Part shown: piece after piece, positions 1 through 64,000 of the stretch
Layout of the letters: every line of letters begins with the position of its first letter
Position numbering within the stretch: the first letter of the stretch is position 1
Made by a program: the position numbers and the translations under genes
Source of the DNA: Hyperoplus lanceolatus
Lineage: Eukaryota; Chordata; Actinopteri; Uranoscopiformes; Ammodytidae
Assembly: GCA_026929865.2 (NCBI GenBank)
Contig: CM049403.1
Span: 25,419,001 to 25,483,000 of the forward strand
Reading direction: 5' to 3'
DNA: 64,000 nucleotides
The notes under the pieces: generated by a model
The model's database searches: none
Seen by the model: only the letters and a program-made list of their open reading frames with translations
Told to the model about the DNA's origin: nothing

Positions 1-452
1 AGAGTCAATAACATTAAAAAAGTGAATCAACGTAAGCAATTGTAATATGGGCCCTCTAGATTTGGGAACTTTTAATGGTCTTTTTTTTCTCATATTTTTT
101 GTAAAGTTAACAATTGATTTATTGAAAAAAAAGATTGATTAATGAAAATGTTTTACAGTTATTGTACTTTCATCCACAAATAATCTTCAGAAGTTACCTG
201 TACTTCTTATCTATACAAAGAGATGAGATTTTAAATCATAGGAATTAGATTAAAAATGTAATCTGCACATTTGAGAAGCTGTAAATGGACAATATTTAGA
301 GATTTGAACTTGGAAAAATACGAGGATTAATAAATGATCTAAATATTCATTTAACTTAGATGAACGATTATTAATTAACTGATTTTGTTAATGTTTCAGC
401 AGTAGATGTTCATAACTGAAGGTTTCTGCCTCACTGACTCTTATTTGTTTAG

Positions 453-565
453 TGGTGGACGACTTAAGAGCTGCACTCTCCAAACTGGAATGTCGAGTAG
501 CGGTGCTGGAGAAATCTCCTGCGGCTGTGACTCCCGCCCCCACTCCTTCAGTTCCCTACACAAAT
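453..565 (+). CDS. eef1d: eef1d coding exon, leucine-zipper end
   Basis: The exon follows a TTTAG acceptor and ends before a GTGAGT donor. It enters with two bases completing a codon and then encodes 37 residues, starting [20 protein letters not shown] and ending in a Pro/Thr-rich linker ([11 protein letters not shown]). It leaves in phase 0. The heptad leucines match the zipper segment known in eEF1D. Confidence 0.9.
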
Positions 566-678
566 GTGAGTTTTACAAAAACTGCTTTTACCAAATCTTT
601 CATCTTGTGTTTTTAGTTTCCCCAGTACATTACTACAGACACCAGTGTGAACATGGGAATACTTTTAACTGTGCTCAG

Positions 679-888
679 GGCACCGCGGCCGTACAGCAGA
701 AGACCAGCGCCCCAGTTAAAGAGGCTGAGGAGGAGGAGGATGATGATGATCTTGACCTGTTTGGTAGTGATGATGATGACGAAGAGGCAGAGAAGCTCAA
801 AGAGCAGAGGTTGAAGGAGTACGCAGAGAAGAAAGCCAAGAAGCCCGGCCTCATCGCCAAGTCCTCCATCTTATTGGACGTCAAGCCT
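679..888 (+). CDS. eef1d: eef1d coding exon, acidic CAGF region
   Basis: The exon lies between a CTCAG acceptor and a GTGAGT donor and has 70 codons in phase 0/0. It carries [20 protein letters not shown], then a basic [12 protein letters not shown] run, and ends SSILLDVKP. The acidic DLFGS motif is a hallmark of eEF1B/eEF1D. A longer open frame over 406-906 simply reads through the neighbouring introns. Confidence 0.95.
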
Positions 889-918
889 GTGAGTTCACGC
901 TCCTGATTTACTCAAACC

Positions 919-1277
919 CTGCGTTCCAAATCGCATACTCTTTCTTTTTTCTATTCCACATACTACATCTGACTATACAAATAATCTAGTTAGGATGTAG
1001 TAGGCATACATTTGGGACATACTTTTACATATTTATTTCATCATAACATTGTGCATTGATCTTGCCTCTTACTTTTATTTCCGTTGCGTCCCCGTTTGTT
1101 TTCATATGGAGGCTCCGTCGATGTGATGTCACTTCCGGTGCGCACTGGATCGTGGGTCTGAATCGCCCAAATAGGATGCTGTTTACAACACTAAAAATCT
1201 TGTCCGGTTATTTCTAACCATACTCAATCTTTTTTCTTCCATACTAAATAGAGGACAGTATGGGTATTGGAACGCAG
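919..1277. mobile_element. Short terminal-inverted-repeat element in an eef1d intron
   Basis: The left end CTGCGTTCCAAATCGCATAC is mirrored at the right end, whose reverse complement begins CTGCGTTCCAATACCCATAC. The element is about 359 bp, has no open frame of note and fills most of the intron between the exons ending at 888 and starting at 1351. A CC dinucleotide flanks both ends, but the target duplication is not clear. It is a non-autonomous DNA transposon of uncertain superfamily. Confidence 0.7.
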
Positions 1278-1350
1278 CCAAAGACTGTTTTTGATCCGAG
1301 GTTTGAGACCCAAATCTCATTCTGTCCCCTTTCTTTGTTTCCGTTTTTAG

Positions 1351-1545
1351 TGGGACGATGAAACGGACATGGCGAAGCTGGAGGAGTGCGTGCGTTCGGT
1401 GCAGGCTGACGGCCTCTTATGGGGATCGTCCAAACTGGTTCCCGTGGGTTACGGCATCAAGAAGCTCCAGATCGCGTGTGTGGTGGAAGACGACAAGGTG
1501 GGAACAGACCTGTTGGAGGAAGAAATCACCAAGTTTGAAGACTTT
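1351..1545 (+). CDS. eef1d: eef1d coding exon, exchange-factor domain
   Basis: The exon lies between TTTTTAG and GTAAGT and has 65 codons in phase 0/0. It begins [20 protein letters not shown] and contains [20 protein letters not shown] and the [11 protein letters not shown] segment. This is the core of the GEF domain that contacts eEF1A. The wording [15 protein letters not shown] fits delta better than beta, by memory of the family. Confidence 0.96.
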
Positions 1546-1594
1546 GTAAGTACCGTGCAATACATAATACAATGTAAAATGAAATGTGAATGTG

Positions 1595-1600
<6 letters not shown>

Positions 1601-1641
<41 letters not shown>
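1601..1641. repeat. (CA)n microsatellite
   Basis: This is an uninterrupted CA run of about 41 bp in the eef1d intron. It starts some 55 nt after the donor at 1546, so the transcript carries a CA-rich tract close to the splice site. Confidence 0.95.
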
Positions 1642-1643
<2 letters not shown>

Positions 1644-2268
1644 ACTCTTAAACTGATTAGGCAAGAATGAAGTAAAAAAAACAACATTCAAAGGTTATTA
1701 GTTGTACTCTTAAACTGAATGCTCCCGTGTTACACTTTATTATTATTATTATTATTATTGTTTTGGGCAAAATAAAATTATTTTAACCAAATTAAATATC
1801 CCGACAGTTACACACATTTTATTAAGTACACCTAGGGTTAAACTAATGCAGTATCAGTCAACAAATACAGTTATTTCATTTAAGTCTGTTAGTTAAAATT
1901 AAATTGTACTGTGGGGTTAAATCACTGAGGTTAGACTTAAAGAATGTCTCTCAATATATCGTTACAAATTGAACCACAAACTGCAGCCTCAGATATGACA
2001 TTAAGCTGAATAATCCACCCCACAACCATTTGATCAAAACCTGAACATGATAGCCTTAAGGGAGTTGGGATGTATTATTGAAATGCACTTCCTTTTTTAG
2101 ATTGGTGTACCTAAATAAACTGCCAACTTAACATACAATGGGAGTAGATCTTCCACGATGTGGTCAAAATGAGGCTAAAAGTAGGGCAGAAGTAATGTTA
2201 ACATCTGACATCTTGGTTTCCACAGCCTGTAAACCAGTTTCAAGTTTCTCCTTTTTGCCCCGTTTCAG

Positions 2269-2307
2269 ATCCAGAGTGTGGACGTAGCAGCTTTCAACAA
2301 GATCTGA
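2269..2307 (+). CDS. eef1d: eef1d terminal coding exon
   Basis: After a CGTTTCAG acceptor this 39-bp exon encodes IQSVDVAAFNKI and a TGA stop. The AAFNKI end is nearly invariant in eEF1B and eEF1D proteins and fixes the 3' end of the gene. Confidence 0.96.
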   Translation: MQSVDVAAFNKI

Positions 2308-2383
2308 TTCCAGTTTGTCTGTGTGTGTCTTTCGTCATGCCTTGTTCCTCTGCTGATTTGTGTCAACGGTTATTAATAATAAT

Positions 2384-2389
2384 AATAAA
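2384..2389 (+). terminator. eef1d: Polyadenylation signal of eef1d
   Basis: A canonical AATAAA lies 77 nt after the eef1d stop, inside a TAA-rich stretch. The resulting 3' UTR would be only about 100 nt, which is normal for a translation-factor gene. Confidence 0.75.
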
Positions 2390-2409
2390 ATCCAACACTT
2401 GCACTGCAG

Positions 2410-7440
<5,031 letters not shown>

Positions 7441-10400
7441 AAAAAGATTTATTTTTTTTAAAAGATATATTCGGTAAAAAGAGTCCCAGGTTTGCTGGCT
7501 GTAGTGGTGCATTCACAAAGCCCTTCATGTGCAGCGTTTAGCTTCCTTCATTCATCACAGTCGCTGAAATCATCATCGACAAACCACAAACAACATAAAA
7601 AGCAGAAAAGTGAGGTTGTTTCCTCTTTCATCCAACTCAGACAATGCTAAATAACTAAAAATCTATGCGTGAATATCCAAAATAAATCACTTTCCTTCAT
7701 TTGTTTACAGCACAAAGCAATTTGCATATTCACAGATATTATCAAAAGAGCGATAGAATATTTTCACTAAAATGTACATCCACTTTTCCTTCAACAGGAA
7801 AGACTAAATAAATCTACTGTAGTGGTTTCAAACGGATCCGATCCATGATGAGTGGAACTCTGTCTTACATTTTTTTTGACTATTTTCTTAACTCTTGTGT
7901 TTTTTATAAAAGAAAAGAAACAAGAAATGTCATTCAGCATCTTATTGCTTTTACATTCTGACAAAGACGATAGAAACAATTCAAGGTACAACAGTGTTTT
8001 TCTCAAAGGCATGACATCGTATTTTTTCTGTTTCTGTATTTGTGTTTCTTATTGTGCTTTTCTCTACAGTTTACAGCGAGTGGGACTGAGTCATTTGGCA
8101 AAATGTCGATATTCAAGTTCAATTATTAAAAACAAAACATAAGTTTTTGATGTAAAAATAAAATGTTATATATGTGTGATTGATACAAGACTTTTGTGAC
8201 ATTGTTATTGTACAAACTGCAAAAAAGTTAACGTTTCTGTGTTTATCAGTGATTTCTACCCCTTACATTTTTATTTAATAATAATTTTTAACTCTTGCCC
8301 TACGATCTTTAAGGGTCAGTCCACCCTAAATGTCAAAACATTTCTCCCAGTTATCCAGCAATGCAAACTGTAAATATCCACCGCTGAAACATTAACAGTG
8401 GAGATACATTTTTGTGGATTGTTAAATATACTGTGTTTAGCTTGTCGAGTGACATCAGCAGTTTTGCTACAGCTTTAAATTGAATGGGGAGCTTTATATT
8501 AGGACACATTTGGATGACAAAGTCATAGGGACAGACTGGGAGATAAAGGATGCTTTGTCTATTCCAGAGTCCAGCTCCACATTCCTCTCATTCTGCTGGC
8601 CAAGATCTGAACAGGATGGGATTTGAAACCAGTTTGCTTGTCCCTCTTCACGTTACATTACTCTACTACCTTGTTACAAAGTGTTTTCACTCGTACTTTA
8701 ACTTTATCATTATTATTATTATTTTACTTTTTGGTTAGTGAATGAAACGAAAATAAGCTCACCAGAATCTAAACTTTGGGAGCGATTACGCGACATGACA
8801 ACAAAAAAAACAAAACCTGTCTGACTGAGCCGCTTACTTGTATCTTTGGTCTGTCTCTTAATGATCTGCTGGAATAAAATACACCTCTTTCATCTCTTTC
8901 TGTTGACAGCTCGTTATCTCTACCCACTTTCTCTCAAAACACTTTTTTTTTCACCAGCCCGAACATCCACTCACCCGTCTGTCTAACAGGTTTTTGGTAG
9001 GGGTAATAATGATCAGCTTTCAGTTCAGCTCATTAAGAAGAAGGATTTTGTTTTTGTCAGCAGCCAACAATTTGGATCAACTCCGCTCCCAGTCCAGAGA
9101 TATGCTCATGTAACGGAGCGGGGCTTCAGTGCCACTGATTTGCTGTTTTATTTCTAATGATATCAGCTGATTGTAAGCGAAGCCATTCTTAACTGGTGCA
9201 CAAAAAAAAAAAAAAAACTGTTAGTATCTTTTGCAGTGAAAAGATACTAACATGTTGTAGAATAACAAAGAGCTGATCCGCTGCTTGTCATATTGATTGT
9301 GTCCAGAGGAGGCTGTTAAACTAACATGGTCTTCTGGTGGAAAAGTTCAAAATATGCTTCCAGTCACAAAATTCATTGATTGAAAATGCAAAACATCTGT
9401 TTATGTCAAATTTCCTCCCCAAAAAATGAATTTTTGCACTAGTCTTTTAATTCGTTATTACATATTTTTTTTGACTAAATGACCAAGAAATTCCAGCACC
9501 TGACACCTGTTGATTGAAATGCTGATGAATACTCTTACTGTCTAGGTTCAAAAGGTCAAAGTCTGAGCCAGAGGCTGGTGTAGGAGGGAACAAGTCTGTT
9601 ACTTCAAGTCCCACTGGACCAACCAGGGATTCCAAATTCATAAAATATGGATGAAGCTAAGGGTCAGAAGTCCAGGTCAAACTCTGACTGAAAACACTGC
9701 TTGTTCCTACTGAGCTGAAAGTGACCCCCCCCAACTAAAACCTTTCAATCTCTAACACATCCACATTCCTTCATCCTCTGTCTCTCCTTTCTTTCAACAC
9801 ATCCTGAGTCTGCTTTTCGTTTTTAAAATTATAATTTTTCTTTTTAAATGTCCCTGCTGGAAAATACGATGACACTGTTGCTTAAATGTAATTATTCTTA
9901 TATAATGAAATCTAAATTATATTGTTTCATAGCTTGTTAGTTTCAGTTTGTAATTGGTTTTGTTGTAGCAGCTTTAGTATAATATGGACTTACGATTTGA
10001 CCGTCATGAAACAGATGTCCCTTTAGATGGCGTTTTAAAAATGTAAAAATGTGAAATGTATACAACTTAATGCTGATGAGCAATCAGTACAGATAATATA
10101 TCATTATGAAGTTATTTCTAAGCTCAAGAGTAGTTCACTAACACGTTTTACATTTGCAGCTCATCTAAAGGGATATTTCATTAGACTTCTTACATTCATT
10201 TTCAAAGGATCTGGTATTATTGTGTTCCTACAGCAGACCTGTGAGGCAAAACACAAGTAATACAATGATATTCCCTAATCCTTCTATAGTGTCCTCTAGT
10301 TGAAATGTTGCCCCATAAAACACCTCCACCTCCAGCCGCTTTTCTCTCTTGCTACTTGTATTCATCATCCAGTGCTGGTGTTGTGTTTGTGTTCATATCA

Positions 10401-10683
10401 TAAGCGGGACATTGGTGTCTGACTGACCACAGGTTGCACCAGCATGACCTTTGAAGTCATCCACGTATCAGATTTTTTTTTAATAAAAAGCAGCTGATCC
10501 GGCTCCCGGTCCTGTTTTTTTCTTCTGGAAGCACTTGTTCCCTTTCCCGCACGTGAGCAAACCCAGGAGCAGGATGAGTCGAGTCATTTATCTAAAAAAA
10601 AGTGGCAGTGAATATTTGATCCGCAGTCTTAGTCTCTTAAAAAAAAATCATACTTTTTGTGACTTTTTACTGAAGTGGTTTAT
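7441..10683 (-). other. Possible long 3' UTR of the C1orf226 homologue
   Basis: This stretch lies directly after the C1orf226 stop on the minus strand and shows no coding exon on either strand. TTTATT on the plus strand, which reads AATAAA on the minus strand, occurs at 9147-9152 and 8270-8275 and could end the transcript. No usage can be shown; calling it UTR is inference. Confidence 0.3.
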
Positions 10684-11326
10684 CTACTCAAAGGACAGCA
10701 GGTCCGGATGGTGCTCTGAGTCTTCGGAGCCGAGCCCTGTGCCTTTACCACAGGGGTGGGCGCCGTTTCCCAGGAGGACCTCCTCGCCCAGGCTGATGCG
10801 GCAGGCCAGTTTCCCCTTGCACGGGGTGGAGGCCAGTCGAGACTCGGGCATCGGTGCCTTCTGCCAGACGTCGCAGGGTTTGGGATCTTTGTTGATGAGG
10901 TCTGGTACAGATAGCTTGAGCTGGGGCTGACGCTCTTCCTCCTTCTCCTCCCCACTTTCTTCAGTGCGGCCCTTTTCCACATCATTTTCTTCACTACGTA
11001 GCAATCCGTCCGCCTTGCCGTTGCTCTCCCAATCATCAGCGGTGGTTTTCTTCTCCGCCTCGGGGCCCGAAAGCATCTGGATCTCCCCTGAGCCTCCATC
11101 TTGGTCCTTCTGGGCCTGCAGCTGCTCCTCACTGGTCCTCAGCTGCTCTGTGATGAGGAGAGGAGCCTTGTCAGGGGGAGAGTCGGCCGTGTCCGGGAGA
11201 GAGGAGACCACGGGGTCAGAGGAGATCATCATGTCCTGTGTGGTCTTCAGCGCCCGAGGCAGACGCTTCTTCCCCGACGGCGGAGGGGGGTCCAGCCGAG
11301 GGAAGGAGTCGAAGGAGGAGATGTGA
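10684..11326 (-). CDS. c1orf226: C1orf226 homologue, terminal exon
   Basis: The exon starts after a CTTCCTCCAG acceptor (minus strand). It completes a Ser codon split over the intron, then reads HISSFDSFPRLDPPPPSGKK and ends HHPDLLSFE before TAG. It gives 214 residues (104-317). Middle residues are rich in Glu, Lys and Ser (EENDVEKGRTEESGEEKEEE) and likely disordered. LKLSVPDLINKDPKP and the LLSFE end are the conserved parts. The plus-strand open frames overlapping it are shadows. Confidence 0.9.
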
Positions 11327-11947
11327 CTGGAGGAAGAGAAGAAGAAAAAAGTGAAGGGTGATGAATGGAGAAAGGAGGTGAACAAAGGGGGAGAGACACA
11401 GAGCAAATTAATAAAAGAGAAAACGCCATTAGTGACCCATAGTTACTAATGGGTTAGCTAAATATATATGTGTTATACAGTATTATCTTCTCCCACTCAC
11501 TCACTCGGTTGCTATTGCGCACTTGAACTGTTAGTGTGATTTTATGTAAGTCTCATGGTGTTTTTCATGTTGTTTGAGCCACACACTGAAGGCCATTTTC
11601 GGTGACTATATGTGATAGACAATAACGTTTTTGCATTTGAATTTGATTTGAATTTAGTTTTGGTCCTGGTGCACATGCTGCCGTTAAATGTGAAGTTTTA
11701 TTTTCAGGATGAGTTATCAAAAATATTAAAGTCTTTTTAACACTGGCATTGTCAGAACTGATGTCTCTTTTAGTAAACATGTCAAAAAGGATTTCCAAAT
11801 TATGACTAAACAGTCCATTAGAAACAGTTGGTGTATTGTGTACTTAAATAAGACTAAATTGGAGCCATTCACAATTATAGTACAGGTAAAAGAGCATTGA
11901 ATGTGTCAGGCCAATTACCATTTATAAGTGTGTTGCTGTAAGTGATG

Positions 11948-11950
11948 GTG

Positions 11951-12024
<74 letters not shown>

Positions 12025-12029
12025 TGTGT
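11948..12029. repeat. (TG)n microsatellite, about 82 bp
   Basis: A TG tract with two single-base interruptions, in the intron between C1orf226 exons 2 and 3. The rest of this intron (11327-13655) shows no exon; a short GA run lies near 12832-12847. Confidence 0.95.
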
Positions 12030-13592
12030 GGATGTGGAGGAGAGCGGAGAGGACAACTCTCACTCTATTGGCTCATCATTGTGCACTATATGTTTTTACC
12101 AAAACACACTCATTCCACAAGCTGTTACCTGCAATGAAAAAAAAACTACTACGGTAACTACATCGCTGGGTTATATGAGAGAGCTTATTATTACCGCCGG
12201 TGGAGCTGACAGGGATGCACACAGAGACAAATCAGTTCAATAAGCACTGCTGTGAAAGTGTTCTGGGGAAAATCATCTTTTCAGCTCGTTTTATGTGTGT
12301 AGAGTTGGGCCGTTTATCTCTCCCTCTCTATGACAATTATATGTACCTAGATACACATTCCATGATCCTTAACAAAACCAATACAGATACACTTCTTCCA
12401 CTGATATTTACAGCTTATTCGATAGATTTCGATTCAGCTCCATACACATAACAAATGTGTGTTGTTAAAATAAATCCTATTAACAGTAGTAACCATTGAC
12501 AGCCATGCACTGGATACCTTTTTAGGTAGCCACTTTCTCTATAATGGCGTTGGTTAAGAATGTTTACCTCAGTTCCTGGGTCAGTGTCACCACCGTAAAA
12601 ATGTATATATATTCAATTATGCTGTATGGGACAGTTTTACCTTCACCAAGGAAGCATTAGAGGCCATTTGAATGCATTTCTCAACTTGTGTTGACTTCTC
12701 TTCTAAATTTACTGTCAGTGTATAAAATTAGTAACAAGGCGTGTTGGAACATCATAAATGTTACGATATTCGAGCGCAGTCAGTTGTAAACACGGACACA
12801 CAGAAAGGTTACCTTTTCAAGGAACCTGAGAGAGAGAGAGAGAGAGACACTTAGGAAGACTGGAAATTAGTCAAATCTCTTACTTTTTGTAAATCAGTTA
12901 CCTTGATAGGCATTGGTTATTCTTTACGCAGTTATTACATACTGAAAGCACTCCGCTCTAACCGTCTGGATCAGTTTGTTGTCTGGCTAACTCTTTACAG
13001 CTAATCACAGTTGAATTTATTCACATTCCATTAACTGGAGACGAAAGCAGTTGGAAAATGACTTCTTCTTGACTGATCTTCAGTTGGAGAGATAACAGAT
13101 CGATGCTGCTGCTAACACATCAGTAAATACAGACACAAACCGACGAGTGAGTGTTTGTGAGCAGGTGATGAGTGCACACTTTAAAAAAAGGCATTTCTAT
13201 TTTATCTACAGAAGAAAGTGAAAAATCCACTCTCAGACTTTTGATTGCCTCAGATGTGTCATTATTAATTCAATGATGTCTTTCAGGGGTTTAATCATTA
13301 AAACGAAAGTGAAGCTTTGAAAACGGGATATTCATATATGGATGGGATATTCATAAAAAAAACTTTCATTAAAAAGCACCAAAAAATGAATTAATTTAAT
13401 CAGAGAGGTGGAAGGAAAACCAAACTCTCTGAGTCAGCATGTGGAATCAAACCAGCAACTTTTCAGACACAGATCTGCAAATGAATTGGAATGAATAACT
13501 GATTAACTGATAAGATATTGATAAAGTGTAGTGGAGGCTAAGACTGACCATGTAGAAGTACTTTCCACATAACACAAATAGAAAGGACATAC

Positions 13593-13594
<2 letters not shown>

Positions 13595-13649
<55 letters not shown>
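13595..13649. repeat. (TG)n microsatellite abutting a splice donor
   Basis: A perfect TG run on the plus strand, which is a CA run in the minus-strand transcript. It begins six bases into the intron that follows C1orf226 exon 2, whose donor reads GTACATCACACA. Confidence 0.95.
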
Positions 13650-13650
<1 letters not shown>

Positions 13651-13655
13651 TGTAC

Positions 13656-13780
13656 CTGTTTCCAGTGGTCTGGTTGAGTTGCTCCATACAGCTCCACACG
13701 GCACCAACGTTCTTGTTCACCTCAGTGACCCCAATGTCGCCGAGGTGGCTCGACTCCTTTCTTCTCAACAAGTCATTTAC
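13656..13780 (-). CDS. c1orf226: C1orf226 homologue, middle exon
   Basis: The exon lies between a TGTCAG acceptor and an ACAG|GTACAT donor on the minus strand, is 125 bp, and enters in phase 0. It encodes VNDLLRRKESSHLGDIGVTE, then VNKNVGAVWSCMEQLNQTTGN, and leaves two bases (AG) of a Ser codon completed by the next exon. The VNDxLRRKE and GVTExNK motifs match human C1orf226. Confidence 0.92.
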
Positions 13781-13923
13781 CTGACAGAAAGAAAGAAAAA
13801 GTTTGAAAGAAAAACAGAAAGAACCGGAAAGAAAGAAAGAAAGAAAGGAAATCCAAACATCCATAGTTGGGAGAAATATAATTACATGTGGACCTGCAGA
13901 ATGAATGCTTGTGCTGTGCTAAC

Positions 13924-14109
13924 CTTTGCGCCGACAGCCTTGCCCAGATTAATGGCATTCTTAAGCCTCTGTTGGCCTCCGGAGGACGGAGAATCCACAG
14001 AGCTGGAGCCCTGGTTAGGATTGGCTGATGCTGGGGAGCGTCGGGTCGAAGGCTGGCCCGGCCTGGAGATCTGAGGACTCTGTTGCTGGGCGACGGAGTT
14101 CTCAAACAT
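13924..14109 (-). CDS. c1orf226: C1orf226 homologue, first coding exon
   Basis: From the ATG at 14109 it encodes 62 residues: MFENSVAQQQ, a Ser/Pro/Gln-rich linker, then QQRLKNAINLGKAVGAK before a GTTAGC donor. The exon itself begins at 14120 after a TTTTTCCCAG acceptor, leaving 11 bases before the ATG. In the frame of the protein those bases read (A)TT GAT CAA AGT, with no stop. The ATG was chosen because MFEN is the start of the human protein. Confidence 0.88.
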
Positions 14110-14120
14110 ACTTTGATCAA
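14110..14120 (-). other. Open extension upstream of the C1orf226 ATG
   Basis: Between the acceptor and the ATG the exon has 11 bases, starting with two bases of a split codon and then Asp-Gln-Ser. The phase fits the donor of nos1ap exon 33217-33382, which leaves a single A; joined they would read Ile-Asp-Gln-Ser-Met-Phe-Glu-Asn. It could be either 5' UTR or coding in a readthrough isoform. Confidence 0.65.
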
Positions 14121-14323
14121 CTGGGAAAAAGAGAGTAGACAGGAGAAAGAACGAGAGAGATAGATATATGAATACAGAGCAGGATGTGTAGGATTTAACA
14201 GAAGGTGTAGATGTATTTGCTTTTCTAACTGCACATAGCTGCGGCCCCTTCAAGCTGAAGACAACACAAATGGGATGTTTGCTTTCAGAATGGGATGCAT
14301 AAACACAGTTTTACAGGGAACCA

Positions 14324-14620
14324 AAAGGAATACTCCACTGAGGGAAGGAGATCTGTTGACTGGTCTCCGCACAACATTGCTGACAACTCTACTCCCGTCT
14401 TGACACTTGTTATATCTATGAAGCTCTGCTGGCAGTAGTGTCTTCAGCAGTTTTTCTAGGGGAAATTGCTCTCAGTTGGAATCCATTGTAACTGTAACTG
14501 TGAATCCAAACTGTCTAAAGCTACAAAGAAGCAATCTATCTGTTTCAGGGTCTGCACCTCACACGCCAAACAGCAAGTTCTTGATAATCCAAAGGTGTCA
14601 TTTCAGTGGAGCATTCCTTT
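14324..14620. mobile_element. Short inverted-repeat element, about 297 bp
   Basis: The left end AAAGGAATACTCCACTGA is mirrored by the right end TCAGTGGAGCATTCCTTT with one mismatch over 18 bp. No coding capacity is seen. It lies just upstream of the C1orf226 first coding exon. Target duplication is unclear, so the superfamily is open. Confidence 0.65.
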
Positions 14621-17600
14621 AAGTAACCATGTCATGTTCCAGTGTCAGTCTGCAGCTTTCCACCAAAACACACTGATGTTGCATCACAGAAAGATCCAAG
14701 GGTTATTTCATGAGTATGCATACAACATACAGTATGAGAGCCAGATGGCAGTGTACTAATGCCGTATGCAATGATCATGGAATAATGCAGAAGACACCAC
14801 CTGACACATGCACATCATTTGCTGAATGAAGCAGGAATGGACCAAAATGCAGGATCAGGAAACAGCCAAACATAAAAAAGGGGGAGCTCATGTTGTTTTT
14901 CAATCCACTTAAGACGGAAGATCTTACCTCTCGGAGAGAAATGTTTCTCGGAAGGCATTTAATGAGACATAGACATATCAGATTTCAGATCATTTTACCC
15001 CTAAAGATGCAGTTTATTGAGCTGTCTCGGCTTACAGGAATGATGCTTATTCATGACTTCTACAACAGAACAAGTCTGGGGAGGTAATGGGTAAGAGATA
15101 GATCATAGGTACATACTATCTGAGGAGTGCAGTGACTTGGCCAGATAAATGGAGGGAACATAACACCATTTGGAATCAGATGGAGAGGAAAAAGCATTTG
15201 AAACACCTAACCTTGGCTTCACTTTGCACACAAAAGCATTCCACTTACTCACCCTGATCGAGAGATCTACAAGAACACATTAGCCAGAGGCCGGTGGAAA
15301 CGTGATCCAATATTATGAATCAACATGATACAGAGAGGGCATGTGGAGTATAACTTCAAGGAGATAACAAGAGAGATGGGAGAAGAACAGAGAGAAAGGC
15401 TTACATGTACTTCACAGCATGCAGGCACCCATTTCTGGGAGTTAAATATGAAATTAATCACACCAGCCAATTGAACCCTCAGGGGATCTTTTGATAAATG
15501 TAATTATATAGTAAATTGTGTTTCTGTGTGGTAGCTGATAAACTGCACCACACTTATTTAATTCAAAGGACTGCATCAGTGGGATGGCAAGATGAAATAT
15601 AATTGAGAAGTCCAGTTACAATAATGTATGAGTTTGAAGGCTTATCAGAGGGAAAACACTGCATAGGTTTTAGTCTATGGTTTTAATACAATGAAGCAAC
15701 TATACGTTTGCCACCTTGGATAACTCACTATTATTATATAGAACAGAACAAAATGATCATAACACAAGATTGTAAAAAGTTATTGTGACTGTGTAACTGC
15801 TTCCGCTTTGTAACATAATGAGATACAAGAAACATTTAATTTACATGCTCTGTTCAATGTTTAGTCTGTCAAGGTCCTTGATGGTGTACTGACCTTTTAT
15901 AAAGGTCATCGAGTGATTTCACTATCAATATTGACAAATTGCACAGGCTATAAAACATCCTTATTGATCCCTCTAGATAACAAGGCCACATATTCCTTCC
16001 ACTTCGACTCCTAATTGCGAGGTAATGGATGGACTTTGTAGTAGGCCTATGGTAACCCCACTGGATGGCTTCATGAAGGGTACCAGAAAGAGAAGATGTT
16101 AGTGCAACATGCCTCACGATGTGCCCTAGGAAAATGCATGTTAAATTCAAAAGATTTTAATCTTTCGCTGCTTTTTTCTCGACTTGTCTTACAGTAACAG
16201 CCGTGCTGCAGAAAAGGTGAAACCTGCTGCTTGGAAATGAGCCCAGGTGTCTCAGTCTGGCTCATTTACACACAGATGTGATTTAGCATCACTATTTAGG
16301 ATCATCTCTCTGTTGGACTGTCCCTGAGCCAGCTTTAGAGTCCTTGCTCTCACAGCTCCTCTATACTCAAAAATGAATGCAAATTTTGGTGATTTCTCAA
16401 AGGCTGCCGCATTAAGTGCTGCTTGCAAATGCCAGGATACCCACAGTGACTAGAGGTCACCTCGTCCGTCAATCACATGCACTGAAAAAGATGCATACCA
16501 TTAGTGAAATCCAAAGTAGCACGAGGGATATTGAAGTTACAGCTAGTTATGCAGGGAGGGAGGGGATAAAGTTAGTGCTACAGTTAGTACGGTACTTTTA
16601 AAGATATCTATTTTTTGTATGGCATTGTGCCTTCATTTGAAATTGATGGTAGAGATACAAACATGACATGGTAGGAAGACACTTCAAGACAGAGAGGAGG
16701 TTGACATGCAGAAAATGCCCAATTCAAACTGGGGGTGTTGGGGTCTTATGGTATTCATTCATAACTTGGGTACTGGACGTTTCTTGGTTCAAATTTGCTG
16801 ACTATAATAAACCACAAATGTGCCAAGATTGTTCATTGCCTTGCAGAACAAGAGAGTGCTTTCATCAAATACATATCTTCCAATTCATGTTTAATTTCAA
16901 AATACAATACATTGCATCTAGAGAAAAGAAAGATCCTACAAATACTGTTACCTTGAGGTAACTTATTTAAATTTAAAGTGAAATTATTCACAAAGGCTTT
17001 TATCGAGCTTGGATGTATGCAGTAATTGATTCTTAGTGTGTTCAGGGACTTTATTCAAAGTACGACCACACTGGATCAGTGGTAACAGCTGTGAAACTGC
17101 TGGGATATGTGAAACAACAACGCTATCAAAGATAATTATGTTTTTCAGGTTAACACAAAAGGCACAAGGAGGGTTTAGGTACAATAATATTATCTCATTA
17201 AATAATTCAAGTTCATTGTCCATTCCAGGTTGCTTTCGTCACCAAGAACAGACATCTCAACAACAAGGATGAAAGATTAATCTCATTAAATCCAAACTTA
17301 AATTTAGGCCATATGCATCTCCGTCTAGAAGTGCCTAATGAATGGATTTTTTTTCTCCATTTCTCAATGGTTGAATCATAAATGAAGACACTACAACATC
17401 TCTCCAGAGATAATGCTATTTCAACAGCCACAGATTGAGAGATGTTACGTTAGCGAGTCCTGTTTCCTCCCAACAGGACGGTCACTCACTCACTGTTTCA
17501 CAGATGCTGCTGAGATTCCCTGTAGCGTATCTGCATCGCAACTCAAAACCTAATTTGGGCAAACATTTAATTGATGTCCTCCAAATTATTACATTTGAGA

Positions 17601-18190
17601 AGCAATTGCTAAATCAGCCCACACTGTCAAGTGCATATTTCAGATAGGCTGTAACAAAATCTGTTTTAAACTAAGCAGTCACTATGAATGAAATGAAGTT
17701 TCAACCTGTAGAAAGGTCATTAAAATCACTAACTGTGTCCTAGTTTGAGACGTTACACCAAAGACAGACATGGATATAAATAAAATACATTTGGAGAAAT
17801 GCAGTCCTATTATCAAGGAAGTTACAATTGTTACTTTGTTGTTACATAAACTGTATGGCTACAACATGAGCCCTATCTGTTTCTTTGCATGCATTTTCTC
17901 AAATTATTACCATTAAAAGAATACCGAATGGAAATTCCCTGACACCTCGTTGCATATTTTTCTATGATTTCCAAGTGGGTCCGTGGACATCAGAGACATC
18001 CTACATCCTAGGAATATGTAAATCCCACTGAATCTAAAACAATGTGTGTCATGCCTGTGTGTTTTCGTTTTTACGCCATACTGTATCTTGGTCTCACATA
18101 TCTTATGCAGTCTGTAATCAAAGTGAATATACAAGCTAAGTTCTGGAGGACTGTGTTACACTGGCATATTACTGTGCGTTTCCGTGTGTA

Positions 18191-18226
<36 letters not shown>

Positions 18227-19488
18227 GATGCCTTTTAATTAGAAACACGCCTGAAGGATTTTATCTGTAAGAACAATTGTTCATTAACACTGAAACAAGG
18301 ATTTATTTCTCCCTGTCTGTCTTCAGGAGCTCCTTCAGATTAGCAGTATCATACAAACAAGAGTCAGATAAGAAACAAATACACACACAGAATGTTCATG
18401 CAGTTATACAAATCCTCATCTACTGCTACTCTAACACACATTTAAAGTTCCAACATGCTTTGTATCTATGGTACCCAGTTCAAAAACCTATAGTGACACT
18501 CAATTGTATAGTAGCTATACAAACTCTTTGGTGTTCAATCAATGTGTAATTACTCCTAACATTCTGTACTTCGATGCGGACTTACAGACTACTCTCACTC
18601 CTTTATTTCTTACTTAACGATAATCAATCATTTTCCCTGCAGGGTCAATTTTCACAGACTTTCTCTATCTTAACGAGGAATAATGATGAAGCATGATGTA
18701 ATTATGATTTCAGTTTTTATCATGTGGAACTCTTAATTGGCCAAATCAGCTCTCTCAAGTGCCTCTGTGACTCAACATCGAGCAGGCAGCCAGCTTGAGG
18801 TTATTAGCTCAGCTCTGCTTTGGCATCACGGATCAAAAGTGCCTAACTTTTAGCTTTGTTTAGCTTTTCTTTTTTTTTTTAAACGATCATCATCATTTTA
18901 ACAATCTTCTTAATTGGACCTTGAGTTGAAATTCAAGCTCAACCTTTGACCAGGACGAAGATGACAGCTTGTATCTTATTGGCTAAATACATGATACATA
19001 AATTCAAATGAAACCTTTTAAGCAAATCCTAGAGGAAAGGCTGTTGCTTATCTGCCAAAATAATAAAGAGGATTCCAATTTTTGTTCTATCCTGGTATAG
19101 GGATATTTACATTTTTGCAGTATTCATTTTACATTTCTAATCAAAGTTTCGCCTCATTTCATTTGGTCTTTGAAGCACTGAATGGATTGACCATAAACAG
19201 CAGAGCGAATTGATGCTCTGGTGCAACAGAGTGTCGGGCTGAGAGGATGAGTGACCTGAAACACTCACAAAGACACAAACACAGCTTTACTCAGGCAAGA
19301 CAGACAGGGTCATTATCACTGATGACATACTACATTGAAAATCCTCACTTGGCTACATTAAGATATGCACGTGTGGCTTGATGTGTGCGTGTGTGTGTGT
19401 GTGTGTGTGTTTGTCTGTGAGGAATAGTATTAGTGTAAGTTAGGCCAATCATGACTGAGGTTTGAAAGCAGGGAAGAAGAATACCTTG

Positions 19489-19489
<1 letters not shown>

Positions 19490-19573
<84 letters not shown>
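19490..19573. repeat. (CA)n with (CACG)n core
   Basis: A CA tract of about 84 bp with a central run of GCAC units. A separate TG tract lies about 80 bp upstream (19384-19410), so the two could pair as an imperfect hairpin. Confidence 0.93.
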
Positions 19574-19578
<5 letters not shown>

Positions 19579-22500
19579 TTGGAGCTGCACATCAATTTTT
19601 TTACCTGGGTTGAGTGTTCATTAAAATAGAATTATTAAACTAGGTTGGCACTTGTGGGGGTGTATGTCAGACTGACGAGGAAGTGTGTGCAGGACTGAAC
19701 TAATGGATGCAATTTCTGATTTAGTCTGACATAACTCTGACTGACACGGTGCATTTCACATCATCCCTTTACTTTCCAATTTAAAAGATCAAATGCAATA
19801 TTAATTTATATTAGGGGAGTCACAATCCCAATTGTAGGTTGGACATTGCCATGATCTTCCAAATTTGAGGTGAAATTGTTGATTTAGCCCCAGCGCCCAT
19901 GGGTCACATTCGACAGGCGTTCCAAGAGAGGAAAAACACACACACAGCTTGCAGTAGCTGCGAGTGACCTACCTACAGTTCCTGCCAAAAGAAAACCATG
20001 GCAACTACTAAAACTTTAACTGAACTTGAATCTGCTCATCCTTCTCTGAAGAAAACAACAGTACTTTGCAGGCTATGCACATGTCCTATTCAAGGATGCC
20101 CCGCGGGCAGTATGTGTGTTCATATGTTTGGATGGTAGAACCTTTTTAAGTCAATCAAACATACTATATTGAAAAAAATAACCTTGAAATCTTGATAAGC
20201 AAATCAAATGTGCTTTCTGTCCAGCACTCGCTGGTGGGTCAGGAGGAGCCCACAGCACAGCAGCAAACCAAAACACTCCCAAGATGACTCAGGCTCCATC
20301 TCCAAAGCTGAACCTTCTTCCTATTATGTCATGGTCGACCTGCCCTGCTATTCTCCTCTTCAACAGGCCCGACTTCATCGTAAACAGAGAACGGCATACT
20401 TTGAATTCCATCCCCGAACCATCAGTCAGCCCGTATCTTGTCGTGACATTCTGAGCCTCCAAGTCTGACCCTTGAGAGTCTGGAGGGAAAACAGAAGCCC
20501 CATTAACAAAACACACCTGTCCTTCTCCTCCTCCTCCTCCTCATCTTTCTCTTATTCTACCTTTTCTGCCTCTCTCCACCTCAAGTAACCTTTCAGCAAA
20601 TTAAGCCTTTGATGAGTGAAGCTAATACTAATGAAAAAACAAGCATCTGAATGGGCAACCCTAAAATGCAGCACTATAGCGAACACGAATGACGCTTTGC
20701 TAAGGAAATAAGACCATGCAATGGTTAATCCCACATAATCTCCACTGAATCCAATGCTGATTAAATTTTTTTTCTTCAAAGGTGGAGACAAGACAACCTG
20801 ACCTGACTGTTGAGCAGAAGAGCAATGACTGTAGCACACCTAGGTCTGTTGCCATCAAATGATCTTCACAACAGACGGACTGACAGACAGGCAGAGAGGC
20901 AGACAGACAAACAAACACACAGACAGACAGATTTACGAACAGAGGCAGTAAGGTTGACAAAAAAATCACATTTTCTTTTTTAGTACTTACTTGTTGAATA
21001 TTAAATGAAGTGTAAAATGTGTTACATGGAATAATAAATGGGAAGCACCATTTTTCAAGTTATACTGGCACTTAAGCTGGTCCACTCAAATTTTACACTG
21101 CCAAATTCACTGTTAAAGCAGTCTATTGTTTCTGTCTATGGTTATGGTTAGATATATTTTTATGTTGTTGCTGTGTGCAAACAATTGGTTATTAAACATA
21201 AGATTGAATTGTATGATGTTTTTCTCCACAAAGTCTTGATAGAGCAGACAGAGTATCTTCGTAGACACCAGTATGTCTCATGATAAGGCAGTCATGCAGG
21301 GTTAGATAAGACAGCCAAAGACCGACAGGACACAGTGGTGATTGTGGATGGAGCCATTTGAGATCAGGTTTTTCCTACCAGATCAGCAAGAAATACCAGA
21401 GGGAAATGTATCCAGTAGTTGCTAAAATACTGGATCAAAGTGGTAGATTTACTGACCAACATAGCCATGATGAGACGTACTTTGCATTTTTGAATCTACT
21501 TTTTATGCAAACTGAATCCCATCTAGACATTTCCATTGCAGAAACTCTTTGACGCAAAAAAGCATCCATAGTAAATTGTCTGTTTTATTGACATACTTCT
21601 CAGACTTAGTGTCTTGCTCTACATTTCAATATAAAGACCCACAAGAGTGGAACTATCATAAAATATGCTTAGATGCTGTTCCAACCTCTTTACTTACTGT
21701 GGCCTCAAAAGACCACAATGCATTGCAGCCACGGCACACGTTCTGTTCTAATTAAAGGGAACACATAATCAGTTTCTTCTCAGATGGATAAACTTGTTCT
21801 CTGTAACTTTCTACACTGTGACAGTAATGACATGCTTCCTCTTTCCCCATGCATGGAACAACCCACAGCCACAGGGCAAGAGATGACTCCACTTGCTGGC
21901 GCTTGTTTGTAAGCATTCTGCAAAATTATTGACAAAGTCTAGGCAGTTAATTACAAAACTCCATCAGAAAACTATACTCAAGATACATCAAACACTGCAA
22001 TTTAGCTACAGCACTGGGAGTTGTGGACTTTGCAGACATCATATCTGATATTAAGCAAACAATATTTGACACCTTTAATAAATGTTCTCAGAAGATGTCA
22101 TAATGTACAGAGTTATAAAAACAACCACATGTATAAGTTATACTGCCTGCTTTGCTGACTACAGGAACATTTGGGAAGACAAAAGGGATAGCATAAAAAA
22201 ACAGCAGGCTACAGGTTGTAGCCAGCCATGTGTGAGTGCATTCAGTCTCCTCCTTTTCAAAGTCATGGGATCAATAATTCATTCAGCACATTTTGCCACA
22301 TCACTGTCTGTCTGACCCACAGAGGCTCCCCGGAGAGTGTGAGTGTCTGAGAGGCAGAGGGAACAGATGTAGCAATGAATACAATGGAAAGAATCCAGGA
22401 GGGAAATAACAAGCCTGTCGCCCAGTGCTCCGGGTTACTGCCTTCACTCCATTTCACATTCTCTTTGTGCTTTTGGATGCTTGACAAAAAGTGAAATCAC

Positions 22501-22822
22501 GTTTTCCAGTCCTGTTTCCTTTCCTAAGGCAGAATTCAGAATTTTAGATTTGGAACTGGGATTGAATTGAGCAAGGGTTGGGTAAGGGTTACATTAAGGG
22601 GTTAAGGTTAACGTTATGTTTAGGATTTAGGGACACTATCATAGCCAAAAGTAAGTGATGTGTGATTATTGAAAATCTGCTGCTACAATGGCCTACTCTC
22701 TCCATTTTTGCTCTTATTCTGCCACCAGAGCATCAGTAAGGATTGATGCTGCATGATAAGGCCTGACTCGCAGGTCTGCTTGGCTTTTTGCATGGGTAAA
22801 CTGTCTAAACAGTACCGACACA

Positions 22823-22943
<121 letters not shown>

Positions 22944-23943
22944 TGTAAGAAAACAAATATTTTGATTATCATTGTGTGTAATAATAATATTAAGATTTCC
23001 CTTCAGTTCATAAGGGATCCAGCTCAAACCGTAATGAATCTGACTACATAAAAGTGCTGTTTGTTGAGGGGTGTATTATTCGTCCACAGATTTTTGAACA
23101 TATTGCAAGAAAGCAGTTAATGAAAGACATAAAGGGGCCTTACAAGGGAGAAACACTGTGTTTTTCCGAGACTATTTGGCTGAGTCTGTTACAAAACAGG
23201 AGGGGAGCGCCGTGTCTCCATGTCTGGGTGAGATTCATCTTGAATCTTGATACGACACATCAAACACTAAAACAAGTTAAATATTACTGACTTGAAGCTT
23301 AAAATGATCAAAGGCGTCTTGTCTTTCCTCTTCAGTTCATGTTTGCCTCAGTGGGATTTGTTCTTTTCAAGGTTGCAACACCCACCTCCACTTTAAATTC
23401 AAAATGTGTCTCATTCATCAGCCTGCTTTTGTCAGGGTACAGTGCGCGTTAAGAAACACAAAATGCAAGACATTGGACAAGACAGACGGGCTTGACAGAC
23501 ACATGGGCGGAGACGGGCCTTCAGCTGTGCGACCATTTCCCATCCTTTTTACATCTGGAGCTTCACATGTTTCAGCTTAAACACCATGTCGCTCAGCATA
23601 GCCTGTAGCTTTGCATCCTGGGAACATAAAAGCAAGTCGCCACCACACCCAGATGTCGATGTGCAGCACGGAAGCTAGAATGAACATGATCTATGCATGT
23701 TTGTATGAACGGTGAGACAATTGTGACAAAAACGCCTCCAAAAGGAAATCGAAACTGACTTTGCGGCGGCACCCAACAGGTATGACCTGTGAGTGGAAGG
23801 TCGCCAGTTGAAATCCAATGGCTTGAAGGGATAATGCAGTCAGTGATTGTGAATGGAATTCTGTAGGAGGGCAGAAACCGGTAGTATACACAATAGTCTT
23901 CTATGCTTACACGTGACAGACATAAAAAGTTAAAGTGCCCATG

Positions 23944-24165
23944 GGCTGCAAGTAAGGATTATTTCTGTTCAAAATCCGTCATTCATATTTTGAGTGAACT
24001 ATTAATTGTTAGTCTGTAAAATGTCTGTAAAAAAACTAAAATGGCCATAAAATGTGTTTATAGCTTCAGATGAAGGCTTACTATTAAAACATGACACAAG
24101 TGGTCAATTCTCTCTGCACTGTTGATTAATCAGCTAATTGTTAGTTATTTAAAGTACACTGACAG
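23944..24165. repeat. Degenerate dispersed repeat
   Basis: It begins GGGCTGCAAGTAAGGATTAT and ends near GATTAATCAGCTAATTGTTA. This resembles, from memory, a widespread teleost repeat that begins with GGGCTGCAACTAACGATTAT. Ends and target duplication are eroded, so the call is tentative. Confidence 0.4.
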
Positions 24166-24747
24166 CTGAGAAATGTATGTCTGATAAGAGATAGAATCCC
24201 GATTAAAACACACAGATTAACACATAACGAATAACCAGCTGCAGACAGCAATCATTTGTTTACAGTATTACTGGTCTGAATCTTAGCTGTTTGGGTGGAG
24301 TCCTGTTTGGCTCTGATCATCAGTGTTGAGCTCAGAAGATTAATCACTTGACTTTAGAAGTCCTTAACTCCCCCTTATCCTCTGGTCATTAATTTCAGCA
24401 CTGTGTCCGTTGTGTTTGTTTATATACAGTATGTGACCCACTAACTGCAGCGGCCATGTTTCTGTCAGCACAACCTCACATTAACAAAACAAGCTCAGCT
24501 AACTCCTCCTGAGCACACTAAATACTCTGTGGCTGTTTATTTTTGTGTGCCTTTTACTTTGTATGTACTTTCATTTTAACAGACTATTGTGCGGTAATGT
24601 CAGATGCACAATCTGTGAACGCTTGAACAAATTAAGTGGACAAGCAAAAATTAAACCCATATCTTATTCTAAAACCATAGGCATTGATAAGCTGCGGCCT
24701 TATGTCTATTTTAATATCAAGCACACATGCAATGTCCTTATTGTTAA

Positions 24748-24795
24748 GCACTTACAGCTGCATTTCTTGTATGAAAGGTGCTGTACACATAACGT
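24748..24795 (+). repeat. LINE-like 3' tail fragment
   Basis: Sequence of the form GCACTTACAGCTGCATTTCT followed by TGTATGAAAGGTGCTGTACA resembles the conserved 3' tail of fish L2-type LINEs and the SINEs that borrow it. Only the tail is recognisable. Confidence 0.45.
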
Positions 24796-27700
24796 TGATT
24801 ATTATTTTTTTAAATGCCAATTATAATATAACTGGCCGTACAGTACTATTTATATCCTGATAGCTACTACTTTACAATATCTGGGAGTATTAGGCCATTG
24901 TCGGTAATGTAATACATAATTTTTTGAATCAAGGTGAAGCAGTTCTTAGCTTGGTATCGGTTTGTGTATGTGTGTATTTAAATGTGTCCCTGCAGGTGAC
25001 AGGCTGAGCTTGTAATGAGGCATATTGATTTGTGGTGCTCCCTTGCTGTCGCCGCAGTTAACCCCAGTTTCAAACAACACGTCTGTGACGGGGAAATCGA
25101 TACAAGTCACCAAAGCCTGCTCTGCTTGGTGGGAAACGTGGCCCCTCGGACGGCTACAACCCAAAGCCCCTTCAGACAATTCATTAACACCTATAGTGCA
25201 ACCACAGAGTGAGAGAGACTGGAGCAAAGGGAAGAGAAACAAGATAAATGTATGGGCCAAAGGTTCCAGTAACAAGGAAAACAAGAGTGCCGTTGTGTGA
25301 CTAGGAATATTTATTTAAATGAGGCTCTCTGGAGAAGCTCTAGTCTAATTGGTGGTTGGGAGCCAATTCAAAGGCTGAAAAGCTGTGTTGTTGCCATATG
25401 GTATTTTCCTGATGAATCAATAAGTGAAAAGCAGTTAAATCAGAGGTGTTTGCTGCTTGTGTCCGACTGTGTATACTTGGGATTTTGACCATTAAAACTT
25501 GAGAGGCATAGCGATCCCACAGTAGCCCCTTCGGTCATATTACTTTACAAGTTGCATCTTACTTTTATGTTTTTTCTTGTTTGTTAATTTTTAATACAGA
25601 CAGTCAAGCTCAATGATGCTCAAAATGAATAATGAAAGTGTAGGAGAGCAACTTTCACCCAATGAGTTCAATAAGCTACACAGGTTACCTTGCTCACTAC
25701 AGCCCAGCACTACAAATATGCGAACCATGGGGTTTGTTATGGATGCAGCTAAAATCATATTATGGGATATGCATGGTGCCAACTGCCCCAGCTGTCTAAG
25801 TTATGGTAGATGACTACGACTAATCTCACATTCGCATGGACAAACAATAAACCCCACATACACACACATCTTCAGCTTGCCAGAATGTGTGTGTGTATCC
25901 TATGAATTCAATCCAGGTTGATTCAACAACTACATAACATTGTAAAGATGAGTTCAAACTTTTAAACTTTACTGAACCTGCCACACAAATAAACAAAATA
26001 TCCCTTCTGCATGTGATCTCACTACAGACCACAGAAAAGACGATTAAATATTCTGAAAATCTTTCTGAAAAGCTGCTTCTGCACCATAGGGACTGATCCA
26101 CACAGCCTCTGTCAAGGCAAAAGGCCGAGTAGCAACAAGAGACTGTTTAGAAAATACACCATGTCTGGCATATTGAAGAGGTCGGAGGAAGATCCGGGTT
26201 TAACAGATGACAAACAATAAGGTTCAGGTCAAACATGTGAGAGAAATATAGATGAAAAGACAGCTGGAGTATTTCCTCTAGGGGCTAGAGAAGAGGAAAA
26301 GTGAAGACAGAGAAAATAAATGTAGCATGAAGAAATGCAAGATAAGACATGGCATTAGCTTTAAGTAAATACTAATTATGTGTTTGTGCGTGTACTCTTA
26401 TTTCTTCAGTTTTGATAATGTCCTTACAGGGGCAAAGATAAAAAAAACTTTGTCACACCTTGAATGAAATTGTTGAAATATCTAAGCATGTGTTGATGAA
26501 AAGGATTATTTACTTGATGGATGACAAACTTGCTCAAACTCAGGAAGGAAGAACGAGTGATTTCTCTCTGCGTAACTCTGTTTCAAATAGTCACATTTGT
26601 GAGGTCGAGAGCACACGAGGGAGGATATGAGTAATTCAAATGTAAATCATCTTCACATTATAAATTTCAAAATGACTGGTCTCCCTCCAGACATGCCCTT
26701 GTCTCCAGGCTTCCAGTTAACCTCTTTCTATACGGAAACTAAAAAATGGGAGAGCCTTAAATTAAAGTAATTTCTCTACCTGACAATGTAATACACTCTT
26801 TGATTAAATACGATTATTAAATCACAAGTTGGGGACACCTTTTTTGAATTATTGCAATAGCAGTGTGAAGATGTGTTTAAGTGTTGATTTATTGTAACAG
26901 GTTTGAATATATATTTTTGGACGATTTCAAGGACTGTTTCATAACATTTTAAATTATATTATGGGACAAATTGATGGCTTCAGCTGCAGGAATATGATTT
27001 CATTTGCATTTTTATAGTTCACAGGTCCAATTTAGAGATACCATGGAGAAAGGCGAAAGATATTAATAACGGTTATTCAAATCTCATAGAAATGAGCTCT
27101 TTTCTTCTCTTTTGGCCCAAAGGCGAGCAGTACCTTCCCCTTGAATCGCTGTACCTTGAATTGATGCAAAAAAATATATTTTTATAAAGTTTATGGCTAA
27201 ACTTGTATTCTCTTATAAAAATGTTATAAGATTAAGCAAATAAGAGAGAAAGAAAATACAGATGATCAGAAGAAATGAAGACGTGGAGAAGACATCTGTC
27301 TAAATGCCGGATCTGTTTTTTTGCAAAGTTAAAAGAAACAGTGATTACTTCAGGGGAAACTAACCAACTTTTCCTGATGGCCACAGTGAGATAGTGGTTA
27401 AAATCAAAGGGTAAGGTAGGTTTTTCTTACAGGTTCATTTCACAGGAAATCGACATTTTGGACCCAAGAAAACATCAATGTGGGACTAAATACTATAGTC
27501 TGATTATTTTGAAAGAACCACAAATGCTCCAACAAACTTTTCAGCTATGATTAGGCAAAGTTAGAAAACACTTTCAAACAGTCTCTCAGAGGAATATAGC
27601 GTATCAGATAGAATCTCTATTATCCTTTAATACACTATTACCCTTAGTGGCTAACAACGTCAGTTTTCTGGACGCTCACTAGTTTGATCCTGTACTAAAA

Positions 27701-29582
27701 CTCTTTGAAACAGATAGTGAGCACATTGAGAATTGGCCCATAGTTCCCTTTTAAATCTCTGAAAACATCAACCATTGCCAAATTCTGGCCTCTTCTGAAT
27801 TGAGTTTGACAAAAGTGCTGTGATAAACTGGGGAATCAGTACATAGAAAAAACACTGAGCTTTTCTGTTGGAACAAAATGAACACTTTAATTCTGCATTG
27901 TGCTTGGAGGCCATACACAGAGCTGGGTTTCAACAAAAAAGAGACCACTTCGGGGCTGTCATCTGTGGGCTGCTGTTTCTGGCACAAGTGGAAGAGTTTT
28001 TTTGTTTTAAGGGATGAATAACAGAAACAAACGGCGTCCCTCGAGGTCCAACTAATCCTGGTTTTACATAAAAAAATTAGGAAATTTGAGGACAAGTGCA
28101 CACATGCTACGGCTACCAAGTCAACAAATTGTGAGGAGACAAAATAAAAGAGGGCTGCTTGAAGAAGTTAAGGACGGGGCTATTCTCTGGGATGAAGTAG
28201 AAAAAAAAAAGTTACATACAGGTTTTTTTGTCTAAAAATAGTATTTGACTAATTTTGAGCCAAGCAAGAAAGGACTTTCCTTCTCCAAACATAGAGACAG
28301 TTAAACAGTTCCTCCCAAGATTTGGCTGAAATGCTTATCTTTGCTCATCGGAAGAGTCACTTTTCACTCCAGCAAAGACAAGAAGAGCTCATCGGTCTCT
28401 GAAGGCCCAAACCCCTGTTATCTTGTTGCTGCAAGGGCGACAGTGACAAACTTAAAGCTTGCTCCGGAACTAACCTTAGCTTCTGGTGGGATGTTCATGC
28501 TACATCGAGATATCTCCGTGACAAAGTGTTGTTTCCTGATAAATCTCAAATTAAAACGTGTGTGAGTGAGTGGGTGGGTGTATAACGTGTACTCAAGAAA
28601 AAGAGGCAAGAGAAAAAGGAAGGAAACAAGGAAACAACTTTTAAGTAATAGGTGTATAAGCGTGAGTGTGCATATAGATTGGAGATTAGATTCACGCAGT
28701 TGTCTCTCTTGAAGACGTGTATTAATGCTTTGACCAATGGGGTGATACCTAAGGTGAAGGTGGAATCTCTAAAGTGTGAAGAATTTATAATCTTGCTTTG
28801 TTCACGTGAAATTGACTCTAAAAAAACCTGCATATTCAAAAGGGGGAACAGACAACTAATGTGACAATTACAAACATATGCGCTGCCTCTTTGACTGTGA
28901 CGGCTTGGACTCAAACCTTCATTGTTTCTGGTGCCTCTGTACATTCATAGAGCTCTCTACCTAATGGATCAGTGTTTTTGGCTCCAGTTGAAACTACATC
29001 AGTTAACTCAAGCTGTAGTCCTGATCAAGGACTGTCTGACCGTCTTGGTACTTTAAACACTGTTAATAATAGTAAATAAATAATTTAACAAAGAAAATAT
29101 ATTTGCAATATGTTATAAGTTTGTATAGCAACTTATCCAGTACAATAAATCATTAAACAAGGTAATGTCACTAATGGAATTTGGCCACTAGTTGCAGAAC
29201 ATCTGTATATTTTTTTTCCAGATGATATTATGAACGTCTGAGTGACTGATATGTTCAGGAACCCTATGATAGCCAACCAAGACCATGAAATGTAGTTGGA
29301 CCAGAGCCAGGCTACTCAAATTCTCTTCACCACTTACAGTGGATTTATGTTCATCCATTTATCAATAGGAGTCTTCCCTCTCTCTTATATGTAACTGCAA
29401 GTATATCACACCAAACATATCGGTGTGAGCCTTGCATACATAATTGTGCACGTTGGACAGAGGCTAGTTCACTACATGGTTAATCCTATAGTTTGAAGGG
29501 AATGGACAAAATCAAGGTGAAGGACTATTGGGTTTTCAACTCAACAGGATTCTTCAGTTAGGAGAGCAGGTCAGACAAAGCG

Positions 29583-30187
29583 TTACACTGATATTTCGTC
29601 TCCCAGACAGTCGGGAGTTCCCTGTCTGTTGAGGACATTGAGCAGCCTCAGCGTCTCCATGTCCGTCCCCCAGCCAAAGATCTCCATGTCTTCCCCATCG
29701 TCGTCCTCCCCCCCCTGCTCGTCATCCTCATTGTCATCGCTGCTGTCCGTGTTGGACTCGTACTCTGAGGCGATGCCCGACTCGCGGAACCTGCCAAACT
29801 CCAGGCAGGCCGGAGGTTTGACGAGGTCGAGGGACAACAGCCGGTCGGCGGTGCCCGGGGACACCTCCAGACCGCCGCCCTCCTCCGGCCCGTTGTCGCG
29901 CCTGATGGGAGTGGGGGGCGAGGGGGGGAGTCGAGGAAGAGGAGGGGGAGGCCCCGGCATGAAACGGAAACACTCCAGTTTGAGAAGACACTGTTCCCTA
30001 CCTAGCACGCTTCCCAGGGTCCCGTTGGAGGGCGAGAAGGCGTTGCTGCTGCCGTTGGTCCCGTCGGCGTTGCCCAGCGACGGCAGGTCCAGCGTAGACA
30101 GCTCGGGTTTGGGCGTGGTGGGGTCGCACATCACAGAGGGAACTGTCGACCGGAAGGTGATCTCCAGCAAACTGTCCTGAGATCCCA
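29583..30187 (-). CDS. nos1ap: nos1ap terminal exon with PDZ ligand
   Basis: After a CTCTTCAG acceptor, the exon joins the A left by the previous exon to make Met, then reads GSQDSLLEITFRS. It continues through CDPTTPKPE, a Gly/Asn/Ser linker, CLLKLECFRF (ECF fits the internal ExF element described for nNOS binding), a proline-rich run (GPPPPLPRLPPSPPTP), RFRESGIASEYESNTD, a strongly acidic stretch (SSDDNEDDEQGGEDDDGED) and LLNVLNRQGTP, and ends DEISV before TAA. It gives 200 residues after the shared Met. The proline-rich and acidic runs are longer than in the human protein as I recall it. Confidence 0.95.
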
Positions 30188-32387
30188 CTGAAGAGGAAAA
30201 GAGGAGACGAGGTAGGAGATTTTTATTCATTTAGTCAATTGTTGTGAAAAAATACACACAAACTAAAACATACAACAATGAGAAACTAAACAACAACAAC
30301 AAACAAACAAACAGTATCCTCAGTGAGATATACGCAACAATAGAGTGTGATGAATGAGCAGAGGGCCAGAGAGTCCCCTCAGCCCTGATTTAAATGCATC
30401 TGCTCCCCCACCTCCTGCTGATTCATGGGGGAATAATAATGCGTACGGTATAGATTCTGAATTGTGATGGATAGCATATTACTGCTCCTTGAATATTCTA
30501 GTAAAAATCAATCATTTAGTTACCAATAAATCACTATGTTTTTGCATTGGGTAAGAAAAAAAAAATATTTCAAAGCATTACATCATCGACTCAGTAACAC
30601 ATGTTTTGCTCCCTATGTATAAGAAAACAGACCTGAAGTTATAAAGAAAAAAAAGGGAGACACATAAATTTAAGGAATGCTCCCTATTTCCAGTTTCAAA
30701 TGCTAACCCCTTGTAAGCATGTCATATGAAAAGTTTGTCTTTTGCTCCTTCTTGATGGACACAAGCTATAACAAATCTAAAGTTGATCCAGGAACTCCAG
30801 TTAGAGATAGGCTTTTCTATTGGCAAACTATTTTGTCTTTCTGTAAGACAATTACAAGGTTAACATTTCAAATGCTTCCAGGAAGATTTTGCATTGCGCT
30901 GCAGCCGAAGCTAGATTCATCTTTTTTGTTGCTGAACGTCCATGTGTTGGCATCACCTCTGCGCCAACAGACCGTCTCTATTTAAATTACAGTAATATTT
31001 TAAAGGGCTTTGTTTTTCTCACCCAAGTTGCCCTGAGTGCAGCAACCTGTAACTACTACCGCACTGTCCACCTACTTGAAAATGTGTATTTGCTGGCTTA
31101 CTGAAGCTTTTGTGTATTGCCATATGATCAAAGCAGCGAGAAAAAAAAAGTAAGTAGGTTGTTATATTATGTTTACATCTTTTTTGAAGGTATCATTTTG
31201 TCTAAGTACAAACGTGACAATATCCAACCATATAATATTTCCCACCAGGGAACATTCATTTTGTAGAATAAATAAATGTGCACGTCTACTACATCCGTCC
31301 GAGACTTTCAAGGTGTTTTCTCATGCAAGACACTGAACCCCGAATTGCTTCTGAAATTTGAAAGCAATTTGGATAAAAGCAATTTATAACTAGAATCCAT
31401 TTATTTGTGAACATAGCCTTTTGCCATGACTTTGGGTCATCCTTGAAATCAAGTGCAGCTGTAGTGATTCAAGGGGTTATCCCTATCCCATGGGGTGTGG
31501 TTAATGTTTCACATCCCACAGAGAAGTGAGACTTGGAAAAAAGAAAACAGATATTTCCAGCAGAGAACTCCTTTAGCAGGCTTTCTAGCCGTCGAGCAAA
31601 TAGTTATGCTCCAACCTAATGCATTGTATCCTCACCTCGTCTCATGTAAAAAAATAAACAATGTCATCTTCATTTAAAATGTGTCTCCATTTTACTGTTT
31701 TCCTGACCTTTTAGGAACTGAGGGTACTATACAACGAACAGCATGCAAAGGTGGCAATGAGAAAACACACCTTCCCAAATGAGATTGTGAATTGTTTGCT
31801 GAAAAGATTAAAAAAAAAAATTGTTTCTCGCAGGGGGACAAGTGAAGGGCAGCCTGAGCTGTGATGGTGCAGAGAGAAGACTGTCCACCTGAATAGCTGA
31901 TGAACAGACCAAACAATGTGTGACGCTGTGGGGAGAGTGGCGGAGACGACAGAGGGCATTTTGAAAATAAAAATAAAAAATAGACAGGTGTGTGGTGCAT
32001 GATAAACAGATAGGTGAAAGGATCCAGTCTCATACTGATACTCTAGCTTTAATGTCGGGATTTCCATTTAAATAGGCCTGTTTGGTTCTACAGTACTCTC
32101 TGCCTGCGGTCTGTTCTGTCAGTGTGTGGCTTGCTTCTCTTAAAAAGACATGAGGTTGGGGGTGAGTTAAGGAAATTCATCATACATTTACTTTAATTAT
32201 GATCCCGCCATGCATGCTCACCCTGCTGTTGCCATTACATTAATGTGGAGCTGCATCTCATTACATACAGTCGTGCCAAATGGCAAACAATAAGTACATC
32301 GCTCATCAGTCTTTAACCATCATCCCACCCCTTAATTAAATGACTTCCAAATATAGATGCAAATCTTTTCTGAGTTTTTCTCATTAA

Positions 32388-33003
32388 AGAGGACCTATGA
32401 TACTTTTCGACTTTTATGACCTATAAACGTTGTTATAATGATTTATAGTCATGTTTAACAATACTAGAGTATCAAGTAATTACGTACATGCATTTTGACG
32501 TATTCCCTGCTGACCGTCTGGGGTGGCTGTGCAGAGCACTAAAAACTATGGCAGCCAGTCGAGCCGAACTTGTTCAAATTTCCGGTATGTGTGTGTCACC
32601 AGATCTTTTTGCTATATATGGTCAGGCAAGCTCCCAGGTTGCTATATATAGCAGGGGGTGACAACACCAGACCAGTGCTCGCTTAGCTCAGCCGGTAGAG
32701 AGATTGTTTACGAAGTAGTAGACCCGCGTTCGCGTCCCGCCTGGGCAGATTCTTTGCAGACATTTAGAATCACGACTTCCCTTCGCAAGGTAACAAATCA
32801 CAACGGAGTTGGGTTTGCAGGAAGGGGGGGGGGGGCGGAGATGGCAGAAGCAAAGTGTTTACAGAGCCTGCTGGATCGCCAAAATAAGAGAAAGAGCTTC
32901 CCGAAAATCTAAATAGTTTTTTGTGATGTGATTCGTGTCAGGTTGCTCTATAGCAGTTTTTAACAAGAAATTAAGACCAGAAAAGTAGTATAATAGGATC
33001 TCT
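32388..33003 (+). mobile_element. piggyBac-like non-autonomous element, copy 1
   Basis: A 616-bp element flanked on both sides by TTAA (32384-32387 and 33004-33007), the target duplication of the piggyBac superfamily. Ends are inverted: AGAGGACCTATGATACTTTT on the left and the reverse complement AGAGATCCTATTATACTACT on the right. A relative lies at 34507-35551 in the opposite orientation and shares both ends and subterminal parts, for example CCGTCTGGGGTGGCTGTGCA in this copy. No transposase frame is present. Confidence 0.85.
32680..32753 (+). repeat. tRNA-like stretch inside the element, probably pseudo
   Basis: The run holds an A-box-like TAGCTCAGCCGGTAGAG and a B-box-like GCGTTCGCGTCCC 33 bases later. 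A weak anticodon stem (ATTGT/GTAGT) with loop TTACGAA would give anticodon ACG (Arg). The acceptor and T stems contain mismatches, so a working tRNA is unlikely. It is more likely a tRNA-derived SINE head captured by the transposon; it is not found in copy 2. Confidence 0.5.
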
Positions 33004-33216
33004 TTAAAGAAATTAACTATGAATGAATTAGGATGGTTTGGCCACATCAATTTAAAGAAACTGCCAGACCATACACTCACTGGTTTTGTCGGTAGTGCTA
33101 ACCTGTTTTTTTTTCGAGATGTACTTTTACTGTACATCTCAGCAACATGCATTTGTGGAAAATAAACTCCAGCAAACAGTGTGTGTGAATGATGTCTTGT
33201 GTGATGATCCACTCAC

Positions 33217-33382
33217 TGGAGTTTGGTCCAATCATCTTGGTCTCCAGCTCTTGGATCTGCTTAACCAGCAGGGAGATGTGCTGAAGCAGGTCTTTGTTCT
33301 GAAGCAGCAGCTGGTGGACCCGAGCCTGGGCCTCTAGCCGTGCCGTGGCCTCTGCACTCAGCTGGTCCTTCAACAGATGGAC
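33217..33382 (-). CDS. nos1ap: nos1ap coding exon, coiled-coil segment
   Basis: The exon lies between a TCCTCAG acceptor and a CCA|GTGAGT donor on the minus strand, is 166 bp, enters in phase 0 and leaves one base (A). It encodes [40 protein letters not shown] and [15 protein letters not shown], a regular heptad pattern of Leu, Val and Ile typical of a coiled coil. It is almost identical to the human segment as I recall it. The acceptor's pyrimidine tract is provided by a (CT)n repeat in the transcript. Confidence 0.96.
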
Positions 33383-33389
33383 CTGAGGA

Positions 33390-33393
<4 letters not shown>

Positions 33394-33429
<36 letters not shown>
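33394..33429. repeat. (GA)n microsatellite serving as pyrimidine tract
   Basis: GA on the plus strand is CT on the minus strand, and lies directly 5' of the acceptor of the nos1ap exon starting at 33382. Confidence 0.9.
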
Positions 33430-33434
<5 letters not shown>

Positions 33435-33484
33435 AAGACGACAGATGTTCAGTGCCCAGGACAACACTCATAAAATCAGCGCTG

Positions 33485-33865
<381 letters not shown>

Positions 33866-34506
33866 GTGGAGTACTGATACCACTTATCTAAATTCCCCAA
33901 AACACTAGACCACACTCCACTTGAAGACGAGGGTCATTTCAAGGGCCATTCAAACAGAATGTGTTTGTCAGAGAACTCGGGAGTGAGTGCAAATTGCTTC
34001 AAGGGTTTGCCTCAGATATTTGAGTCAATATACACCAACAAACAAACTAAAGTTCATGTACCTTATCTTTTGTCTGATCATGTCAAATATTTAAAAAAAA
34101 TTGCTCTATGCCACTTATGAATGATACATACTTTTGAGCCACCACTCACGTGTAGTTTTGCATAATTGTATTTTTCTTTATGTCTGAAATTGTTGGACCA
34201 ATAGCGGAACCTTGCATTGTGAAATGGTGAACAAAAAGTAAGCTTACATGCTTAGACAAATACAATTTCTTGCTTTCTTTTGGGATTATTTTCAGTGTGT
34301 ATACTGTACTAAAGGCAGGCTGCCTAGACCTTCTCCAATAGCATCATTAAGATTTTAGCAATCTGATTATCAGAGATTTCATATATCATACCAAGAAACT
34401 GTGGTGCATAAACATTAAGTGAGAAGATAAAAGTGAACAAGAGGCAACACATATATGCCCACCCTGTGACGCCAATGCACCCAAATTCACTCACACTCAC
34501 TCTTAA

Positions 34507-35551
34507 AGATCTCCTAATATACTACTTTTCTGGTCTTAATGTCTCATTAATGACTCCTATGGAGCAACCTGACACGAATCACAGCACAAAAAAACATGTA
34601 GATTTTCGGGAAACTCTTTCTCTCATCTGAGCACGTTCAGTAGTCTCTGTCCACACCAAGCCCCAACCTCAGCGATTTTTACCAGCATCCAATAAGGAAG
34701 TGACCAAAAATGTAGTAGACCGGAAGGGCCACTGGGGGTGGTACCAAGACTGAGCAATTTTTCTTTGACTCACTTGTTAGACCATTTTCAAAGTCTTATG
34801 AAACCTATTTACAGCCTGGTCCATAAAACCATTTTAGTCTGTATGTATAGGTCATATCTCCATGACAACACTGAGGGGGGTGAATTTTTTTGGACCACGC
34901 TAGTTTTTATTCTTTTGGAGGTTAAAATGTATTGGCGCGATCTCTTGAGTGACAGCTCTCCGCCCGTTGTCCCTCACTTTGCCTCGGAGGTATACGTCAG
35001 CTACCTCCCTCCCCCTGACGTGAGGCGGAGTAAAAATCTCACAAAATGGCGACGCGCACAAACCAGGATTATAGGATGCTGTGTGAATAACCGAGGTCAG
35101 CGCGGATGCTACATCCATATTATTTACTATCTATGGTCCACACTCGGCTTTGTGCTTCTCCGCCCCCTTCCCCCCCTGCTGCACACCCCACTCCGTTGTG
35201 ATTGGTTACCTTCCTTCCGGAACACTTTCAGCAGCACAAGGGCAGATTTGAGCAGGGAGGTGGGGGCATGGCCGGAGTGCGCCTGAGCACGTTGCAGCAT
35301 TACCATACATGGAAAAATCCGGATTTGTGACGACACAAATGCAGGAAATTTGAACTGATTTGAACAAGTGATTTCTCGACCGGCTGCCCTAGTGTTTAGC
35401 GCTCTGCACAGCCACCCCAGACGGTCAGCAGGGAATACGTCTAAATGCATGTAAGTCATTATCTGATACTTTAGTATGGTTAAATATGACTATAAATCAT
35501 TATAACAACATTTATAGGTCATAAAAGTCGAAAAAGTATAATAGGTCCACT
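34507..35551 (-). mobile_element. piggyBac-like non-autonomous element, copy 2
   Basis: A 1045-bp element flanked by TTAA at 34503-34506 and 35552-35555. Its ends match copy 1 in reverse: the left end reads AGATCTCCTAATATACTACT and the reverse complement of the right end reads AGTGGACCTATTATACTTTT. The subterminal TGCACAGCCACCCCAGACGG mirrors copy 1. The middle (about 34690-35290) is unrelated to copy 1 and includes sequence like another dispersed fish repeat (ACAACACTGAGGGGGGTGAA), so it is probably a nested or swapped insert. The open frame at 34738-35286 has no family features. Confidence 0.82.
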
Positions 35552-36581
35552 TTAACCATTTGCATTTAACATATAAAGGAGGCTACCAAATTTTATCCAA
35601 TTAAGAGCTTGTTTCTTAAAATGAATCACATCTTCTACAAATGTAATATGTTAAGACATTCCAATATTCCAATATGTGTTGTTTGCTGTAATGAGGGGAA
35701 TAGGAAAGAAAACGTTTCTGAGCTACAGTAAAGGCTGAATAACTTTGAACAAAGTGTTTTGAGAAGGAGAATCTAGGCTATACGATATGTGAGAAACATC
35801 CAGACAGATTTTATGTGGTAAAATAGTACACTCATATTATGTGAAGCCTACTGAGGCAAATGGCTTTTTGTGATACTGGGCTATATAATTAACACTGACT
35901 TGATCTGATATCAAATAAAACATCACGTTTCAAATGTAGTGAGTATCTAGACCCCCAGCTAGTAACTAAATGGAATGGAGATGAAAGGCTGTGAGGATGT
36001 GGCTGAGTCAGCTCAGCAAGTGGCAGTGATCGATCAATCACACTGTGTTCTTCACTGCATGGGAATTCATCAAAGCAATATTGAGACAATACAGAAAGCC
36101 TTCTGAGTGTTTTACCAGTTGGAGGGAAACAGATCGATCAGTGACGATCTGTTGGGCATTTGTGAAAAAAGACCCACCACATGAACAGAGGAACACAAAC
36201 ACACACACAGAAATACAGGTTGAAAATTGGGCTGTTTAGGTTCGATAATCAAGTATGATACTGACCAGATACATCTACAGTATAAATGTCAGCAGAGGTG
36301 TGTGGACTCGAGTCACACATTTGAATTACTTGAAAATGTACTAGAAGAATCCATTCAGACTTGCAGCTGGACTTTGACTTCAATACTAAGGATTTGTGAC
36401 TTCACTTCGACTTTGAGCCTTTTGACTTACTAATCATTGATACTTTTCCCTGAGCCCAAAGTTGAAAAATTCTGTTATTTAAATTGAATTGACTAACGTT
36501 AATTTCTTAATTTCTTAACGTTAATTTAACGTTAAGTCCTTTGGCCCATTCCGACAGCATCCATCCAGTCAAGCTGCATTA

Positions 36582-37198
36582 AGGCCAGGACACACCGGCC
36601 CGATAATCGCCGTTGGAGAGTCTGTAAGGGGCGGGGACACGAATCTGTTTGGTGTGTGCCGTGACGTCGGTCGTCGTAGATGTCATCGGGCTTCTTTTGA
36701 GCCGATTGAACATGCGGGCAGTCTTTCAGTTGGAGCAATTTCATTGGTGGAGGGCTAGCGAATCAGTGAAGCCCGGAAGTGAGGCGGGTAGCACAAACAG
36801 CTAACAACAGTTAGCCATTGTTTTAATGTGTTTGTTCATTTAGTTCAGCGAGTACTCACATGCATCAACCCTTGTTGACTGCTCGACACCATGCTTGACA
36901 CTCTCTGCTAAAAATGGTGCTCTTTATGGTCCATAAATATGAATACGTATTTATATCTATGTTTATGGTCTAGAGAGCTGTCCCATCATTTCCGTCTTCC
37001 GTATTTTTTTGGGCCACAATACAGATTAGCGCCGCCTGCTGTTATGGATACATTACGTCCCGCGCAAGCGCAGAGCGTACGGAAAGTCAGTAGTCGGCTC
37101 GGTGTGTCTTGGTACTTTTTTGGCCGCGGCGGGCAGACTGGAGCTGCCTGTAACGGCAGACTCCATTTTTGGGTAGTCGGACCGGTGTGTCCTGGCCT
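36582..37198. mobile_element. TTA-flanked element, PIF-Harbinger-like
   Basis: A 617-bp element flanked by TTA on both sides (36579-36581 and 37199-37201). Terminal inverted repeats are AGGCCAGGACACACCGGCCC on the left and the reverse complement AGGCCAGGACACACCGGTCC on the right. A 3-bp TWA duplication is the mark of PIF-Harbinger. No transposase frame is present. Confidence 0.85.
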
Positions 37199-38205
37199 TT
37201 AGAGAACCATGACCATCACATTGGGTTACTGGGGCACCAGCTGGAAAAATTATAGATACTGTTGTTCTTATTTCTTGGACACGACTTGGTACTTGCAAAA
37301 CAATGACTTGGTCCAACCTCTGAATGTCAGTTGAAATCAAATATTGACTCAAGCTGAAATGATAAGTTGATTGACAGAACATCGATGATTTAGATTTGTT
37401 TATTAAAAGTATTTATTTAAACTATTTGGCAGCCAGACTGACATTTCTCAGGTGCCTTTTGCTTAGCATCAATGTTACAATAATTAATGTATTATTGTAT
37501 CTATCTACTGTGTACTGTGTTTATTATGAAAAGTGTATTTCTGGGGCTCAGAGCAAAAGGGGCGTGAGGGACATATTTGGCGAAAATTACTTCTATATAT
37601 AATTTTAAAGGTCTTGATTAGTTCTATCAAGTGGTAAAAGAATAACATCATTATAAATTGTACTTTTTGAAATAAAGGCTGAAAACATAAAGGCGTAAGT
37701 GAACCATCAATTGAGTTTGGAGCAAAATAGGCGTAAGTGCACTGAGCTTGGTGCACAAAAGGCGTAAGTGTAAATCAATTGCATTATTAATAGGCTTAAA
37801 AAGCTGAACATATGGAGGAACATTTATACTACAGAAAAAGTGTTAACAAATATGTTTAGAGAATTTGAGATACCTACAAATGAAGGATAAAATATGGTAA
37901 CAATTTATTTTAGTCAGATGTTTTTTTAATAGAAAAATAATAATTAATTGACTAATCTCTATAAAAGTAGAGATTGCTTACATATACATATGCTGATATT
38001 TTATTAAACAATCACAATCAATAAAACGTTTGATGATGCTCTCCTGTAAAATTCTGAAAATGTCACATTTTGGCCTGCCTTTTCTAAGAGTTTTTATGTT
38101 TTGCAGCAATGCCTTCAGCCCGAGCCCGTTTTTTCATTCGGGAGACTATAAAAGCACCTGGGCCATTGTCTCACATGTCAACATAAATAACATGAATGTT
38201 ATTTG

Positions 38206-40089
38206 CAGTGATGCCGGTAACGCGTTACTTAGTAACGCGTTACCGGCATCGGACCTCTTTTTTCAGTAACGAGTAATCTAACGCGTTACTATCTCCAAAC
38301 CAGTAATCAGATTAAAGTTACTCATCAAAGTCATTGTGCGTTACTTTTTCTGTCATTTTCCTAATGAAACATTTTACATAAATGCACAAATGACTGCGAT
38401 TGCGATTTAGGGTGTATTCACACATGGAAAGTCCGTTAGTTCACTTGCTTTGGTCCAGACCAAATAGAATTTGGATTTTTTTTTTTTGGTGTGGTCCACT
38501 TTCATATTGCCCCTTTTGCAAGTGAACCAGCATTACGAAGCAAAACCACACGTGATCTGAGGTCATTCATTCATTGGACAGACATTCTGGGGTGGAGAGA
38601 AGCAGGAAGAATGAAGTAAAACTGCGAATTTATCATTGATATAATATGGGGTTAAAAATAATAAAAATGCCTACATCTAGCCTATAAATAAAGAAGAAAA
38701 ACTTAAAATTGTTGTTGTTTCATATGGTTATAATATGTAGCCCTATGACAATGCCACGTTATGTGGCTTCTAGCCTACGATGTGAAACATAATTTTTACT
38801 GTATTTTTGCTGCTGACGCCTCGCGTGAAGAATAGTCAAACTGAAACACAGCTGATTAAGCTGTGTATCACTGGGTGTAGTTCAGTTCAGCACCAAACTG
38901 ACACGGGGGATAGTGGAGGGGGGACAATAAAAACACACCTTCATGCAACCAGCGTGAACCTGTTGCATGTAGGCTGGAACCTCCTCTCCATCTAATCGCT
39001 GATCCACACGCTCATTATCAAATGTATATTTTTCTGTCAAACCACAACTAATCTTCCTAACAATGGCGACGACAACACTTTCCCATAATGTGAAGCTGAT
39101 GGCGATTTATTAAAAAAAAAGCAAGAAAAGGCGCAGTGCTTCCTGCAATTGGGTGGATGAGTCCACCAAATTCACACCACAAACGAACTCAGCAGAGTGG
39201 TTTTGAGCGCATCGAGACCACCTCTTCACTGGGTCTCGAGGTTTGTTTGGTCCGCCAGTGCGATTGCTGTATTCACACCTGTCTGAAGATGCCACCGAAG
39301 GTGGAAGTGCCTGAGTTGTTTCAACCGAACTAAACACACATGTGTGAATACACCCTTAATGTAAATAAATGTGCGCGCATGTGTCTCTAAGCGCTCCAAC
39401 TGCTCCAACCGCTCCTCTCGTCTTTTTGGTAGCGCCCCTCGTCTGACATGCAGTGTGTTTGTGTGCCTGTGTGTGTGTGTGTGTGTGTACAGTAGCATTA
39501 CGGCCGAGTCTAAGCTGAACTGTGGCGCAAAACAAACGTTCCCCCCCCATGAAATATAGCGTCTGCTATGGGGATATTTAGGATTCGGGTACGGTGACGT
39601 TGAAGAGATAGAAGTGTTTAAAACTTGGAAACTTCTAGTCACGTGGCGACCGGTGGCCGCACACACCCAGTACATGAGACATCGCAGAGAAAAGTCAAAT
39701 TAATGCATGAGAGTGAAGGGCCAAGCACGTTAAGTTTAAAGACACTGCTACTGTCTTTGCAGGAATGCATTTATTTTCATGGGGGAAAAAAGGTTTTTTT
39801 TTCTTACATTTTTCAAACCATAATTTTTATTATTTTGAAAACAGTATGCCTATAGGCTACTAGCCTACAAGCTTTATTTTATATATTTTCAATGATTCTT
39901 AATATGTGCATGTTTTAAATTGAGATATATGGGTTTCAAAACCTGTAAAGTAACGTTTAAAGTAACTTGTAATCTAACTTAGTTACTTTTAACATCAAGT
40001 AATCAGTAAAGTAACTAAGTTACTATTTCAAGGAGTAACTAGTAATCAGTAATCAGGATTACTTTTTCAAAGTAACTGTGGCAACACTG
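38206..40089. mobile_element. hAT-like non-autonomous element with 8-bp duplication
   Basis: An 1884-bp element flanked by a perfect 8-bp direct repeat GTTATTTG (38198-38205 and 40090-40097). Ends are CAGTGATGCCGGTAACGCGT and the reverse complement CAGTGTTGCCACAGTTACTT, both followed by many GTAAC/AGTTACT motifs. An 8-bp duplication and CAGTG ends fit hAT. It contains the nested element 38410-39355 and no transposase frame. Confidence 0.88.
38410..39355. mobile_element. TTA-flanked element nested in the hAT element
   Basis: A 946-bp element flanked by TTA (38407-38409 and 39356-39358). Terminal repeats are GGGTGTATTCACACATGGAA and the reverse complement GGGTGTATTCACACATGTGT. The 3-bp duplication suggests PIF-Harbinger. 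It lies wholly inside the hAT element, so it inserted later. Confidence 0.82.
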
Positions 40090-40579
40090 GTTATTTGTTT
40101 GTACAACATAAAAAAAAAAAAAATTTCTTTGGCTTTTTACTGTTTGCAATCTGTCACCTTGGGCCTTTGTGGTATGCATTTTTCCACTTCTGTCAAACAT
40201 TTTCCAAACAAAAAAGTCACAAAAATAATTTGCAAACTAACTGATAATTAAAGCTATGATTGTTGTTTCGCATATTTGATCGCTTTCCAATATAAACATT
40301 TAAAAAATGGCAGTCACAAAGGTCGAAATAACTGAAGTATTAGATACTAGGTCTTTGCAATTTCTGTGTCTTTATATCCAGCTATAACATTTTTATGACG
40401 GGGGCAGCAGGGCTCCAGTGGCTGCTCTGATCCTCATGTAACCTTAATGTCACAGTCTGCTGTGGTGTGCAAGATTAAAGAAGCGGCTCTATTTCAATTT
40501 AAGAGTGAAATGATAAAATGTCTATGGCATTCTGAATCATTTATATGAAGGGAGTGAGGAAAGGGAGAAAGAGACCATT

Positions 40580-40654
40580 CACACACACACACACCCATGC
40601 CCCCCCTCCACACACACACACACACCCACCCCCCTCCACACACACACACACACA
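40580..40654. repeat. CA and C-rich compound repeat
   Basis: CA runs separated by C-rich blocks (ACCCATGCCCCCCCTCCACA), so a compound low-complexity tract. Confidence 0.85.
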
Positions 40655-43600
40655 GTCAAAACTTTCATAGAAGCTATGACTGTCCGTTTTTACTTCAAAG
40701 TGCTCTCCAAATCAAATGTAAGTGGTCCCACCTCCCACCTCATTCAGCCATCTGCTATTCTGAGCACATGATTGATTTTAACAAGTTCAAAGAAGAAATG
40801 TTCAATATTTCAAATCACAGGAACGGTTGAGAAGAAACCAAAAGGAGCTTAAGGAGCCCACTTAATAATGATTTTCTGACAGGAGACATGGCGTGGCTCT
40901 TTGATGAGGCTTTACCATGGACTTTGAACAAGGTCCAGCAGGACTTTAAATGTCAGCTGTCTAATAGGAAAAAGAGCTACCAAAGGAAAGAGTGTCACAC
41001 ACTTTTATCCAGTTACACTGCATGCATGGTGGAGTGCATGCTAAATTGCAATTTTCATTTCAGTCACAACCCAGTAATGCTCCTTATATGCTGGGTTTAC
41101 ACAAGAGGACTTTTAAAATACTTTGAAAAGACTGAAAACTGACACCCTCTCACATCTAAAGACAATCAACTTACACCTGAGGACAATCAGTCATTAGTTA
41201 TCTGAGTTTTCAGTCACAGAGTGAGATTTTGAAAAGACAGGGGGTCTCATATTGCAAGACTACAACTAGATTCCTTTTGAAATTAATATTATTTCCAATC
41301 CTGCTACCGGGGATTAAAAGTGATTTCAGTCGAATAAAACGTTTTTTTAGCAGGTAAAATGGACTGGGTGTATAAACAACTAAATGACCCTATCACGTAG
41401 GCTAAATGTCATGCATGATCACGTTAAAAACGGCAAACGCGATTGTGATTATATTTAATAAAAAAAGAGTTAATTCAATATTCCGAGCGGGGGACATTAG
41501 TTGACCAACTTTATTTGCTGATTTGAAATTTAGATTTGATTTAGACCCCAATACATTGGTTTTAAAAAAAAAGTACTAATTAAAAAAATAAATAGTAAAC
41601 AATGATTTGAAGTCATTAGGAGCAAATTGATTGAAGAAGTAGAGAAAACTTGGAATGCTAGAATGAAGCACCTGTGAGATATGACAAAAAGCTTATCTCT
41701 GGAGGCTGTGAGGACCCCAGTCTGATGAGGTTTGAAGAGGGTTTTGCTTTTTTTCTTACGGCTTTCTTGTCAGCGAACCATTTCATATTTGGTTTTAAAC
41801 ATCACATCATTCATCAATACCAGAGTGCATCTGAACAGGTGCCCATAATATGTCTAAGAAGGCCTTTGGTGCAAGGGGCCAAGGAGAGCAGCAGTTTATT
41901 TTCAGGGTGCAGTGAATCAAGGGGCCCTCATGTGGAGGCACGAGTCATAACTTGTAAATGGCCCCCTGGTTACTTGTTTGAGCCTGATGTGGTAACACAC
42001 AACTCGTTACCCTTGAAGCATGGCGGCTCCTGACGTCAATGGCGACACAAGGAAAAACTACAAAACGTAATTGGTATTCCAAAAATATACCGAGGCCACT
42101 TCAGCATTCTCTGACAAACGGCCTTCTGTGTGCTGGAGAGAATGCTGTAAAAATTCCTCAAGTAATTTCAATGAAGTTTGAATATTTTGAATAATACTTT
42201 TAAGTTCTATTCAAGGCACACTAAGCGTTCTCCAGCGAACGCTTGGCTAACGTTTGTTTATGTTTCTACTAACCGTAAATTGAGGCTAAGAGTGCTAAGT
42301 GGTCGAGCCATTCCCCGACAGGTAGTGGATGGTGAGTGGATATAAGCTAATTTTGACAAAATAGTGTTCACTATAACAATCGCTTAGTATGCCTTTGATA
42401 CAATTTACAATTTTGCCTTGTGGTCCGCAAATTGTTTCTGTCCTCGTTTGGATAAAAAATATAAATGTATAGTTCTGGAAAAAGAAACCACGACAAATGA
42501 TCAGTGTCAGTGGTTTCTTTTTGAGTAAAATTAACATTTTTGTTTTACTCTATAGACTAACAACAACATCTCTCCCAAATTCCAAATAAAACACATTGTG
42601 GGAAGAAACATTTTTTTCATGGTGGAACATTTCTTTTATAACTTTGCTCATTCTTCAGCTTTGAAAATAAGCTGATAACTCACAATCTAGAGTTACTCTT
42701 TTTTATGATATTATCTCTCTCACATCTCTCCTCCCTCATTGCCTCTCCCTATTTCTTCTTCTTTTCTGTCTTGGACATTTGGATCATTTTGAGCTTTTTT
42801 TTATGGATGCAATGTCATCAGGCCACCCCCCCCACCCTCCAAATCTAATAAGAAGCCAGTGGGGCAGAGAGAGACCTAGACAAGACGGAATCAAAAATTC
42901 ACAGCCTCTGTCCCAAGGCCTCCAATACCTCCACCCCCTCCTCCTCCGCCTCTCCATCCACTCTCCAGACAGAAAAACAAGTGTGGAAGAAGACAGTCAT
43001 CATCTTCCATCACCCTTGCACTTACCATCAAATGGAGGGGGCTTCAAGATTATGTTGTGCATGGCCAGGCTTGCCTCTGAAGACCTCATTTGTAAAGACA
43101 GACGCCCTGACGATGAATTTGGTTGTGTAATTTACAGCTGACTTGAGCTATAGAAGAGAGGGGCTTGACTTGGACTAATGTTGCCCTGCTGACAGCTCTA
43201 ATAGCACACCAGCCACTCCTGCGTGCTTAATACCGAGTCCTTGGGGGCAAGTGTCCAATTTGTCCTGATGCTGTCCATGCTAAATGTCTCCCCAGGAGGC
43301 ACTGGCTGGTAAAAGGACACCGAATAAATCCCACTCAGAAATACAGTTAAAAAAAGAAAAAGAAAAGGCAAAATAAAGGTCAGGCTTTTTCCTCTTGATA
43401 TCTGTTTAAAACAACATAAGGTCGAATTCTGATTCAGCTAAACATGGTTATATTTGGTAAATCGAGTTTCTTTGGAAACAGAGGCTGGTCCTACAGATAA
43501 ATTATGAAAATGGAATTAAAAAATTAAAAAAAATGAGAGATGATGAGGCCTAAATAATTACAGGTACAGTTGCAGATATCTCAGGGTACTGTCTCCTTTT

Positions 43601-46600
43601 CTTCCACTAATACGTTGGGATTGAAACATCAGGATTAAAAAGATGGAACTTTTTAAATTATGGTCTGTTTGAGGTTCTTTTCTGATTTCCTAATTAAGGT
43701 TAGGGGAGCTTCGTGGGCATGGTTACAAAAAAACAATTGTATACAAGCAGCGAACAACAGTCTCCCATTTTAAAGTCAGGTGTTTGTTGACCCAAGCGTT
43801 CACACAGACTTTGTGGCTCTATAAATCTAAAATTGACTTCCTCCTTTGCTCCCGTCATAATAGGTACGGTGTCTGGGGAGCTTTGTCTCATGAATGTAAA
43901 CATGTTTTTTGGGACCATTACCAATGTTAAACAAAGCAGAGGTGCGGTGTTTATACACAGCTGAGGCTCTGAACTTGGCTATGTTAACACAGTGGCTAGT
44001 TGCGTGAGACACACTGTCTCATTCCCAGCTTGGTCAGAGTTCGATGGAAACCGTTTATTTACCCCACCATTAATAATGTATTACATATTTTGATTTAAAC
44101 AGGGTATGCAGGTTTAATAAAAACAAATGCTGCAACACATGGAGACTGGCCACCCAGGAGACCCTCTTTATTTAGAACTGGTTTTAGGAACAGTTTGAAA
44201 CTGAAATAAATGCATCGTTCGCTATATCATTAAAGAACAATGTCGATATTCCTTTTAAAAACTCGACAAGAGGAAGTGAAAGCTCTTACTGAAAGCAGAA
44301 TGCAGACAAACAGCCAATTGAAACAGTACTCGACCTGTGTTTTATTGGGGTGGTCCCTTGGTAGTAAACCTGCTGCCACCCAAATGTTTTCTGGCCCCTT
44401 ATCTGTAAGTCTATAAGTATGGCCAAATTGAAGGCAACTCAAACGACTCCATAAAGCTTTAATTAGGCAGCATCTATCATCCATTTTATGCGTCTCTTTG
44501 TTCTCAAATGTACCCCAGAACAGAACAGTTCCTTAGGACAATTTCTCATTTTCTCAATTCCTTCTCCCACAACAACAACATGACATCTTTGCTCCCTATT
44601 TTTCCTTCATCTTGTCAGTTCTTGCAATGCTTTATAACAACTCTATTCACTGATTTTAACATAATAAATATAAATTGAGACATTTCATACAGCGCGCCAA
44701 AACAAAAACACAGCAGCATTTCAACCTACACCCGGTGCAGACAAAGCTCACAAACACCTCAAAATGATACCTCAAACTTCAAAGAATTTATGCAATTTAA
44801 CCTGTCATTTAAGACATCAGAGTAAGTTTCATGCAAAAACTGTCACCACTTGAAAGTGCTCTTTAAAACCACTGCAGCATAGGGCACTTGGCATGCTATG
44901 TGGACACAAAATAAGAACGCATAGAGAAAAAAAAAATCATGTACCCAACCACATGTAAAAATTCTGAAATCACATAACTGGAAGAAAAGTTTAAATGATA
45001 CCACTTAATTTCAACTTTCAAATGAGATGGAAAAACAGTGACTGTGGTCACACTGGTAGTGTAAGTGGATTAGGCCTGATGGTTGTGTGCTGTGAATCCA
45101 CAGGGTTGGTTAGCTGAGGATGTACTTTTCACACAGGATTATGAGAATCTCCTTCCCTATACCCACGCCAAAAATCTGTTTGATGTGGAAGTGTTTGAAA
45201 CCATTCCAACAGTGATTGGTCTCTATCTAATCTCATTTTTGGGAGGATAAAACTGAGAGGAAAATTATCTTCTTTTTTCTAGTGCACTGATAAGGGATCA
45301 ATTAGAAAAGCACGGAGAATTGTCATGTGCCTAAGATGGGGAGAGATTGCTTGATGAAGTTGAGAGAGAACCAGCAAAGTCTTTAAGGCGTGACAATAAA
45401 TGTGTAAAAAATAGTCAAAAACAAGAATGGAAGGAAGATGTGTTTGAGCATAAAGGAAGATTAGAAAGGAAATAAATGAAGGACAGATGATTATTAAAGG
45501 CTACGTTCACACATTAAACCGACTTCTTCATTAAACCGACTGACTTCTTTAACTATACTTGTATAACCTTGGCTACTTTAAAATATGTATGTCTAACACT
45601 GTAGCACCAACGCACACATTTTGATGGTGTCGGTCTAGAGTGATGCAAAAGTCTCATGAACAACGGATATGACTATTCAGGCTGAGGTTGCACTGCAAAA
45701 AAAAACTCTGGGGTATCAAATTGGATTTGAAAAGGTAAGATGTTGTGTGATTTGTGCTGATACACTGTTATTATCAAAGACACAATAATTAAAAATAAGA
45801 GTCACATATGAGCAAAATTGAATTGGGGTCACTTTTGCCTGCAGTCTGAAGAGAATAATATCAGAGCAAATTAGACTAATTAATACAGATAAGTAGGACA
45901 AGTACTGTAAGCCATGCAAAGGGATTAAATGGAATAAGGACTGAAGTACATATTCAGTAACTGAGCTAGAAAGAGAAGGAGCTACAACGAGAGGTCATAC
46001 TATCTGCAGAGTGAACTGTGCCTTTAAAACAGATCTACGATAAATACGATGACTTCTCTGACTTATGGAACATCTCCATTTCAAATCGCCCCTGTGTGAG
46101 CTGTAATTAGCGTCGGCCATATCGCTAATTCACTTCCATTTACTAAGACCTGTGCTCAGCCTCTGGAGTTTAACGTGAAGACTATTTCCCAAAGTCAAAG
46201 TCACAGGTATCTTAATCAGTGCAGGGGCCAACAGTGAAGATAATCCCTTCTTCATCCCTTTAAGAAAGTATTTCCCTAATGAGCTGGGATAAGGAGAATG
46301 CTGCCATATTGAATTATTATAACTGTTGAGATTATCAAACATATATTTGCAAAGCACAGACAGGTGACTAATTAAAGAAAAATAGGACTGCAGCTATCTT
46401 CTGATCTTTATCAGGATTAACCTAGTAATCATTTGGTCTACTAAACACAGCGAGAAAAAAGGGGAAGATTTGGCACACGTTTCTCAGGGCTCAAAGTTTT
46501 GGAGTTAAATCAACAACACCGGGGAAGGAGGGAACAATAAATGTCTGCCATTTTAGTTTGAAATATAACAAATTATTGATTCATTCTCAAGAAAGTTGCA

Positions 46601-48981
46601 GATTAATTTTCTTTCTTTTCTATTTATTGATTTGCTGTCATGGTTCAATATTTCAACAATGGTGTGCCAACATTTGCATTTATTTAAAACAATATGAGTT
46701 TTTTTCTCTGGCTGTATGTCTTTTGTTTACCACTGTAGTGTTTTGATGCGTTGGCATTGTACAAGAACGTCAAAATTATTAAGGCAGAGCTGAAATCAAT
46801 CGGGGCTGCTGCTGTTTGATATCAGCACATGATAAACAAAGAGCAATATCTGCCGTTAAAATAACTAAATTGGGAACTCTGTGATTTCACCACTTAAAAA
46901 GCCAGATAAGTCAAAACAGAACAAAGCCAGTATATGTCTTGGTGTGAGGTAAATACGTCAGGGACAATCATGTTGTTTGTAATGTGGAAACAACATAATT
47001 AGGAACTCCGAACAACAAAAACACACAAACAAAGATGTACAAAGATGTATGCAGTAGACACACATTTACACACAATTTAACAGTGCATTGTCAGCCAAGC
47101 AGTTCCTACATGACTTCACCTAAAATCTGCATTATCTGGGCAGAAGAATCAGATTGTTAGTTTCCACTATTTGACTCCACTGATAGAGAGAGCTTTCCTC
47201 CCTCCTTAAGGCTTGTTAGAGGTAGCCTAAGGCAATTCAAATCTTACCTGTGGGACATAGTTTGTTTGAGAGAGTGAGGGAGGAAGAGAAACAGTAAATA
47301 TACAGTTTGTATGAGCACAAACTTCCATTACAGAGACTAGACACTGGCAACACCAGCACACAATGAGTGAGAAACACAAAGTCAGTGGTAACAGATTTAG
47401 ATTCTGTATGGATGCTTAACGATAAATTCCGTTCAGATTAGTTACGAGAACTGGGGATTATTTGCTAAATGGCAGAAGAGATCAGGTCAGACAGAACACC
47501 CTCATACTCATTTGAAATATTCCACATTAGGTTAAATACGTCCTTCCATCTACCAAAGCAGTGTTTAAAAATCTACACCAGTGTCTCTGCCAGCGGCCAC
47601 TGACCTCTGGCTCCATCAAAGTTTAATTAATGCCATTCATTTCTGGGCACGCTCAATCTGAATGTGGGAACTGTCAGCAGATCGTTGTTCAGGTCAAGAC
47701 CAGGGACCAGTTCAGTCTGAACATGCAGTTTCATATGGACCTCTGTATCCATCTCTGTAAGCCATGAAGCTGACTGTGTGGGACACTTCTGGGTCAGGAG
47801 GAGTGTGTGCATGAAACAGAGGGTGTGCTGTTGAGTTGTGAAATCTCAGCTTCAAGTCTTGAGGCCTTTTGAATTGCCCTGGTTGTGTGCATGTGTATGT
47901 AGTGTGTATGTACGTGTGCGCATGTGTGTGTTCACGTCTGTGTGTGTGTGTGTGTGTTGTTGATCAAGCTCATAGGCCCGAAGCCATTGCTGTACCAGTC
48001 ACTCTGCAGCACCTCAAGCTGAGTGATTGAAGTCTGATGCTGTGAGCACTCGGCACTAACGTTTATTTTTTATATTTGTATAAATCCAGATTGGTTTGCA
48101 GGCCCCTGTTGATCTCCTTCACTCTGACAAACATCCTCAAGCGTTTCCTATTAATCACATTTCCTTTTAGCAGGCAATGGCTAATTCTCCTCATTAAATA
48201 CAAAACGTTTTTTTGGATTTTTTTTAAAAGAAAGTCAACAGGGCCAATTGAATGTTAATGTATTTAATAATAATGAAATTATACTAATACATACTAAATT
48301 CAATTAATGTTTTGGTCCATTCTTATTCATCTTATAAGTATAATTCTCTAATAAGTGTAGGTACCTTTGAATTGGCAGAATGCTAAAATAGTTTTGAGAG
48401 TTGTCAAATCTAGCTCAGCTTTTTGCCTTTTTATTTATTTAGTATTTTGCCTCCAGATGTTGCCAACAACAACTGATGCCACAATGGCCTTTGTGTGTCA
48501 AAGAAAACAAAACTATGAATATGTAATAATGCTGCTGACACTGTCCGCGGCAATTTAAATCAAAGGGAGCCAGTGCAACAGTTCCCACAGAAACATCCAC
48601 TCAAGGTTAAAGTACCACTCGTTATGTATATGACCATCACACTATGGGAATATATTAGAGGAATCTGAACTGTTATCCGACTGAAAGAAAGGGATGTATG
48701 AATTGAATCTCTTCCATTGCCATACAAGCATATGTACAGCGGGAGCATGGAAAATAACTATTTGCGTGTTTAACTGATCATGTTTCATCACAGATTCTTT
48801 TTTACAACCTAAAACAGAGACATTCGCAGTTTTAGAAAAATTTAAACACAATATTTTATCTGCTATTTGGTTTACTTTGCAGACATTTAAGGGATAAACT
48901 ACATGTCTGGCAGTGTTTGTTGCTTGAGTGACTAGTTACCAGCAATCAAAATATAATGATTGTTCATACAGGATGATAAAA

Positions 48982-48983
<2 letters not shown>

Positions 48984-49052
<69 letters not shown>
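48984..49052. repeat. (TG)n microsatellite close to a nos1ap donor
   Basis: A TG run on the plus strand, CA in the nos1ap transcript, starting about 28 nt into the intron after the exon ending at 49081. Confidence 0.95.
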
Positions 49053-49053
<1 letters not shown>

Positions 49054-49080
49054 ATGCATATGTGCGTGTGTGAAATGCAC

Positions 49081-49242
49081 CTGTGCCACAGCAACGTGTG
49101 TCTGCTGCTGTTGCTGCTGGAGCTGCTGGTTGAGGAGTTGGATCTGGTGGTGGACAGACAGGGGGCCAGGTGGAGGCAGCGTGCCCGATGGAGGGAGCAG
49201 CATCCTGGGGCTGGCGAGCAGCAGAGACACCTCCTCTGGAAC
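49081..49242 (-). CDS. nos1ap: nos1ap coding exon, poly-Gln segment
   Basis: The exon lies between a TGTCAG acceptor and a CAG|GTGCAT donor on the minus strand and has 54 codons in phase 0/0. It encodes VPEEVSLLLASPRMLLPPSG, a proline-rich LPPPGPLSVHHQIQLLNQQ and LQQQQQQTHVAVAQ. The motif ASPRMLLP and the Gln run followed by VAVAQ match human NOS1AP. The donor is weaker than consensus (C at +4). Confidence 0.95.
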
Positions 49243-49344
49243 CTGACACCAGGAGAATAAGAGATTCAGTCAATATTTAGTGACAACATATTCACACCAT
49301 TTAGTAAAACACTCAACATTGCACATGGACAAGATTTTTTTTGT

Positions 49345-49405
49345 TATTACTCTGTAAAGCGCTTTTGAATTGTATATCTGTATGAATTGTGCTATACAAA
49401 TTAAT
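49345..49405 (+). repeat. LINE or SINE 3' tail fragment
   Basis: CTGTAAAGCGCTTTTGAATT followed by GAATTGTGCTATACAAATTA resembles the shared 3' tail of fish L2-type LINEs and their dependent SINEs. No body is visible. Confidence 0.5.
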
Positions 49406-50673
49406 TGCCGTGCATTGCCTTGCTTTAAGGCACACCAAGTCGAAATCACTGTTAGATCAGTTTTCAAAACTTGAGTTCACAAAAAAGCTTCAAAGACGAG
49501 GATGCCAATCACACAGGAAATGAGGAATGAATAAATGAATAGAATTGGGACAAGTTACAGCGCCAACAAAATGCCTTAGAGAATGATTCACCACCAAAAC
49601 AAGATTCTGAATGTGAAATATAGGATTGCTGATTAGTCGTAACCAGTGCGGTATGAGCTGTGCCGAAAAGGCAGATCAGCCACAATGAAACACTCCTCTT
49701 CAAAAAATAATGAGGGACTTGGGACTCGTTCTCCACTCACTCAACTCTATCAAACATCCTGATTGTTTCAACGCTCAAGTAACCAGTAACACACTGTGCC
49801 CTCCCCATCATTCAACTAGTCAAAATATTAATTTTTTCTAAGCACATACTGTTTATGGTGCCTTATTCACTATGGCTCAAATAAAGCATGAGCTCTGTTT
49901 AACATTTTAAGGGTAAATATGAAATCCATGCTAGCAGCATCTGAGAGTGGGGCAGAATGTGAGAGCAAGCTATGAAATGTAATGCTTTTGAGCCATATGT
50001 TGGGAATAATATGTGATTTACTGAGTTTAATGTCTGCAGTTTTTTTCCTCATATGAATCAGATCTTGCCTTGAGATGCCAGACCCATTTTAAGAATAAGT
50101 GTACTACATCCACAGCAACAGGCACCGGCAGAGCTGATGCAACAACAAGGAAAAAGAGAAATGAACCAGGGTGATTATGAAATCACAGCTCATCTATTAA
50201 ACATGGCACAATCGCATTGTGTTATCAAAGCACTTGCAGCACAACAGTGTATAGTTTGTAAAATATAAAATTTAAATGTACTTTGCATTTCATATACATC
50301 CACATCAACTTGTTGCTGCATTTTCATGACTACTAAGGATGAACAAGGTGTTAATGAAGCAAAGTATATCATATTTGAGTGCGCAGGCAGGCAAGACGAA
50401 ATTGAACATGTCTCAAAGAATCCAGGCCAACACGTCACCATCTGTCTCTCCTTAACCCCCTTCTGGTGACACACTGGCAATGATGCATTCACACACACAT
50501 CCGGAAAGGCACACACCCGGACACACTCTCCATGCGGGGAAGGTATGATGTAGAGCCTGTCTGTGCTGGATGTTTTAGGCTGATGAGAGGAATTATCCAA
50601 GCTGACAAGTTGTCTGGTGCCATCACATAATGTAAGGCAAGGCAAAAGTACTTTCCAACTTGTCTTCTAAAAA

Positions 50674-50715
<42 letters not shown>

Positions 50716-51215
50716 AAGAGAGAGAGAGAGATATAACTTTTTTGGTAAGATTCCACCAGAGATTCAATGTTAGTTTGCATAAAAAGAGTTCACTTTCTCT
50801 TGAAGTGCCTCTTTAAAATGCCTTTTTTGCACAGAAGCTGTAGTCTACTTGCAGACAGCTGAGACAACACTTCGCCAGCTAAGTAAAGGGTGTTTAAAAG
50901 GATTACTGCTTTTGACTGGAGACAACACTGATGTTGTCAGGAACATAGGGAAGCTTCAGTAACTAGAAGAGTGGATTACATGATTCAGCAGTCAGACTGA
51001 CAGAGAGTCACTGTGAAACTATATGTTTGGCTTTCAAACACTTAGGAAACAGAAGCTGCTTTTAATTATATTGGAAAAAAAGAAGGATGGAAGGAGGGCA
51101 GCTTGGTTGATTATTTATCCCCACTAGGACATAATATGTATGCCCCCTGGTGGTCCCAAATCTTGCCATGCAGCTTTAATGGCACTTTAAAGAAGCAACC
51201 AAATGATATTTGGTT

Positions 51216-51534
51216 GGGGGCGGCAGTGGCGAAGTGGGTAGGGAATTCGCCTCTGGTGTGCAGGGTCGGAGGTTCGATCCCCCGTCTCCCCGCCACATGT
51301 CGAAGTGTCCCTGGGCAAGACACTGAACCCCGAATTGCTCCCGATAGTTAGCTTAGTTAGCTTAGCACCCTAGTGCTAAGCCTACCCTGCGTGGTAGCTG
51401 CTGCTATCGGCGTATGAATGTGTGTGTGACTGGGTGAATGTGTACAAAAACAATGTAAAGCGCTTTGAGTCTGTGATAAACGGAGATATAGCGCTATACA
51501 AGTCCATTTACCATTACCATTTACCATTACCATA
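51216..51534 (+). mobile_element. tRNA-derived SINE, copy A
   Basis: It starts GGGGGCGGCAGTGGCGAAGT (A box), has B box GGTTCGATCCCC, a body with GGGCAAGACACTGAACCCCG and an AGTTAGCTTAGTTAGCTTAG region, and a tail GTAAAGCGCTTTGAGTCTGT then TAGCGCTATACAAGT, ending in repeats of TTACCATTACCA. The layout, with a tRNA-like head and a LINE-like tail, marks it as a SINE. It is nearly identical to the copy at 56342, so both are recent. Confidence 0.88.
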
Positions 51535-52529
51535 TTAAGAGTCAACGATGGCACACAATTCTCCTCTCTGAGCCAAACAGAACTGTATATTGTAATATGC
51601 CTTCTTGTTTTGACCAAAAATGAAGCATCCCCTTGCGCAAATCAATGTCATTTCAGGCCACAATGGAAATTGGACGGCAAATTATTCGTGGGATCTGCAT
51701 TATGCCTGGAGTGCCTCCTTCTTATGAAAAAATGTCTGAAGGGAAATATAATAATGTGGCAATAATATATTTATTTTAGTTATTTAGCGGGGAAGATTGT
51801 TGAGAATCATATTGGTTACGGGAAATAAAAAAAATATTCATAAATAAAGCTCCAGTAGGGATGAGATCCATCATTTTATTTTATGTTGGACATTTCATGT
51901 GACAGAGAAGACTAACCAAGATAATGGATGGAAATAATTCAGTTTCCATTTTTTTAAACAAAAACAATACATGGGTATAAAGCAACACAAACACACTTTC
52001 CAACACAAACAAGCAGTGTGTTTAGTGAAGCCTTGCATATTCAAACACTGTTTTAGCCTCTTGGTGTTGTGTTTACCGTGGCAGAATGTGAAAACAACAA
52101 TCCCGTCCTGTACACTGACTCCTTGTTTACCACAGTCAAAGCCAATTACAGAAGACAGCAGAGCAGGCGTTCAAACCGAGCGGGGGAGATAAAGAGGATG
52201 GAGAAAAAAACGTCCCACCACTGAAATTCCTCATGATAACTGCTCGAGTCTGGCCTGCTAGAGGCTATAGTCCTACTATTACCATTTAATTCCCACACAT
52301 AGGCTTGTTAATACAGGAATTTAGCAGGCAGCTGGAGTCTTCCTTTATCTGTAAGCCCTTCGTTATACTGTGTGAGGGAGAGAACGAGGTGAGGGGAAAA
52401 ATAGGCTTTCTAGAGACAGAAAGGGAAACTAAAGATAGACGACATGGGATGAAGGAAGTCTTTATTTCTCTTCCTCCAGCTGTGATTACACTAGCTGCCC
52501 TCCGTCGCACTAAACAGGCTGTCCACTCC

Positions 52530-52585
52530 CACACACAAACACACACACACACACACACAGACACGCACGCACACACACACACAGG

Positions 52586-52659
<74 letters not shown>
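52530..52659. repeat. (CA)n microsatellite with interruptions
   Basis: About 130 bp of CA repeat interrupted by GACACGCACGC and GGCACGC units in its first half. Confidence 0.95.
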
Positions 52660-53076
52660 GAGGCAATAAAGCACCAAGAGGTTAGGCAGGGTCTGGCTTC
52701 CTTCACTGTTCACTGCTGCATATTTACAACTGTGTCAACAGCTCTTGAGGAACAGCCTGGTAATATCGCTTGACTGTGGCAATGCCTGTAAATTAATGAA
52801 TGTCAGATCATACCATTGACTGTAATGTAAACAGTCATTAGCAGTAAAAGCAGTGGAGAGGCTCTTATTGGGATGCATATGTCCACATTAAGCTTTGACA
52901 CCCGTGTTTCCCTGTTTCAATGAATACATCTGTCAATAGACTACTCCCCCACCATGTTTAAGTCCCTAATAATAACTTACATTTATTACAGGGGAAACCA
53001 ATTATAATCTGAATGATTGAAGCAAACCCAACCAACCAAATATACTGCAAAACAGTTCAATTGAGAGAGGAGGGAC

Positions 53077-54561
53077 TAGGGCTGGGCGATATGGGCAAAA
53101 ATCAATATCTCGATATTTTTTTACTATATCTCGATATATATCTCGATATATTTCAAATCTCCTCTAGAGCACATCCTAAATGCTCAATTTAATTATTTTT
53201 TTGCATAACATCACACCAGTAATATGATTTAAATAGTCCTGCAAAATGTGTCTGCACTAACAATGCATTAGGCTACATGAAACACGTTTATATTCTTTAG
53301 TGCTTTCTATTGGAACAATTTGAAACTTGCACATGGCAAAGAGTTTGCACACTGTATTGATTATTCCACATCCTTCCACTCCCATACAATGGATCCAGCA
53401 TTATTTTATTTTTTTTCCATCTTCTGTTAATCTGTAAACTGAGAACACTAATTATGACTCATTACAACCACTTACTAATTGTTTATCACCACTAACCCCC
53501 TGAAGATAGCAGCCACACTTTAAATGCAGAACCGGTTTTGATCCATAATAGTAGTCTATGTGTATAAAAGGCTCTGACATGTATAATGGTTACTGTCGCT
53601 TTAAGAGCAGTTGCTCTTTAGTGTAAGTTAAGTTTCGTTTTCTGCCTGTTAGTCCGAGAGAGATTCATGCGAGCGCAAACAGCAGGTGGCTCATCGTCCC
53701 TCTGTTACCTGCCTTATTGTTTAATTCTCCTGTATTGAGTTAATGAAAATAAAACTAGAAGGCAATCAGAGGATTTAAATAAATACGGCTGAGAATAATA
53801 GCCTATAGTCTAAAGAAAGCAAAGTCTCATCATCATCATTCCTTGCATTCTAACCGATGCACCATTCCTGGATGCTATTCATACCTATTGATCTAGCCCT
53901 CCTGCATTATCACTAAAACACTGTTTTATTTTATAAAACATACTCGCAAATGTAGCCTACTTTACATAGACTTTTAGTTAATAAACGGTGTGCACCTCCC
54001 TTGGTGCTGACATGGACCTATTATAAGAGGCTGCCCGTAATAAATGGGATGCCGTGTTTGTTGTGACGTTGGACCAAAAACTCCCCCGGCGCTCGTTCTC
54101 TGTACAGCGGCCGCTTATGCTGTCAAGCGCCCGTCTACAAAAAAGGTCCATGCTATGAACGACAGCCACCATCGCCGTCTTTCGCGCCCCCTCCACCCGC
54201 TCGTTCGGCTGTCATAAGAGCATCAGAGCCCTAGTCTTTTTTTCTCCCCCTCTCGTCGTTGTTTTCACATGGCGATTAAAGTAAACACTCACAAGGCACA
54301 GACTACGTCACAGGTGCGCGCCCAGGAGACTCTGGTTGGGAGGGGTGAGTGAGTTGCCAATGCATGTAGTCTGAGGCAGAGAGCCACAGGAAAGAGCGAG
54401 AGAAGCGAACACCAGCGAGTTTGCCAGTGGCGGCGGCGGCGGCTAAAAAAAACACATTACATGACAATTTGTATTCGATGGTCGCGATAGGGTAATTTTA
54501 TACATCCCCTGGAGCACATCTCGCGATACATCGAATATATTCGATATATCGCCCAGCCCTA
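53077..54561. mobile_element. hAT-like element with 8-bp duplication
   Basis: A 1485-bp element flanked by the perfect direct repeat GGAGGGAC (53069-53076 and 54562-54569). Terminal inverted repeats are TAGGGCTGGGCGATAT at both ends, with GATATATCGATAT-like motifs just inside. The 8-bp duplication and the ends fit the hAT superfamily. No transposase frame is seen, so it is non-autonomous. The perfect duplication suggests a fairly recent insertion. Confidence 0.9.
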
Positions 54562-55112
54562 GGAGGGACACATCAGATAACTGAATTGCTCAGTGAAATC
54601 AATTTTATTATATAACAAAGAGAAACCTGCTGACTATCACCATGCATCGGCACAATGTTGCCCAGTAGGCCTTTAATTAGCGTGAATAAGCATAACCAGT
54701 TAATAAGCCCAGATTCCCATTACCCCCCACCTCCCCCTACTGACACAGCAGCTGTGTGTGTGTGTGTGTGTGTGTGTGTGTCACTCATAGCAGCTTTGCA
54801 TTTGTTATGGAGCCCACACATATATACTTCAAGTTTGCTTGTTTCAACAAAGTCTGGTTAAACTGTCCATTCTGTGGTATCTTTAAAGGCTGCCATCCCA
54901 ACGTTTAACATCTGAATAGATTTGGTGGGTCAAACTCTAATGAGTTTCAGAAAAAAAGAAGGGGAAAATAATTGACTAAATCCTCTATTTGAGACTATTT
55001 GAGCACTGAATACCCGAAAGTTCACTGGCAAGAACACAGTTGAGTTTGGAAAAAGATATTGAATGTCAGCACAAAATGCTGGCTAATGGAGTGGAAAGTC
55101 AAGTGATAGATG

Positions 55113-55173
55113 CAGAGAGAAAGGAAGAGAGAGAGGGAGATAGAGAGAGAGAGAAAGAGAGAGAGGAGAGAGA
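55113..55173. repeat. (GA)n-rich tract
   Basis: Imperfect GA repeats of about 60 bp in the nos1ap intron. Confidence 0.85.
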
Positions 55174-56341
55174 CAAAGCCAATGTTTCGATGCAAAAGTT
55201 TTGTGATCATTTGAGCTAGTGGTTCACTCAAACAAGGCGACCCTTTCAACCAGTCCCAAGAAAGAATGAGGTTTCATAAAAACAGTAGCTAGGCTGATTC
55301 CAACCAGCAAATATTAATCCTGGGCTGACACCGCTTAATGTCAAAAGATGGGTCACTGTGTTACACTTCGGCCTGTGGTTCCTTATCAGCTGAAAACTCA
55401 AAAGGAAAACATTTCTCATATACAAGGCTCAGGGTGAAGTGCATCCTACATGAGATGATGAAACCATATCAGCATTACTAGATATGCATGTGTATAACGG
55501 ATGGATGGAAAGCCACAGGGCACAAGAATGAAGAATGATCTGTACCAATGGATATTGGCCATCGGCCTGGTGACTCCTCAATGGTTGGCGGCCTACAGTT
55601 GCATCACAACTTTTACAAGTCCACAAACACGCACGAAGGATGAGATATCCAATCTTTAGACCCTGAGGCTATCAAGAGAGCCAGCCCCAGCAAAACAATA
55701 AAGTAGACCTCTCCGCTCTAGTATTAAAGGGTGGAGGGATATATTCTCACACCAAACCCTCAGTCAAGAGGCTGAACTTTGTATTAGCTACTTGTGTGTG
55801 AAGACTATAAAGATAAGTCTCGGTCCTGAAAGTGTGTCCCCGGGGGGAAAACCACATGTAAGTAAAGGCTGTTGATAAGTGGATGTTGTTGTAAGCTGTG
55901 GCTATAAAGGAACACTCCAGATCAAGGGTTGGTTTAACCTTTTTTCGATACTGGCAATCTCTTGTGGTGGTTTGTTTGGGCGGCTGTGTACTGACTGAGT
56001 CGACTGTAAAAGACGAACCATTATCAACATTTTAAATGTCTCCTGCTTTACTGAAGAAGTCCAACTCCTCCAATGTATGAGCACAGGATTATCAACTCTC
56101 GTCAGATAACATCTTTGTGGCCTGGAGAAAAAAATCACTACACCTTCTGCATTATCAGTTGGTAATAAAAAAAAAAATCAACGTCCCATACTCTTAAAAA
56201 TGTCAAAATATGATCCTCTTTCAATGACACGTTATAATAATTTTGGCATCAAGACCAGACTTAATGATTTATTTTCTCTAAGAACCTACATTTTATTTGG
56301 TCTACCATTGTTTTTCTTTTCAGTAAGTGTAATCATAACTT

Positions 56342-56653
56342 GGGGGCGGCAGTGGCGAAGTGGGTAGGGTATTCGCCTCTGGTGTGCAGGGTCGGAGGTT
56401 CGATCCCCCGTCTCCCCGCCACATGTCGAAGTGTCCCTGAGCAAGACACTGAACCCCAAATTGCTCCCGATAGTTGGCTTAGTTAGCTTAGCACCCTAGT
56501 GCTAAGCCTACCCTGCGTGGTAGCTGCTGCTATCGGTGTATTAATGTGTGTGTGACTGGGTGAATGTGTACAAAAAAAAAACAATGTAAAGCGCTTTGAG
56601 TCTGTGATAAACGGAGATATAGCGCTATACAAGTCCATTTACCATTTACCATT
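56342..56653 (+). mobile_element. tRNA-derived SINE, copy B
   Basis: Nearly identical to the copy at 51216 in head, body and tail. Visible differences include GGTATTCGCC for GGAATTCGCC, GGTGTATTAATG for GGCGTATGAATG, and a longer A run before AATGTAAAGCGC. It ends TTACCATTTACCATT. Confidence 0.88.
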
Positions 56654-58478
56654 CAGCTATTTGCTTTTATACCGGCCGTGCAATGCTTTTTTAAGTTCTT
56701 AAAGTTGAAAAGGTTAATTAGTATTTTTCCTGTCTTCCAAAACCTCGTAATTAGTGTAGAAATGATGATGATAACTAACATTCCCACGTTACGCATTCTA
56801 ATTTATTTTAATTAAAGGCAAAGTAAGAGATAAATAACACGTTGTCTGCTTATATTATGGTCCTGTGACGTTGTGTTTCTTGTGCTTTAAGCTATGCTAG
56901 TCCACTTTTTTTCACTATTCATTCTCCAATTCTCTGTCACATTCAGCTTCAGTGAACTGCATGAGCACACTGCAAAAAACATATTGATTTCATTTTAGGA
57001 AGTTGTCTCACAGCTAACGTCTTGTTAATCTTCCCCCGCGCTGCAGCGTATTCTCTAGATGAATTGCTTGGTAATGTGCTTCGACACATCCATTTCCATC
57101 TCACACAAACAAGAAACACTGCATCTCTCTCATTTTACGTTTTAAATCCACTGTCTCCTAACATTGCTCCTTCCTCCACAAGTCTACATGTCATCATCAC
57201 AACTGTCGTAAATAAAAAGTGAGTCATATGTGTGAAAGCAGCTTTGAGGATGTTTACATTCACACTGGATAGAAGCGATGAATTCTTAAGCTTTATCAGC
57301 GTGGAACAGACACACTCTAGTATGAACACTCTGTAGTGCACTGAAATGTTGTGGGTGTTTTACTGTGGTACCGTGCATCCCTTTAAATTTCACTGACTAA
57401 ATTACTGTATATAGCATTTGCCACAACACCATTCATTTTAATCTAATTAACTGGCTATTGAAAAAAAGAACATCCAATTTGTAAAACAAAACAAACTGCC
57501 AAAAAAGATATATTGAATAGGATCGGTAGGAACGAGCGCTATCCTCATCAGTATTCAGATATCATTTACATTGGATATATACACATTCTGCAAGAACATG
57601 AAGCAGGCTGCGAGTAGTACTGTTGGTCGGAGGTGACTTTAGAGGCTGCAGTGTTTATTTTATCCCTGATAAAAAAAGGTTTGGATGGGATAAACTGCCA
57701 ACAACTTATCCCAGTAAAGAGACTCAAAGCTTGACCTATATGTACTTCAAGATGTTGGACAAACTGAATGATTGATGAGTGGACAGGTTAAAGAAAAAAT
57801 GTCATATTTTCATTTGGCATTACATTCAAATCTGTTAAGGCTTTTGGGTCCTGATTGCCAATGAGCAAAAAAAATTACTGCTCAGCACAGCAGACGTTTC
57901 AGGCTTTCTTGGCAGGCTCAGTGTAGCAGATCTGTGAGCTGCTTTTTAATATTACATAATGATTTAGCAATTTTCCTTTGAAAGAACGGTTATTTGCTAG
58001 AAATGACAGTGACAATTGGAATGTCTTCGAAAGAGAAGCTGGGTTCAAGTACAATTTTCATTTGTTATTAATGTATCATTGTAAACTACAGTAATGTTAA
58101 CTTTATTCTCTATACTGTTATATAGTAATAGTATGTCTCTGAAATGATTAGTGATTTTTTTGAATACTGAAATGGGGCCTTTCTAAAAACACATTGTATA
58201 AACATATGCTATTGGATTTGAATTATTAGCAGAAACTTGTAAATTTAGCTTCGGAGAAAATCAGAGGAAAAGACACGATAAATAAGTGCCTGCATTTAAC
58301 TGAATGGCAACATGGCTTTGCATCAAGAGATGTTAACTGTCTCTTCAAATAGAGAGGAGGGAAAAATAGAAAATAGGAAGAGAGAGAGAGGGCTGCCTGT
58401 GATGAGCTGCCTGCAGGGCTGTACTCAGGGATCAGCGTGTTTACACCTAGTGCCACGGGCAAAACTTCTATCAAAGCA

Positions 58479-58482
<4 letters not shown>

Positions 58483-58513
<31 letters not shown>

Positions 58514-58518
58514 CTCTC
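58483..58518. repeat. (CT)n microsatellite
   Basis: A CT tract of about 36 bp with one GCTC interruption near its end. Confidence 0.9.
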
Positions 58519-58977
58519 ATTAACCTGAAATGTGTCAAATGCAAGGTTGTAATACAAGAGGTCACCATTTTATACAAGTAACGTCCAATGTGCACACAGA
58601 GCCCAAGGTAGGATTTATGTGTGCTCTCCTCCGAGTCCTGTGGGATCGTTTGAACACGGGGCGCACAGGGATTTGTCAGTCTAACGCTAGGTGACAAGAA
58701 GAAAATGAACTTTAACACTGGCGGGCTGCTTTCATTTCATGAGCTCCCTGAGAAACCCTTTAGTGAATGGAAACCCCTCCGCTCAGGAGAGTACACGCAC
58801 ACGTTGTGTAATAATACTTCGTACTCACGGAAAGTAACGTAAAGGCACAGAGACACCACAAACATCTTTCTCAAAGTTATCTTCTCCCACTTGTCTTTGC
58901 ACATTCCCATTTAATTCATCAAGCTGGAGGAGTGACAAATGTGTGAAGGAAAATAAATCGAAAATAATACATTCAGT

Positions 58978-59121
<144 letters not shown>

Positions 59122-60719
59122 CCTCCAATGACCTGAGAATAGAGGTCCTCGCTGAGGGCTCGTTGTTTCAGTGATTTCACGCCATGTTGCTTTCAATCAT
59201 GCACTGTAAAGACAGGTCTCATAACTGTAACGTTAATGGGATCTAAGGACTGATTAACAGCTGAATAGCTTGGGTTTCTCACAACTAGGTATAGGGACCC
59301 AAACTGCCTATCAAAGTCTTGCTCTGGTAAGTCCCCATGTGGTGATTCGTCAATGAACATGTTTTTTTCAGTGAGCTGGCAGCCCAAGGTGACTCTATGT
59401 TCTCGTTTGGGTCCTGATGACATGTTTAATAAACCTTGGGCTGGAGTGCTGCCTAACAGCTTGTCTACTTAATTATTTACCATTAATTGAGACTGCCGGA
59501 GGAGCTACCTAATTTCCCAGAGTTAACTACAGATCAGGGAACTTCCTGCAAAGTGGAACTCTTGACAATTGTACTGGCAAGGCAAAAAAGAACATGAAGC
59601 ACAGAACAAATAAAACAATTTCCCTGAATTAGTTTTGGTGCATATGGACCATATATCTGTGGAGGTGTGCCTGCAGACCACCTGATGCTACCACCTGGTG
59701 CTGCTTCATGCCCACTGCTACTATTATTACTACTCGTATTTTTAGCAATACCATTACTGTAATTGTTGTTGCTGTGCCTCTCTGTGTGTCCCCATGTCTC
59801 CCACAACCTAGCCAGTCGGAGCAGATGGTCATTTACCTGAGAGCAGGGTTCATTCTGAGTTTTTTAATTTTTTTTTATCTTTGCCACCATTACACATGAC
59901 AGTTTGGTCTACACATGCGGCATATATAAAGCGTACTGAGATGAGTTCTGTTATCTTTGCTGCAATATAATGTAGATATAATTGACTTCACTTGGCCCTC
60001 TGACCAGCAGAGAGCTAATAATGCAAGTTGAATACATAACAGCACAACGCCACGTCCCTTATATCTCTCCAAGAATTGTGTTGCATTGTAGTAACACTAT
60101 GGCGCGAACAAATGGGGCAGTTTTGGTAGAAAAAGCTCTGCACATCAATTGCTGTGTAAAGTGGTCGTTTAAGTCAGATTTCCAATTTCAGAACGGTAAA
60201 ATAAAACGCTTGGTTTGAAGCATACTGAGGCTTTTACGCTACTGAGGCACTTTGTTTAGGTTTGGGAATGATTGTGAATGAAATGAATAACATAATATAA
60301 TTCTGTCTAAAGAAAATGTTTTGCTGATACAGTATGTTCAGCAGAAACATTTCTCATTGATAGTACAACAGAATACATAATGTCACAGAGATTCAGGAGA
60401 TAGTAACTTGAGGGGGATAGTAACTTTAGGCAGACAAGGTTGCCTTCTGAAATTATAAAAAGCAACCTTCTCTCCAAATGGATTGGAGGAAGAAAGATGG
60501 AAGACAATTTTGCAATAAAATGAAAAAGCAATAGGGGAAGGTGGGGTGATTTGTGCAACTTTTTACTCAAAGTGATTTTAAAGTGAGGCCTTGACAGTTA
60601 TGTCTCCAACTCAAATATGTACATATATTTCAGGATGTTGTGCATCCCTGGCAATAAAAACTTTGGATCTGGAATAAACTGTTTAAGAAATATAGCTTTC
60701 GGAAAAAAAGTTGTCTTGT

Positions 60720-60756
60720 CGCACAAATCACCCCACTACGTGGGGTGATTTGTGCG
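60720..60756. repeat. Perfect palindrome of the terminal motif
   Basis: Arms CGCACAAATCACCCCAC (60720-60736) and GTGGGGTGATTTGTGCG (60740-60756) are separated by three bases. Both arms carry the terminal motif of the surrounding element. It could fold into a 17-bp hairpin. Confidence 0.9.
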
Positions 60757-60981
60757 TCATTGTGTCACAATGACAAAGTCACCATCATCATCTTTCTGGC
60801 CATCTGAACTCTCATCAGTGGTGTCGTTAAGTGGAATTGAGATGTCACTCTCTTCTGAGCTACTGTAGACAATCACTTTCTTTTGGTGACCAGCGTATAC
60901 AGCCATGCCACTGGCACAACTCTCAGAAATGTACTTTGCACTAGTTGCTCCGTGCTTGTGGAACCAACTGTCACCTGACAA
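60757..60981 (-). pseudogene. Possible transposon protein remnant
   Basis: A 74-residue open frame ends in an acidic tail (YSSSEESDISIPLNDTTDES then DGQKDDDGDFVIVTQ). Acidic ends of this sort occur in transposases, but no catalytic motif is visible. Its 5' part overlaps the LINE fragment at 60957, so only about 65 residues can belong to the older element. Identity is not established. Confidence 0.3.
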
Positions 60982-61255
60982 ATGTGATTCCCCCTACATT
61001 TCTGCCTTTAAATCAAGGCTCAAAACCCATATGTACACCCTGGTGTTTCCTCCCCATTAACCTCTGCACTACTTACTTACCTCTGCACTACTATCTGTGT
61101 TTATGTGGATGTATGGGCTTTACGTCTTTTATTTTGGTTATTGTTATTGTACCTTCATTGTTTACCTACTGAATGCACTATGTACAGCACTTTGGACAGT
61201 GCAAACTGTCATAAATGTGCTTTTATAAATACATTTTACTTACTTACTTACTTAT
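60957..61255 (+). mobile_element. 5'-truncated L2-like LINE 3' end
   Basis: The plus strand reads WNQLSPDKCDSPYISAFKSR then LKTHMYTLVFPPH and a stop. This has the form of the very C-terminal end of L2-type LINE reverse transcriptases (W-N-x-L-P ... F-K-S-x-L-K-T-H). A 3' untranslated tail follows with TGTACAGCACTTTGGACAGT, and the copy ends in TTAC repeats (61240-61255). It inserted inside the TA-flanked element. Confidence 0.7.
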
Positions 61256-62779
61256 AACTCACCCAGGCCCTTGCGCACAAATCACCCCATCCCCAGAATT
61301 TTGGATAATAGGCATGATGCAGCAATTTAGGGTTGACATTGTGCTAACTATATAGACTCAAAGTGTAGCATACCAAAGCACTAAAACATGTGTCAAATGT
61401 TTTCAAACGTGTCTATAATTGTTCAGACACAATAATCAAAAAACCTTGATCATGGAAATTTTACTTTGAAAGGCAAAACACAGTTTTTTGAGCTTAAATG
61501 TGCTTATATCTTATTCCTTGTGTCTCCCTTCTTTACAGGATGAGTCAAATGGATGGCTCTTCTTAAATATGTGGTCACATTTCCAATTTCTTCCACGGTT
61601 TTCTAGAAACAAGGGGTTTTGCAACTTCCAAAACGCACAAATCACCCCACCTTCCCCTATAAGAAGAACACTCCACAGAAACATAACACTGTGAATGAAA
61701 GTATGTTGTTAGGTCACAAAACAGCAAATCAAACCTTCTATCCTTGTCCACTATTTTTCTCCCTCACTAAAAAAAATCTAAATCATAACAGAATTAAATA
61801 ATCATGATACACCATTGCTGCCAAACCCAAGGTCTCAAGCCAAAGAATCATGCAATAAACATCCCCCTTTCTAACCTCATGCTGTTTCATCTTTCCACCA
61901 GCGCTGCCTCGATTAAAAACCCAATTACAGCCCTCCATGCTACTGTAAATCAGTGAACAACAGCCGCCACGCCGCTCTGCCAGCCCACAGCCAGCCCACA
62001 GCCAGACAGACGCACAGACACACCTCCAGACATTTCTCTGCTTTATGGATCAGGACTGCCGGTGTTGGGTTTCCTCAGGCCATGGGGCAGACAGTCTGAC
62101 TGAGCTGTGTCAAATCTCTAACACTATGAGGCCACACAAACACAAACACATAAACAGGATGACTAGCGTACAGAGTGATCCAGGAGCTCAGCTGCCAACA
62201 CACTGCAGACAGACGCCCCCCGGAATAGAATTTGAGTAGTAAGGGAGCTATTTCTATCGTCAAACACAGTCACAGTGGTGTCAACTTGATGTTTATGGTT
62301 GGTTAGTACACAAATGCACAACACATAACATTAAAGGGCAAGACAAATCCTTCTGTCTTTGTCCACTATTGTTCTCCATTACACATTGCAAAAACAAAAG
62401 CTATTATCTCTGCATTTGACAAGTGCTTCTGTCAGTCACTAAACTCATTGCGTGTTAGTGTTATTCTTATTTTCTATTTTGCCTAAGGGTCCTGAGCTGG
62501 ACCATTATTTTCTTTGAAAATCAAGCAAGTAGACTAATTTGACCATTTATTTATTATATCGCAATCACAAAATTGCCCGCTATAATCGCAATCGTACTAT
62601 CTCACTAAATCGTGCAGCACCATTGCCACCATGCCTAACAACTTTTCTGGGGGAAAGTAATATCCAAACGTGTTGCCAAAAATCCAATACCTCATCAAAC
62701 CATTTCCAAAATGAACTGAAATGTCAACGTGGGATTTATGCTCAGTTTACTTGTTACATTATTGAACTTACCTACACAT

Positions 62780-62781
<2 letters not shown>

Positions 62782-62819
<38 letters not shown>

Positions 62820-62850
62820 CACACACACACACACACACACAAACACACAC
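62782..62850. repeat. (CA)n microsatellite near a nos1ap donor
   Basis: A CA tract with small interruptions, UG-rich in the minus-strand transcript, starting about 85 nt into the intron after the exon ending at 62936. Confidence 0.92.
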
Positions 62851-62935
62851 AGTTCATATTTTTTTAGTGAGTTTCACTTCCTTGAGATCATTTCTTTACA
62901 ACGGGAAACACACACACTATTGTGGGATGATTTAC

Positions 62936-63105
62936 CTTGCTCTCTGAGTGCTTGACTTCAGCTGCTTTGGGTGTGGCGTCCAGGTCAGTAACTCCTCTAT
63001 TGAGGGTTAACTCCTCTTCTGCCGGCACCTGGCTCACCTCCTCCGCATCGATGTCCGTCTCCTCGGTGACGGGCGCCGTCTTCTCCTCGCCCGTTAGCTC
63101 TCGAG
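62936..63105 (-). CDS. nos1ap: nos1ap coding exon after the PTB domain
   Basis: The exon lies between a GGCTCAG acceptor and an AGCAAG|GTAAAT donor on the minus strand, is 170 bp, and starts with two bases of a split codon. It encodes RELTGEEKTAPVTEETDIDA, EEVSQVPAEEELTLNRGVTD and LDATPKAAEVKHSESK. EETDIDA and RGVTDLDA match human NOS1AP. Human has LEFSRGVTDLD where this protein has LTLNRGVTDLD. Confidence 0.94.
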
Positions 63106-64000
63106 CTGAGCCGAGGAAAGTACACACACATACAGGTGGATAAGCACGCACGCCTGCATACACACATGTAGTCATGAGCATGTTCACACGCACACATGGA
63201 CGGACACACATGAATACAGTCGATTAAGAAACAAGTTCCATAGAGCCATAGTATACAGTACTGTATGCATGATTAAGTGCTTGATTAAGAGTTAGGCATG
63301 GGGCATAAGAACATCATCATCAACATGTGCTCAAAATGTCTCTTAAACATACTGGAGTCATGTTACCTTACATTTAGTTATGAAACAAGTATTGTTATTG
63401 CATCACAAGTAGGAGGAAAAACAAATCAAACAGACTTAAAAGATAAAAAAAAATTGAAGGTGATATAATGGACAAGCCAAGCCTGCAGCCATGGTGACAT
63501 GTTTAGGATGTAGGAATGACTGGAAAGATGCAACAATTCAGATTGAGGCAATACCAAATATATCAGGAAATCAATACAGGACTGTAAGTTAGCGAAAGAG
63601 ATAGCGTTTTCCCTCACAAAGATATTGGTGATCATCCTGAATCACGATTGTCCCTATAATTGAAATTCACCCACACTCAACATATTGTCAGTGATATTTA
63701 TCGCAATTTCTCTATTACATCTTGTATCCTCTCATCCCTAGTGTAGACTTATCATATGTCCCAGCTGGTCAGTGTTACAACTCTTAAGCAAATTAACAGT
63801 CAAGTTAGAGATAGACCTGTAATACAAAAACAAGTAAATTGAATGCAATGCTGCCGGCACTCTCTTGTTCCATGGGTTTTTAAACAGCGTTGTAATTACT
63901 GTTAATACATTTTTAATGAGAGCAGCTGGAGCACATTGGATAAAGACTGTGTTTACGTTGACCCAGTTGTTATTAACAATGGGGATTAACAATAGTGCCC
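63106..64000 (-). other. nos1ap intron, 5' side cut by the window
   Basis: Unique AT-rich sequence with no exon recognised. The PTB-domain exons are expected beyond base 64000. Confidence 0.6.

Follow-up and report, generated by a model that had tools for sequence, protein, structure and literature searches.

The C1orf226 exons in the 64,000-nt stretch of Hyperoplus lanceolatus DNA analyzed here (the window) are very probably alternative last exons of nos1ap that together form its distal end, judged from their sequence and arrangement. This reading holds mainly because a long form, NOS1APc, is already known in mammals, and the comparison supports the arrangement in the window as the fish form of NOS1APc. 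The genome has two further nos1ap copies. We consider it likely that the two ends have been divided among the duplicates. The window copy, on contig C9, would have both, the C12 copy only the nNOS-binding end, and the C18 copy, an obligate fusion, only the end of the C1orf226 type.

NOS1AP is usually described as an nNOS adaptor, and published accounts link it to QT interval, schizophrenia, and nephrotic syndrome. We identified the gene by tblastn and by searching the genome (806.7 Mb) with the human protein. The human sequences in all of our comparisons should be taken as approximate. For C9, these searches found the coiled-coil exon, PTB exons that lie upstream of the window, and a last exon with DEISV at its end, as expected of NOS1AP (CAPON). 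The coiled-coil exon, exon 9 in human numbering, is the final exon common to the canonical and long forms. It follows CTCCTCAG and ends ...AACTCCA/GTGAGT, and its 166 nt make 55 codons plus one base, A. The canonical last exon opens with TGGGATCTCAGGAC and contributes TG, so the join reads A/TG, or Met. The canonical tail of 201 amino acids contains GSQDSLLEITF, LECFRF, and RESGIASEYESNTD, and DEISV at its C terminus is the PDZ ligand. Features of the three copies are collected in Table 1.

Table 1. Exons and intervals of nos1ap and C1orf226 in the window (window positions) and at the C12 and C18 copies (contig positions)
Feature	Position	Strand	Description
C1orf226 exon C	10684..11326	minus	PRLDPPPP...HPDLLSFE stop; first base is third of codon; DUF4628 2.1e-51
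C1orf226 exon B	13656..13780	minus	VNDLLRRKE...TTGN; phase 0 to 2; DUF4628 5.1e-18
C1orf226 exon A	13924..14120	minus	TT, DQS, MFEN...LGKAVGAK; phase 1 to 0; DUF4628 2.5e-13
Interval between the two alternative ends	14121..29582	minus	15.5 kb
nos1ap canonical last exon	29583..30187	minus	Proximal alternative end; stop at 29583
nos1ap coiled-coil exon	33217..33382	minus	Phase 0 in, phase 1 out with A; tblastn against human NOS1AP (approximate sequence)
nos1ap coding exon, upstream	49072..49224	minus	Approximate (tblastn match limits)
nos1ap coding exon, upstream	62924..63106	minus	Approximate (tblastn match limits)
C12 canonical end	23416477 to 23415951		Terminates LGDEMAV
C18 coiled-coil exon	21976632-21976422		Ends in phase 1 with A
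C18 exon A' (middle)	21974333-21973997		337 nt, open; phase 1 in, phase 2 out
C18 last exon	21962128-21961570		559 nt; PKLDPPPP...KRASRTL as exon C; same intron phase

Exon A, the first exon of the distal end, is preceded by TTTTTCCCAG and has its own acceptor. It contributes TT, and the join reads A/TT, or Ile, followed by DQSMFEN with no stop. The introns among exons A, B, and C are GT-AG. The coiled-coil exon can therefore be spliced in frame to exon A, which is the structure of the NOS1APc class. The initial annotation had proposed this from the leftover A and the two alternative completions of its codon, and all of its coordinates proved exact. It had also claimed that skipping the canonical exon would replace the nNOS-binding C terminus with 317 C1orf226 residues. 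That count was reproduced from the Met of MFEN, and the whole long-form tail is 321 amino acids beyond the 55 full codons of the coiled-coil exon, again with no stop. The joined window fusion matched DUF4628 (PF15429) at 1.1e-95 (320.7 bits; the Pfam cut-off is 26). When the window's protein sequence was searched against the genome, none of the 10 candidates scored was a second full C1orf226 copy, and we found no solved structures relevant to either tail.

The acceptor at 14120 is a good one: it ranked 10th among 3910 AG sites on the same strand, and the four other acceptors of the locus ranked 1, 3, 3, and 5, by a simple ad hoc splice-site score rather than a trained model. The phase match alone is weak evidence because one of three phases fits, an agreement expected by chance about 1 time in 3, and because the acceptor lies only 11 nt from the ATG.

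Some other features of the window were noted. The frame of the canonical last exon (29583-30230, minus strand) is open upstream to an intronic ATG at 30230 (MNKNLLPRLLFSSSVGSQDS...), and a short form would be possible if transcription started there. About 200 nt before the coiled-coil exon is a (TG)67 repeat (33581-33714, minus, the sense strand), and further long sense TG runs are at 58979-59118, 52590-52657, and 22825-22938. UG repeats are TDP-43 sites. TDP-43 binding motifs have been reported in NOS1AP introns (PMC9576154).

At the other end of the window, an EF-1 beta/delta gene (406-906 and about 1351-1653, plus strand; EF-1_beta_acid 9.2e-11, EF1_GNE 3.9e-27) is convergent with C1orf226. 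A large open frame at C9:25414883-25416274 resembles the long eEF1D form.

The genome search with the coiled-coil exon and canonical tail (seven candidates scored) found the two further copies, on C12 and C18, and PTB exons are present in all three. In the fetched DNA, all seven canonical-end motifs were found at C9 and at C12, but none at C18. The C18 search covered the coding strand for 56 kb downstream of the coiled-coil exon, and the genome search also found no canonical nos1ap exon on C18. However, the Pfam DUF4628 profile had a weak match (E 0.59) on the strand of C18 nos1ap, 14 kb beyond the coiled-coil exon. The matched sequence is an exon resembling exon C; none of 1000 shuffles matched exon C as well, and tblastn gave E values of 0.004 and 0.001. 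The C18 coiled-coil exon, a middle exon (A'), and this last exon join into 368 codons with no stop. A' is unique in the gap between the C18 coiled-coil and last exons, where no other stretch of 300 to 500 nt had splice sites as good and the same phases, and there were none in 438 kb of background. The joined C18 tail matched DUF4628 over residues 107-295 (E 2.8e-5), at 24.3 bits and so below the Pfam cut-off of 26. This suggests that it is a weak relative of DUF4628/C1orf226, though under the curated cut-off.

The roughly 112 residues encoded by A' match no Pfam family, and its likeness to exons A and B is limited to the first codons. Homology of A' to exons A and B over its full length was not supported (z below 0), and a motif test for NLGKAVGAKVNDLLRR gave a P value of 0.43.

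The first codons include a heptamer common to both copies. Exon A begins T-TGATCAA and A' begins A-TGATCAA. We spotted this after viewing both exons, and the chance figure is a guide only: in the window and 20 fetched stretches, TGATCAA occupies bases 2 to 8 after 2 of 2657 acceptor-like sites and 5 of 32,959 AG sites. The two acceptor-like sites are exons A and A' themselves, because both qualify. In the fusion the heptamer encodes Asp-Gln. In C9 these codons precede the Met of C1orf226, and C18 lacks a Met at that position.

The C12 copy has the opposite end. Its coiled-coil exon, too, leaves phase 1 and an A, and is followed by the canonical end. A home-made profile detected nothing resembling DUF4628 in 70 kb around C12 nos1ap, 56 kb of it downstream (best E value, 1.9). 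A genome-wide search for the DUF4628 family (four candidates scored) found C9 and, weakly, C18, and none on C12. Two genes lie downstream of C12 nos1ap (C12:23376828-23408175): a DDR2-like gene that includes F5/8 type C and tyrosine-kinase exons, one of its exons being 7.8 kb away, and a gene resembling HABP4/SERBP1. In human, NOS1AP and DDR2 lie close together.

Therefore, within the fetched DNA, C12 and C18 each lack a different alternative end. A four-taxon tree placed C9 with C12 (support 86, 281 columns) and C18 apart, with an approximate human row and rough exon edges. Among the matches listed in a synteny comparison of the three copies (ORFs in fetched flanks, three pairs), those besides nos1ap were apparent repeats. 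From the end types, both nos1ap ends probably predate the duplications, and C12 and C18 would each have lost a different one. A literature search (teleost or zebrafish nos1ap, paralogs, isoforms) found no published account of nos1ap ends divided among fish duplicates. What is new here is the end types of the two extra copies; the mammalian long form was already known.

The initial annotation had referred to such a mammalian isoform, and it is real. The noncanonical isoform NOS1APc contains C1orf226, is about 90 kDa and endogenous in MCF7 cells, and is the prevailing PTB-containing form there; it has been cloned, is detected by an isoform antibody, and coprecipitates with KANK1 (PMC11607453). 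Its mammalian partners are KANK1, Scribble, and YAP (PMC11607453, PMC5320711). Described as an extended splice variant, it binds YAP in lysates of rat brain and of 293T cells, and it also associates with phosphorylated YAP (PMC5320711). Also in favor of the alternative-end reading, C1orf226 and NOS1AP are two of only seven transcripts coregulated by TDP-43 and other hnRNPs (PMC9576154). A review names three human NOS1AP isoforms, none noted with C1orf226 in the portion available (PMC10647562).

Human C1orf226 is catalogued as a separate gene, and the fish exons might be one too, transcribed with a spliced 5' UTR from a promoter of their own. The acceptor 11 nt before the ATG would then serve the UTR, and the frame match, at about 1 in 3, would be a coincidence. 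PMC9576154 handles NOS1AP and C1orf226 as two genes, the C1orf226 ATG has A at -3, and the Pfam model begins precisely at the Met of MFEN, as expected of a separately annotated protein. However, a human NOS1APc protein exists (PMC11607453), C18 has the tail in frame and showed no canonical end in the 56 kb downstream, and the heptamer before the ATG is common to C9 and C18. The 15-kb gap also has no CpG peak, which is a weak test. The highest 400-base CpG observed/expected ratio in 14121-29500 was 0.69 (GC 0.41), and in the 3 kb before exon A it was at most about 0.36. At the first exon of each nos1ap copy the sequence is richer in CpG, with best values of 1.10, 1.08, and 0.96 (GC 0.43, 0.55, and 0.45). 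Under a stricter rule (ratio of 0.6, GC of at least 50%), no window in 14121-29500 qualified, but two of these three first exons, which served as controls, would also fail the GC part with their best windows. Nor is a CpG peak proof of a promoter, because windows within nos1ap introns (about 36.3-38.2, 41.2, and 53.9 kb) also reach ratios near or above 1. CpG-poor promoters exist. The CpG content thus speaks weakly against a CpG-type C1orf226 promoter, though not against every promoter type. We regard a separate gene as improbable, but an additional internal promoter may yield a short C1orf226 protein from MFEN.

Readthrough between neighboring genes is common, and the fusion transcript might be an occasional chimera of this kind, functionless in fish. 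NOS1AP-C1orf226 is indeed listed among fusion transcripts in prostate cells, where three treatments each lower the fusion, NOS1AP, and C1orf226 alike; its class is given as "0->1," with wording ambiguous on in-frame status, and the two genes are termed nonadjacent (PMC4667522). However, occasional readthrough does not fit the prevalence of endogenous 90-kDa NOS1APc in MCF7 cells (PMC11607453) or a C18 paralogue that retains, as far as found, only the C1orf226-type end. We consider it very unlikely. The initial annotation's suggestion that C1orf226 is best seen as an alternative 3' half of nos1ap is instead supported by the C18 paralogue and by the shared heptamer; the absence of a CpG peak before C1orf226 adds weak support.

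If C1orf226 is the distal end of nos1ap, we infer the following for fish cells. The canonical exon would be a proximal terminal exon that has an end of its own, and a shared pre-mRNA ending there would encode the nNOS-binding protein. Splicing over this exon before cleavage would expose the distal acceptor and join 33217 to 14120. The long form would have the PTB domain, the coiled coil, and the 321-residue DUF4628 tail, but would lack the nNOS ligand. Human NOS1APc suggests by analogy that it would serve as a junctional and polarity adaptor (Scribble, VANGL1, KANK1, and YAP) rather than an nNOS adaptor. If some NOS1AP products bear the C1orf226 tail, variants and knockouts assigned to "C1orf226" or "NOS1AP" need reinterpreting. 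C18 would encode a naturally occurring NOS1AP that does not bind nNOS. One-ended fish paralogues would allow a clean separation of nNOS-dependent from Scribble/KANK1/YAP-dependent functions, and single-paralogue knockouts could separate NO-dependent from polarity/Hippo functions.

The teleost duplicates mitfa and mitfb split alternative isoforms, and nos1ap would be like them in that alternative forms of one ancestral gene are shared between duplicates. However, the mitf forms differ in their starts, whereas those of nos1ap differ in their last exons, and nos1ap has three copies, one keeping both ends. Window exons A, B, and C each match the DUF4628 family (PF15429), but the fish frame is open upstream of the model's start at MFEN, into nos1ap. 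Like mammalian NOS1APc, the predicted fish form runs from the PTB domain through the coiled-coil exon region to C1orf226 exons, which replace the canonical last exon (PMC11607453). Unlike NOS1APc, which is described with two C1orf226-encoding exons (PMC11607453), the predicted fish form has three.
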